Assembly (NCBI RefSeq): GCF_001653235.2
Contig: NC_035796.1
Location: 2,480,001 to 2,544,000, forward strand
Direction: 5' to 3'
Origin: Pochonia chlamydosporia 170
Taxonomy: Eukaryota > Ascomycota > Sordariomycetes > Hypocreales > Clavicipitaceae
Length of the DNA stretch: 64,000 nucleotides
Shown: one piece after another, positions 1 through 64,000 of the stretch
Layout of the letters: each line of letters opens with the position of its first letter
Numbering within the stretch: position 1 is the stretch's first letter
Notes under the pieces: model-generated
The model's database searches: none
The model's input: only the letters and a program-made list of their open reading frames with translations
Told to the model about the DNA's origin: nothing
Program-made: the position numbers and the translations under genes

Positions 1-12
1 CAACAGACTGAG

Positions 13-1884
13 ATGTTGGGGGGTGAGAGTGAACGCACAAACAGACGCGCAGGTGAAGCTATGTGTACCCTCCACTCTCTGGTCTCCGATGAGATGTCAA
101 CCCCTGAGCTGCTGAACGATGGAGAAAGTTACGAGGATGCAGAGTTGTGCTGTCAAATATGCGGCGTCAGCTTCAACATTAGTCGTATTCGGACTGCAAA
201 CGAGCCCGTCTCGTCTGCCTGGTGTGGAAGTGATGACGAAGCATGGGGATACAGCCCGATCCTCGGTTCATATGTCTGCGATTTGCTGGACGATGAAGAC
301 ACCGGCTGTGCTTCATGTCTGGTCGCGGAAAGGGGGGACCTCGGAAGCGATGCGTCAGATTCGGACTTTGTGAATGGCAGTGATGAGATATCAGAGTGTT
401 GTTCTTCTGGAGAGTCAAGTGGAGTTGTGGACGTGGAAGAGGACCAAGAAGCATCAGATATCATCATGTCTGCTCACAACAGCGATGATCAACGCGTGAT
501 TCAGGAATCCGCGGAAGACGAAGAAGCGTACCACCAGTTTATCCAAGTAGTGAAGAACGTCACACTGACTACTCATCACGGTCTTCATCAGCGTTCAACA
601 CTCAAACCAACACCGCGCACAGACTACGAGCATATAGCAAGCACGTCGTGTGTATCGAAACGCGGGTACAACGGCAACAACATATCCGTTGAAGAAATGA
701 GAGCTTGTACAACCGCGCAGTTTCTTATCCCCAGGACGACTATGCTCAATGATAGTGATCCGTATGGTCCGATAGACGATGACACAGCCACCTTCTTCGT
801 CCACGGTCTAACAGATCGTACCACGAGAATTGACGCTCGACACCCTGCGTCTGTGTTTCCACCCAGGTTTGGATGTCGTCGCATGTCCTGGGCAAGAAAT
901 GTTATCTTGCGGCCGTCAACGGCAAATTTAACGGGCATGCCGCTCCATCCTTACTGTTTGGAGGTGTTTAAACGTGCCAGCTTGCACAGATCAGGGCGTG
1001 TAGACTTGGACGGTTTGACGAATTGGTTTCGTTTGGATGCTAATCCGGTTGACTTCTTTTGCGAGTTTCCGCGAGACGAAGCTGTTGGACGGGGTCGTGG
1101 GGGATCGCAATGGCAGCATGTTGCTGGTGATGAGTGGATTGTCGCGAATCCTTGTATTAACCCTACGCTTGATACGTTTCTCGAGTCAGTTTGTACAGAA
1201 GCATCTGAGCATACGGGAGTTAAGAAAGGGAATGGTGGTGGGCGATTGATTAAGGATACAGACCCGTTTGCGAAGCTTCCACTTGAAATCCGGCTTGATG
1301 TACTCATGTATCTTGGGCCAGACGATATTACAAATGTTCGGACAGCAATGCCATCTGTTTGGGATTTGCCGCAGCACTTTTTGCATAAACTGGTCATCCG
1401 AGACTTTCCCTGGTTATGGGAAGCCTGGTGTCCAATTCCATACTCATTCTGGTCTACCACTACCGAAAGAGAGTTTAAGGTGCGCCAGATGAAGTTTGAT
1501 GAGAGACGGCTAGATACTGAAAGGAAAATATCCGTTTTGGAAGATGAGGGACCAAGTGGTGAGTATTCATCTGCTATTGAAGCACTGAGAAATCAGTCCA
1601 GGGAGGAGCCAACGCAGTTGGGTAGCCAACCACTTCGCACGCTTGATATACATAGCACAGATTGGAGTCGTGTGTACGACAGGTTCACCCTAAGTGTGAA
1701 GATTCCCAAAGGCTTGAGGAATCGGTCTCGAATTTGGAAGGACTGCGAGCATATACTAGATAGAATTGAGGCACATAAAGCAAGTGGACGGTTGACGGAG
1801 AGGGAAACTGATGCAGAGGAGGCTTGTGAAGAGTTTTTGGCAAGATATCCGCATTTACGGCTGTCAGTAATACGACCTTGGTAG
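13..1884 (+). CDS. F-box-like domain protein, possibly 5'-partial
   Basis: This is an uninterrupted 623-codon frame. The N-terminal part carries a CxxC pair (ELCCQICGVSF, about residues 45-55) and two later cysteines, followed by an acidic Ser/Asp/Glu-rich stretch. Around residues 420-470 there is a clear F-box-like segment beginning FAKLPLEIRLDVLMYLGPDD, followed by aromatic residues of the LIRDFPWLWEAW type common in fungal F-box proteins. Such proteins are usually substrate adaptors of SCF ubiquitin ligases; that role is inferred from the family and no substrate can be named. The frame has no stop between base 1 and the ATG at 13, so the gene may start outside the window. A second in-frame ATG lies at 61. 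No intron is needed. I am confident it is a gene and moderately confident of the F-box call. Confidence 0.75.
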   Translation: MLGGESERTNRRAGEAMCTLHSLVSDEMSTPELLNDGESYEDAELCCQICGVSFNISRIRTANEPVSSAWCGSDDEAWGYSPILGSYVCDLLDDEDTGCASCLVAERGDLGSDASDSDFVNGSDEISECCSSGESSGVVDVEEDQEASDIIMSAHNSDDQRVIQESAEDEEAYHQFIQVVKNVTLTTHHGLHQRSTLKPTPRTDYEHIASTSCVSKRGYNGNNISVEEMRACTTAQFLIPRTTMLNDSDPYGPIDDDTATFFVHGLTDRTTRIDARHPASVFPPRFGCRRMSWARNVILRPSTANLTGMPLHPYCLEVFKRASLHRSGRVDLDGLTNWFRLDANPVDFFCEFPRDEAVGRGRGGSQWQHVAGDEWIVANPCINPTLDTFLESVCTEASEHTGVKKGNGGGRLIKDTDPFAKLPLEIRLDVLMYLGPDDITNVRTAMPSVWDLPQHFLHKLVIRDFPWLWEAWCPIPYSFWSTTTEREFKVRQMKFDERRLDTERKISVLEDEGPSGEYSSAIEALRNQSREEPTQLGSQPLRTLDIHSTDWSRVYDRFTLSVKIPKGLRNRSRIWKDCEHILDRIEAHKASGRLTERETDAEEACEEFLARYPHLRLSVIRPW

Positions 1885-2094
1885 TTTTTGTGGCGTTTAT
1901 CACGAGTTATGCAACGCCCACAAGCAAGTCACTCAATGGCGGAAGGCGCCTTTAGATTTCTAGCAAGAAGTATTCTGCTATTTGTGGCCCAACACCGACT
2001 TTAGAATACAGATTTATGTATAACTATCATCTACGCCGCGTTGACGACTAGCCAACCCACCCCAGCTCGAGCGTAGTATCTCACTATTTCCGGC

Positions 2095-2646
2095 CTAAGA
2101 ACCATGACCCTTTATTAGCCCTAAGTTATCAAACAAGCCCAAGAGATCGTCTGGGACGTAGGATTCACTAGCGGTATGCGGTGCTGCCGCTGCAATCAGC
2201 TCTTGATAGGCATCCTCAAAGGCAGAGATATTGCTTGAGGTGCGTATGCTGGGTTGTTTGAGAATAAATTCCTCGCAAGATCTCAACCACCCGTCTACCG
2301 AAGCAAGGAAGAGGCTCAAGTGCCCACAATCTAGGCGTAAACCAACGCAATCTCGGGTATTTCGAATAAGCTGAGTGTTGATGACCGAACGCACGGAATC
2401 GAGAGGAGGGGTAGCGTCCGCTATGGCCTTTAGTTTTCGCCGAGCTTCAACAGCTTCCGAGTGTCTAGAAATCTTGGTGCCTAGCTGAACAAGTTTCACA
2501 ATAGCTTCTTCTATATCTTGATACCATGGAGGCAATTCTTGTTTGTGTAGTCTTTGGAGAGGATCGCGAATATTGCCCATGATAGCATCGTTCAATATAG
2601 GCAGAGGCGTCGAATCAGAGTTAGGATCACCGTGTAAAGGAGGCAT
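2095..2646 (-). CDS. Hypothetical alpha-helical protein
   Basis: Not recognised. The preferred start is the ATG at 2646, which gives 183 residues and begins MPPLHGDPNSD. The frame stays open to another ATG at 2853, which would add 70 residues of low-complexity, Arg/Ser/Pro-rich sequence that looks like translated leader. The body appears helical and amphipathic (WYQDIEEAIVKLVQLGTKI, then AVEARRKLKAIADAT), with no signal peptide or membrane segment, and ends in a hydrophobic LLGLFDNLGLI. It resembles the lineage-specific small proteins found in accessory fungal DNA. It lies convergent to the F-box-like gene, 210 bp away. Confidence 0.5.
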   Translation of the reverse strand: MPPLHGDPNSDSTPLPILNDAIMGNIRDPLQRLHKQELPPWYQDIEEAIVKLVQLGTKISRHSEAVEARRKLKAIADATPPLDSVRSVINTQLIRNTRDCVGLRLDCGHLSLFLASVDGWLRSCEEFILKQPSIRTSSNISAFEDAYQELIAAAAPHTASESYVPDDLLGLFDNLGLIKGHGS

Positions 2647-3771
2647 GTTGGGCTGCTGAGACTCTCGAGGCAGTAGCAGTAATAGAGATACTCTTTGAAA
2701 CGTCGACGAGGGTCGAGTCAAAGGAGGATCAAGAACTGAGCTGAATTGAACTGTATTCCACTCGGTTTTACATGCCCTGCTTGTGGGGTTGGGTGAGGGT
2801 CGACACGCTCGAACGTTACACATGTATCTGAGGGTCCCAACAACTTCCCTCATGCCAACAACAGGTGGCTTAGAACTGTGGAGTAGAGGTCTGGTTGGTT
2901 TTGGTATTGTCTTGTAATTTAGCAGGGCGTAGTACTCCGTAGTTGCATGTCCTGGTGGTTTGAGATACTAAGACTACATCAATGTAACAGCTACTGCCCA
3001 GCGAAGGGGTGTTTTTAAACGGTTAGTTTATTGGCTCTATGTCGTGTCTTTCGGCTTCCGGGACTCGCTTTCAGGAACAGACATGTTAGCCGATGCACTA
3101 ACGGCGATAAGGGATCGCCGACAAGGTTAAACGGCCCTCTGCCGATAAACACAAACCCACAAACAGGGTGAGGTGATGTTTCTCCATGTAGTAATGCAGG
3201 CGTTGGACGATCCTGACATCCCGCATTTAGCGCTCTCGGGTTGATGCCCGAATCACACCATGGCCAAACGGCGTTGCCTGACTTAGCTGCAGAGGCCAGT
3301 CACCACACGTCAGAATACACTTCGAGTTCGACAGCGCGGCGCAATGTTGCTACTGGCTAACTTGAGAGAGAAAATACATCCCAGGGTGTGGATTGAGTTG
3401 AAACAACATGGATACCTAGAGTCTCTACAGAAGCACGAGGCAATAATGAATTTGAGAGTGTAGCCGTCTTTGTTTATCGCAATGACTGAGTTTATTACCA
3501 ATAATCTTGACTAATAGCTAGTTAGGAGGATATCGTCCTGCCTCTGCCCCTGAGAATTGGTGCCAATTTCCAGTTGATTTTATCCTCCATGCTCCGAAAT
3601 CAGCGCTAGCATTTGGCATGTAACAAGCCACTTAAAGACTGTCTATCTATTAACACCGTTGACTGAGGTCCAAAAATGGGAAAACTGTTCCGCCACTTCG
3701 TCTCGTCACCTGACAGAGTTCGCCGACAATGAAGCTGAGAAGTTGTCTGCCGTCAGGAGGAATGGCTCAGT
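2647..3771. other. Gene-free stretch
   Basis: No convincing coding region. Only short frames without codon structure are present. It contains one copy of the 9-mer TACTCCGTA at 2933 and the downstream flank of the hydrophobin gene. Confidence 0.5.
2933..2941. repeat. Dispersed 9-mer TACTCCGTA
   Basis: One of three copies in the window, all in gene-free DNA. The reverse complement is TACGGAGTA. Function unknown. Confidence 0.35.
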
Positions 3772-4123
3772 TTAAACCCGAACGCAGTTAAGACCAATGT
3801 TGACCAAGCCGTTCTAACGATTACCAATTAGTCATGAAGTACAAACACCTGATGTGTCTGCCCAACGGATATCTTACCTGAGGAGGAGCCGAGCAGCAAA
3901 AGGTGCTGCTGCTGCAGGTGTCGCCAAGAACGGCAAGATTGCAGAGTAGATTGGTCAGGACGCCCGTCGGGGCGTCGCAACAGACCATATATGGACGGTT
4001 ATTGTTGCAGATATCCGAAATGCCACTGCCATCGTCACCGTCCCAACCGTCGCTCCAGCCGTCGGGGGTGGGAGCAGCCATGGCAGCAGCTGCAAGAGCA
4101 ATGAGAGTGGTAGTAACCTTCAT
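3772..4123 (-). CDS. Small class I-like hydrophobin, secreted
   Basis: Exons are complement(3878..4123) and complement(3772..3813), separated by a 64-bp intron with donor GTAAGA, a GACTAAT branch region and acceptor GTTAG. The product is 95 residues. A signal peptide (MKVTTTLIALAAAAMAA) is followed by a short Gly/Asp/Trp-rich linker and eight cysteines at 39, 48, 49, 61, 70, 76, 77 and 92. The spacing is C-8-CC-11-C-8-C-5-CC-14-C-3. The C5-5-CC step and the tail NGLVNIGLNC are class I-like, but the C3-C4 loop of 11 is far shorter than usual for class I and matches class II. Hydrophobins coat aerial hyphae and spores by self-assembling at air-water interfaces. The last cysteine is found only after splicing; reading through the donor gives a truncated product. 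The chosen start follows from the signal peptide; a longer frame to 4300 is leader sequence. Confidence 0.85.
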
Positions 4124-4248
4124 GTTGATGGTTAAAAGGCTGAAGTATTGTAAGAGTGTAGGCTTTTGGAGAGAAGGTGATAGTTTGATGGTTGCGCTGG
4201 GATGAGTCGATGAGAGAGAATCACGTAGAACCAGGGACAACACCATGG

Positions 4249-4255
4249 TTTTATA
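4249..4255 (-). promoter_or_regulatory. TATA-box-like element of hydrophobin gene
   Basis: TATAAAA on the minus strand, about 125 bp upstream of the hydrophobin start codon. This suits a strongly expressed, regulated surface-protein gene. Confidence 0.5.
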
Positions 4256-7248
4256 TTCGCGAATGAAGCTATAACCCCCAACAATTACCCTTCTCTCCAA
4301 TATCAGATATTCAGCTGTTGAGGAGGCGCGTATCCCGTTGTACAGCTTGATGGACCCTTACTTAGAGTTGGGTATTGCCAAATACGGCGGCCGCGCCATG
4401 TCGTTGGCCCCTGAAAGATCGACATTTGTGTTTCCTGACATCTCGGGCGCAGCCGTGCGTTCCATTCTGTGTCAATTTGCCAAATGAGATCGCCCCTGCA
4501 GCATGCTGGACACCGAAAAGGTCACCATGTTATCACGATACTCGTACTTGACTGACCAGTTGTGGCAGTGCAGCTGTTGTGAAGTGGTTTCCTGTTGAAG
4601 TTGTTGGTGCAGGGAATCCAAAGGATGATTTCGACGCCCGGTATCGCAAAACTGAAACACTCTAACGACGTCACTGAAGCGTGATGGTTTGTCATATTGG
4701 AATAGGAATCTAAAAGAATATGTTACAGTTACTAGGATGCCGAGCACTTGATAGCTGCACTATATGCTGTGTTACCTTGACAAGTACATGCTGGTGCCTG
4801 TCGATCAAAGCCATGACGATATGAAAGTTGAGATTGATTATTTTGCAATAATCAATAGGATTTGAGTTAGTTCACGAAGCTCAAACTATTCTTTTCAAAT
4901 GCCGGGCGAATTGCCAATGCTTGACAGTCCAAGATGACGAGATCTATGTCTCATCCTGTTTCCAGATGCTGAGGCTCACAAACGAGCAGACTACGGGTTA
5001 TGAGGAAGTCGAGCATACCGAATAATTGTTGTACAATTAGACTTGCTACTGAGTTCTCTTTCGTCGTCTCAGTGTATGCACTACACTTCTATGGATGTCG
5101 TATTCAATCACGGCAGATGTCCGAGGTGAGACATTGAGTGAAGAAGGTGTTAATGTAGACAGTATTCACCATCCACAAAAATATAATTCCTCATTTGGGA
5201 CACGCCAAAAGTCCACATTGGCGATGTAATCTGTAATTGAGGTCAGAATGAGAAATCCCGGTTGCCGATCAAAGCATGCAGATCATAAGCCACGTTTACG
5301 CCTCCGGCTCAACAAAGCACCCCTTTTGATCGACGGTCCGCAAACCTCTATTCAGAAACTGCAACACGAAAAATTGTCTCCGGATTCCTCAAAAATTCCT
5401 TTTTCGAATGTTTCTGGTGATGCTATTCTTTCGATTTCGTGGCTTATGGTGGCGCAGACTCATCTCTCGTTCCCGTCAACGTTTTCTCGATCTTCCACGG
5501 GGAATTGGCGTACATCGCAAAACGTTGCATTCAATTTTCAGCATCCCTATAGACCCGTCCTCATTTTGACCCTTGTTGGACGTTCGGCCGAGCTGCAATG
5601 TTTTCGGCCCGAATAACCATGAGCCCGGCCGGACAAAGTCACTGTCCAAACTCAGGCTCGTCATATGTTCGTCACGTCACAGACATAGATCCCGTGCGAA
5701 AGTGTTTCAAAAAGAGTTTTCACTGCTTTCTCGCGGTACCGTTACCATGAGGCAAGAGACCATATTCAATCACAGCCAGTGCAGCTTCATGGCACGTCCA
5801 GGGTAACAAGAATCTTGGCCAAATCGCTACACTAAGAAGTAATACTAGCATTGATCTGTCTAATTCGTGGAATATTGGCTACAGCGTAATAATAGACTTT
5901 GTGAGATGTGGAAGAGTACATCGAGAACGGTATTTGGGTGACTGCAGTAGACGTATTGTTCTAGAAATTCCGACAATATCTCGTTGGTATGAATCGGGCC
6001 TGAGTTGGGTATTCAGAACCCCAAGCTGGATACAAACATAGATTACGATGAGCATTTGGAATTGTCTGGCTCGTTATTGCGCCAAACGAGTTTGACTCAA
6101 ATACCGCAATAATATGATTGTACAGGTAACCCATTAGGCATAATAGTACGTGAGTGTAGGAGGAAGTGTCATGTACTACAGCATATCGGATAACAAACAG
6201 GGCAGAGAGTTCAAGTCTGAGGTGAGATTACCGTGGCTCGAACAATGATTTGGTCGCCAGCAGTCACCATAGTATTCATGAGGAATATTTGTCTGCCGGA
6301 AATGAATCACACACCCACGCGAGGCAAAACCGACCTTTAACTTTGCCGTTCAAGTCATACTCTTCTCTTTCCGGACAGTAGATACGGGGCATTTTCAATA
6401 ATTAAAGAGTGTAATCTGTTACAACTCCTTTACTTAATCCTGATATAAGCATGCTTGTCTAGTTGATATCACCGTCATTCCATATGGACCTGCTCATTCT
6501 ATACGTCCTTTATCTAACACTTTAGTTGTTTGAACTCCTTAGTCTAATACTGTATTAACACTGACGACAAAGAATTTTTCATATTACCTTTTTAATACTT
6601 TTTTTCGCGCCTAAAGGTGTCCTTATCCTAGCCTTTTCTTTGATCCAGGTAGGTCGTGGACGACGGTACAGGGTTGACAGCTCAAACCGAGAACTGATTC
6701 AGTCGCCAACCCGACAAAGTCCGACTAGTTATTTCTGCATTTGGAATATAGAAACCGTTCTAGTTGGCGAGCATAAAATACGAGCCTCCAATTTGTAATT
6801 TTAGTTGCAAACTCGAGGTTGCAGACAATACTGGGTTGCAAGGCTTAAGATGACCCTCTTTGGCCGACGTCTTAAACAAACTTGACTTTTAATCCACAAT
6901 GCATGATGTGACTCGGGCTAGCCACTTTGAGATGGCTTTTCTTACTAATGCTGCAGCCCAGAAACCTCTGCGTCGAGCGTGGGATGCATCTTTCATCGTC
7001 ATTCCTAAAGCGATCCCGGAGCTTTGGCACCAACATTGTCAGCAAACATATTTAATAACACAAGAATTAAACTTGTTGGAACTGGTCGCGAGCCGTGGTA
7101 AAAAGGCTTCGTCGCACACGAAAGACAAGGCTGTCATTGAAGGAGCCAAGAGACTCAACGGCCGCCAATCGGAATTTGCGCAACTCAACACGCGTGTGAC
7201 GAAGCTCCCAATCGGCATTGGCATCTGAGCCAGTAACATATCATCAAA
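4256..7248. other. 3-kb gene-poor interval
   Basis: No frame here has recognisable domains. The longest, 5248-5616 plus (122 codons), is rich in Arg/Ser/Leu without family resemblance. The 109-codon frame at 6899-7228 plus ends just before the GT8 gene and could be leader or spurious. The part around 6400-6620 is AT-rich with T-runs. A 10-bp perfect hairpin lies at 4833-4856. Confidence 0.5.
4833..4856. repeat. Perfect 10-bp inverted repeat, 4-nt loop
   Basis: Arms ATTGATTATT (4833-4842) and AATAATCAAT (4847-4856) enclose TTGC. It lies about 710 bp upstream of the hydrophobin start. It could be a binding site or chance in AT-rich DNA. Confidence 0.5.
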
Positions 7249-8252
7249 ATGACGTCCATACCCGTTAACTCAGACAAAGGTGCGTCACGCGTTAACAAGG
7301 GCTCACGCTCATCCACCATCCGTGAACAACATACTCACTCTCAATAGCCTGGGTTACACTCATAACCAACGACTCCTACCTCCCAGGCCTCCTCACTCTC
7401 AACCACTCACTCCGTGCCGTTAAATCTGCCTATCCGCTGATAGCTCTCTACACTCCGTCTTTCCCAGCCTCCGGTCTCGCCGCTCTCTCACGTCGCGGGA
7501 TCCCGTCTCTGCCAGTCCCATACATTGCACCTAAATCCGGCAAGAAATACGTCCAAGATGCGCGGTTTAACGATTGCTGGACAAAACTCGTCGTATTTTC
7601 ACTCGCCCAGTTCTCACGTGTGGTACAACTCGATTCTGACATGCTCGTTCTCAAAAACATGGACGAGCTAATGGACCTCCCGCTTGATCCCGTCGCTCTC
7701 AGTGAAAGCGGCACCGTCGAGACGAGTAAGCGAGTATTCGCATCCGGACACGCCTGCGTCTGCAACCCGCTCAAGAAATCTCACTACCCGGCGAATTGGG
7801 TCCCCTCGAATTGCGCGTTCACACACCAGCATGACGATCCGGACAGAGCGCAAGTGGAAGGCGCTGATCCGTCAAAGAGCCTGGGCGACTTGAACAGTGG
7901 ACTGCTTGTCGTTAACCCGTCCAAGGTCCTGTTCGATCAGATTATGAAGCATATGGATGCCCATGGGGAAGGCTTCAGCTTTCCAGATCAGGATTTACTA
8001 GCCGATTTGTATAGGGGGCGATGGGTGCCACTGCCGTACATCTACAATGCTCTGAAGACGATGAGGACTGAGGGAGTTCATCACCAGATTTGGAGGGATG
8101 GGGAGGTGAAGAATGTGCATTATATATTGAGCCCGAAGCCGTGGGCGGAATCCAACGGTCATAGTGAGATTAATGGGTGGTGGGTGGATGCCAATGCGCG
8201 GAGGTTGGAGCAGGAGAGGGAAGATGGGATATCAGACGAGGTTTCGGTCTGA
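7249..8252 (+). CDS. Family 8 glycosyltransferase (glycogenin-like fold)
   Basis: Exons are 7249..7279 and 7348..8252, joined across a 68-bp intron (donor GTGCGT, acceptor AATAG). The product is 311 residues. Exon 1 supplies MTSIPVNSDK and the junction restores AWVTLITNDSYLPGLLTLNH, the usual N-terminus of fungal GT8 proteins. The metal-binding DxD motif is D106-S-D108 (VVQLDSDML). Downstream come the family motifs NSGLLVVNP and FPDQDLLADLY, and HYILSPKPW near the end. GT8 enzymes transfer a hexose from a nucleotide sugar with retention of configuration; the acceptor cannot be told from sequence. There is no signal peptide or membrane anchor, so it is probably cytosolic. The upstream 7 kb is gene-poor, so no pathway context is available. 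Confidence 0.85.
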
Positions 8253-8519
8253 GGGAGTATGAAGCACGGTGGTGTTTGGGAAAGCATGGGTGAAGTGGTA
8301 GCGTTTTATCTCATGGTGACAGATGGGCGATGAGCGATCGTGTAGAAGTGCCGGGATGAATGGGAGTGGATATGAACCCATTTCAATGACGAATTTGGAC
8401 ACATCTCAGTCAAAACCACCCAATCGTCGGCGCTTAGTGATCCCATGAACAAGGAGGTAGGTCGGTTTATTTTGGGAGTTTGCATCTGCAAACTAGACTT
8501 TATTACAGTGCTTACACTT

Positions 8520-8902
8520 TTAGATCTTGCGGTTTCTTAACTCTTTTCCACTATCATCTAAGCCTGTAAATATAAGTATTTATCCATATAAATTATAAGA
8601 AGATATTTACCTTTAGATGTCCGGATTAACTCTTCGGCTTGCTCCTTAGCCCAATACCAGGCTAAACAGCGAGACCGTCTATAACAATACAGTTTATACC
8701 GCACGTACTATATCCCTTTAACCTATACTCGGTGGTCCCGTGGTATCTGGGCCACCGCTAGCTTATAGGCCGCGTCGTTATGGGCTTCAAAAAGAGCCAT
8801 AATTAAAGGGTATTCTTGGCCAGGCAGAGTTAGCGTATCACCAGAAACAAGAGTAGTTAATTCGGAGCTATTATCGCTATCTGGTCCTGTAACAGAAGCC
8901 AT
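8520..8902 (-). pseudogene. Stop-interrupted small gene remnant
   Basis: From the ATG at 8902 a 59-codon frame (beginning MASVTGPDSDNSSEL) runs to TAG at 8723-8725. The same frame then continues through a second TAG a few codons later into Trp/Tyr/Arg-rich coding-like sequence (CLAWYWAKEQAEELIR). It meets a good intron (complement 8564-8610, donor GTAAAT, acceptor TTTACAG) and ends at TAA at 8520-8522. Both internal stops would be tryptophan codons after one G-to-A change, the kind of mutation left by repeat-induced point mutation. No family recognised. The AT-rich surroundings support a decayed repeat-associated gene. It could instead be two unrelated short frames. Confidence 0.45.
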
Positions 8903-9094
8903 ATTAGTAGTGGTGATGAAATTGAGATGTTGATAATGGGGATAATCACCTCATTTCCGTATTATAATACTTGTCACGACGAAAAAATGTACTTAAATTG
9001 CCGTCGCAGATAGGTGGCAAAGCAAGTCACTCTTTGTCTCTGTAGCGTCCATAGCCATCTTTAATTTCGGTGCTTTGAGCCACCTAATTTTACC

Positions 9095-9256
9095 CAAGCC
9101 CAGCCCAGCCTAGCCACCCCCTTTGTCGAGGCAGGCCAGCGTCCTCCCCTTCAACAAGGCAGAGGCAGGCTGACAGCAAAAATTAGCTGCCGAGGCAGGC
9201 TAGACACCTAGAATTCGCTGTCGAGGCACGGCTAGGAGAGGCTAGGCACGGGCAGG
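9095..9256. repeat. Degenerate GC-rich GAGGCAGGC repeats
   Basis: Imperfect units built on GTCGAGGCAGGC, GCCGAGGCAGGC and GGCTAGGCACGGGCAGGC occur in an otherwise AT-rich neighbourhood. They directly abut the stop codon of the following minus-strand gene at 9258. The units vary too much for a clean satellite. Confidence 0.4.
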
Positions 9257-9257
9257 C

Positions 9258-10115
9258 TCAGGCAACGGCGGGGCGTTTGTTTTCACTGGTGACTTCTCGC
9301 AAAAAGTCATCAACCTGATCTAATCGCCGCATCCTTTGTTCTTCTTCCGGTGTCTGCTTTGGGGTCTCTGGAGTGATTATGTCTAGTATCTGCAGTTCGC
9401 TTAACTTCTCCAGCTCCATCTTGAGTTGCTTAGCTAGAACTATCCATGCCTGAATGTCAATGTAACGGACGCACTGCTGTCGCTCTATCATCAGCTTCTG
9501 CAACTTAGTTAACGGCATCAACTCTCGGATTATGTGTAGTGCCTCTCCACCAGAGGAAACAGAGATTATTAGACTTCGTATGGATTCAAGGCGTGTTGGA
9601 GAGATTGTTTGAAAGAAACTTGTGCTTGGCCTAGGCGTTGTGACAGAATACTGTATGTAGTTGATAGAATAAAAAATAGGCTCGGCCTCGGCGTGTATCC
9701 TTCGACAGGTTTCAATAATAGAGAGAACCGATAAGTGAGGAGAAGTTCGGTGGCTTGCTGGATACCATTTTAGTTGTACTTTGGGTGACTTGATGCGGAG
9801 AACCTCCTCATAAATTCGAAGTCGAAGCTCAATTGGAAGCCTAAAAAGTATACACTGGGCCTGTTCGTCATATAATGACCCATGATTTTTAAGGAATATT
9901 GGAAATTTGTAGTTGTGACGCCCTGGTTCTGGTAGGACCGTGCGACGCGTATTCTCTCTACCATTTATCTGCAATGCGAACTTGCCACTGCAGTAGAGGC
10001 CTAGAATCGGACGAATAGCCTCATCAGCGTGTTCTTGATGGGACTCTTCGAGTTCCACTATTTCCCAATCACCATCATTGCATTTGTCGATTTTGGACCC
10101 GTGGTTATCGGACAT
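9258..10115 (-). CDS. Fungal F-box-like / DUF7730-type protein
   Basis: An intronless frame of 285 residues. After an acidic N-terminus, residues about 85-110 read ILFRLPIELRLRIYEEVL, the F-box-like motif that opens many fungal DUF7730 and related proteins. It is followed by the companion segment IIETCRRIHAEAEPIFYSINYIQY. A leucine-rich part (MPLTKLQKLMIERQQ) and a charged C-terminal helix (PEEEQRMRRLDQVDDFL) complete it. These proteins form large, poorly characterised families in accessory regions of fungal genomes. A ubiquitin-adaptor role is possible but unproven. The stop codon lies against a small GC-rich repeat. Confidence 0.7.
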   Translation of the reverse strand: MSDNHGSKIDKCNDGDWEIVELEESHQEHADEAIRPILGLYCSGKFALQINGRENTRRTVLPEPGRHNYKFPIFLKNHGSLYDEQAQCILFRLPIELRLRIYEEVLRIKSPKVQLKWYPASHRTSPHLSVLSIIETCRRIHAEAEPIFYSINYIQYSVTTPRPSTSFFQTISPTRLESIRSLIISVSSGGEALHIIRELMPLTKLQKLMIERQQCVRYIDIQAWIVLAKQLKMELEKLSELQILDIITPETPKQTPEEEQRMRRLDQVDDFLREVTSENKRPAVA

Positions 10116-12077
10116 TCTGGGTAATACAACTCGTGACTTATCTACTAGGTGATAAAATTATCGTTAACGTAAACCTCCGAATAGAATAAACCCAAAGCTG
10201 CAATTTGCTCGACAATAGCAAAAACTTACCCCTGGTTGTATTATTTAAACTTTTCTTCGCATGTGACACGTATCTAGAGCACTGGGATCCTAGTTGGCGA
10301 TTTAGGCGTTGTGAAGAAAACTGACTGGAAAAGCTTGCTTTTTATGCGAATAGTAATGGATATCACTAGCAATATATTTAGGCAGCCAGCATCTTAATAA
10401 ATCGCGCGTTATTAGCGGGGTAATTCAAGTTGGCTGTGTGGATGAATACTCGCCAATAACTTACTGTCGCCAAACAGGTCTGCAAACCTGCATCGGACTC
10501 AAGTTCTCCGAACCCAGGATCATCATCTAACTTGCAATCTGTGGCGGCAGCTTTGCTCAGGCCATTCTTTGGAGTAGAAGGCCGCTCGCCTCTACCTCTG
10601 TTATAGCTGCTAATAGGCAGGCATCATAAGCAACACCCTTCTTGTGGTCCAAGTGCATAATAACACTGTGCTATGAAAATGAATTGGAGATTGAATAAGA
10701 TAAAATAGGCTGTTGAAACCTTATCATAATAACTCAACTAACAGTATTCATCACCCTGGAACTCTTTGACCTGTAGCTGACAAGCAGCTTCCCAGAAACG
10801 CCACCTCTCTCGTATATTTCTTTCCAACCCGACTAGCCTTTGCGCTCCGTCACTTTTCACTACTTCTGGCAATTGACAGACACAAATCTGACGTCGTCAG
10901 ATAAACGCACCCCTCCTTTCATTTCCCCCCTTCCTACAGACACTTCCTGCCGAACAGACCCGCCGCAGCTATTGCCTTCCGCTTTGAAAGAGAAGTCACA
11001 TCTGGTAAATGGAGCGTCTATACCAACCTTTGCGTCTGCACAGAGTTTGCCAGTAACTCCTGACAATCCTTCACAAAATCTCTGCCATTTCCCTGGGACT
11101 AGGACTTGGATCAAGACGTCTTTAGGGTACTATGTCTCGGGGCATTACCTTACTAGCATTAATGCTTGCGGTGCACAGTATATTTGTTAAGAGGACTATA
11201 GGTAGTTCTTTAGTAGTTGGGCGGGATTGTTGTATAATGTGCGTCTGCAATAAAGTGCTACAAAATCTAAGATATAGCAAAAGTACCTGCAAAGAAGAAA
11301 TCTTCTTAATTGCTTTCTTTCTGCCTTAATAAAACGAAATATCTAAAGATACTCTTATCTTAGAGTAGTACTACTACCTTCAGGCTTGCTAATTTTACGT
11401 GTGACTTGCCTCCAGGATGGAGCTACCAGCCTGGAGGCAAATACCACCGACTTTTGCCTAGCTAGCAGGTTTACTATACTAGTTCCAGACTAGATAGGAT
11501 TCTATGCTATTTGCTTCCAGGCATTACAACCTAGCTTGGAGTTAATATTGCGCCTATTTGTCCCGGTTAAGCAATACAATTTCCATCTCCAGGCTTAATA
11601 ATATTCTAGCATATTTACCTCCAGGCTTGGCAGTTAAGCCTGGAGGTAAATTGTGCCTTATTTAGGCTAGTCTGGCAGTAGAACTGCTCTCCTACCGGCC
11701 CAATAAATTATTAAGACATTTAACTCCAGGCTAAGATAGCAAGCCTGGAGCTCTATTACATATAAAGTTATCTAGTCTGGAGCTAGGGAGAGGGCAGAAG
11801 ATAGTAACACCTAATCTTAAAATTGCAGTTTAGGTAATAGCGGATAACAAATGTGCGCGATAGAACTTGTCCTCTACCACAATGCGATACGTTCCGTCTC
11901 ACGAGATATCTAGCTACGGGTAACGGCAATTGTTAGTCGTAGCACGTAACAACCCGCATGTCAGCAACGGACAAACAGAAGCGGGGTTTGTACTCTATTG
12001 TCTAGATTAGAATTAACGCAACCTGGCAACGTTTTGACTTGGCAATTTCCATCAATCTCACGTAGCCGCAGCATCGC
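10116..12077. other. AT-rich gene-free interval with hairpins
   Basis: No credible coding region; short frames at 10840-11190 and 11132-11329 lack codon structure. The interval is AT-rich from about 11200 and contains the CCTCCAGGC hairpin cluster at 11406-11750. Degenerate transposon sequence is likely but no terminal repeats or transposase fragments could be identified. Confidence 0.5.
11406..11750. repeat. Cluster of CCTCCAGGC hairpins
   Basis: Three perfect inverted repeats share the same core. Arms 11406-11416 and 11430-11440 are 11 bp (TTGCCTCCAGG). Arms 11613-11628 and 11636-11651 are 16 bp (ATTTACCTCCAGGCTT) around a 7-nt loop. Arms 11724-11732 and 11742-11750 are 9 bp (CTCCAGGCT). 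Further half-copies lie between (TCTCCAGGCTTAATA near 11586, GCTTCCAGGC near 11513). Such short structured repeats resemble MITE remnants. Confidence 0.6.
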
Positions 12078-13922
12078 ATGGTCTCAGGGCCAATGGATGC
12101 GAATGGACCATCTACCCGTCGATGGCTGGTAGCGACCATACACCCTTCAAACCGCAAACGGGCATGGAGCCCCAAAGTTCGGACTGGATGCAAGACATGC
12201 AGGTCAGTCATAGCCCCCAAGGCTTTTTAAAGCTAAGCTAACAAGTTGACAGAGGTTAGCTCCGACTCCAGCTTCTTTTACCGGCAATAGCCACAAAGGG
12301 CAATGCTAACTTGGACATGGAACAGTTCGACGGGTGAAATGCGATGAAGCCAGGCCAGTCTGCAGACGATGCGAGTTCACACACCAACTCCCAGAGAGCC
12401 AAGGCACTAACCAAGACAATGGATAGGCTCATCATCTGGTCGGCAGTGCGATGGCTACGAATCGTTCTTGAAACAGGCCAACTCTTTAGCCGTGATCCGC
12501 ATCGCAACAACCATGGGCCATGGACACCAAGAGTCACGATCCCTGCAGTTCTTTCTTGAACAGACCCTTGTACAGTTCCAGACGTATTTTCCAGATAGCG
12601 TATGGGAGACGTATATGCTGCGCCGGGCCAGCTCGGAGGGTTGCATCCGGCACGCACTCATAGCTTTGTCGGCATTCCACGAACATTTTGTGCTTGGCCA
12701 TGTGGAGGACAATGTTTTTGCTTTGCGACAGTACAATTTAGCGATTCAAGGGCTTACGGGTGATGATCGGCAACCCACGCCACAAACGTCGCTACTCTCT
12801 TGTTTGATCTTTATATACATTGAGGTTTGGTTCCCGCTGCCATAGTATGAGGCAAGCTAACACATTTAGACCCTTCGAGGACACTACGCAAACATATTTA
12901 GCCTGTTCAAAAGTGGCTGTAAAATACTCCAGGAATTAGAGCAGTCTCAGCAGGGCTGTGCCAGTAAAACGGGAGAAGCTATATGGAAACCCAAGGTACA
13001 AGTTGACGACATAACTCATCAAGGTAAAGCGTGCTTCTATCGCCTTGGGGTGCAAATATTGCTAGTACGTCTCTCCATGCCCGTCTTAACAGATCTCTAG
13101 CCTACAAACTGCTAACGTGGTTCCTGTTAGTTCCAAGGCGACATCGTGCCCGGCATTCCACCAGCGTCTATCCTAGCGTATCTAAAACCGACTCTTCAAT
13201 CCTCAAACGGAACCGAATTCAAGTCATTCTCCGAGGCGAAAGAATCTGTCCAGGACCTATACCTCCAACAGTTTGAGATTGTCATGATGAACGCTGCCGA
13301 ACACGCGGCATTTGCCCAAAAACTACGAAAATGGTATCGAAGTTTCCAAGAGCTTATTGCTTCAAAAGAGTCCATTTCAGCCTTGAGCGTAGCCGATAAG
13401 AGGACGATTGCACTGTTAGAAGTTCACCGACAAGACATTGCGCTGAATCTAAAAGTGGTCACCCCAGGGACTGGCGAGTACGGCCGCAACCGGATGAAAT
13501 GGGATGCGCATGTCGACGACTTTAGCAGAATGGTTGACAACGCCGCCATCGCTTTGGGATCTGATGATTTCACTTCCCGGGGCAAACACCAGTTCCATTT
13601 GCATTTTGGTGTCACTTCCATTCTAGAATCAGTTACTAGACGGTGTCGAGACCCATCTGTTCGGCGCAGAGCCCTGGCATTGATGACTGCAAGGCCGGTG
13701 CAGGAAGGGATAATGAGCTCAGATCTAGCGGTCAGGACTTTGCGCCGCCTTGTTACGTTGGAAGAGGGCTCGATGATTGTTAGAACGTGTGAGGACGTGC
13801 CGGAGGAGGCAAGGGTGGTCTCCTCGGATTTTGGGGTGAGTCCTTGCGGTACACAGGTTATGGTTCGATTTGGGTTCAGGTACGGGTCTTTTGAGGAGAC
13901 TTTCGAGACTTCGCCATTCTAA
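12078..13922 (+). CDS. Zn2Cys6 transcription factor with fungal-specific C-terminal domain
   Basis: Proposed exons are 12078..12202, 12253..12254, 12326..12370, 12427..12824, 12870..13064 and 13131..13922, giving 518 residues. Residues 38-65 form a canonical binuclear zinc cluster with cysteines at 38, 41, 48, 55, 58 and 65 (spacing 2-6-6-2-6), preceded by a basic stretch (NRKRAWSPKVRTG) and followed by DGYES. The rest is the helical fungal-specific region (LEQTLVQFQTYFP, then CIRHALIALSAFHEHFV and LLSCLIFIYIETLRGHYA) found in small Zn2Cys6 regulators. It should be nuclear and DNA-binding; the target genes cannot be inferred. The second exon is only AG, and intron 3 starts with GC; both are required for the cluster to be in frame. 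If these splices do not occur the gene is a pseudogene. Confidence 0.75.
12253..12254 (+). other. Putative 2-nt microexon (AG) in zinc-cluster gene
   Basis: It lies between intron 12203-12252 (donor GTCAGT, branch GCTAAC, acceptor GACAG) and intron 12255-12325 (donor GTTAGC, branch TGCTAAC, acceptor AACAG). Including AG turns TGC-AG plus TT-CGA into codons for C-R-V-R-R-V-K-C, the expected zinc-cluster core. Skipping it frameshifts into a stop codon within about eight codons. Confidence 0.6.
12371..12426 (+). other. Putative GC-AG intron in zinc-cluster gene
   Basis: The donor is GCGAGT after CGA-T, with CTAAC at 12407-12411 and acceptor GATAG. Splicing gives CRRC-SSSGRQ-CDGY with canonical six-residue spacing. 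A GT donor four bases further on (12375) gives the wrong frame with this acceptor, and gives an 11-residue cysteine loop if spliced to 12416. Confidence 0.6.
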
Positions 13923-14581
13923 ATGGTTGGTTTTGTATCGTGGCTGCCGTCGATTGAGGTTGGGTTGGTCATGGGATAGATCTCAACGGTTCGGGTTAAG
14001 TAAAACATGCCCAACACGTTAAAATTGATCTGATGGGGTGTTTGACTGTTTAATTGGCAGGATACGCGTGTATAAAGCTGTATCATCGGCTATGCCTGTT
14101 TTTACAATTGACATCTGGACATGGCGTGAAGGTGACGTTCCTGAATGACCAGACTGGTGTGAGGTTGACAGCCTCATTCTGGCTCAGTGCATTGCACCAT
14201 GGCTGAGCCTCTGCGGGCGTGGCCAAGGAGCGAGCCTGAATGGGCGGGGTAAGGCAGAACAGGGACATCTGTAGTACTGTTAGTTTAATTTCTGCGGCGA
14301 GGCTAACATTTGAACTGGACAATAGTTTCGGCAGCATCCGTGGTGTACATTTCGGGTGATCAAAGGAGCAAATGTAAGGAGCAAATGTAATCTTGTAGGT
14401 ACTCGTCTGAGTGACTGGGACCGCGAGATCATCTTTGCCCCCTCGCACATACATATATGTGTGTCGCTTCACAATACAGCTTCATTTTTGTTCTCCTTTC
14501 CCGATCCTGTTCTTCTGAAGCCTTTGCAATTACACTTGCCATTTCAAACTGGTTCTGGTCTCCTTTCAGCCGCTAGTCATC
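13923..14581. other. Intergenic interval
   Basis: The 3' flank of the Zn2Cys6 gene and the leader of the next gene. A direct duplication (GGAGCAAATGTAA, about 14364-14390) and pyrimidine-rich leader sequence before 14582 are the only features seen. Confidence 0.4.
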
Positions 14582-15724
14582 ATGACGAGCACCATCACGT
14601 TAGTTTGCCTCGACGGGGCGACGGCGACTCATGCGGTCAACGACAACACGCTCAAATTGGATGTGAAAGACGGCCAAAATGTCGGACACCTTAACGGTCC
14701 TGTCCTCATTATCAGCTACGATAAAAACGCCTCGGACTCCTTGATGGTCTACGGAGAGGCCGAGAAAGCTCCCAGAAACACACCGCTCACAGCCGGAGCT
14801 GTTCTGCTAGAGAAGCTCGTACCTTGGCCATTTGACAAAAGTTCAAAACCAAGCTGGTTACCGAAAAGAGCGGAAAAGGCTTCTCTGCCCGAGGCAGTGT
14901 TGAAACTCTACGACAATTTCGACCACTCTAATGCCGATGTGGTAGCCATCGTATCCAAAGACGCAGACTGCAGCAACATTGTACGCTGCATCGCTGAGCT
15001 AACGACGGCCACATTTCTCCATGAGCCAGTAGAGAAGCTGAGACAATATCTTTTCCGAGTCGGCAAGCTCAGAATTCCAGAGGAGTGGCGGGCAAGAGCG
15101 AGGGAGATCTACGACGACGAATACAAAAAAGCCGTGGGCGAGCTTTTGCCAACTTTTGCTCAACGGGGTCAAATCACACATGTCTCGCCAACCAAGAACA
15201 AAGGCAAAGTCGACGTTGTAAGAAAAGTTAGACGCGTGGCAGAAGACGATGTAATCGTGAAGCCAGCGGAATCCGGCCAAAACGAGCAGCCCTCAGGGAT
15301 TGATGAAGGCTCCAGAGGCGCATTCAATCGCGGTTTGGCAAGTCTGATAGCCTGCAAGGAGAGCCACAAAGACAGGCGGTTAATGGTTGATGCATTTGAG
15401 GGCACCATGTCCGAGGTGCCACCTACGGCGATCTGTGACATTCCGATCGAGCTTACCATTCCCATTATGATTGACTATACCGTCATCTGTGTTATCGATA
15501 CCGCAACTGATGAGGTTGAGATTAGACTTACGAGGTTTGGGACCCCTTTTCCTGCAGCTATCGATAGTTTGAGAAGGGCCCTGGGAGTCGATGTCACCAA
15601 TGCTGCAATATGGAAAATATTCCACCCCGAAGTTGATGAGAAGAATTGGCATGGGCAGATTTTCGGGGAGAAGAATGACAGGTTTGCAGATATTATTGAC
15701 GCGTATCTTGATCCTGTAGATTAG
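14582..15724 (+). CDS. Hypothetical protein, 380 residues
   Basis: Not recognised. It is a single intronless frame from an ATG preceded by a pyrimidine-rich leader. The first third looks like a compact alpha/beta fold (STITLVCLDGATATHAV, then GPVLIISYDKNASDSLMVYGEAE). A helical segment (EAVLKLYDNFDHS, about residues 102-114) follows. The middle carries a basic linker (NKGKVDVVRKVRRVAEDD, about residues 206-223). The C-terminal part has hydrophobic strands (IPIELTIPIMIDYTVICVIDT). There is no signal peptide and no convincing membrane helix. It stands alone between two transcription factor genes on the same strand. Codon usage looks normal, so I take it as real. Confidence 0.65.
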   Translation: MTSTITLVCLDGATATHAVNDNTLKLDVKDGQNVGHLNGPVLIISYDKNASDSLMVYGEAEKAPRNTPLTAGAVLLEKLVPWPFDKSSKPSWLPKRAEKASLPEAVLKLYDNFDHSNADVVAIVSKDADCSNIVRCIAELTTATFLHEPVEKLRQYLFRVGKLRIPEEWRARAREIYDDEYKKAVGELLPTFAQRGQITHVSPTKNKGKVDVVRKVRRVAEDDVIVKPAESGQNEQPSGIDEGSRGAFNRGLASLIACKESHKDRRLMVDAFEGTMSEVPPTAICDIPIELTIPIMIDYTVICVIDTATDEVEIRLTRFGTPFPAAIDSLRRALGVDVTNAAIWKIFHPEVDEKNWHGQIFGEKNDRFADIIDAYLDPVD

Positions 15725-16282
15725 GATACCTCTGGTGTAGAAGTCGGCAGTTGGCGAGGTCGTTCATTGAAAGCCGGCATTTGAGTAAATGACCCTGTGA
15801 ACCCGCAACTGATGCAGTCTAACAGAAACTGGTAAATCCAGGTTTAGACGTTCAAAGAGTAGAAAACAGGCAAGTAGATAGAAATTCGAAGGCCGGTACG
15901 AAAGCGGCTGCTAGGATTCAATACTTGATCGTATAAAATAGCTGGTGATACTAGGTTGAGTTAAAGTTGGTATTGGCCTGACCAAACACGGGGAGCGTCG
16001 AGGATGTGACATGGAGATCACAACCCATGGTTTGTTTTCTTGGAGCCCATCATTTGGAGCTGGGTCTGCGCATGTTTTGAAAAGGAGAAATGATAAATAA
16101 AAACTCATTGGAGACAAAATTGGTAGGTTCAGCCTCACATCATTGAACGCCACTTCCACTTCGGGCCGCCCCGATCAAAGTGCCGTCCATCTGGTCCAGT
16201 CCATGTGCCCTTGACTTCACTTCACCTGAATCTATCCCCACCTTCTTCAATCACCCATCCCCATCGACGTCTGGTCGCAAAC
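15725..16282. other. Intergenic interval
   Basis: No gene seen. It includes the leader of the following regulator; the C-rich stretch TCTATCCCCACCTTCTTC just upstream of its start is typical of fungal core promoters. Confidence 0.4.
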
Positions 16283-18433
16283 ATGGACGCTTCCCGCGAT
16301 GGCGGCCATCCCCCAGCGAATAATGATACCGAATACTGCCCATCTGGAAATAGCCAGGCCGCCGTTGCCTTTGACGGCCATGACCTCAGCACGCATCGCA
16401 CAGCCGAGAATTATGGCTTTGGCTCCATGTCTGGCCAAGGTCAACTCGATGGCATCAATCACGGCAACGGTTCGGCTAACGCTGGCCATCTTCAGACGAA
16501 AACACCGCCGCCGCCCTTGGATGAGCCCTTCTGGCAGAGTCCATTGCCAGACGCCTTGCTCTTTCAACCACCTACGAACCTTTTGAGTGACTGGCTTCTT
16601 GAACAAAATTACCAACTGCCCTCGCAGCCTCAGCCCATGGAGCCATTCGCATCAGGGACAAACACTCTCAGCCGTGGCCCCCCAAACTCATTCAATGCAT
16701 ATGGACTTCCTCTGGATCCGCCTGGGCACGATAGCTATGATACCTACGCTTCTGGGCCATCGAACCACTATTTCATGTCTCAAAACACCATGGAACCCGT
16801 GGTTTTCCCCGGGCCACCCACGAGCCCTTGGGGAAATAATGACTTGTCCCAAAGCACAAGCGCACAGTGGTTGGATTTCTCCCAACAATCCATGTCTTTG
16901 TCCCGAGCAGATTCCAACAAGTCACCCTCCTTCGGCCGCGCGTCACCACCTGGACTACGCTCTCGGGCATCGTCCTTTGGCAGCCACAACAGCGGCCTAT
17001 CTTACCCTCCACGACGTCGAAGCCCAGGCGCAGGAAGAACGCCCGCCAAGAAACCTGTCACCATATCCTACAACCGCGTTACCCGCCAAAAGGGTAATGT
17101 TGTTGAGAAGAAAGTCGGCCGTAGGAAGGGGCCACTTCGTCCTGAGCACCGGAAGCAAGCTAGTGAGATACGGAAGCTGCGTGCCTGCCTTCGATGCAAG
17201 TTTCTCAAAAAGACCTGCGACAAGGGAGATCCTTGCGCCGGCTGCCAACCTTCTCACGCTCGACTATGGCAGGTCCCCTGTACTCGCATCGACATCAAGG
17301 ATCTTGGCTATTTTCTCGAAGGCTTCAGCGCTGATTGCCAGCCAAAACAGAGTTTCGCTCCGTCAGTCAGTGATATCAAAGGCTATGGTGATAAGGAGAC
17401 TCTGATATGGGTCTCTCATGGATATGGCCTTGCCCTGCCCGTAGTCGCTCGAAAAATCTTTTTCACCGACACCCACGTTCTGCCTGTAAGTTGGGTTGAG
17501 GTTACGACGGGTAGGGGTACGGGACCTCTTGAGTTTGAGACCCCTACGGATGAGTTTACTGTGGGCGAGGAGGGTATTAGTCGCCATGTCTTGTCTGAGT
17601 ACGTTGAAAAGTATATCGACGGGTCATTTGAAGAGTTTGTGGATGAGTACTATGGGTATACCCCCTTCATCACCGAGATACTCAAGACTATTCACCGCTT
17701 CTATGTAAAGGAGAAGACTTCGATCATACGAAAAGCCCTTAAACTTCTTGTTGCCTATAATCTCGCTACAAGTATAACCACGGTAGAAGCAACAGGCGAT
17801 GTGGATTTTGAGAACTTGTTCGATGACGACGAGTCTAGGTTTTACGGCCGTGTCGTTGCCCCCGTTTTGATCAACCAGGAAGTCAAACTTGGCCTAGCGG
17901 AGGTATGGCGTGAGCTGCATAAGGATGTTTTAGAAGAACTATCCAGCTTCTTTTCGGCCGTCTACAGTGGTGACAAGCTGAAATACTGGCACTACATTTT
18001 TACAATGTCTTCGATTCTGCTTATCATTTGGGAACAGATGCAATTCGACTCCCACTATCGAATTCTGGAGCCTGCTACGGTTGATAAGTTCTGTGGCGAC
18101 ATGGAGGCGACGCCTGTAGGTGTTATCGTCGGACTCTTTCAAGCTATTTCACAGAAACTCCCTGACTTTATCGAATGGGATACCCGCCGCCACGGTCACT
18201 TATTAAACAATAACATTGCAATCTGCGAGGCACTGACCGGAGTTCGACAGCATGTCACCAAGCATGGTAAGCATCTTCCCTCGCTACAGACGCTCCTTTA
18301 GACATGTAAAGTTGACGCAGCCAAACCTGCAGAGGCATATCTGCGAACCAGGAAAGATGCCAAGTTTCATCGCGACCAGTTCGACTCTCTGTCAAATAAG
18401 TTTTTATCAAAACTTGTCCTCCGGACATCTTGA
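16283..18433 (+). CDS. C6 zinc-cluster regulator with long Pro/Ser-rich N-terminus
   Basis: Exons are 16283..18266 and 18312..18433, joined by a 45-bp intron (donor GTAAGC, acceptor TAAAG), giving 701 residues. The start ATG sits in a good context (AAACATGG); the open frame upstream has no ATG. The first 270 residues are disordered, rich in Pro, Ser, Asn and Gln. A basic patch (KKVGRRKGPLRPEHRKQ) precedes cysteines at 302, 305, 312, 318, 321 and 333 (spacing 2-6-5-2-11), a Zn2Cys6 cluster with a stretched last loop. The C-terminal half is helical. Splicing replaces an early stop with an extension ending SLSNKFLSKLVLRTS, which reads as genuine coding sequence. Such proteins with an internal cluster are usually transcription regulators. 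Its 3' end is 354 bp before the NLR gene on the same strand. Confidence 0.75.
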
Positions 18434-18787
18434 GCGCAAATCGGGTTTCGCTTTTTGAATGTGAACAGTGGAACATTGCGGGCTCAGTCAGTCCGGAATT
18501 TTGACGGTCAAAGGCTCAAAGTTCTCGTGGGGCCCCATCGGCAACGCGACTTCATTCCCACCTCCAAAACACTCCATCTTGGAAAGTATGCAGCGAGAGC
18601 AGTCCGCATCGACGTCGAAAGGCATATTCGCCAACAGATTGAACACGTCAGAAATGAGGGGCAGCTTAGCTGCCAACCCACGTGATGAATTGCGGCTGGA
18701 AATGCCACAAGCCGGACTGGCGTTTACATCAATCACCTCAATTCCGCACCTAATCTACTTGCCGATGGTTACGACCAATCGCCTGGT
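18434..18787. other. Short interval between regulator and NLR
   Basis: Short frames overlap here but none shows family resemblance. It must hold the terminator of the regulator and the promoter of the NLR. Confidence 0.4.
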
Positions 18788-21700
18788 ATGGCAGAGACAC
18801 CAAAGCTCGATGATTATACCATTGTATTGTTCTGCCCACTGGTTATTGAGCACCGCGCAGCCCGCCTGATCCTGGATGAAGTTCATAATGGGGTTCCAGA
18901 GAGATCTCCAGGGCAGACGGTGTTGTACACGCTGGGCAAAATTGCCAGCCACAACGTCGCCATTGCTGGATATCCTGCTGGCGAGGTTGGGATTGGCATT
19001 TCGGGAAGCATGGTCTCCGAGGCATTGCGAGATTTCCCTAACCTCGAGGCCGGCATACTTGTTGGTATTGCTGCAGGTATTCCCTCTCCAACAAGAGACA
19101 TTCGCCTTGGAGATGTTGCCGTCGCTGTCCCTGACGGGGACCGACCCGGCGTCATTGGTTATGACTTGGTGAAAGTTGGAGACGAAGAGGTTCGGATCAA
19201 ACAGTGGCAAAACTCGACACATTCTCTTTTTCGGTCTGTAATCACCGGCATCCAGGTCCGTGAGGGATCCCCAGGGCTCAACTTTACCCGCCATCTGAGT
19301 TCCGAGTCAGCAGAGTTCCAGAGGCCAGGTCCCCTTCCGACCAGTAGTGAGTTCCCAACTTCCACTATTCGTCACCAGCCTCGGGCTCATTACGGCACCA
19401 TACTTTCTGGGAACAGCGTGATTAAGAATAAGAGACGGAGGGATGAGCTACGAGATCAATACAATGGAATCGCAATCGAGATGGAAGCAGCCGGTATGAT
19501 GACGAGACTCCCAGTAGCGGTTATTCGAGGAATCAGCGACTTTGCAGATGCAAACAAAAACGACGAGTGGCACGCCTATGCTGCTGCCACAGCGGCAGCA
19601 TATGCAAAGGAGGTCATCATCGGCCTTGGTCCACGCAAACTCATCACTGGTATGTGTTGAGGCCATGTCAGGCGGTGCTGATTTTTACAGCCGTACATGA
19701 TATGGTCTAGCCTAACCCGGAAGATAGCCTCATGCATGGCTGACAAGTTTAGGTAGACACGACATCCGTCATCTCATCAAATGTCAACTCCCTTTTGAGC
19801 CTCACCCTCCCAGAACAGTGCTCATTTGTGGGCAGGGAAGCCGAGATGGCAAAGCTGGAAGAGTGGGTGGGATTCAGTCCTGTCCAGCAGTCGCAAAAGT
19901 CGATTGTTGCGCTCTGGGGTTTCAGTGGTGTAGGTAAATCACAGCTCGCATCCGCATTCGTGAAAAGGCAAAGGGATAAGAGTCTTGACTATGACATTTT
20001 CTGGCTTAGAGGAGATACCAAAGAGTCATTTGGCCAGAGCATAGTCAGCCTTCTCAAAGCATCTACGAGCTCTGTTGATGCCAGTTCTGAGCCATTGGGA
20101 GATCATCAAGAGCAACGAACAGTGCTGATTAACTCTTTCTTTACTGAGCTTAAAAAGCGTTCACGGAGCAGATGGTTGCTCGTGGTCGACGACATGTCAA
20201 GTGACACGGCCATGCAACAATATGTACATGGCTGCATCAGTTCCCTACCACACGGCTCGGTTATCCTCATCACGAGAAGTGCAGAAGTTGCGGCCAGATA
20301 CCATCGGCGGATAGAAGTGAAAGGACTCCCTGAGACAGATGCCATCACCATGTTCTCACGGGAGACTGATGAGAAGTTCCTAGGATGCGATGAAGGTATG
20401 GACTTGCTCGTCGCCTCAACCAAGTACCAAGCTCAGTGTACCATCGCGCTAACCATTTTCTTAGACGTTCTTGAGCTCTCAATGTTACTCAACTGCCATC
20501 CTCTTTCTCTGAAACTAGCGGCATCAGCCATCATGTTCTACCCCTTCAGCATATCCGAGTACATCTCAAGGTGGAAAATGCGACGTCTCGATGAAAGTCT
20601 CCCGATGGACAAGACTGTGTTACGCTCATTCGAGATCAGCTTTGAGGAACTCGACAGATTCAATCCTCTGGCAACCAAACTGTTGACACTATTTGCCTTT
20701 CTAGATCACAGAGATATGTGGTATGATCTCTGCTTAGCTGCTACCGACGAGGACGCCGACGGCGACGACTATCCAGACTGGCTCCTTCAAATAATGTCGG
20801 AAGGCAACTTTCACGACTACTACCTCCCGATGCGTAATTTATCATTCGTCGAGGCCAAACCCGGCAGCGACCACGAATACACATACGAACTCCATCCAGC
20901 AATCCACGACTACGCCAGATGGAGGGTAAGAGACAGTGAAGAAGAGTACATCAGATGCGCCATATCCTTGGTTGCAGCAAACGTCCCACGCTCCACAGAC
21001 GAAGATTTTCTCGAGATAGCAAAGCGCCTAGAACCGCACGCGGACCAATGCAAAATCTACATGGAGCAAGATCGAGCCGGGCCGAGCCTAGATCTCGTGG
21101 AGCTCGAAAAGTTCGCAAACCTATTTCGCCAACTCGGCCGCTACGAAGAATCCTCTCACCTCTGCGACGGAATCCTCGACATCCTCAGAAACGAGGACCA
21201 ACCCGACCAATCCACATTCCACATGATAGCCGGTATAGAAAACAACCTTGGCCTAGTCTACCACTCACAACGGAAATATGACCTCGCCCTGCAGGCGTTC
21301 AACAGCTCATACAACAGACAACTCCAACTCCACACACCGGACCAAGACGCCGCCATGTCAACAATATACAATAAGGGCAGAAGCCTCCTAATGCTAGGCA
21401 ACCTAGACGACGCTCTCCAACTCCTACACCACGCACGCCAACACTTTACCCCAGCCTCATCGCCATTTCTCACCACCACCACAGACGAAAACCACCGGCT
21501 GACCAACCGCATCCTCAACGACATTGGCGAAATCCACCTCCGCAAAAACGACATCGACCAAGCAGAGCAGTACTTCAAAGCCGCATTCGACAGTCAAAAG
21601 CAAATCATGCCCCTCCACCCCTCCACCTTTGCCATCCGCCTCAACATGGGCCGCATTTGCGTCGAGAGGCTCCGGTTCGAAACTGCAAACAGGATATTCA

Positions 21701-21987
21701 CATTCATAATCTCCACATATACAGAGTGGTGGGGAAGAGGACATTTCGAAACCATGCGCGCGATAGCCGAGCTGGCGGATTCATATCTACGGTATGGCGA
21801 AACGCTACGTCTTATGAATGGGAGTGGTGATGCGGAACTTTCTATGGCGGGGGAGCTGTGGCGCGAATTACTTGGTTTCTATGAGGAGATGTATGGGAAG
21901 GGGTCCGATGTGGCGGCTCTGGCGAGGGAGAAGTTGATGCGTGTGCGGATGGATTGTGTGGAGGATCTGTATAGTGAGTATTGCTGA
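18788..21987 (+). CDS. NLR-type receptor: PNP_UDP / NB-ARC / TPR
   Basis: Exons are 18788..19649, 19757..20395 and 20465..21987, giving 1007 residues. The first intron (107 bp, donor GTATGT, branch CTGAC, acceptor GTAG) joins two parts that look like separate genes if read unspliced. Residues about 10-285 are a nucleoside-phosphorylase-like domain (FCPLVIEHRAARLILDEVH, GILVGIAAGIPSPTRDIRLGDV, IAIEMEAAGMM, VIRGISDFADANKN). Residues about 310-560 are NB-ARC: Walker A GFSGVGKS at 342-349, Walker B RWLLVVDD, GSVILITRS and a GLPL-like NCHPLSLKLAA. The C-terminal third contains TPR units (NNLGLVYHSQRKYDLALQAF, NDIGEIHLRKNDIDQAEQYF). This architecture belongs to fungal NOD-like receptors, implicated in non-self recognition and regulated cell death. 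It appears intact. Confidence 0.88.
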
Positions 21988-22369
21988 TTCAGCTGTTGAT
22001 AATGCTGGGTGTGTGCTATATGCTCTCTGAGTTGTATACATCGTTGAATGGGATGATGTTGAAATAGTAAAGATGTGAAAGGCGAATTCTACGAGACTAA
22101 GTACCGACTATCATCACACCTGTCACATCACAAGACCAACTCTCACAAACGAGATATATTCCCCAACTACCAGGTATAAGTCCACACCATGTATTCTAAC
22201 AACAGTCTGTATATGCATATGCCCTGAAGAAATTCCAATCCTAGTCTTGCCCTTGCCCAGTCTACGTAGCATGTCTTCAAAGTCCGACCAACGCCAAACT
22301 ATGCACAAAGAAAAAGTAACGGTTCGCTAGTGTCGTGTCTCATATCCATCTTTCCCTCGCCACAAATGC
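21988..22369. other. Convergent intergenic interval
   Basis: 3' flanks of the NLR (plus) and ATG2 (minus). No gene seen. Confidence 0.4.
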
Positions 22370-25300
22370 TTAATGCTTGTATTTCTGACAAAAGTTAGTA
22401 GAGTTCTACAGCACATATCGACGGTTGCTTACCTCACTGATCCGCCTCTTATTATCTTGATCCAAGGCATTCGTCGCTCCCATCAATGTCTGTCCAATAG
22501 CCTTTGTTACTCCAACGGCGGGTCGGAATATGATGGTCGGGGCTCTCTTCCACATCACTTTGGCGGCTCCGCTGGCCGATTGAGTCGCCATGACTTCTCC
22601 TGGTACCGCGATGATGGCGTCTCTCGCGAGATTGACGTCTCTCGATAGGGATCTGAACCCACCGCGGATGCCTTGCAAAACGCCCGTAGGTTGGTCGGCA
22701 TACAGCGAAATCTGTTTCTTGTCTTCGGGGTCTAGGTCGTCGTCCTCCCAGCTACCTTCTGCCTGGCCACGCTCTGTGAGCATATCCTCGGCCCCCTGGA
22801 GAGCATATTGCGTTCCCACGGCTAGTTTTGCGCCCAGCTTGACAAGTTCTGTGCCAGTGGTTTTGGCAAATGCGACTGCTCCTTTCGAAATACTTCGAAT
22901 GACTCTACCATCCTTTTGGTATTCTCGCAAGGGAATCTCGACCAAGTCTCTGAACCCACTGCCAATGTTGACGAGGGATCGAACGGGTGCAAGTCCGGCC
23001 ACAACCCCGGGCAATTGGTTCTTTCGAACGTCCGGCATCCAAATGTCGTTGAGTGTCTTGCCTAGACGATCAAATCCTGCAACGCCATAAATGATGACGT
23101 GTCGGAGAACCATCCGAGACTCCTCAAGCACGATAAAATTCATAAACTCGGTAGTGTGGCCCGACCGAAGACCGCCGTAGTCGACCCTCTTCGGCTTAAA
23201 GTCGAGCTTGACCGGAATATCCATCACCTCCGCGCGCTGGAGAAATGGGATATCGCTTGGCGACGCATGAACAGGTACATCGTCGTTCTTGAACTCGAAG
23301 AACCGAGTAATGAAGTCCAAGGCGTCTTGGTCGACGTGCAGTCGGAGTGGCAAGACGGTTGCCCGCAGAACAATTTCCGAAGCAGCCAAATCCGGAATCG
23401 GCTTCACGTTCAACAGTTGAATGTGAATCATGCTCGTGCCCATTTCACGTTCGCCATGATCTTGGTCGTATGTCGCAAACTTTTTCCATGTAGAAGTGGG
23501 CACGTGGTCAAAGATGTCGAAATTTTGAACCCGCGCGTCGATGCTGCTGACAGTCTCTACAGTGTCCGGTGGGAACATGACCATGTCGACGTTGACCCCC
23601 TGAAGCTCAAAGGTAATTTTGTGATGCTTGCTGCGGTGAAGACGAAGGCGCTTAGACTTGGGGTGACTGCGTCGCGAGGTCCGATTCGTATTCATTGTTA
23701 TGGCTGTTGTGGCAACCGACTCTGTCTCTGTAGCGTTATCGTTGAGACCTTCGTTGATCGCCCGCGCCAAGTCCCGAGGATCGCGGTTGGAGGGTATTCC
23801 AATGTAGATCGAATTGAAGAGAAAGTCCCCGATGGTCTCCTCGTCTTCAATTTCTTCCTCGTACACCTGCATACCGGATCGTCGGGACTGACGCTCGGTT
23901 GCCTTGATTTCCACATCTTCAACCGCCTTGGCAATAACATCGCGAGTGCCCGCCCAGTCGTATCCATCAAACAGGTTCCAGATAACATGTGCATCCCGCA
24001 CGGACACTTTGACCGGACTAGCCTTGACAAGATTGGGGGGCGCCCTGTCATACGAATTGCTGTTTGAGTTCCAAACCCTGGCCGAATGCTCTTCAGGGGT
24101 GTTTTGATCGTAGTAGTTGTCGTGTATCACCAGGTCACTGCCGCTTTGGGACAACTCGCTTTGCCCTTGATTGAATCCGGTGAGCAAAACGCCTTCATTT
24201 GTGTCCTCCATCAAGGCGTCATGCGACATTTCCATGCTCTTGGTCGCGTCAAACAGCTCTTCACCGGCAGATTGGGAACCAAAAAATCGCGAGTCCACCG
24301 GAAGCAGTTTCTCGCTGCCAAATTCGTCCTCGGAAGTGCTACCTGCCATCTCTTGGGCTCCTGCGAAATCCTGGTCGAAATCATACTCGCCTTCTGGTCG
24401 TCCAAACGCCTCGGCAGAAATGGATGCCAAAAGATCTTGGACCGGCAGGACCTTCGTTCTGTATTTGTTTTCTTTTGATGGCGGTGTCGGGGGCTTCAAG
24501 GCATTGGCCAACGTAATAAGAGTTTGTGTGGAATCCGCACAGGTTTCCAAAACTAAAAGGTCGTCCCGCACTTCAACCTCGATTTTTGTCTCGCTTTCAG
24601 GGTCAGGGATGACAATGACGACGACACTGGCCGATGACATGTAGCAAATGTCCACAAACCCCAAAGCACACAGTTCTTCAACCTGTCGGGAAACAGAGGA
24701 GGACGACCGCACTCTGGGGACTCCCATCCGGCCGCCTGAGCTGTTGATTTGATTGACATCATCTGTCAAAAGAATGGAGGCTTTGCTGATGCCAACGGAG
24801 ACCTTTGTTCTGCCACTATTAGGTAAGACAGCTTCCACATGGGCATCAGTAAGCGCCACAAGCATTTTTGAGGGGAGTTTATAAGGGTTCAGCCCAATAA
24901 CACAATCCCTCAGGCCCACGTCCAAAACCGTCGGCTTGATGGGAGTTGCAGATTTCTGACTGGTCGGCGAGGCTGGCTGTCCTGCGAGAGCTGTATGAGC
25001 TTGGTCCCCTAAATTTGCAACAGAGGCAGCGAGTCCAGCCTCGAAGTCTTGTGGCGTAGCATCGCTTCCGAGGTTCAGAAAGTTCATAATGGTTGTGACT
25101 CTGTATTCAAACCTCAAATCTTGAAGCTTAAGCTTTATAACTGGCTCCATTTCGTCCCCAATCATCCGTACCATGAGCACAGGGCCGTTCGATGCTCCAT
25201 TTGTTGTGTTCTCGATTAGGCTGGACCCTATGAGCTCCTCGTTGCTATTCCGCCGAACATTTATGCCGTGAACTGCGACCGCAACCAGGGAAGGAACAGT

Positions 25301-28300
25301 AATTTGGCCCACCTCAAGCTCTCGTATGTCGCAACCAATGTGGCCAATAGTCTCCAAAAGCTCACAACTGACGGAGAGTTTCTGCACTCGAGTCAAAGTG
25401 AGCAGGCCAGGCCGATCATCCTCGGGTAGATACTTGGCAACGGCTGCGAGCTTCGCTATCTCCTCACCAAGCGCAGGGAGTGCAGAAAGCTGGGCAATAT
25501 TCTTGACGGACACATTCACCGTGTCCAGTGTTGCTCTCAATACCGAGCCCTTTCGCCTTTGTCGCAAAAGAGTATCGACCATGACTTCATCATTCTCGTG
25601 GTCGAACTTCACCTTGGACGGAATTATGAGCTCCAGCAGCTTTTCAAGATCAGTGTCCTTTGGTGCCATGAGGAACTCTAATCTCATACCTCCAATTTCT
25701 GTGCTAATGGCTGGATCTGCCAACGAACTTCTGAGATACGGCCCTGATATCCGCAATCTGCTGCAACCAAGGCCTATGCCTTCGTCCCTGCTGACGACTT
25801 TCAGCGCGCTGGTCTCGGCAGCAACGCTGCAATCTTTGCCGACAAGCTCAACCAATGCGCCACCAACTCTCAAATTGATCTTGTTCTGCGCCGAGGCTGA
25901 CTTGTCTTTGGGATCAATGGGTGTATCAAATCGAACACCGCGCGGCTTCGGCGACGGAGCCTGGGTCGACTTCGCCACCGGTGAGGGACTGGAAGTCATC
26001 GACGCGCTCATATTAAGAAAGCTGCTGAGTCCCCCGAACCAACCAAAGGTCTCGTCGAGCCTCTGTAAGTCAATCTGGACAACAAGTGGAAGGGTTTCCA
26101 CATTCGTTCTGACCATATCGCCGGATTGAACGATTTCAATGCCAATATCATGACCAGTGGAAAGGAACGAATCTCTGATAGATGTTGACATCTGCCTTGC
26201 GCAGTCAAACGACAGTATATCGCCTCGGGCGTATCCAAAACGGAACTTTTCGAGCTCAATCTTGGTTAGCACATCGCCACGTTTAGGCAAGGCAGGTCTG
26301 CTGGCCATCATCGCCACCTTTGTATCACCTGATACAGGAGCGGAGGAGACATTCAAGTTGAGAAGGGTCATGTTCAAGAGAACTTCCTCATCAGCATTGA
26401 ACGAAGGGAAATCCACATGCGGATGCGAAGGATTAATCAGGCCACTGAGCCTGTTAAGGAAGTTGACAGTGACTTCCTCGGCGGCAATTTTCAAACGAGG
26501 TACAGCTGCCGGCTTCGACTCCTGTTTTGTCGATGATGGCGTTTGCTGAGGCGGTCGCTTGTCGTTCTTGATCGCTTGGAGAAGCTTCTCCACTACCATA
26601 GCTAGTAGAAAGGCAATGGATGCATCAAAGTTGATGGCAACTGGGGACAAGTTTATCTCTAGGGCCGCTGTACTGCTGGAGTCTCCTGATTCCTGGTCTG
26701 TCGGCCCAGGTTGTCTCGGTGATGAAGAGCTGTGGATTGAGAATGCCCCTGGAGCCTGGGGATAGACGGATGATTGCCCCAATGTTTGGGAAAGTCGGCT
26801 TAGCGATTCCGGGGAGTCAACATGAACATGCAAGTGTTGGTGTTGCGACGGAAGGTAGATTGAGACGTTGTTAAGTCGCATAATCTCCTTGACAAGCTTC
26901 GGTGGGCCCCGAGGTGTCGCAGTGCCATCATCCGCAAGTACGTCAGGTACGGCGTCAAAGGGAGGCTGTCGTTCTGATTGTAACAATGAAGCCCGGCTGA
27001 ATGCGGGTGACGACAATGTGCTGTCAGAGTCGGATGTCGCCCTCTCCTGCGCAGCTGAGGCCGGTGCTGTGTCGTCGCTTTTGCCAACCGAGGGCACAAC
27101 TGGGTCAGGAAGTGTGTCCACGCTGTCATCCCAGCCGCCGGGCATCGTAGGTGTTCGTGGCCGAGTATCTTCTGCTGGCTCAATATCCGATTGCTCGGCT
27201 TGATGCTCTACAGGCTGCTCTAATTCGTCTTGGGGCGGCACATCCGTCGCAATCTGTGGGTCATCCGCTTTCATGTCTTGGGAGTTTTCTACATCTTGTT
27301 GTTCGTCCATTACTGGAGACGCTTCTTGGTCCTGCGGCTTCTCCATGGGGAGAGTATCCAGCTCCTCGGATAGGTCTGGGACACGCTCATCCACAGGGGT
27401 CGACTTCTGCGGCTCAGAGGTTTGAGAGAAAGCGCTCATATACATGCTTTCTGCTTCTTCATGGGTATAGAGCTGCGATTGAGCCAAATCAGCTAAAGAC
27501 GCAGCCCCTGATTGCGGTTGACTCTCTGCTCCAGGAAGTCCTTCACTGTACAAGTCCGAGGAGGCCAAATGAGAAGAGCCAGTTTCATGATACTGTTCGG
27601 CGTAAGCCAAGTTATCGTGTGAGGCGGTCATCTCTGGCTCCATCAGCCCGCTGGCTGTCTGAGACTGCCCCGGAGATGTCGTGTCGGACTCGATTGTAGA
27701 ATGAAACAGCGCAGAGGACTGCGGGAGGTCATGAGTATCGAGATATCTGGATGCACGCGGAGTCAATGGACCTTGGTCTTCAGGGGCCTCTTCGGGCTCC
27801 TCTTCAAGGGCTTGTTCTACATCTGACAAGTCATACGGTATTGCCAAGGCATCTTCACTATCGCCTAGGGGGTAGTCTTGGCTATCGGACGAGCCATCGT
27901 CACCGGATAGACGGTCCCTGAAGCTTTCTTGTAGACCTTGCATGGGCTGTTCATGAAAGCTGCCCTGTGATAGAAAAGTGGCTTGGCGGGAAGGCGGGTT
28001 TCTTGTCATGGCGGGCGATGACGCCAAGGATGGTGAGGCTGTTGACGGCGAACGAGTCAATGCAGCGAAGGCGTCGGCTTCAGATATCAAGCAGGCGCGG
28101 ATGCTTGACAGAGAAACATGTCGTTTTCCTTCTCGGTGGACTAATTGCGGCGCGTCATTACTTTCACCTTGTGGCGGTGCTGTGATGCCTTCAACGTCGA
28201 CTTGGCCAAGTGCGATTTGAAACGAGACTGGCTCCAGCTTGGGTGAATTCAACTCAGCAGGCACCTCCAGGTCCAGCTGAAACGCAACGTTTTTGATGCC

Positions 28301-28979
28301 GATTTGGGTTCGGTCGACAATGCCTTGCAAGAAGTCTGCCAGAAATCCTGGAAGCGATAGCGGTTGGCCCGTGCCGAATGGTGACTCGTCTTCACTGCCA
28401 TCCTCACTCATGCTGACGGATGCGCCCAAGTCGCTGGTTTCAGCAGCCAGCGCATCTTCCAGCTGCCTCCTTTCTGATAATGGCTCCGTCTCCAGGAACG
28501 ACTGTGCAAGGTCGGCCGTATTAGGGACGACTGACGCTTCCTGCATCTGTGTATTTGAAGGACCGCGGGATGTGTTGGATGTGTCCCCCAAAACCTTTAA
28601 GCGGACATCGACGCCGTCGACCTGGACAATGATGGGGCTCGTGTAGAAGTCCATGGGTATGGTTATGCGGAGGAGAAGCACCTTGGCTCTCTCAAGTCCA
28701 AACGTAGGCGGAAGACTCAGGAGTTTTTGAAGCTTCTACAAGAGTATTAACGTATTAGCCGAGGCAACAGCATGCCGACAAGTTCTTATTTCTGGCACCA
28801 CATACCTTGAGCTTGATTCCAACATCTCTGAATTCGAATACCGTGTTTCGTCCCAAAGCCAGATCCAAATTCTCCATATCAAGAGCCTCGGCGTCTAGCA
28901 GATCCAACCGCGACAAGGCATAGCGGAGCAGGCGTTTGGGCATGCCCGAGCCCCGAAAGGACTGGAACAATGCCGCCAT
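22370..28979 (-). CDS. atg2: Autophagy-related protein 2 (lipid transfer protein)
   Basis: Exons are complement(28806..28979), complement(22433..28735) and complement(22370..22384), giving 2163 residues, normal for fungal Atg2. Exon 1 encodes the chorein-type N-terminus ([34 protein letters not shown]). The 70-bp intron joins it to [20 protein letters not shown] long central region has Ser/Pro/Glu-rich linkers. The conserved C-terminal part has [34 protein letters not shown] and amphipathic helices ([20 protein letters not shown]). The last exon is only 15 nt (KYKH plus stop); unspliced reading gives a different tail. Atg2 bridges the ER and the growing phagophore and transfers phospholipids during autophagy, working with Atg9 and Atg18. 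The start at 28979 is the first ATG in a good context. Confidence 0.95.
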
Positions 28980-30758
28980 TGCAGCTGCTGGCAAGTGTCG
29001 ATGAAGATTGTTTCTGAATGTATGTCACACCGGCCGGGGATGCAATATGCGTTCGTAGAAGGCTCACCGACGACAGAAGCGTACCGTCGTTGCAAGATCA
29101 CCGGGTTCAGTATCAAACGCGGGGAGCCAAGTCATGCTGCGGGACAGTTGTGAGGCATGGGTTAGTATGGAAGGCCATCTGCTTGGAGCGTCTTTAGTGT
29201 CGATTGTGCATTGTATGGATATTTTCTCGTCTCGGGTTGCTTTGTTTCGTGAAGAAGATAAGGTTTTGTGTTGTTCAATGGTCTGGTGGTTGGGGCAAAG
29301 ACGCGGCCCAAGGAAGTCGGATGTCAGGATTGGTGACATCAACTCAATATGGTGCTGGCATGGAGGTGGCGTGGACAAGCTCCAGTCCAATGTTTGGAGC
29401 CGCCGCTGGTGTCAGGCGCCTCAATGACCGCCCCAGCCCAGACCAGACACCAGACCATTCAGGACATCACCATGTCTGGTCTAGTCCAGTCGGGTTCTGG
29501 GGGTCTGGCCGCCTGCTAGGGTTCTGGGTTAGTGGCAACATGGAGCTCTTGTGGGGCATCAGCATGACCAGTTCAGTCTGGCACTTTCACTGTTCAATCA
29601 AATGTTGAATGTTGACTTGACTTTGCTGGCCAAAGGTCAAGGCGCCAGGCAAGCCATGTGTTTCGCACAATGGACCCATCTCATCAGCTCGCATCTCTGA
29701 AGTGACGCTATATAGCAAATGAATGATATCACACCAACAACTCTTTTTTTTATAATAGATGCATATTAAACGAGCAACATTATACGTATCAATCTACTGT
29801 TTAAAGGTGCCTTGAAAGTGACCAAACTTCAAGGTTCACATCGTTCCATGTCCCTGCTCCACACTGCCCACCAATTACCACATGGCACCAGTTGACAAGG
29901 TCAGTGCGCCCAAGTCCCTGAAGGACCGCCCGTGTTTGAGCCTCTTGGCACTGGGAGCGAGAGACCAGACGATGGCTGCATGAGCTCGTGATGTCTTCAT
30001 CCTTGTCACCACCTGACTGGTCAACCATTTGGCACCAGACAACCAGACCATCCTCAACTATCAGCGCTCAGCACGGTATCTGCATGGTGATAATCGGAGC
30101 ACTCAATAGAACCAGACACCTCTTTCCATTCATTGGCCCTCTGTTGTAAGTCAAATTTGAACTTCAGCACAGTCCAGCTATTATTGCCTGCGTATGTCTG
30201 GTGTTGCGCCTTCAAACACTCCTTTGCCTTGTCTATGCAAACGCTGGCCCCGACCTCTGCAAGCTTTGATGGCTGTGTTACCACATCATTTGTGTCAGTT
30301 TCCGCCCAAAACATGCTCTGTTTATCACTGGCAACAATCATGGTTCATGTTTCTTCATCTCCCTAATTCCGCTTAAGGCTGCGCGCATACCCTCAAGCCA
30401 GTCGGCGAATGTCATGGCCGTCATCCCCCACGAGATCATGTGCCTGCATTAGAGCAAATCCGCAGCCAGGACGGGACATCAGCCAAGCACATCGACGGTG
30501 CATCAGACGGCTGATGAATCCAGTCTCTGTTTCATTTCATTCTTCACCTCCTCTTACCACTTTCTCTTATTCGTCTTTCTCCCTTGCGCCGCACAGAACC
30601 AATCAACAAGTTGACAAAAATTCCCTCGACCTGATATGGATGCTTACTCGATATGTCGTACTAGTCCAGCCCGGCGCCATTCGTCAAAGATTTATAAAGA
30701 CCTCAGGATAGCCTTATTTGGCAGTTTGGCCGGCCGAGACGGCAATGTAGACTTTGAT
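28980..30758. other. Gene-free interval with CCAGAC-rich patches
   Basis: No frame longer than about 130 codons and none with family features. CCAGAC/GTCTGG hexamers cluster at about 29430-29510 and 29950-30120. A T-run lies near 29745. It includes the promoters of ATG2 (minus) and the polyamine-oxidase-like gene (plus), which are divergent. Confidence 0.45.
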
Positions 30759-32501
30759 ATGAGATGCCCAGAAGCAGCCGCTCCCAAGGTATTTCTATAA
30801 TGCATATCCGCGTGCTCGTCACATCACCTCTTCTTGCTTGGCTTTTGGCACTTGTGTTTATACTCAACCTAGACCTTCACTGCTGCATCGTCACAAGCGC
30901 TTCCATGATTGCCAACATGGCCATTAGCTTACGCAATTACCACCCAGCGTCGCCAAATATCTACTCCCACGCCTCATGTTGGAATAATTGGCGCCGGACT
31001 ATCCGGGCTCCGCTGTGCAGACATTCTCTTGCAAAAAGGCATCAAGGTCACCATTCTCGAAGCCCGGAACCGTATTGGCGGCAGAGTCCATCAGGAAAAA
31101 CTTGTCAACGGTCACATGGTTGATCTCGGTCCCAACTGGATTCACGGCACTGACGACAACCCCATTCTCGATATTGCCAGGCAAACCAATACCGCGGCTG
31201 GGACCTGGGACTCCAAAACATGGGTCTACAACCACCTTGGAGACTTGATGACATTAGAAAATGGCGAGAGATACAGCACGATGGTGTGGGACATTGTCCA
31301 GGAAGCCTTTGAGCACTCCAACAACTTTGGCTCGGAGATTCCCGCGGACAAGAGCCTTTTGGACTTTTTTCACGAAAGACTACCATACAAAATTCCCGAC
31401 AGTGATCCTGAACCCATAGAAAAACGAGAAATCGTTCTTCGCATGGCTGAGATGTGGGGGGCCTTTGTTGGCAGCCCAGTCTCCAATCAAAGCCTCAAGT
31501 ACTTTTGGCTGGAGGAGTGCATAGAAGGAGGTATTGATACTCCAAAGTACCTCTGGCTCTGCATTATAAACTAACCGTAACTGAGAAAACCTATTTTGTG
31601 CCGGCACTTACGAGAACATTCTGCGACACATCGCAGCCCCAGCGCTGGCAGCGGCTGACATCAAGCTCAATTCTAGAGTAACAGATATAGTATATCAGCT
31701 CGAAAACAAGAGCAAGGTGAAGATAGAAGTAGACGGTGGACAACGCCTCCTATTTGACGAAGTCGTCGTGACCACACCCCTCGGGTGGCTAAAGAGACAC
31801 ACGGATGCTTTCAACCCTCGTCTTCCATCACGACTGACACAGGCAATCAACTCTATTGGATATGGGTGCCTTGAAAAAGTACTTTCACTGCCGCCATTTT
31901 CATTGCCCGGTTTGTAACTATCGCAGCTAACCAGTACCAGGTGTACATGAGTTTCCCAAGCGCGTTCTGGCTTGAACACACAAAAACGAACGGCTTCATA
32001 GAGTGGCTAGAACCAACATACGCCCCTTCCAACCCCAAACAGTGGCACCAGGAAGCCGTCGAGCTCGGAAGCCTCGCGGATCCAGATGCCCATCCAACTC
32101 TTCTGTTCTACATGTTTGGCGAGCAGTCCAAACACATCACGTCCACGCTTGCCCAGCTTACGACAGACTCCGACAAGACGGCGTTTCTAGAGTCGTTTTT
32201 TCATCCGTATTTCTCTCGACTGCCCAACTATTCTCCAGAATCTCCCGATTGCAAGCCACTTGGGTTTCTCGCAACGGAATGGCTGAATGACGAATTCGCT
32301 GGATGTGGAAGCTACGCCAACTTTCCGGTTGGTTTGGAGAATGCAGATAAAGATATAGAGGTTATGCGAGAGGGTTTGCCGGATGAAGGCGTTTGGTTTG
32401 CGGGTGAGCACACGGCGCCGTTTGTGGCGCTGGGGACTGCAACGGGTGCGTATTGGAGCGGTGAAATGGTTGCGAAGAGGATTGCTGAGATGTATGCTTA
32501 A
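30759..32501 (+). CDS. FAD-dependent amine oxidase (polyamine oxidase-like)
   Basis: Exons are 30759..30788, 30948..31530, 31586..31878 and 31941..32501, giving 488 residues. The Rossmann motif VGIIGAGLSGLRCADILL starts near residue 21 (G25-A-G27-L-S-G30) and is followed by EARNRIGGR and VDLGPNWIHG. The C-terminal FAD-binding motif is WFAGEHTAPFVALGTATGAYWSG. Splices 2 and 3 restore ENLFCAGTYENIL and LEKVYMSFPSAFW. Such flavoenzymes oxidise polyamines (spermine, spermidine or acetylated forms) with release of hydrogen peroxide; the exact substrate is not readable. The first exon (10 residues) and its 159-bp intron are the weakest part of the model. There is no convincing signal peptide or C-terminal peroxisomal SKL. 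Confidence 0.85.
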
Positions 32502-32911
32502 TCAATAGAGATTTGAGGTGCGGACCGGTGATACATGCTCGACATGGGATTTGTGTTGGTGTCACTGGTTCTTTAAACATAGACGGGCACTTACAAGAGG
32601 CCACTATCTGAATATTGAATGCATAGTTTCTGGAAGTGATGGTTTCTCCCATTGTTCTTTATTCTATGTACATAAATTCGATTGCGTCTAGGGTATCAAA
32701 TGCTGGCAAATGCCAACCAAAACATTGTAAAAATCACTTCTTCCTCTTCCAACAAACCATCATGAACTGATCCGCACACAAGCGCATCCGTTTCAACCGC
32801 CAGCCTCACCAGCTACGGTAAATCGCAAATCCAACGCACCAAAGTCCAAGACACAGCTCTCCCACGACCAATCTCCCCGACACCCACGTCTCCCAATCCT
32901 CCGTCATCCCA
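32502..32911. other. Convergent intergenic interval
   Basis: 3' flanks of the amine oxidase and dynactin genes. Nothing else seen. Confidence 0.4.
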
Positions 32912-33551
32912 CTAAGCCACCATCTGCGGATTATTCCCAACAGTCTTATACATCTCCCTCAGCTCAAACTCATCCAACCCCCCCTCAGGAACCTCGCCCA
33001 CCACCCTCGCCGGCTGCCCCGCCACGACCGAAAAGCTCGGAATAACCATAAACGACGGCACGACGCTCCCATCCAAAATCTTGACATAGTCCTTCACAAT
33101 CGCAAACTCATTCACCGTGCAGTCCCGCCCGATGGAAACGTGGTTCCCTATCGTCGCAGCCTGCACCACCGTGTTCTGCCCTATGAAGACGTGGTCCCCC
33201 AGCCGGAGCGGCATGTACGTGTACACCCCTTTGTACAGGCGGCCCGGCGGACGGAGCAGCACGCCCCGCGACAGGAAGCAGTAGCGGCCGATGGCGACGG
33301 CGGTGGAGCTCGTGGGCGCGGAGGACGAGGACGAGGGGGCGGTGCGGACGAGATCGCCGCGGATCATGACCTCGGGCTGGATGACGGTTTTGCCGCCCAG
33401 CATGATGTTTTGGGTGCCGACGAGGATGGCTTTGCGGGCGACTTTGTTGCCTGTGTCCTGGGGGTTGTTAGATGGGGTGGGAGGGGGAATTGGGTGAGGT
33501 GAGGGGACGTACGGTTTCGATGTAGTCGCCTTTTGCTGGGCGGCGCGACAT
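32912..33551 (-). CDS. Dynactin subunit p25 (DCTN5-like)
   Basis: Exons are complement(33513..33551) and complement(32912..33457), giving 194 residues. The 55-bp intron (donor GTACGT, branch CTAAC, acceptor CCCAG) joins MSRRPAKGDYIET to DTGNKVARKAILVGTQNIMLGG. The rest is a left-handed beta-helix built from hexapeptide repeats (TVIQPEVMIRGDL, IGRYCFLSRGVLLRPP, LGDHVFIGQNTVVQAATIGNHVSIGRDCTV). A Ser/Ala-rich insertion (about residues 50-62) interrupts it. In dynactin, p25 sits in the pointed-end complex with p27, Arp11 and p62 and links dynein to cargo such as early endosomes. Reading through the intron creates a spurious proline-rich insert. Confidence 0.88.
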
Positions 33552-34822
33552 CTTGGCTGTGGTGTGGTGTTGTTGTGGGTGAAGCAGCTCACAAGGATGC
33601 ATGGAGTAACGTCTGGTCTTGACTTGCTCGTCTGTGGGGAGCTGTTGTGGATTTTCGACAGCCTACCCTAGAGAGTAGCATGTCCACACAATGCCTGAGA
33701 ACAGACATGTGACGGGCTATTTCGTGAAATCGAGGTGTAATTTTAGTAAGTATAGAAGGGAAGAAACAAAGTAGAATTCTTCCTGCATGCAATACTTTCT
33801 TTCGTCATGCGCAGACGCGCACGAGCATCTTGGTGGTTCTGTTAAAGTGACATTTGTAGCCCCACAACACGTTTACAAGTGTAAGTGTTTGCTTGAGAAT
33901 GAATGCGAAACTCTTGTGAGATGTTCGTATCACTTTGGGGAGCAATGACACATTATTGCGAAGTCAGTAAACGAGCTTAATATTAAGCATACTTGAATGT
34001 GTTGGTGCGGTTGACTCTATCTTCCTCAGCGTCCAAGCGCATCGCCTTCCACTAGATGCGTCACCAGGACCATCGAAGTTATTTGAGCCCGAATTTCATT
34101 CATGTATTATATCGCGAATTGAATCATGTATCGTGTAATACAAAAACTGATTATCCAGCCTAACTACAGAGATGTGTTTCGTCCATTTGACCATCACTCA
34201 TTATACAGTCTACAGACCACACGGATAGGCTGGACAGATATCATATCTGCAATCTTTGGTATTCATGCCTCATTGAATAGTGCAACAACGAACCCGGAAA
34301 CTGACCCGCCACATAGTTTATTATAAAGCTAACTTGCAATTCGGCAGCTCATAACTACGGCAAAGCGAATCACCCTCCCTGGCCGAAATGCTTGACATCA
34401 AAGCTTGAGGCGTTGCCCGGCCAACCATTCAGCTCCACCAAGCCACGAAACCAACTCCCTCAAGGCAACATATCCAAAGCTAACAATACCCTTGTCTGCT
34501 TTGATATTAAACTGTTCAGCCCTGCACTAAGACATGGTCAGTATTTCCCTAAAGTTGATGTTTAGCTCAGCTCCCTTACCGTCTGAGGCATAGTCCAAGT
34601 ACCACAGTGACTCGTCGATACGATGTACGACAGAATAAAGTTGATCGGCTTCATGGATGCTGCAGCCGTGGAAACCAGCCCTGGGTATGGCTCACGGGCG
34701 GAAATGTTTATGAACATTCTTTTCCCTCTGTGCGACTTTATTACTCTGCCGTCGCCATGATATAGCCAAATACACGACAGTTGGAGACCATTACATCTGC
34801 GCGAGTCCCTGGCAGCATCAAG
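33552..34822. other. Gene-free interval
   Basis: It holds the promoter of the dynactin gene and, on the other side, the leader of the membrane-protein gene. Frames at 34126-34326 (plus) and 34562-34942 (minus) show no domain signature. A missing 5' exon of the next gene could lie at 34680-34760. Confidence 0.4.
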
Positions 34823-36343
34823 ATGTGGTTCTATCCACGAGCTGCAAATGCCGATGCCCACAATAGCACAGCTCCCGCAGCGCCAATGATCACCCCGTTC
34901 AGCTTCCCCTGCGGCCAAAACTTCCTCAATGTCTACTTTCAAGGCGGCGTCGAAATGAGGGACAAGTGTGTACCACCAAACTTCGAGCGGTACTGGTGGT
35001 CGTCCGTGGGATACTACTCTCCGGCTCTATGTCCCAAAGGCTACACTGCAGGATGTATGAGATGGAATAGCGAACAGGGACCGGCTGCTGAACCCACCGA
35101 GACAGCTGTTCAATGTGTGCCGAGGTATGTATGCAGACGTTCAAATTCGTGGTCTTCTGAAGCAATGACCTGGCCATGCGTGGGAAACGTTCTGTGCTGA
35201 CTTGCCATCAGTGGTTATGTCTGTGATACGAAGCACCTATCAATGGCCTACTCGCGCAGTCACACGGCGCCAATGATTCAAGTTCGATGGGCCGAAAGTG
35301 ATCTCTCTCGGTTCCCGACGCATCCTTTATATCCCGGCGCCAAACCAACAAATCATGTTCAGAAGGATGGTAACGCCGAGCTAGTTGCCCGTGCCAGCTT
35401 CGACGGTAGTTTCCGTCCCGGGCCGACTCCTACATCCGGAGGCGGTTCTGGCTCAGGTGGTTCGTCCGGAAGTGATGACGGTGGTGGTCTGTCTACGGGA
35501 GCCAAGATAGGGATTGGTGTTGCTGTACCGGTTGTAGTTTTGGCCTTGTTTTCCATCGGCGCATTCTTCGTGTGGCGTGCGTATAGGAAGAAGAGGCTAG
35601 GAAATACCGGGGGACAGCAACCGCACATGCAATACGGGCAGTATCCTCAGCAGTATCCTCCCGGGCCGCAATATCCGCAGCCGGTTGTATATGCGAGTCC
35701 CGGGCCACAGCCGATGATGGAGCCCGGCCGATACGAAATGCCCGCTCATGGAAATACATCTCCGACCGTTTTGGGCTCCGAGGCCGCAGGACCTGCTCTT
35801 CCAGCATCTGCAGTACTGGCAAAGACCAGAGATGGCACTGCCCAAATGGCCTCCCAATCTCATTCCCCTGTGCCGGCTGGGTCGGAGCTGGATGGGCAGA
35901 CATATAGAACGGATATATCAACTGCCAATGCTTCGGAATTACATGGAACCAGCCAATCGCCTCCCATTGAAGTGGGCTCCGAATCACGACAAGAAATGGA
36001 CGCCAACCAGCAACAGATGCCATCGTCCCCTATACCGAGGAAACAAGTAGGGAGTCCTGGTCACCAAGTCAGTCCCATGTCACCATCAACAGCGGGTCCG
36101 GACACTATGGTAGCAATCATGCCTGGCACAGACAACAGTGGTGTTTCAACATCTGCAGAGGCCGGTGCTTTCTCATTTCAGACGTCGGCCGAGCCCTCTG
36201 CTGACGAAATTGCGGCCCTTCAAGCACAACATGCTCAGCTTGAAGCTCGAAAGCAACGACTCTTGGAACTGGAGCAAATCGAAGCGGAGCAGGCAGATCT
36301 GCAGCGGCGGATGAATTCAGCAAGGGGAAACAGCCCGAGCTAA
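34823..36343 (+). CDS. Single-pass membrane protein with Cys ectodomain and Pro/Gln-rich tail
   Basis: Exons are 34823..35124 and 35212..36343 (477 residues), joined by an 87-bp intron. The junction gives VQCVPSGYVCDTKHLSMAYS. The ectodomain has scattered cysteines (FPCGQNF, MRDKCVPPNF, YSPALCPKGYTAGCMRW, AVQCVPSGYVC). It is followed by a Gly/Ser linker and one transmembrane helix (GAKIGIGVAVPVVVLALFSIGAFFVW) ending in the stop-transfer YRKKRL. The cytoplasmic tail is Pro/Gln/Tyr-rich, then Ser-rich, and ends in a coiled coil (EIAALQAQHAQLEARKQRL). The layout is that of fungal surface sensors with SKG6-like or mid2-like membrane segments. The start is uncertain: no signal peptide follows the first in-frame ATG, so a 5' exon may be missing. 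Confidence 0.7.
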
Positions 36344-38469
36344 GGGGACCTTAGTTTTCAATAGATAGTTTGTTATTCAGTTTGGCCGTATTGTATCTTG
36401 AGCCATGGCTTGGCGACTATTGATTCGTACGTATTTCATCTTGCTACAAGGTACCCGGTGTCCCTTCAGCCTTGTAGACATATGACTGTCGTACAGCGCC
36501 TGAAACGATCTCTGGAGATGACAGCGGCCACTTGAACGAGTTTCCAATTGATGGACCAGCAGCAAAAGTATCGGTTGACCGGAATCTGACCCGAGTATGC
36601 CGTGGCTGGTTCCTGCATTCCCGGACCGGGATGTTGAGACGAAACAGAACCGAGCGAACATGGACAAAGCGATATTAAGCGTGATATGGTTTTCGTTTCG
36701 GGGAGAAAGTCATGGAATTACAATCTACCGATTACTGAGACGGGATTATTGATGGCTCACGGACGTTTAGAAACTGCGGCTTTGAACCAGAGCGGGAAGG
36801 CGCCATGTGGCTGAGACACTTTGTTCCTGCCCCTCAACTCCTGATTGGGATGCTGCCCTCAACATCTTCACTTCTGCGGTCAATTCGCGAACTCGTTCTA
36901 TTCTCCCTGAACAGCCTGCTCAGCCAACAACCAAGCCAAAACATTCAAGTGTTTCAGTGAGGCCTTTTCGTTTTCCCAGCTTCTTGTTTTGACCCGAATC
37001 GGACTAACGCCGTGATGCTCACCAGGAATCCAAGACGCGAAGGATGATCAGGGCACAGTTCACTGTTTGAGGATCTGCAAGAATGGGGCAATTGGTGGCA
37101 TACAGTTAGGGTCTAAAACAAAATGGCGGGAACGAGAGGGAAAACGTTCGGAAACAACCTGATCTCGCCGAGATGCAATCCATCAACGCTTGCGTGTCCC
37201 AAGCTGGCATGCCTCGCATACTTGCAGCTTCGCCTCTGCAGACTTCTATTCTTACCTGTTCCATGACCTGGAGAACCTGACCGGGTGCCATTCTTCCGGG
37301 ACACCCAGCCTCGTGTTGGAAAGTTGGAACAAGTGCTCACGCGCAATTCAGGCATAATGCGGTCTCCGCTAAATGAACCATTCACGGTCATCTTTGAACC
37401 TCCATTTCTTGCATTGAAGGATCGCAAAAGTGGAGACAATTCTGTGAACGGTTGGATGAGAGGGCATCTGTTAAGCGCGGCTACCGGCAACACAACGTTT
37501 CCCTGGCCGTTCTTCTCGCTTTCAGCCATGTCTGTATGGTTCGACAAGGATGATGGAAGAATATCGACCAGGTGCGTCTCAGGTGTCATGCAGTTGTGCA
37601 GCTGTCGAAATGGAGACTCTCATGTGCGTTTTTTTTTCTGGACGATGACCGAGCGCAACTCGAGTGAATTGGTGCGAGAATGTGGTCCCTACCTCATTTC
37701 GGCATTGCCATCTGTGATCACAGCATGCCTGCATGTCTCCGATGATGATTGAAACGATCTCAGACCTGCCTTGCATTACAGATACTCACCCCCGCTAGGA
37801 TCAACACAATTGCGTAGGCTGTTTCTGGCGGAACAACCAACAGCCCTATTGCCTTTGCGGCGTAGTCCTTGATACAGCCATCATCTGAGCAGATTTTGAT
37901 CTAGCCTTTGGAGGCTTTTCAGCTTACCGGAAGCTTCGAACCCCGCGTGGCTTGTACCATCAGTTGGGGCATGCTTTGGGCAAACAACCACTACAGCCAC
38001 ACGCTAACGAGATTTGGCAAGACGTTCAACATTCATGTTGGAGCAGTTTCTTGGGGGAATTTCTAATGTTTCTTGGCTAACATGCCAGCAGATCTGGATT
38101 CCTGCGGCTGGCGGCAAACTACTGGAGCAAACTGGCTGTTGAGATCTTGGCGAACATCTCTGGGACTCCGTCCCAGCAGACTACGACAACGATGGCATTA
38201 TCGAACTCAAGCGATCAAGCGCCCGTACAATGCACTTGGCAGAAATACGAATTTAGCAAATGACAAGACAAGGGAAGAGTAGCAACTGACCCTCCTCTTT
38301 GCAACGCTAGGGTCCTGCGACGGCCGGCCGACATGCGTTCTGCATTAACAGGGTATGCACACCACATGGCGGCCGAGCACACTCCGACCAGGTTGTCCCT
38401 TGGAAATTGTACAAACAATACAACCAACCTGGCAAACATTCACAATTCTCTTTCCCATAACGGCTTGCA

Positions 38470-38478
38470 TACGGAGTA
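38470..38478. repeat. Dispersed 9-mer TACGGAGTA
   Basis: Second of three copies of this 9-mer, here in the inverse orientation to those at 2933 and 51084. It lies about 90 bp upstream of a TATA-like element. Confidence 0.35.
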
Positions 38479-38570
38479 CAGCTGTAACTGCCTCACGAGC
38501 CCCGAGTCCTTTTGCAATTTCGCCGGCAAATTCAAGTCTGCTAAATTCTTACCCAGCTAAGCCTTTCGTC

Positions 38571-38577
38571 TATATAA
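38571..38577 (+). promoter_or_regulatory. TATA-like element
   Basis: TATATAA, 556 bp upstream of the DUF3455 start codon. If used, the leader would be long. It may belong to an unrecognised transcript. Confidence 0.3.
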
Positions 38578-38645
38578 CCGGTCATCCGTCCCACCTCTTA
38601 CTCAGAATCACTCCAAAGTCAAAATCGGGACTTCACTGCCTCACA

Positions 38646-38676
38646 CTCTTTGGAATACAGATCTCTTTGGAATACA
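38646..38676. repeat. Tandem 14-mer CTCTTTGGAATACA
   Basis: Exact copies at 38646-38659 and 38663-38676, separated by GAT, in the probable 5' region of the DUF3455 gene. Confidence 0.6.
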
Positions 38677-39133
38677 ACCTTCACTTGTCTTGTCCTTGAC
38701 AGCACCGTTTCTCCCGTTGACTAGCCCCAGAGCTACTATTTATGCTGGCTTACTCACCTGCCTCCTCCAATTTTGGCTTGCATTCGCCCCCGTCTTCCGC
38801 TCAAGCATTTGCACACTAACGTGCGCCACCGTCGTTGTAAGCGCCCAGGCGGGTACACCACCAATAGGCCGAGAAGTTTGCAGCCCACTCACTGGCTGCT
38901 TGGATACTATTCTTGTACACTTTGCCATACTACCTTGACGGGGTTAGTTTAGCTATTTGTGCCCCGACCTTGTCTTTTCTTTGGGTCAAAGGGTATATCA
39001 AGTCGGCGTGCTTCCTGACAACTTCCTGGAAATTGCCTGTCTTGTACAAGATCTTCATCAACGGTTCTATATCTTCTTTCCTTTTTTCTTCTCCGCAACT
39101 CTTCCCTTTCCGACGCCAAATACGACGCCCACC

Positions 39134-39948
39134 ATGTTTAAGTCATATCTCCTCATGCTTTCAGCCGCTCTGGCTCTTGGACTGCCCTCTGGCTCCAGTT
39201 GTGCTCCCAGCCCCAAGACTCCGACTCTTCCCCAAACAGGTGGTGGTAAGTGTATTACGAAACAATTCAACTAAACTCATCCAACGCTAACCGTCAATCC
39301 TTAGCGACCAACCTGCCGGCACCTCCCGCGGGCTCTAAACTGCTGCACATCGCCCTCGGCTTTGGTATTCAAAACTACACTTGTGCCAGCGTAGGCGCAA
39401 CCCCCACCGCGACTGGTGCTCTCGCCATGCTCTACGATATCACCGACTTTTACCCCGGTCAGAGCAAGAAGTCGCTTTCACAAAAGGACTGGGATGGTCT
39501 CACCTCCCGCGCTCTTTGGACACAAAATGTTCCCCTCAACTTCAACAAGTCCTCCGCTGGACGAGTTGACGCCAGGTACCCCGGCGCTTCTCAAACCAAC
39601 CCATTCACCAAGGATGCTCCTCTCTGCCTCCGGGGTATGAGGGAGCTACCCTTCCTCGGCCACCACCTCTTCACCAGCGCCGGCGTCCCCAACTTCATTC
39701 TTGAGGGCGGCAAGATCAACATGCTCGCCGGAAAGAACGCCGGGGTCGATGCCCCCACCAACGCCGACAAGGGCCGCGACGGGACCGGCGCCGTAGCTTG
39801 GCTCCAGCTTGGCGCAAAGGACGGCAGCATCGGTAACGCCAAGCTTGTGTACCGAGTCTTGACGGCCGGTGGTAACAGCCACGGTTGCGCCAAAGCAGCC
39901 GGACAAGATAGCACGAGCTACACTGCGCAATACTGGTTCTACGGATAG
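39134..39948 (+). CDS. Secreted DUF3455-type protein
   Basis: Exons are 39134..39245 and 39305..39948, giving 251 residues. The 59-bp intron has donor GTAAGT, branch GCTAAC and acceptor CCTTAG. A signal peptide (MFKSYLLMLSAALALGLPSGSS) is followed by a short Pro/Thr linker. The body has the features of the DUF3455 family: NLPAPPAGSKLLHIALGFGIQNYTC, GALAMLYDITDFYP, LPFLGHHLFTSAGVPNF, GTGAVAWLQLGAKDGS, VYRVLTAGGNSHGC and a C-terminal TAQYWFYG. These proteins are secreted by many Sordariomycetes; the biochemical role is unknown. Some database entries call them malate dehydrogenase, which nothing here supports. Confidence 0.88.
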
Positions 39949-40636
39949 AGTGCCTTTTGGGGCTACGTCTTGCAAAAGCCTTGCACCTAGCCTATTCTTA
40001 CATTTTAATGATCCTTTCTTTTATTCACCATCGTTTTACTATTTCACGGCGCAGTAGACTTTAGGGCATTTCCTTCTTTTTATCCTAATGTTAAGCGTTG
40101 GATGCTGCGGCAACAGCGACTGTATATAGCTGGGATTATTCATGCCGGGTGGGATAAGGGACATTTGGGTACAAACCAATAGATTTCATTACACTTATAT
40201 CATCCTGCCGTGTAATTTGATATGATGTAGACTGTTGTAGTATTTGGGCCAATAACTGCCATTTCTTACATGAATGACGTCGGGTAATCACTTGGCTGCG
40301 AAAATAACCTTGATGTATGACGGGAGATGAAGACAGATGCGCTTGTAGATAAAGCGTCGTAGGAAGGGCCACCGCTATTCTCGCGCCATACAGAAGTCCT
40401 ATCAATGCTGCATATCTACCTAAGTAAGTGAGCTACCTAGTGCATGGCTACACGTTCTAGTAAGAACTACAATTCTTTGGAGCGGTGGTCTTTATCGTCA
40501 TATATTGAGAAAGCGCCGCCTAAGCGACAGACATGCTAAACTGCAACCTTCAAGGTCTCGTATCGTCTGGTCATAAGTAACTACTGATATGCTTTTCCCA
40601 CAATTTTCCGCCCACTAAGCCTGACACTCCGGCAAT
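39949..40636. other. Convergent intergenic interval
   Basis: 3' flanks of the DUF3455 gene and of the MAP kinase. It contains a CTACCTAAGTAAGTGAGCTACCTAG stretch near 40417, with imperfect dyad symmetry related to the palindrome at 48468. Confidence 0.4.
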
Positions 40637-42208
<1,572 letters not shown>

Positions 42209-43838
42209 GATGTCTTGCTATGTGCGCAGAGCTGCACGTCGAGACGAATCGTGCTTGTCGAAGCGGGGGGAGGGGAAGAGAGGGGTGACAAGCAGCACAG
42301 AGCTTTGTCTTTTTGCTTTTGGAGATGTCGACTGCAGCAGTAGTGCAGAAGGGTCCAAAGGTTCAAGGTGAACAAGTGCGATGGAGAGGAAGCGCAACAA
42401 TTGCAATAGCTTCCAACGATGTACAGTATGGAAAAAAAATAAATTGAAATAAAAGAAGGACGGATGGGCAGCTTCGGCGGGGACGGGGCCTTGTATATGG
42501 CAGATGGAGATGGAGGCGGACTGAAGCCTCGTCAGTGGGCGGGCGACTCGATGCGACGACAAGGAGCAGGAGACAGACCAGACTTCAATGCTCTTTGGCT
42601 TGGAACTGCAGGGGCAGGGGGGCTTTGGCCAACTGCAAGCACATCAATGATGTGGGGTGCTGAAGCCTTCATCCTCCTTCTCCAGCAATGAGATCAATGT
42701 TGCCCATGTCGATGTTTGTCCATGTTCGAGCTGCTGCGCCTACTTTGCTCGACATACATACATCTCGAGCCCTTGTCGTCTTTTTGCTCCAAAACAATCC
42801 AAATAAAGAAGCATCTAATAGCTGACGGGGCGTACCAGATTGATGTTCAAGCCCGCGCACTTACCGCGCCGCTCAACGCCTCAACTTCGACTCCCTTCAA
42901 CGTTCGTTCTCCTGTCAGACAGTCTGCCTCGAGAATCCATCCATCAACATGCATCATTCCAGTCATGTCAGGCACCCAAACGCCGTCAGCTCAACGATCT
43001 GGGGCCAAATGATCCCATTCATCCTGCACACTGCTGAACAAAATGTCCAATCCAAGCCCTGTCCCCTTCCCAGGTTCTAAGCGCGCGCCTCGCTGAGCTG
43101 CGGCCCCTTCAGCAACATACCAGACCCATACCAATAACAATCGCAGGGCAAAAAATTTCATCACCATATCGACAAATGAGAAAAGGGATTTTTTTCGCCC
43201 AGCAGTTGGTGTCGGACAAAGGCAAACTGCCGTTGAACACGAGGGCCACTTCGTGCCCCGTTCCCCATGGCTTCAATGTCGACTCTGTCGAGAGTGGGAA
43301 AACATCACCAATGGTCGCAAGCCAAGCTGTGCCACGCCCGCCCACTTTACAAAACCCTGGTACCGATCCAGCCCTACAGACGCTGGCATGATAAGCCGTA
43401 ATCTTGCTAGTATAACCCCGAGAAAAGTGTGCTCGACCATACAAACGTCCGCATCGCCTACACAACCGCCCGTCAGCTTATGCCCATGTAAGACGACCTG
43501 AAAATTAGCATTTCGGCAACTTCCCGACACGTGTTGCGGTCCCCGAATTCTGTCCTCTGTTGGTCGCAGTTGATCTGACCCGACTACGAGCCTGTGGCCA
43601 ATAATGGTCGTGGACATGCCAAACGCCCCTCGGGTTGGTTTGCCATCAACACGACGGGTTCGTGCCACTTGTAAGTGCCAAGTACTCATATTAAACTTTC
43701 ATAATTTCGTCGTTGCAATCTATACAGAGTGTCTGTCTATCTGTCCACATAACCTCCCTCTCCTCGGTGTGTTGGTCAAGATGCCAGCTCGTCCAACGCT
43801 AGGGTATCACGACATATTCTCTCCCGACACCGTGTCTC
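42209..43838. other. Gene-free interval upstream of slt2
   Basis: About 1.6 kb with short overlapping frames on both strands and no domain features. It probably holds a long slt2 leader (C/T-rich on the minus strand near 42230-42300) and the 3' flank of the phosphatase gene. Confidence 0.4.
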
Positions 43839-44431
43839 CTACTTGCCAATAACATCCTTGAGAAAGTTCTTGGAGAACCTGCTGCATTGCTCAAAGGCCT
43901 TTTCGAACCCGTCCCGCCCGCCGTAGTAAGGATCATTGACGACCTCTGCTTTGCCCGTGCCACTGAACTCTCCGAATAGCATCACCTTGGCCTTTGTGTC
44001 CGGGTTGCCCTTGTGCAGGCGCTGAAGGTCCGACAGATTCGACCGGTCCATAGCAAATATGTAATCAAATTTCTCGAAATCCGTCGTTTTGAACTATACT
44101 CGCAATAACCGTCAGCCGCTGCAATTCCGCAGATATAATGAGAAGACTTACCCGTCGAGCAGCATGGTCGTAGTCCGTAATGCCATTCTTCTCCAGCGTC
44201 GACAAAGTTCGCGAATCTGGTTCCTCGCCCGCGTGATATGCGGCTTTTCACATTAGCTCAACGCACTGCCATTTCAGCCCGAGACTACCAACCCGTGCCG
44301 CAAGAGTCGATGCGCGCAATCTTGCCCTTATATTCCGGTTGCTTCGCCAAGTTTTGGAAAATACCCTCCGCCATGGTCGACCGGCAGATATTGCCTAGGC
44401 AGACGAACAGGACGGACACAGGCTCAGGCAT
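43839..44431 (-). CDS. Low-molecular-weight protein tyrosine phosphatase
   Basis: Exons are complement(44293..44431), complement(44152..44243) and complement(43839..44093), giving 161 residues, the usual length. The P-loop C11-LGNIC-R17-S is at the N-terminus (VLFVCLGNICRSTMAEG). Other signatures are IDSCGTAAYHAGEEPDSRTL, FDYIFAMDRSNL and the general-acid loop with D131 (NDPYYGG). The enzyme hydrolyses phosphotyrosine through a cysteinyl-phosphate intermediate and is soluble. The two introns (49 and 58 bp) have clean signals. It is the homologue of yeast Ltp1 and fission yeast Stp1. Substrates are unknown; its proximity to the MAP kinase gene is probably coincidental. Confidence 0.93.
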
Positions 44432-45146
44432 TTTGTCGGTGTTTGCACAGGGACGACTATTTTGTTTGATGCCCCGCCAGAAAAAGTAGTAGGTCGCCTT
44501 CCGAGTTGGAGGGGTTCACTGCGTTGCTTACGTTGAGGGCAGTTGGGCTTGGTTGGAGGTTGAAGCCCAGGAGACCCCACGTGTGCCTGACCATTCATCC
44601 GGCCGGCTTGTCGATCAGGGACCTCTTATGAAAGTGGCAACCTTGGAAACGGGATTCATCCTCTTTTGCTATATATCTACACCTATATACGCATACGAAT
44701 ATAGACGTATACGGACACCTTCTATGTTTTGGTATCCGTTTGTCTTCAAGACAATTCCGCCATCATGATACGTTAAGAGGACATTCGCATCTCGACCTAA
44801 CTCTGACCTGAAGCGCACAAATGCAACTCTGGATAATCACGGACTTTGACGAGCGTAATAGTTGTAAAGTATTGTCATTTTTTCCGTTTTAAGCTCCGTA
44901 CAATTCCCATTTCCCACTCTGCAGCTACCGAGCCCCCTTCACAGTCCTCCACTCACGTCCTCCATCCATCTCGTACCCGAACCCCCAAAAAAGACACAAA
45001 GCGCCTGGCTAAAGAGAGATGAGATGTTATACAATAAGGATACAATATCCATGGTCATAAGAAAAAAGAGGTTGTCGTAGCTGGTCGTGGTTTGATCGCT
45101 CCCGCACGGCCCAGTGATTCATATACAGTAGTACAATTGGAGTTGA
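44432..45146. other. Intergenic interval
   Basis: Promoter side of the phosphatase and 3' side of the PRELI gene. Pyrimidine-rich patches only. Confidence 0.4.
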
Positions 45147-45842
45147 TCAAACGTCCAATACTTGTCGCTGACGTTCCCGTCGCAAAGTCTCCAAAACTCC
45201 AATGACACCGTTGTTGCGAATTCGTTCAAGGACAAGACGCATGCCGTCACGACTCTTGCCCAACTGATCGAGCGTCTTGGTCGAGGCCAGGCTCTCGATG
45301 CTTCGTTGGATGCCCTTGGTGCCCCAGCCGCCGATGAAGCCGGACAGCAGACCGCCCTCCTGTTGGGCCTGGCCAAACTTTCCACGAAGCTTCTCGCCTA
45401 GCCTTGACCGGAAGATGACGGACGTTGTGACATCTGTTTCGCTCGACACCTTCTCGGCGGGCAGCTTGAAATTTTGCTGCTCAATGACGGAGAGGACACC
45501 TGTGAAGTTGAGATTGCGGCTTTCGGTCTGCATCCATCCCTCTTTGATGTCGACGACGCTCGTCTCGAGGATATATGATGCCTTGTCGGCACTGCCGCCG
45601 CCTGTCACACTAGCTGGGAGCAGCTTGTACACCGCACCAGGCATACGACTCTTCTTCAGATGGATTCTGGTCGTGTGCAGCCGTTGCGTCTCGGGGTCGA
45701 CATGGCTGGAGATTGTGTCGGTGCTCAGGACATGTGCAGCGAAGGGATTGAGCTTGGGGGACGAATAGCGGAGGAAGTAGGCGAGGGTGACGGTCGGAAA
45801 TGGGTGAGAGTAGGTATGCGCGGTCGTGTGTGTCAGAACCAT
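45147..45842 (-). CDS. PRELI/MSF1-domain mitochondrial lipid-transfer protein
   Basis: 231 residues in one exon. The ATG at 45842 gives MVLTHTTAHTYSHPFPTVTLAYF, matching the start of the Ups/PRELI family; three codons further upstream are open but without ATG. Signatures include the early hydrophobic-aromatic segment, THRLHTTRIHLKKS-like strand (TQRLHTTRIHLKKSRM), and ESRNLNFTGVLSVIEQQNF. The C-terminal part is helical and basic. Ups proteins pair with Mdm35 in the mitochondrial intermembrane space and shuttle phosphatidic acid or phosphatidylserine between the membranes. Which lipid this one carries (Ups1, Ups2 or Ups3 type) is not decided by sequence alone. Confidence 0.85.
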   Translation of the reverse strand: MVLTHTTAHTYSHPFPTVTLAYFLRYSSPKLNPFAAHVLSTDTISSHVDPETQRLHTTRIHLKKSRMPGAVYKLLPASVTGGGSADKASYILETSVVDIKEGWMQTESRNLNFTGVLSVIEQQNFKLPAEKVSSETDVTTSVIFRSRLGEKLRGKFGQAQQEGGLLSGFIGGWGTKGIQRSIESLASTKTLDQLGKSRDGMRLVLERIRNNGVIGVLETLRRERQRQVLDV

Positions 45843-46640
45843 TGTCACCAACGGTCGCAGGTCGCTGGAAAGGTGACGAAAACGGACGCCTATAGCACAA
45901 TGACGTTTCTTGTAGTCGGTGTCGATTGATATTGATTGATATGTGCGGCCTTCGAGCTCACCCGGAGACTTCGGAGCTGATCATGGACCTCTGCAAATTT
46001 CGGTGCCGACTGTGAGGCACCGACGCAAGCAGGGTGAAATTGAAGTTGTTACGAGAAAAAGAAATCCCAATCAATCGGGCTGTATGCTGCGATGGCAAGC
46101 ACAAGAGCGCGATGATGCCAGTTGATGGCAGGGGATGATGGGGAGGGAAATGGAATGAAGATGAGGAGGAGGCCAGATGCCGTGTCTGGTCGTTTCTCTC
46201 ACGCACACACACGGAGCAATCGAACCATGGAGATGCCAATGGCACGAGGTGAACTTTTCCCCCTGCACCGACATTGGGCATTGACTGGTCCGTGATTGGC
46301 TGGCAGAGCGGGGAAAAGCCGGGAAAGCTACTGGAGAAGTGGCCAACACGTGATTTCTTTCCGTGGTGAGTCGAGCAGATGTCGAGGGAACGAGTGGATC
46401 GTCGACATCTGGACGTCGATTAGCTCCGCATGGCGCCGATGCTCCGACCATTTCACACCGAATGCTCGGACGATACACACCACAAGGCTGTCTGTTCATT
46501 GGATCTCACCGTGGTATGACACGTCGATGATGCCGTGTATGCACCATGGGCCATTCGTGCCCGATTTGATGCACTATTTATGGATCGTTTTATTGGTTCT
46601 TTTACTACTTGTGTGAATGATCTGTTCGAGTAACTTTCCG
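45843..46640. other. Intergenic interval
   Basis: Promoter of the PRELI gene, with a short direct repeat (ATTGATTGAT repeated around 45924-45941). On the other side lies the 3' flank of the beta-lactamase-like gene. Minus-strand frames at 45958-46499 have no domain features. Confidence 0.4.
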
Positions 46641-48379
46641 TCACTCCATCTTGTCAAACAGTACCACAGCTTCGGCAACACTCGCCTCGCGAGCAAGAAA
46701 TTCAATCTCCAAACCAGCCGGCTTTCCATCGACACCAATCTTGAACTGGCACCTCAAAGCAGTGTTGGAAAAAATGGCATACATTTCTGCATAGATGATC
46801 CAATGATCGCCCGTCACATGGTGTAACGTAAACTTCTGACTCCACGCCGCCTCTTCTCTGTCTGATTTCAACACTTTTTCGTTTGGATTGTCGGGATTCG
46901 TCTCCTCCCGAAGTCGGATTGGTCCAAATCCAGGATGATAGTACGTGCCGACGAGCTGGCTTGTGTTTAGAGTTGGAGGGATGGGCGTGTTCGGTCGATT
47001 TGGGTAGAGAATGTCGAGGGCGTTCTTTAACCATTCTGCTGCCTCGTCCAACCGGGCTCTCGAACTGATATCAGTTAGCCGTTGTATTTCTTCCTAGTCA
47101 CTACTTGCAGCATTAAGCGACTTACCTGGCTGCGTAGTCGAAACGCTCATGTTCCGGGATGCCCAGCTTATCTGCAATCAAGGTTGTCGTGAGAACAATC
47201 TCAGCAGCATTAGACGTGACGGCCGTGTTGGCAAACGACACGACGCCGTACTTGATTTCCGGGAGCCAGTAAATATAGGCGCCATATGCATGCATGCCAC
47301 CGCTATGGCGATACACCACATGCCCATACATCAGGGTTCGCTCCCATCCTAACCCGTATAAAACGGTGTCAAACCCTCCGCCCGGAAGTGGGCTCGTGAT
47401 GAATCTGGGCGTCTTGATGTCCTTGTGCACCGACTTTGAAAGAGGTTCAGACTCGTGGAGTAAACACTTGACCCATTTCGCGTAGTCAAGCACATTAGAG
47501 AAGATGGCGCCAGCACCACCCTCTTCCGTCACCACCATATACGGCACCTCTGTGTAGTTGCTATGCTTAGGATCCCACTTGTACCCCGAAGCCAGATGCT
47601 CCGGCGCATTAATAGCGTCATCAAGGTCAAAGTAGGTGGATTTCATCCCAAGAGGGCTCCACATCAAGTTTTTGAGAACCTTGGCCAGCGAGGTACCGGT
47701 CAATGTTTCCAAAACATGCCCCAGCGTAACGTACATGGCATTAGAGTAGGCATATTTCGTGCGCGGTTCCGCGAAGAGCGGTAAATGGCGTAATCGCCTG
47801 ACAACGTCCCTCGGCGTAACTTGCACGCCGTTCTCTTCCCTTAAAGTTGAAAAGTCGAGGCTGCCAAGACCGGTTCGATGGCTGACGGCGTCTTCGAGCG
47901 TGATATGAGCTGTTGCCCGCTCATCGTGAAGGACAAAGTCATCTCTGATGATGGACGACACTGTCGTGGACCAGCCACGAGATAGTTGGGAGTAATTTCC
48001 GGAGTCAATCGCAGCGGCGACGGCGGCGGCAACATATGCCTTTGTTGTGGATGCTCCGTACCATATGGTTTCTGGGGTAGCTGGCGTATCTGGCAGAGTT
48101 GCAAAGCCGTAGCCCTGTGAAGGTTAGTGAATGTGGCAGACTGTGATGGTCCGTTCGTACCTCTGCAAAGACTTTGTCGTCGTCAATGACGGCAATTGAC
48201 AGGCCAGGCACGTTCCATTCACTCAATGTCTGCTTGGCAAATGCTCCGAATTTGGCATCGAATGGATTGTTAGTAGATGTGGTTCCATGAGACAGTGGTT
48301 TTTGGTCGGCTGATGCTGATGCGATCAAGCTCGGCAGTAATGCGAGACCCTGCGGCCAAAAGCGAGATGGGGCGACCAT
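46641..48379 (-). CDS. Secreted serine beta-lactamase-like hydrolase
   Basis: Exons are complement(48161..48379), complement(47126..48114) and complement(46641..47064), giving 543 residues. A signal peptide (FWPQGLALLPSLIASASA) precedes the class C-like domain (TLSEWNVPGLSIAVIDDDKVFAEGYG). The catalytic motif is S95-TT-K98 (YGASTTKAYVA), the second is Y196-S-N198, and the third region reads YRHSGGMHAYGA. A smaller C-terminal lipocalin-like domain (LVGTYYHPGFGPIRL, then WIIYAEMYAIFS) follows, as in many fungal members. The family hydrolyses esters, lactams or D-amino-acid peptides; some relatives act in secondary metabolism. Introns are 46 and 61 bp. The start follows from the signal peptide. 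A perfect 20-bp palindrome lies about 90 bp upstream. Confidence 0.87.
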
Positions 48380-48866
48380 GATTGCAACAATATGTCAAGT
48401 TGTAGTCAAGATGAAGCTTGCCAGAAGCTCCATCCGTTACGCTGGTGATGGCAGCACGTCGCATCGACTACCTACTTAAGTAGGTAGCCAAGGGTACCGC
48501 ACCCAGATATACCATTATGTAGCTTTTGATGACATTCTCCAGGGCACGGATACGAGAGACGCTCCAGATGTCATCTATTTCGCAGAATTGAAGTGGGGTC
48601 TGGTCCAGTTACAGCTCACAACTGCCTGATCAGGACATGCACCTACCAGATCTTGAGTTGCTGCAAAATCATACAAACTTCTGGATTATTCATTTCTTGT
48701 GAACTAAGTGTGCCCTGTCAGGTCTAGGATTCATAAGAAACATATCATCTACTCCTGAATTGCACTGCATTGACTCTCGACCTGGATAAGTAGCTCCCCT
48801 GTAACCATTTGATGCCATAGCCCCCAATTTGATTCAGCTCCAGCTCGGCACTTCATCCACTTATTG
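48380..48866. other. Promoter region of beta-lactamase-like gene
   Basis: 487 bp between the hydrolase gene and the 3' end of the P450 gene. It contains the palindrome at 48468-48487. No coding sequence seen. Confidence 0.45.
48468..48487. promoter_or_regulatory. Perfect 20-bp palindrome
   Basis: CTACCTACTT followed by AAGTAGGTAG, fully self-complementary, centred about 98 bp upstream of the beta-lactamase-like start codon. Position and symmetry suit a dimeric DNA-binding protein, but the related CTACCTAAGTAAG stretch near 40417 hints at a dispersed sequence family instead. Confidence 0.5.
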
Positions 48867-50574
48867 CTAGCATTTTCGACTTTCAAAAATTAGTCGCAGA
48901 CCCTTTGGGTGAAGAGGAGTCGTCTGCAACAACAATCAGTTTCGTGGACTAACTTCAGAAATGGTCTACTCACCGCAGACAACCTCTCCGGCCATTCAGG
49001 ATCAAGCCTCCAACGCATCTCCTTGACCAAAATAAACAGAGTAATCTTGATCTGCACCAATGCATACCGCTCACCAAGACAGGCCCGTCTACCGCCATGA
49101 AAAGAGATGAACTCGGCCCTGCTGCGCCGCAACCGATATTCTTTCTGTACCTCCTCATACGAAGCACCCCATCTCTCTGGCCGGAACTCGTCTGCATCGG
49201 ATCCCCACGCGCCGGGGTCTCGGTTAGTAGAGTAGGAATGATAGCCGACATACGTGCCCTCGGGTATCACTTTGTCATGGTCCAGCATGACTGACGTGGC
49301 TGCTCGCCGAGTGATTAACTGTGCTATGGGCGGCAGTAGTCGGAGACTCTCGTAAACGATGGCGGTAAGCCAATACATGGTCTGTATGGTATCCAAAGAA
49401 GGGCCTTCTTCGCCGGTGGCCGCAATTTCGGCACATAACCGTTCTTGCACAGTCTACTCATTGAAACATATTTGATCATCAGTAGGGTATGAGTACACGT
49501 GATAGAAGCCACTGACCGGATTCTTTGCAAGTAAATACATGCTTGATAATAGCGCCAGAAGAGGGTTCTCATGACCTGCGACAAACGTAATGGTCAAGTT
49601 ATCGCGAAGTTGTTTCTCAGTGAAGGATCCGGACTTCCTGGCGGAAACCATGTGATCGATAAGATGGTCAGGCTCGTCAATGACCTTGGGTGGTGCATTA
49701 AATGCCAGGCGGACCAGTTCGTCCTTGTAATCGACCGTTAACTGCCGCGCATTTATGCGCCATTGAAGTGGGAGACGGTCCACGATTGGAAAGTTGAAGA
49801 CGATGGCGTCGGTGACCTCGAAACGAACCCTCTTCTGTAGCTTGAGGATGGGAATGTCGTCTGGTGCCATTGACTATCACCGTATCAGCCTTTGCTGTGT
49901 CTATTCAGAAACTGCGTCGAGCACCATGAAGGGCATCCTACCTTGAGGTCTGTTCTCAAAAAGACCTCTCCATAGTTCTGGATGCAGTACTTTTGGAATA
50001 ACCCGTGAATGACGACACCACCATCTCCAACACGCGATTGAGCGTCCTTCACAAGTCCCGCAAGGCGTCGTGCGTTCGAGACAATGATGTTGTGGTCGAA
50101 TGGCCGCTGCAAGCCCGGCTTGATGACGCCCTGGTAGAGTTTCCACGCCTCTCCTGTGTTCGAGATGATCTGGTCTCCTAGGAATGCTCCCAACACAGAG
50201 TGCGGTATCTTTTGGAAGTTTCCGCTCTTTTGGTACACATCTTCTCGCTTGAATAATTCCGTGACATATGCCGGGCTGTGGACGAGGACGTTCCATTTCC
50301 CGCCGAACCATATCTTCACTGCACCGTGGCTGAACAATGGTTTCCGAAGGTACTGTCTGAAGATTTCGCCTTGATCAACGGTTCTAAAGATGGGTAGGAG
50401 AGCCACCCAGAATGGAATGACGGGGACTCCAACAGGGTGCTTTGGCGGAGTGAAGAGGCAATAGTAGGTTACTGCAGCTAGTATGACAACCAAGCCGACA
50501 ACGTGAAACAACAAGTTCAGAATGCTGGCCGCCATGATATCACACGGCTCATGTTCTGAGCTAGGAAGTGTCAT
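48867..50574 (-). CDS. dit2: Cytochrome P450, CYP56/Dit2-like
   Basis: Exons are complement(49942..50574), complement(49517..49873), complement(48974..49453) and complement(48867..48923), giving 508 residues. An alternative start at 50535 (better context, begins MAASILNLL) puts the membrane anchor at the very N-terminus. Signatures are the I-helix AGHEN (310-314), ExxR at 365-368 (ESLR) and heme-binding FHGGRRACLG with C455. Segments VKIWFGGKWNVLV, KSGNFQKIPHSVLGAFLGD and RWRLDPEWPERL match the CYP56 family, whose yeast member Dit2 couples N-formyltyrosine for the dityrosine layer of the ascospore wall. The third intron is needed for the terminal 18 residues (TTPLHPKGLRLIFESRK). No DIT1-like gene is nearby. 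It should be ER-bound and need a reductase. Confidence 0.9.
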
Positions 50575-51600
50575 GAGTTTCCATCAAGACAACAACCCGC
50601 GCTGGCAGGATCCCACCCGCTCTTTATGCTAATAGACGAGTCTCACATTGAGTGTAATGAGAGTCAACACCATCTGCCGCTCACAACAAATCCCAGACGC
50701 CGTATAGTTTACCGAGCACATGCTGACGGGCACGGCAGGGAATTAATTCCCGCCATGTAAGACACGCAGGGCTGCAGTCAGTCGGTAAACGAGCTCACCG
50801 AGACAATGTGGCCCAGAAAGTTGGCGTCAGCAGTCTGTGAGAATGTCTGGAGACAAGCTGTTGGTGGATTGTGCTCCTCTAAAGTGAGGCGAACAATTTC
50901 CTGCAGACCGTCGAGCTTTTTTGGATGCAGTGTGAGAAACCTGAAAGGCAAAAGATGCACAGCAGGATGATAGGGCCGGATCTCAATTGATGGTGTAATC
51001 TGCGCTCATCGAGTGTTACACCGTGATATGCATAAAAAGCAATGGCATGCGTCTTATATCAGAGCACTGATTGGACGTATTAATACTCCGTAGATGGCGT
51101 GAAATAGAGTCGGTGTGACTATAATCTCTCTGAACAGTTGTCACATCTCTAGTTGCAAATATGTCTCCTTGCCACTTATTACTCGTCTCTCCAGATGGTC
51201 CGGAATTGGCTTTGACAAACACTGACTCGCTAACCCAGTTCTCAACAAGAAAACGAGTAAGCTTGCACTCTCACTTCGCTGGGAGTGTTTGCATTCTCGT
51301 CATGACACTGTTCACGGGACATGGCTGACATGACACAAACATACCTCGTATTGAAGCAGTGCTCAAAGAAGCACGCAATGCAGAGTCGGAAGATTATGTT
51401 TCTACTCCGCATAACAAGAAAACTAGTTCTATTATGCACGTATTCTGTAGTACACTGTTGCCGAACAAAAAGACCTACATCTTCCCCATTCGCGAAACCA
51501 CCAGGCCGTCATCCATGCCAAGCTCGACTGCGATCCTCACCCAACTTCACCAACCCAGCAATCCAGACGAAACCCGTACACATGGTCAACCAATCCATCG
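50575..51600. other. Gene-free interval
   Basis: Promoter of the P450 gene and 3' flank of the secreted-protein gene. It contains the third copy of TACTCCGTA. Frames at 51321-51686 (plus) have no features and overlap the end of the neighbouring gene. Confidence 0.4.
51084..51092. repeat. Dispersed 9-mer TACTCCGTA
   Basis: Third copy in the window, about 510 bp upstream of the P450 gene. Confidence 0.35.
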
Positions 51601-52385
51601 CTATGCATAGGTTGTGTACTCTTCCACACGATCGTGAACCATCAATAATTCCTGCTTCTCGTACGTGCAATTGTTTCCCGTCTTAAGATGCCAACCCTTA
51701 CACTTGGACAACACACCTAGACAAACAGTCAATCAAAATTTGCCGCACAAGCTCGGAGCCAGAACGAATACTCACCACACTCATACTTTGGGTCCTTGAC
51801 GTCATTCAAACGGGCGTGATACTCTTTGCCCTGCTTCGTGCTGTTGTACCACACCAGGTTGTTCGCCCATTTGACGACAACCCCGGATGTGCACTTGACC
51901 ACGGCTCCAAGACAACCCTTGCACTGCTTCTTGAACTTACAGGTCGTGTTGTCGTCTTCCGTGATGTGAACGAGCCAAGTGGTCTGGAATTCCTTGTACT
52001 TCTCGATCTTGAACTCTAGACAGCCGGGGTGTTGGGCGCCAGTGCTATTACACGGGGGAGAAGTCGTGCCATTGTTGCCGGGAGGTGAAGGAATTTCTGT
52101 AATTGTAGTTGAGACGGAAACAGTGGCGTGCGCTTTGGTAGGAGTCTCCGTGGATGTCGCTACGGTGGTGGACTTGTTTGTTAGCCGGGTCGATAGCGAT
52201 GTCTCGCTGTATTGTCTTGATTTGCTACTCCCGAGCCTTGTCGTAGTTGTTAATGATGCAGTTTTGGGTGGAAGGCCGAGTGCTTGTGTGTTTGGTCCTG
52301 TGATCCTGGGCTGTCCTTGAAGAACCGAGGACGTGCCCTCGAGGACTGTCAAGATGACAGCAAGGGTCTGAAGTTTTGGAAACAT
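51601..52385 (-). CDS. Secreted Cys-rich protein with mucin-like region
   Basis: Exons are complement(51776..52385) and complement(51601..51716), giving 241 residues. A signal peptide (MFPKLQTLAVILTVLEGTSS) is followed by about 80 residues rich in Thr and Ser (TASLTTTTRL, TRLTNKSTTVATSTETPTK), likely O-glycosylated. A cysteine-containing domain follows (NSTGAQHPGCLEFKIEKYKE, TCKFKKQCKGCLGAVVKC, DPKYECG). The 59-bp intron (donor GTGAGT, acceptor GTCTAG) adds VLSKCKGWHLKTGNNCTYEK with two more cysteines in a similar pattern. Without splicing the protein ends in a serviceable but less Cys-rich tail (226-codon frame). No family recognised. It could be a wall protein or an effector candidate; that is inference. 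Confidence 0.65.
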
Positions 52386-53177
52386 GTTGGCGAGTGCGAC
52401 AATCTTCACTCTGCGAATAGCTGCGGTTGAATGTTATGGTCCCAGTACTGTAAAAGTGAATGTTTGAAGATCCAGATACTGCCCAACTGGGGTCGTCAAT
52501 GTTCGTAGAGGTTCAATGTGGTTGACAGTCTTCTTTCCTGGCCTTGAAGAATGGGCTCTATACTATTATTCGGGGGGTTTAGTACAATACAGCGCAAGCC
52601 TAAAGTGTAATCAGATCATGGGGCGTATTAGCCTCCGCCAAGTGGCTCATCCATAACCTCCAACCTTAGACTTGTGACTTTAACTCTTATACATTTATTT
52701 GAGCTCTAGACTTTGCACCATGTAAACGCAGAAGAAGCCAATGTAGCTACTAATGACTTCTTGAAGGTCCCAATCTAGGTTTACTTCTAGTATGGCCGGT
52801 GTGTTCTTGTCGTCGGGCGGCCACGCTTTACAGTTTGTGTGAGAAAGCTAAATACCCATATGGATAGCTTATTCGTCCTGGCATTAACTTACGGGAATAA
52901 CAAACTCAAATGAAGAATCAAATGTGTTTCATGGTGACCCCCACTATCCTTCTTCAGGGTTTGTGGCGTTCGACGCAGATCCATGGCACACTCAATGCTG
53001 TGCATCACGGCTCAAGTCTTGAACTAAAAAGTTCACGATGCCGCCAACTCCATTAGCCCTGCCTCCGCTCGTAAATTCCCTTCCACTTACACTTTATTCT
53101 TACCAGAACGACTAGCTTTTAACCCCGAATAAACTATCAGTCAACAATCACACGAACCAACACCAACCTCTCACACA
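52386..53177. other. Divergent promoter interval
   Basis: Separates the secreted protein (minus) from the GFA-type gene (plus). No coding sequence seen. The final 70 bases are CA-rich leader sequence before the ATG at 53178. Confidence 0.4.
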
Positions 53178-53765
53178 ATGACCGACTCAACACCACAAAG
53201 AGTTCCCCTCCGCGGCTCATGTCATTGCGGCAACGTCAAATACATCCTCTTCCTCACACTCCCCCATCCCCATCCCGGAGGCACTCGCCCCCCTCAGGGA
53301 AGCCAGCTCTTCCGACGATGCAACTGCACCACCTGTCATAAAATGGGCTTCTTCCACACCCGCCCCGTCTCCAACCACAACGACTTCCTTCTCCTCTGTC
53401 CCCTAGACCCGGCCAACGACCTCGGAAACTATGCGCACGGCGACGCAGAGCTACATTTTCTATTCTGCAAGAAGTGCGGCGTGCGGGTCTTCATGTTCTA
53501 TGGAGAAGGTGCCGTAGAAGAGGTTGACCTGGCGAGTCTGGGCGTCCTAGAGACGTCGGGAGAGTTGACCAAGGTCTGGAGACTGGTCGGGGAGCCTGAT
53601 TATGGGAATAGATTGAGTGTGAATGGGCATACTGTTGATGCGGGACAGGGGTTTGACATGAGAGAGTTGGTTGAGAAGAAGCAGGTTTTGTATATTGACT
53701 TTTTGGATGATGAGAATCCCTTGGAGGCGCGGTTTGAGCGGCCGCATGCTGGGGGGTGCTATTGA
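53178..53765 (+). CDS. GFA/CENP-V-type zinc-binding protein
   Basis: 195 residues in one exon. The zinc-ligand pattern of the GFA (glutathione-dependent formaldehyde-activating enzyme-like) fold is present: C15-H-C17 (GSCHCGNVKY), C48-N-C50-TT-C53 (RRCNCTTCHKMG) and C97-KK-C100 (LFCKKCGVRVF). It is a small cytosolic beta-fold protein. The family name comes from one bacterial member; most fungal proteins have no assigned reaction. The start ATG follows a typical CA-rich leader. It lies head to tail with the next oxidoreductase gene, 425 bp apart, but no functional link is evident. Confidence 0.85.
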   Translation: MTDSTPQRVPLRGSCHCGNVKYILFLTLPHPHPGGTRPPQGSQLFRRCNCTTCHKMGFFHTRPVSNHNDFLLLCPLDPANDLGNYAHGDAELHFLFCKKCGVRVFMFYGEGAVEEVDLASLGVLETSGELTKVWRLVGEPDYGNRLSVNGHTVDAGQGFDMRELVEKKQVLYIDFLDDENPLEARFERPHAGGCY

Positions 53766-54190
53766 AGGTTGGAGATGGCATTTCGTAGTGATATGCAACC
53801 AGAACAGATAACGATTGATGAGATATGGAATGGTGCACTTTCTTGGAGCAAACGGTGATGTTCTGTGGTGCGGGTTTGCGGGTATCCGTGGATTCCCGGA
53901 CGGAGGCATCATCAGATAGCCTACTTCAAGAGGTGAGGCACCCTTACGCATTACAGTTCTCGTGACGGCAAACCTGTTTAAAAGGATTAAGTTATGATGT
54001 CCGATTAATACGAATCTTCGGATATCCATTTGCGAGTTGGCATACGAAGAAATCGGCAACGTTGAGACCTCTACGTCAAATCTTTACAGATATAAGCCAA
54101 GTATTCGCCACATCCATTCCAGCTATCTCTCCAACAACAAATTCATTTATTCTCAGTTACTCCTGATCTGCCACTATCTTCTCTGTCACA
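53766..54190. other. Intergenic interval
   Basis: Leader and promoter of the downstream oxidoreductase; nothing else seen. Confidence 0.4.
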
Positions 54191-55513
54191 ATGGACCGCA
54201 GAATCGTCATCATCGGCTCCGGTTTCGCCGGGCTACAAAGCGCCTTCGCAGCACAAAGCCTCCTCTCCCACAACACACACCATCACGAAAAAAACACATC
54301 AAAAATCGAAATAGTCATCATCTCCCCTGAGCCACGACTGGTAATACGCCCAAGGCTCTACGAAGCAAACCCGAAATCCCTGTCCGCACCACTCGACAAG
54401 ATCCTCAGTGACACGGGCATTCGCTACATTCAAGGCCATGTCACCAACATCAACACCCAGGAACGTACACTAGATATACGGGGCGCAAAGGATCAACTAT
54501 CAGCCATGTCGTATGATAGACTGATTCTTGCGGCGGGAAGTCATTTGAATCTACCTAATATCCCGGGCCTCAAAGAGCACGCCTTCAATGTAGACCAGTT
54601 TGAAGGCGCTGTTGCCTTGGACGCACACCTCCACGATCTGAAGCACCAGCCGTATACGAAAGCGCGCAACAGTGTGGTCATTTGCGGTGGCGGCTTTACT
54701 GGAATCGAAATTGCAGCAGAATTACCTCGTAGGCTTGCGTCGATCTTAGGTAAAGATGCCGACATTCACATCACCATTGTTGAGCGGGAATCCGAACTCG
54801 GTCCAGAGCTAGGCCCTGGCCCACGACCAGTCATTCTACAAGCCATGAAGGAATTAAACATCGACTTAAAGCTAGGGAATGCCGTCGCAGAAGTCAACTC
54901 CAATGGCATCATAACATCCAACGGCGAGCACATCGACGCCAACACCGTCATCTGGACCGGTGGCATGGTCGCTTCTACGTTGGCATCCCAAATCCCCGGG
55001 CCCAAAGACAAACTCGGCCGCCTTATCGTGGACCGCGACCTACAAGTTCCCTCCGCCAAAGAGATCTTCGTAACAGGCGACGTTGCGCATGTTTCAACCG
55101 ATGACAAAGGCCACACCGCACTCATGTCTTGCCAACACGCCCTGACGCTAGGCCGCTACTCGGGCTACAACGCCGCCGCTGATATCTTGAACCTACCGCT
55201 CAGGCAATATCATCAAGAAATATACGGAACTTGTTTGGCATTGGGGCCGTTTGGTGCCGTCGTGACGGACGGGTGGGACAGAAAGGTCGCCACGTCAGGC
55301 AAAATGGCAGGATTAGCGAAACAGTTCATCAATGAGGTGCTGATATATCCACCACGGGATACCAAGGAGGCATTTAGGGTTTCTGACCCGGATTTCCAGA
55401 TCCCGTCGGTCGATGATGGTGTTGTTGCGTTGTTGACGAACCGGGACAGGGGGACGTTTCTTTTGTATATTTGGAGGTTCATTGTGCTGAAGCTATTTGG
55501 GACGTCTGCCTAG
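54191..55513 (+). CDS. FAD/NAD(P)-dependent oxidoreductase, AIF/NDH2-like
   Basis: 440 residues, no intron. The first dinucleotide-binding motif is at the very start (RRIVIIGSGFAGLQSAF, G9-x-G11-x-x-G14), followed by LILAAGSHLNLPNIPG. The second, NAD(P)-binding motif is SVVICGGGFTGIEIAAELP. The FAD-contacting motif EIFVTGDVAHV is near residue 300. The C-terminal residues include hydrophobic FLLYIWRFIVLKLFG, perhaps for membrane attachment. The layout fits type II NADH dehydrogenases and the AIF/AMID (FSP1) group, which pass electrons from NAD(P)H to quinones. No cleavable mitochondrial presequence precedes the Rossmann fold, so a cytosolic or membrane-surface location is more likely than the matrix. 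Confidence 0.85.
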   Translation: MDRRIVIIGSGFAGLQSAFAAQSLLSHNTHHHEKNTSKIEIVIISPEPRLVIRPRLYEANPKSLSAPLDKILSDTGIRYIQGHVTNINTQERTLDIRGAKDQLSAMSYDRLILAAGSHLNLPNIPGLKEHAFNVDQFEGAVALDAHLHDLKHQPYTKARNSVVICGGGFTGIEIAAELPRRLASILGKDADIHITIVERESELGPELGPGPRPVILQAMKELNIDLKLGNAVAEVNSNGIITSNGEHIDANTVIWTGGMVASTLASQIPGPKDKLGRLIVDRDLQVPSAKEIFVTGDVAHVSTDDKGHTALMSCQHALTLGRYSGYNAAADILNLPLRQYHQEIYGTCLALGPFGAVVTDGWDRKVATSGKMAGLAKQFINEVLIYPPRDTKEAFRVSDPDFQIPSVDDGVVALLTNRDRGTFLLYIWRFIVLKLFGTSA

Positions 55514-58500
55514 CTTTCCTTGACGCTTGGGTAGGGTGATGCCTGAACATTGGTTCACTTGTATGGAAATGCATAGTTTGAGGCTTTGCAAAGGACCACT
55601 GCCAACTGGGGCTGATGTTCTCGGAATAGCAACGCTACCCATGTGCACCATTCAGCTCCGTTTATTGACAATGTATTATTTTGAAATGCTATGAATGTAT
55701 AAGTTCCGAGTTGCATGTCTGTGCTAGGAGTCATGCGACGGCAAACTTGCTTACAAGTGGTCAACCACCCAGGATATGACAATAATATGCTGACACCTAC
55801 AATATTGAAGCAGCCAACAAAGAACAACCCCCTGCACCAGCCACTGTCAGCCTATACAAATTGAAAGCCACTCAATTTAAGTCTCAGCCGTTTGATTCCA
55901 CGTAAATGACATCCCAGCCAACAGCCCTAGTAATCTCACAAACCAACACATGGACTTCAGATGAAATCCCCGTATCCACGTTCCAGTCATGGGAGCCATA
56001 AAGATATCCATGTTGCTGTGTCCGTTGACAAGAAACCGGACACATGGCTAGCATATCGTCATCAAAAGCATCACGCGGCTGAAATCCAAATTTCACAAGA
56101 TGGTCGTCTAGACATGATGTCCCATCAGTGCGAAGTGATGGGCCGAGGGCGCACAAAATCAGTTGACTCGTGACCAGATCGGAATCAAGACCTACGGAAG
56201 GCATCTAACCCGACGTCTTGATACATCGTGTAGCTCCGGGATTTCGTGAATCAATAATCAGGCAGGCTGGGCAAACAAGCTTCGCGGGGAAAGGATACAG
56301 CCGTGTGACACATGATGAACTGCCTGGGCGGGGAAACATCAGACGACAATCACGGAAATGGAACAACGTACTGGAACACTTTGTTCATAATGGATGGTAA
56401 TGCATACCGAGCATGACTGGTCTCGCGCTGTTTGCACATGTTTGCACATGCCCCCCCAAATCTGCCGACAGATCTAGTTAATCCCCACAAACGCGACTCT
56501 TCACCAGCAGACACAATTATATGGCGGTCACCTTGGCATGTCGATCAGGAACAGTCTCCACCAGCTATTTGCCAAATTTGAAATCACCATCCCATTCAGA
56601 CCAAATGATCGTTCGCCTTGGCTAAGTTCCTCCGTGAGCAGGTATCAGTTTAGTTACTCCCATTTCCCCGATTTGTACGCATCATCAAGTTTGAAAGCTA
56701 GCTTCCCGACCAGTGTGCAGATCGCCATGTGTGTACGGCTTTGTGTGTCCTGTTCGAACCATTTTGTTGGGTACCGAGGCTTGAGACGATAAATCGGGAT
56801 GAAAAGAACTTTGAAGCCACAATTGGTTGGTATCGTCAACCTGTTGAGCCGAAATAAAAATAAAAACTTCGAATCCTCTCAGTTTCGAATAGTCCCGGGT
56901 TTTATAGCAGACTGGTCACAGTATTGCAGTAATAAATGAAAGGGGATCATGTTTCGAATTAATCTGTTGGTGCTGGCAAGTGACCAGAGCAGGATGGGCA
57001 TCACATGTGTGGCACCGCCAGCCACGAGGTTTAGGTGGAAGCTGACGACGGGGGTTGAACTTTCAAGGAAGATACCGTCCTAAGGCAGAGGTTGCTGTTG
57101 GCATCGTGCTCTTAGTGTTTCCCAGGTTGAGAAATTTTCGTAGCCAAGGGCAGCATAAACTCAGTTGACTTGCTGGTGTTACAGATTTCCTTTGTCTGAC
57201 AATTGCATCTTCCTGACCACATCTCAACTGTACAACTGGTCTGATAGGAAATGGAGAGAGTAGGGTAATCACAAGTCTTGAGGGCGTTCGAGTTCACAAA
57301 AAGCCCCGCGGCTGATGAAGGTCCATAAGCCGTTTTGGTCTTGGCGACGCAAGCCTCCCGATGAACCCGCACAGAGTTCAATTGCCCGAAAAGAACTCAA
57401 CGATGAGGTGGTTTGAAAACGGGACATTCCCTACCACTTGTGTGTTGAAAAGATGTATTGGGCATCAGGCTGCCGAATTGAGCTCGTGGTGATGCAACCA
57501 CGGTCATGTCGATCAGACATGCCAAATTTGCAGTCAGTTTACCAAGACTTCTTGCATTTTCCATGCGAATCCGGGTTGAAGGATTGCGGGTATGGGCTTG
57601 ACGGTCCTGGGGCTGAGTCTGACCCGAACCAGACAAACATGTATTAGTTGTGCTTACTCTTTGTCAACATCCTGATGTTCCTTGCATCCCGTTGCAAAGG
57701 GCTTGTGCTAACCAATCGCGTCTCAAGCTTTCTGTTCCTCAAATGCAGTGCCAGCCAGGGTTTGCTTGTCATCAATATGGCGCTCATGCGCCATTGACTT
57801 AATATGGGGACAGAGTGCTTGGCACTAAAGCAGCATTGATTTGAGATAAATGTTCGGGGAAGTTCCCATCTCCATGCATGTGTGTCTCTGAAATCACACG
57901 CACCGGACTCGGGCTGCTTCAAGACGGAACCTGACTTGTTCTTGTTTGCTGTATTAATAATGGCACAAACGAATGAGGCGGACACAAGTACTGTGACATT
58001 TGGTGGTCCACGACCCGAGAACTCCCATCTCCGCAACCTCTTTTGTTGGGCCTGCAGAGGACTAGTCCCCAGATGGCTGAAATATGGTCTCTCTTTCCCC
58101 GCCACTTACACGGGAGTTGCATCTCGAAAACACTGTGCCCTTTGCAACGGCACTCCATCTTTTCACATGAAGTCGGTATGTGGCCAACGGAATTCCACAA
58201 GGTAGTCAAAGCTTGCATCCGTGCCTCGGCCAGGAGCGAGTGACATGGGTTAAACTCTCCACATGTGGGGGATGGGTAAGGTTTGTGGTTGGGTGAATTA
58301 TCGACAAGGGCCGCGATGATCCGCCCAACAACTCTCAAGTGTTGCCAGAATGGTCTTGGGACATTTGTGGGGGTGGATCCGACGGGATCCTTTTGTCCAT
58401 CTTGCACGAGGCTTGCCGGGAGACAACATGACATCTTGTCGGAAACCGTTTAGATTGGAATCTAGGCTGCTGGGGCTCGCCCCATTTTGATGCATTTGAC

Positions 58501-58831
58501 AGGATGCTGACCGAATATGTAAAAGCTGGTTAACCCGGTCAAGATCCCTTTCCCACGGGACAAGGGAGTATCCTCGAGGATGGCTCTCCATTAAAGCTCT
58601 GCTGCCTGTGCTGCCCTTCTGGAATCTGGACGTCGTGAGCCGTATCCTGCTAATTTTCTAGAGACGACTGCGGCTACTGGAGACTTTAGCTTATGAGAGC
58701 AACGGGAAATGTTGGATTGCTATAGGAGATTGAGGGAGAGGAGCAAAGTGCATAAACCAACCTGAAACTGCGATCGGAAAACCGAGCTACTTACACCATC
58801 TGCAAACGCCATCCTGCTGGGGACCGCCGGG
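55514..58831. other. 3.3-kb interval without a confident gene
   Basis: The longest frames (57919-58434 minus, 171 codons; 57644-58105 minus, 153 codons; 57882-58205 plus, 107 codons) overlap and lack domain features, signal peptides or good splice contexts. A tandem 10-mer lies at 56431. The last part must be the promoter of the CFEM receptor. Confidence 0.45.
56431..56450. repeat. Tandem 10-mer TTTGCACATG
   Basis: Two exact adjacent copies followed by a C-run (CCCCCCC). Origin unknown. Confidence 0.6.
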
Positions 58832-60469
58832 ATGAAGTGTCGAATATCTCTATTGAGTGTTACCATTGCGTGTCTTTTGGAATTTTGCGAGGGTCAATCC
58901 GATGGAACGACTCCCACCTCGACTTTAGCATCGCCGTCGGCGTCAACACCAACCTCAACTTCTGCCACAGTCCCGTCGGCGAGCCCAACACATTTCAGTG
59001 ACGCTCTTGACACATATCAAGCGGGACTGCCTCCTTGTGGTGTAAGGGCCTCCAAACACATCATCCTGCGGTTGACATATTTTCGTGCTTAAGAAAACGG
59101 CCTGGCTAATTGTGACTTCTTAGGCTGCGTGTTTGAGGACGTCTTTGCTAATGGCGCAATGTTTCGACACGTCATGCCTTTGCTCAAATCAGACGATCGC
59201 GGATGGGGTGGCGAAATGTGTGAGGTCGTCCTGTGATTTCGGTCAGCAATTAGGTAAATTCTGCCACAACTGAGAGCGCTTGCCACAGGTACAAGAATAT
59301 TTAGCTAATGACGACTCGTCTCGACAATAGCAACCAAAAACTCTACTGAAGTAGCATGTGAGAGACCTCCTAGAGATAGGTCTGGACAGTATAACGCTAC
59401 AAGCATAGCCATGTGCACAGTCACAGGTGTCCTCGTCATAATGAGGCTCATCTTCAAGAAATTCTTTAGTTATCAGAGGGTGATGCGATCCGATGACTGG
59501 GTAATTCTAGTCTCGATCCTGGTTGGGCTGCCATGTACAGTCCTGAACACGGTAGGACTTACGCATTACGGACTGGGTAAAGATGTCTGGACGCTCAAGC
59601 CGGCCGGAATTGCTGAATTTGCCCGCTACTTCTTCATCCAGCAAATCCTATACCTGTTCCTCATGACGAGCATTAAGATCAGTTTGCTGTGCTTCTACCT
59701 CACCATTTTTCCTGGCAAGACGACGAGACTCTTATTATGGATAACCGTTGCCGTTTGTCTCTCATTCGGAGTCTCCTTCATCTTCATTTCTATATTTCAA
59801 TGCACACCAACACGGTTTTATTGGATGCAGTATATCCAGGAGGAGGACGGGAAGTGTTTGAACATTAACCTCCTAGGGTGGATCAACGGAGCGATGAGCG
59901 TCGGTATCGATGTCTGGATGATTGGTATCCCGCTTTCTCAGATCAAGAAGTTGGAACTTCATTGGAAGAAGAAGATTGGTGCGGCCATTATGTTTTTGAC
60001 TGGGGCCTTGTAAGTGATACTTCGATTTCGTATGCGTGCTGTTATGGCCACGCTTACCTTGAGCCGTCGTCACTAACTCCCTTCGAGCGTAACGATTGTG
60101 TCCATTCTGCGGCTGCAATCCCTTCTATACTTTTATAGTTCGGCGAATCCCACCTGGGATCTGTGGCACACGGCATGGTGGTCGACCATCGAGATCAACA
60201 TTGGCCTTATTTGCGCCTGTCTGCCGACAATCCGACTAATACTCGTCCGTATGTGGCCACGCGTATTCGGAAGCACCATTAATTCAACCATGGCGAGGTC
60301 CAGGGCATCGAGGGGAAACAGCGTAATGGTGCGGAGGCAGCAAGTTCGCATCGCTAGCTTGGAGATACAGCTAGAAGATGCATCGTCAAAAGGGAAAGAA
60401 GAGCACTGGGAAGCTTCTCCACAGGTTTCCGAGGAACATTGGGACAATGATTTCTGCCATGCCAAGTGA
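58832..60469 (+). CDS. CFEM-domain PTH11-type membrane receptor
   Basis: Exons are 58832..59041, 59124..59253, 59331..60009 and 60088..60469, giving 466 residues. After a signal peptide and a Thr/Ser/Pro linker, the CFEM domain spans about 60-125 with eight cysteines at 69, 73, 83, 88, 90, 102, 107 and 123 (CFDTSCLC is diagnostic). Seven hydrophobic helices follow, with rhodopsin-domain signatures (DDWVILVSILVGLPCTV, THYGLGKDVW, IKISLLCFYL, and WSTIEINIGLICACLPTIR). The tail is basic then acidic. PTH11-like receptors sense surface and host cues upstream of G-protein and cAMP signalling in plant and insect pathogens. Exons 1 and 2 share frame only after removal of the 82-bp intron. The gene appears intact. 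Confidence 0.92.
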
Positions 60470-61651
60470 AGGGGCAACGGTCTAAAATTCCTGGCGTTGA
60501 GTGAAGTGGAAGACGGTTCTATTGGGATTTGTACATCTTTTAAGCGCGGCGTATTGTGTCAGAACTGAACCAATGAGTAAATATAACCCGATATGTTCAT
60601 GAGAGTCATCATTTTTTGCGCTGGCTGCTTCGGCGCGTCAATCTGCGAATGAGCCCGCAGAGTACATGGCGGTGGGTCGAATACTATCGGTTGTGAGAAA
60701 AGTGATGAATTTGAAGATGAAGAGTGCCTCTGGCTACTTTTCTTTGGGCGTGTTGCTGCTGGCAAGACGAGGCTGGTGCAGGACGAGATTAATTGTTGCG
60801 GTGTTTGAGCAGAGGAAGAATCCAGGGTCAGAAAAGTCTGGTGATAAGAAAGAGTCAAGGCTGTGCTGGATAAGGATGATCCCATAGCTCCAGATATAAG
60901 GAAGGCACGACCTTCGAAATGTGCGTGGTTCCTGACCGAACCAGACCAGCCCCTGCCGAGCACATGTCTGGTGCATGTATGCAAACAGTGAACTGTCAGC
61001 CTCCCCGTCTGCAGCCCTCCCGCAATTTCCACCAGACAGTTTCAACTTTGGGCAATTCCCTGTTCTCCAGCGGTACGTGTACAACTTCGATCTAGAGCCA
61101 TGATAAGAAAGCAAATAGCTTTGTATTATGTGCGGGAACTACAACTGACAAGAATTATGCAGAAACTGGCGTGGCCGTGGTGGTGGCTGTCCACGCATCA
61201 TGGCATGCAAGACGGACAATGATGAGCCAGCAGCTGCCAAGCACAGGCCGTGTTAATAATTCCAACTGTCCAGAAGTAAGGTTGCCTGTGAATTTTTATG
61301 AATATCGGACTTTACTAGCCGAAAACCTGTCCGAGCCGAGTCGTGGCCAATGGGAAGGAAAGTTGATGACTACATTCTCAACGTTCATCCTCGCTCACAA
61401 AACATGAAGACAGACAAATACAAATGCCAGTTTCTGTATCTGCACAGACTGAATATAAGTTACATTCCGCCAATCTAGACAGCCATCTTCCACAAGGTAT
61501 TCTTTGCCAGACAAGGAACCCCCTGATTTGAGACAGCCCACGACAGCCATGCTACGATTTAGACCATTGCCAACATGCCAAATTTACGAAAGTTGACGAC
61601 TACGAAACAATAGAAAAGCATATAAAGGCAATAGTTTGACAGTTTCCCAGC

Positions 61652-61843
61652 ATGAACGTGTGGCCAGATCCGGCTTGCATCCAATCAGACCTTGACTTCG
61701 ACCTAACGAAAGAGGCAACACCAATCCAAAGTTTGGCCGTAGGGCCTCTCAAACGCGCGACACAACCTAACGGTTCTAACTTTTTAATGCTCTGCGGATG
61801 CATCATTCTTACTCTACTGGCGCTCACGAGCGTTCTCCACTGA
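61652..61843 (+). CDS. Possible small tail-anchored protein
   Basis: A 63-codon frame from ATG (MNVWPDPACIQSDLDFDL) with a hydrophobic C-terminus (FLMLCGCIILTLLALTSVL). TATAAAGG lies about 30 bp upstream of the ATG, so the ATG would sit very close to the transcription start. A 102-codon frame overlaps on the minus strand. No family recognised; it may be chance. Confidence 0.2.
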   Translation: MNVWPDPACIQSDLDFDLTKEATPIQSLAVGPLKRATQPNGSNFLMLCGCIILTLLALTSVLH

Positions 61844-62361
61844 GAAGAAGCATGGCAGGATCCAGCGTCTAGGTCGACAGAAGTGAGGCTGCTGGAGTTC
61901 TGTCTCATGATTTTAGGTCCGCACCTCTCGAAAATTCATTTGGCTATTGTGTCGACCCGAAGCATATTACTACAAGCCCTGTTGGTCTCATCATTTCATG
62001 TATACTAGCGATCTGCGAGGCTCCATGCAAGGTATGTAGGCACGGCTACCACGGTATATGTCCTCGCAAGCCACTCAACTAAATTTATGAGGATACAAAG
62101 CTTAAAGCTTTGGGTTGAAGATTGTGGGTTGCCCTGGCTATGATACTGTACGTAGTCTCTCGGCCGAAGATCCAATATCGAAGCTAATATGAATATGGCT
62201 AACTTACCTGACTTCCCGACCGACATTTAGACATTGAATTGTACTAACTAGCGGCCTCCTAACACTATTCTCGTCAAATGCAATGCAAACTAATAAGGTG
62301 GCTTGCGATTGAAAGTTCGACAGAACTTTCGATACTTGGACCTCTAGGACAGACATGGAAA

Positions 62362-62367
62362 TATAAA
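62362..62367 (+). promoter_or_regulatory. TATA box of HsbA-like gene
   Basis: TATAAA followed by GGCCC, 142 bp upstream of the start codon at 62504. The leader is CA-rich, as in strongly expressed secreted-protein genes. Confidence 0.5.
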
Positions 62368-62503
62368 GGCCCAGCAATCCCCCAATCCATCCTGAAAAAG
62401 TTGAACAGAGTCAACCCAACACATCCTCACTTAGACACTCAAGTCTCACCATCTTTCATTACTTTCAGTATCTCACTACTCCAGCCAACTAAAAGCCGTC
62501 ATC

Positions 62504-63052
62504 ATGAAGCTCTCTACGCCCTTCACCCTCTTCGCCGCCTTCTCTGGCGTGTGGTCTATAGTCATCCCAAGACACCTCCCTATCGCTCAAGTCATGACCG
62601 ATCTTACCAAAAGCATACGACAACTAGACAAGGCTTTCATAGACTTCAGGGACGACAATGCCCACATTGAACCCGTCATTAAAGCCGCCGACCATGTCAT
62701 CGCGACGATCGGCAATGGCCAAAAGGTAGCCGATCAACTCGACCCGATCGAAATCAAGGACGCCATTCCCCTTATCAAACCCGTCCGGACCCTCAACAAG
62801 TGGGTCAAGAAGCTTCTCGGAGATATGAAGATACGTAGGCTACAGATCCAAACGGCCAAGGCGTGTACCATCACGCACGAAAAAGTCCACGAACTCAACC
62901 ACGGATCTCAAAAGCTCATTGACACTGTTCACGGGAAGCTCAAGGCCGCGTTGGCTAGAGCGGCGGCTAAGCCCTTTATCGACGGTATCAAGAAGCTGCT
63001 CGAGGAATCCGAGGCAGCCTTCTCTGCAGAGAGATGCGTCAACGAGGATTAA
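62504..63052 (+). CDS. HsbA-like hydrophobic surface-binding protein
   Basis: 182 residues, no intron. A signal peptide (MKLSTPFTLFAAFSGVWS) precedes an all-helical body: VMTDLTKSIRQLDKAFIDFR, AADHVIATIGNGQKVADQLD, then KPVRTLNKWVKKLLGDM and KPFIDGIKKLLEESEAAF. The regular spacing of Leu/Ile with Asp/Lys fits the HsbA family (cell-wall galactomannoprotein fold), which in Aspergillus binds hydrophobic surfaces and recruits cutinase-type enzymes. Only two cysteines are present (KACTI and ERCVNED). The match is by pattern, without a decisive catalytic motif, so confidence in the family is moderate. Function at hydrophobic surfaces would fit the CFEM receptor next door, but this is inference. Confidence 0.75.
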   Translation: MKLSTPFTLFAAFSGVWSIVIPRHLPIAQVMTDLTKSIRQLDKAFIDFRDDNAHIEPVIKAADHVIATIGNGQKVADQLDPIEIKDAIPLIKPVRTLNKWVKKLLGDMKIRRLQIQTAKACTITHEKVHELNHGSQKLIDTVHGKLKAALARAAAKPFIDGIKKLLEESEAAFSAERCVNED

Positions 63053-64000
63053 CTGTGGTATCAACACGGGCAATTTAAAGGGAAGAGTGGATGACGGACC
63101 TGGTTTCACGATTTCACGATTCCAACAGCTGGTACCACATGGGATGGGATCGCACAACACACCAAAGAAAATAAAAGAAAAAAAAAACGCGCAAAACACA
63201 AAAACACAAAAACAGGTCGGTTAGACACTATAGTTTAATAGAGTTAACTGGCCCAAACCAACCCCGTCCCTCCGTACCATCAGGTGATATAGCCCTTGAA
63301 CCGTCAAAATTAGCCACCCACGATGAGTGTAGTAAGAGAGGCTATGCTGTGTTGACAATAGCAGTGGCTTCAGTCCTGGCGTTGTAACCCAATCTTAAGT
63401 TAGGTTTTTAGCCGCGCTCGCTAGTACCTTTCAGAGTTGCTCATTGTCAAACTTAATTGTAGCATCTCCCTACAGAACAGACTTGTTTTCTCTAGTTTTT
63501 GACATGTACAGGGAGCCTGGCATCTTTTCTGGAACTTGTGGGTAGTTCGCGTGACGGGCTAGAAGGTTGGCGCTACGGGATGGATAGGGTTTGCAGCCCA
63601 GTCTGGGGTATTTGGCGGAACTGAGCGAGTGGAAGAGAACACGGAGAGCCTTGACGCTCGACTACGAGTAGACCCGTGTGATACGTGTGTTCTATTCCGT
63701 TTCCTGCAACCAAAATGCAGTGTTATTCAGCGAGTGCAGGGCCCTGTATACCTTTGAACTATGCAACTGCAAAGCATAAAAATACCATGTATGTATGTAC
63801 AGCAAACTTCAATCCTCAGTAGCGACCGGTCTACTCTAAGCAAGAGGTTTCTTGTAGAAATGCTCAAAAGGCAGGGAAAAAAAGAACAATGCCAACACTA
63901 TGTATGCTGCGTCTATTTCTTTAACGAAAGTAATGAGAACATACCACCCACCACAGGTCTCGCGGTGAATTGAAGACCACCAGGGTAGCCACCTGTATTT
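63053..64000. other. 3' flank, no gene seen
   Basis: Begins with an A-rich stretch (about 63165-63215, runs of A and CACAAAAACAC). Short frames only up to the window edge. Confidence 0.45.

Follow-up and report, generated by a model that had tools for sequence, protein, structure and literature searches.

A probable two-nucleotide exon within the zinc-cluster coding sequence of four paralogous genes of Pochonia chlamydosporia

The window, that is the whole 64,000-nt stretch of Pochonia chlamydosporia 170 DNA that was analysed, contains a gene for a zinc-cluster transcription factor (Table 1). With the two bases of exon 2 kept, the zinc cluster of the protein reads CKTCRVRRVKCDEARPVCRRCSSSGRQC; its six cysteines have the canonical Zn2Cys6 spacing 2-6-6-2-6 and the protein matches the Zn_clus profile (PF00172) with 35.1 bits (cut-off 21). 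The protein sequence also matches clusters of solved structure, among them PPR1 (1pyi, E 2.7e-5) and GAL4 (1d66, E 0.011). Its score with Fungal_trans_2 (PF11951) is 17.6 bits, under the cut-off of 21, and that of a paralogue in the same genome (L012) is 24.9 bits. An exon 5 ending at 12995, which gives a protein of 495 aa, was replaced by one ending at 13064 (518 aa) after comparison with L012; the homologue search and the Pfam comparison of alternative readings for the window gene used the 495-aa version. Intron 3 has a GC donor, at a codon where L012 and another paralogue (L014) have a GT-AG intron. A GC donor is also seen in a further locus (L016), there at the common intron position.

Table 1. 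Features of the zinc-cluster gene (positions are those of the window)
Feature	Position	Strand	Remarks
Whole coding region	12078..13922	+	518-aa Zn2Cys6 transcription factor, six exons; ATG at 12078 to stop codon ending at 13922
Exon 1	12078..12202	+	Start codon to Cys2; ends TGCAG, phase 2 in Arg codon; based on in-frame ATG, RKRAWSPKVRTGCKTC
Intron 1, 50 bp	12203..12252	+	GTCAGT...CTAAC (12238-12242)...TGACAG
Exon 2, putative 2-nt microexon AG	12253..12254	+	Base 3 of Arg codon and base 1 of Val codon, in C-R-V-R-R-V-K-C
Intron 2, 71 bp	12255..12325	+	GTTAGC...CTAAC (12306-12310)...GAACAG
Exon 3	12326..12370	+	Remainder of Val codon, Cys3, Cys4, first base of Cys5 codon
Intron 3, 56 bp, GC-AG	12371..12426	+	GCGAGT...CTAAC...GATAG; GT-AG at same codon in L012 and L014
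Exon 4	12427..12824	+	SSSGRQCDGY to IFIYIE
Intron 4, 45 bp	12825..12869	+	
Exon 5	12870..13064	+	End set by comparison with paralogue L012
Intron 5, 66 bp	13065..13130	+	GTACGT...GTTAG
Exon 6	13131..13922	+	Runs to stop codon

The original prediction placed a two-base exon between two short introns inside the cluster, and its donors, acceptors, retained AG and intron lengths all agree exactly with the sequence. Each intron has its own CTAAC branch site, as had been claimed, with the branch adenosine 11 nt (intron 1) and 16 nt (intron 2) from the intron end. Retention of AG gives the reading CKTCRVRRVKC, which contains the predicted C-R-V-R-R-V-K-C, and joining 12202 directly to 12326 produces the anticipated frameshift and early stop (CKTCSSTGEMR*). 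The six-cysteine spacing had been ascribed to AG alone; the spacing is indeed obtained, but the GC-AG intron 3 has to be removed as well. When single GT-AG or GC-AG introns with a donor anywhere between 12150 and 12325 were considered, with intron 3 removed, 20 left the reading open and every one of these loses a cysteine or the frame. The two bases are thus needed for the reading frame, and the 2-nt exon is the only parse found that uses canonical signals and would leave the zinc cluster intact. The Pfam score was dropped as an arbiter between readings, since one alternative reading that lacks Cys2 still scores 28.3 bits with Zn_clus, over the cut-off of 21. Nothing in this argument relies on the folding of the two-intron region in the window.

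The same messenger could also arise from one GT-AC intron (12203-12323), in which case the AG of the acceptor would stay in the mRNA and the arrangement AG|AG|GT would be a coincidence. For the window gene this reading yields an identical mRNA and protein, so that the cDNA proposed in support of the original prediction, TGCAG-AG-TTCGACGG, is not decisive here: it cannot separate an AG exon from a kept acceptor AG. The paralogues can do so, as their two bases differ (GA, GA and AA).

The layout was surveyed with a parser that requires 30 nt between Cys1 and Cys3 in the mRNA, applied to 109 loci of the same genome (overlapping ones included). Twelve clusters are intronless, 17 have one intron at 14 nt, counted from the beginning of the Cys1 codon, which is the position of intron 1 in the window gene, and one has a single intron at 7. 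Introns at both 14 and 16, enclosing a 2-nt exon, occur in four genes, which are the window gene (AG), L012 on contig C2 (GA), L014/L011 (GA) and L018/L017 (AA). For each of the four the parser allows a single two-intron parse and none with one intron, and both introns of that parse have a canonical donor and acceptor as well as a branch site. The three paralogues agree with the window gene in the length of the exon and its codon position and vary in its bases and in intron length; without the microexon, their reading meets a stop no more than eight codons after Cys2. The flanking introns measure 50 to 128 nt and have good donors and branch sites of the form CTAAC, CTAAT or CTGAC. Low-scoring two-intron parses at three other loci (L032, L037 and L065) were set aside, as a one-intron parse exists at each.

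A GT-AC-type reading does open the cluster in the three paralogues (CKVRRIKC, CKARRVKC and CKARRIKC). However, the single introns of the four genes would then end in AC, TC, CC and CC, never in AG, and it is for this reason that a single non-canonical intron is rejected, whereas the two-intron parse is canonical and has branch sites in all four. The total intervening lengths of 121, 121, 153 and 230 nt also exceed the median of 71 nt for single introns (n=17), although two of them fall within the single-intron range of 55 to 134 nt. We therefore regard one non-canonical intron as very unlikely.

The recurrence in four genes also bears on the reading of the window gene as a decaying pseudogene, in which a 2-nt deletion beside a single intron would have destroyed the frame. 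The GC donor of intron 3 and the identity of only about 35% to the nearest relatives could be taken as signs of decay. However, the window gene is open for 518 codons and the same layout is found in three diverged paralogues, the other exons of which are long open frames. Four identical independent lesions are not credible, and decay is in our judgement highly improbable.

How readily such a layout appears by chance was gauged from 1500 dinucleotide shuffles per locus, made from the intervening DNA of the four genes, in which two-intron parses with an inner exon of up to 12 nt were sought and scored with a simple scheme devised for this analysis. Some two-intron parse was present in 404, 497, 1023 and 1031 of 1500 shuffles (27 to 69%), and one at the exact place and of the exact length in 176, 68, 32 and 241 (2 to 16%). 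Some one-intron parse was present in 191, 248, 401 and 227 of the 1500. No shuffle at any of the four loci (0/1500 at each) contained a two-intron parse scoring as high as the real one. A loose two-intron pattern alone would prove little; the weight lies in the quality of the signals and in their recurrence in four genes.

A second and slightly different arrangement was found in five genes with introns at 11 and 14, which enclose a 3-nt exon that splits the Cys2 codon (L022 and L027 TCG, L024 and L029 CAA, L026 CAG). Three of these five genes allow more than one two-intron parse (2, 5 and 2), of which the highest-scoring is reported. The five form one clade in both trees described below, though each tree comes with a warning about long branches in that part. 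The intron at 14 is thus present in both microexon classes, with the second intron on one side of it or the other. Counts taken from the best 120 of the 196 matches of L027 show that the best 11 are all non-intact, that 6 of the next 14 are intact (four of them from Trichoderma and Stachybotrys) and that 63 of the following 91 are intact; the 6 of 14 indicate that gene finders do not always fail on the 3-nt class. The motif CxxWIRR[IV]KC, with Trp in place of Cys-Lys, is found in 10 of 281 proteins (P0186, P0188, P0190, P0194, P0196, P0199, P0200, P0203, P0206 and P0210), including models from Colletotrichum, Monosporascus and Truncatella. This is the remnant that would be expected of a skipped 3-nt exon, and it would be an even more direct sign than any given by the 2-nt class.

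Across all nine microexon loci, no parse as a stwintron was obtained at any in-frame offset. The removal of the whole segment with nothing kept, either as a stwintron or through a zero-length recursive splice site, has a precedent in the nested short introns and consecutive splicing typical of some other fungi, according to the accessible text of PMC9024468. However, in all four 2-nt genes keeping nothing leads to a stop in the cluster, and the two bases must be retained. The probability left for this reading is close to negligible.

Evidence from other species comes from deposited proteins, from which the gene structure of orthologues is deduced and which may be broken for other reasons. An intact six-cysteine cluster is present in none of the best 11 matches of the window protein and in 48 of the other 54. 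Similarly, among the best 34 new matches of L012 only two are intact (P0086 from Sarocladium and P0090 from Xylariales), against 52 of the other 66. The L012 protein was also scanned once each against viral_contigs and genome_contigs, and no relative was found in either.

A quick tree of 66 proteins, hand-chosen from 165, and 19 Pochonia genes places the four 2-nt genes in one clade (SH-aLRT 100) together with 39 non-intact and 2 intact deposited models; outside this clade are 5 non-intact and 20 intact models. The corresponding Fisher p of 2.4e-10 for intactness against clade membership is descriptive only, because the rows are related and were picked by hand. P0011 and P0105, non-intact models outside the clade in the quick tree, are its next relatives (support 80 and 89/83). 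A more careful tree of 43 rows, made up of 31 deposited proteins and 12 Pochonia genes, took L012 as its deposited model and had the cluster cut off wherever its end was recognisable. Here the four 2-nt genes again fall in one clade, of 21 rows and with support of 100/100, which contains 15 of the 17 non-intact and 2 of the 14 intact models. The genera in the 2-nt clade include Fusarium, Trichoderma, Metarhizium, Beauveria and Sporothrix, and we take the subfamily to occur in Hypocreales and Ophiostomatales.

The non-intact models take several forms, as some are mis-joined at the microexon spot, some start downstream and some are fragments, and only mis-joining at the microexon spot speaks directly for the microexon. 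At least five non-intact models of the clade (P0010 and P0072-P0075) are either fragmentary or begin well downstream, and these are uninformative on this spot. A direct sign of mis-joining is seen in the deposited model of L012 itself (P0066; L012 matches a deposited Pochonia chlamydosporia 170 protein at 100%), which begins MQFGESNVTKDVQLARDVRSKTGRICDGY. To obtain its first 38 residues letter by letter, it suffices to start at an out-of-frame ATG in ACATGCAA and to join donor 1 with acceptor 2, which takes out 123 bp; the start of P0066 is hence the microexon-skipped reading, in line with the expectation in the original prediction that annotation would start such a protein elsewhere or call a frameshift. 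Six further models (M. rileyi, M. robertsii, Lecanicillium, Beauveria and two from Sporothrix) contain GCxTCN, which is as expected if donor 1 after TGCAA were used and joined to a wrong next exon. Where models of the clade retain R[RK][VI]KC, the residue before it is F, L, I, V, S or T, which would fit a codon split N|TT or N|CT and is a weak sign, as I and V are usual there anyway. The two intact models of the clade, P0086 and P0090, may be either correct models of the same structure or genes in which one intron was lost. A further model, P0005 of Fusarium poae, has about 150 extra residues before half a cluster, perhaps from a neighbouring gene that annotation joined to it here.

We consider it highly likely that the two bases at 12253-12254 are a real exon inside the Zn2Cys6 domain, that the introns on either side are removed one after the other and that the arrangement originated once in this subfamily. 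Recognition would be by intron definition, acting on two short introns that each possess a donor, branch site and acceptor of their own. This mode suits introns that are 50 to 128 nt long and have good donors and branch sites, and its efficiency is independent of exon length according to the accessible part of a review (PMC8624252). Only two bases separate the 3' site of intron 1 from the 5' site of intron 2, which leaves hardly any room for both to be occupied, and introns 1 and 2 would hence be removed consecutively. In the mature messenger the two bases would then complete the Lys or Arg codon after Cys2 and open the next codon, and skipping them would cause a frameshift and a stop inside the cluster.

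Both microexon classes and 17 of the 18 single-intron loci have the intron at 14, so the second intron is most likely a later gain. This would have happened once at 16, in the ancestor of the 2-nt subfamily, where a family with one intron after Cys2 would have received a second intron 2 nt downstream, and most likely once at 11 in the 3-nt genes. Tandem duplication as the source of the second intron was rejected, as introns 1 and 2 have no clear resemblance and the evidence is at most suggestive. Their local similarity was reached by 21, 160, 52 and 359 of 500 shuffles in the window gene, L012, L014 and L018, respectively, and by 258, 261, 89, 109 and 33 of 500 in the five 3-nt genes. A different route, in which a deletion is rescued by a cryptic exon, is suggested in the accessible text of PMC12940212; with 121 to 230 nt of intron in total, against the median of 71, two full introns are a better fit than such a deletion and cryptic exon.

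Compatible with this explanation is a real microexon that is regulated, so that skipping or retention would yield a form without the DNA-binding domain and act as an on/off switch. In all four genes skipping leads to a stop within the cluster, and the zinc-cluster gene Xlr2 of Trichoderma virens has a microexon switched by glucose, as described in the available portion of PMC11121469. However, good donor and branch-site matches in both introns of all four genes speak for constitutive inclusion, and regulation is thus rather unlikely. A broader proposal, and a speculative one of similarly low probability, is that the codons after Cys2 are a hotspot where an ancestral intron twice gained a close neighbour (in the 2-nt and 3-nt subfamilies), and that inclusion of the 2-nt exon would be an RNA-level on/off switch for DNA binding, kept across several orders and overlooked as gene finders usually miss the microexon.

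Ultra-short exons as such are already known. One close likeness in fungi is the 1-nt exon of Fusarium CYP621A, confirmed by SRA reads in what is available of PMC12940212; it also lies in a conserved motif, is needed for phase and has wrong deposited models. That exon is conserved in orthologues, and here conservation is seen in paralogues and, for other species, through deposited proteins. CYP621A further differs in being a P450 gene with a 1-nt exon in one subfamily of one genus, as far as the same text goes, whereas the present case is a 2-nt exon of a transcription factor, read from DNA alone, in four paralogues and probably several genera. Xlr2, in the same portion of PMC11121469 as above, resembles the genes described here in having a microexon inside the Zn2Cys6 cluster that annotation missed in orthologues and the absence of which removes the DNA-binding domain. 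Its microexon, in contrast, has 20 nt, encodes PCRRCE with two cysteines and belongs to a PF04082-type protein, whereas the present one has 2 nt, lies after Cys2 and is found among PF11951-type relatives. In Arabidopsis a 1-nt exon of APC11 has been confirmed from RNA, and the accessible text of PMC4674806 suggests intron definition with stepwise removal; APC11 and VPS55 (PMC4674806, PMC8831610, likewise as far as accessible) are alike in their ultra-short exons and unlike in being other genes, of plants, with 1-nt exons. The [D1,2] stwintrons of Hypoxylaceae (PMC9024468, in the same part as before) share two short nested introns, consecutive splicing and a frameshift when the outer sites are joined. 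There, however, the whole segment is removed, whereas here two bases must stay. In the open-licence literature, no paper was found that describes a fungal gene with a 2-nt exon, or microexons in zinc-cluster genes besides Xlr2.

Few exons of 1 to 3 nt are known, and they mark the smallest size at which the spliceosome can handle a sequence as an exon. Four genes of one genome allow a comparison in which position and length are kept and bases and intron lengths vary, and the distribution is family-wide and apparently old. Most deposited models of this regulator subfamily, from Fusarium, Trichoderma, Metarhizium, Beauveria, Sporothrix and others, are without an intact DNA-binding domain, which the proteins themselves probably have; surveys would count such members as regulators without a zinc cluster.

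Some further observations concern the neighbourhood of the gene in the window. Upstream of it, at 11378-11786, there are several inverted repeats around CTCCAGGCTTG, the best of which has perfect arms of 16 nt (11613-11628 and 11636-11651). A genome search with the 161-bp piece 11560-11720 returns only itself and its own inverted arm. A frame of 724 aa at 16127-18301 matches Zn_clus with 21.3 bits at residues 352-391, in the central part of the protein, and on the minus strand, at 9261-10157, there is a frame of 299 aa with a DUF7730 match of 40.3 bits.
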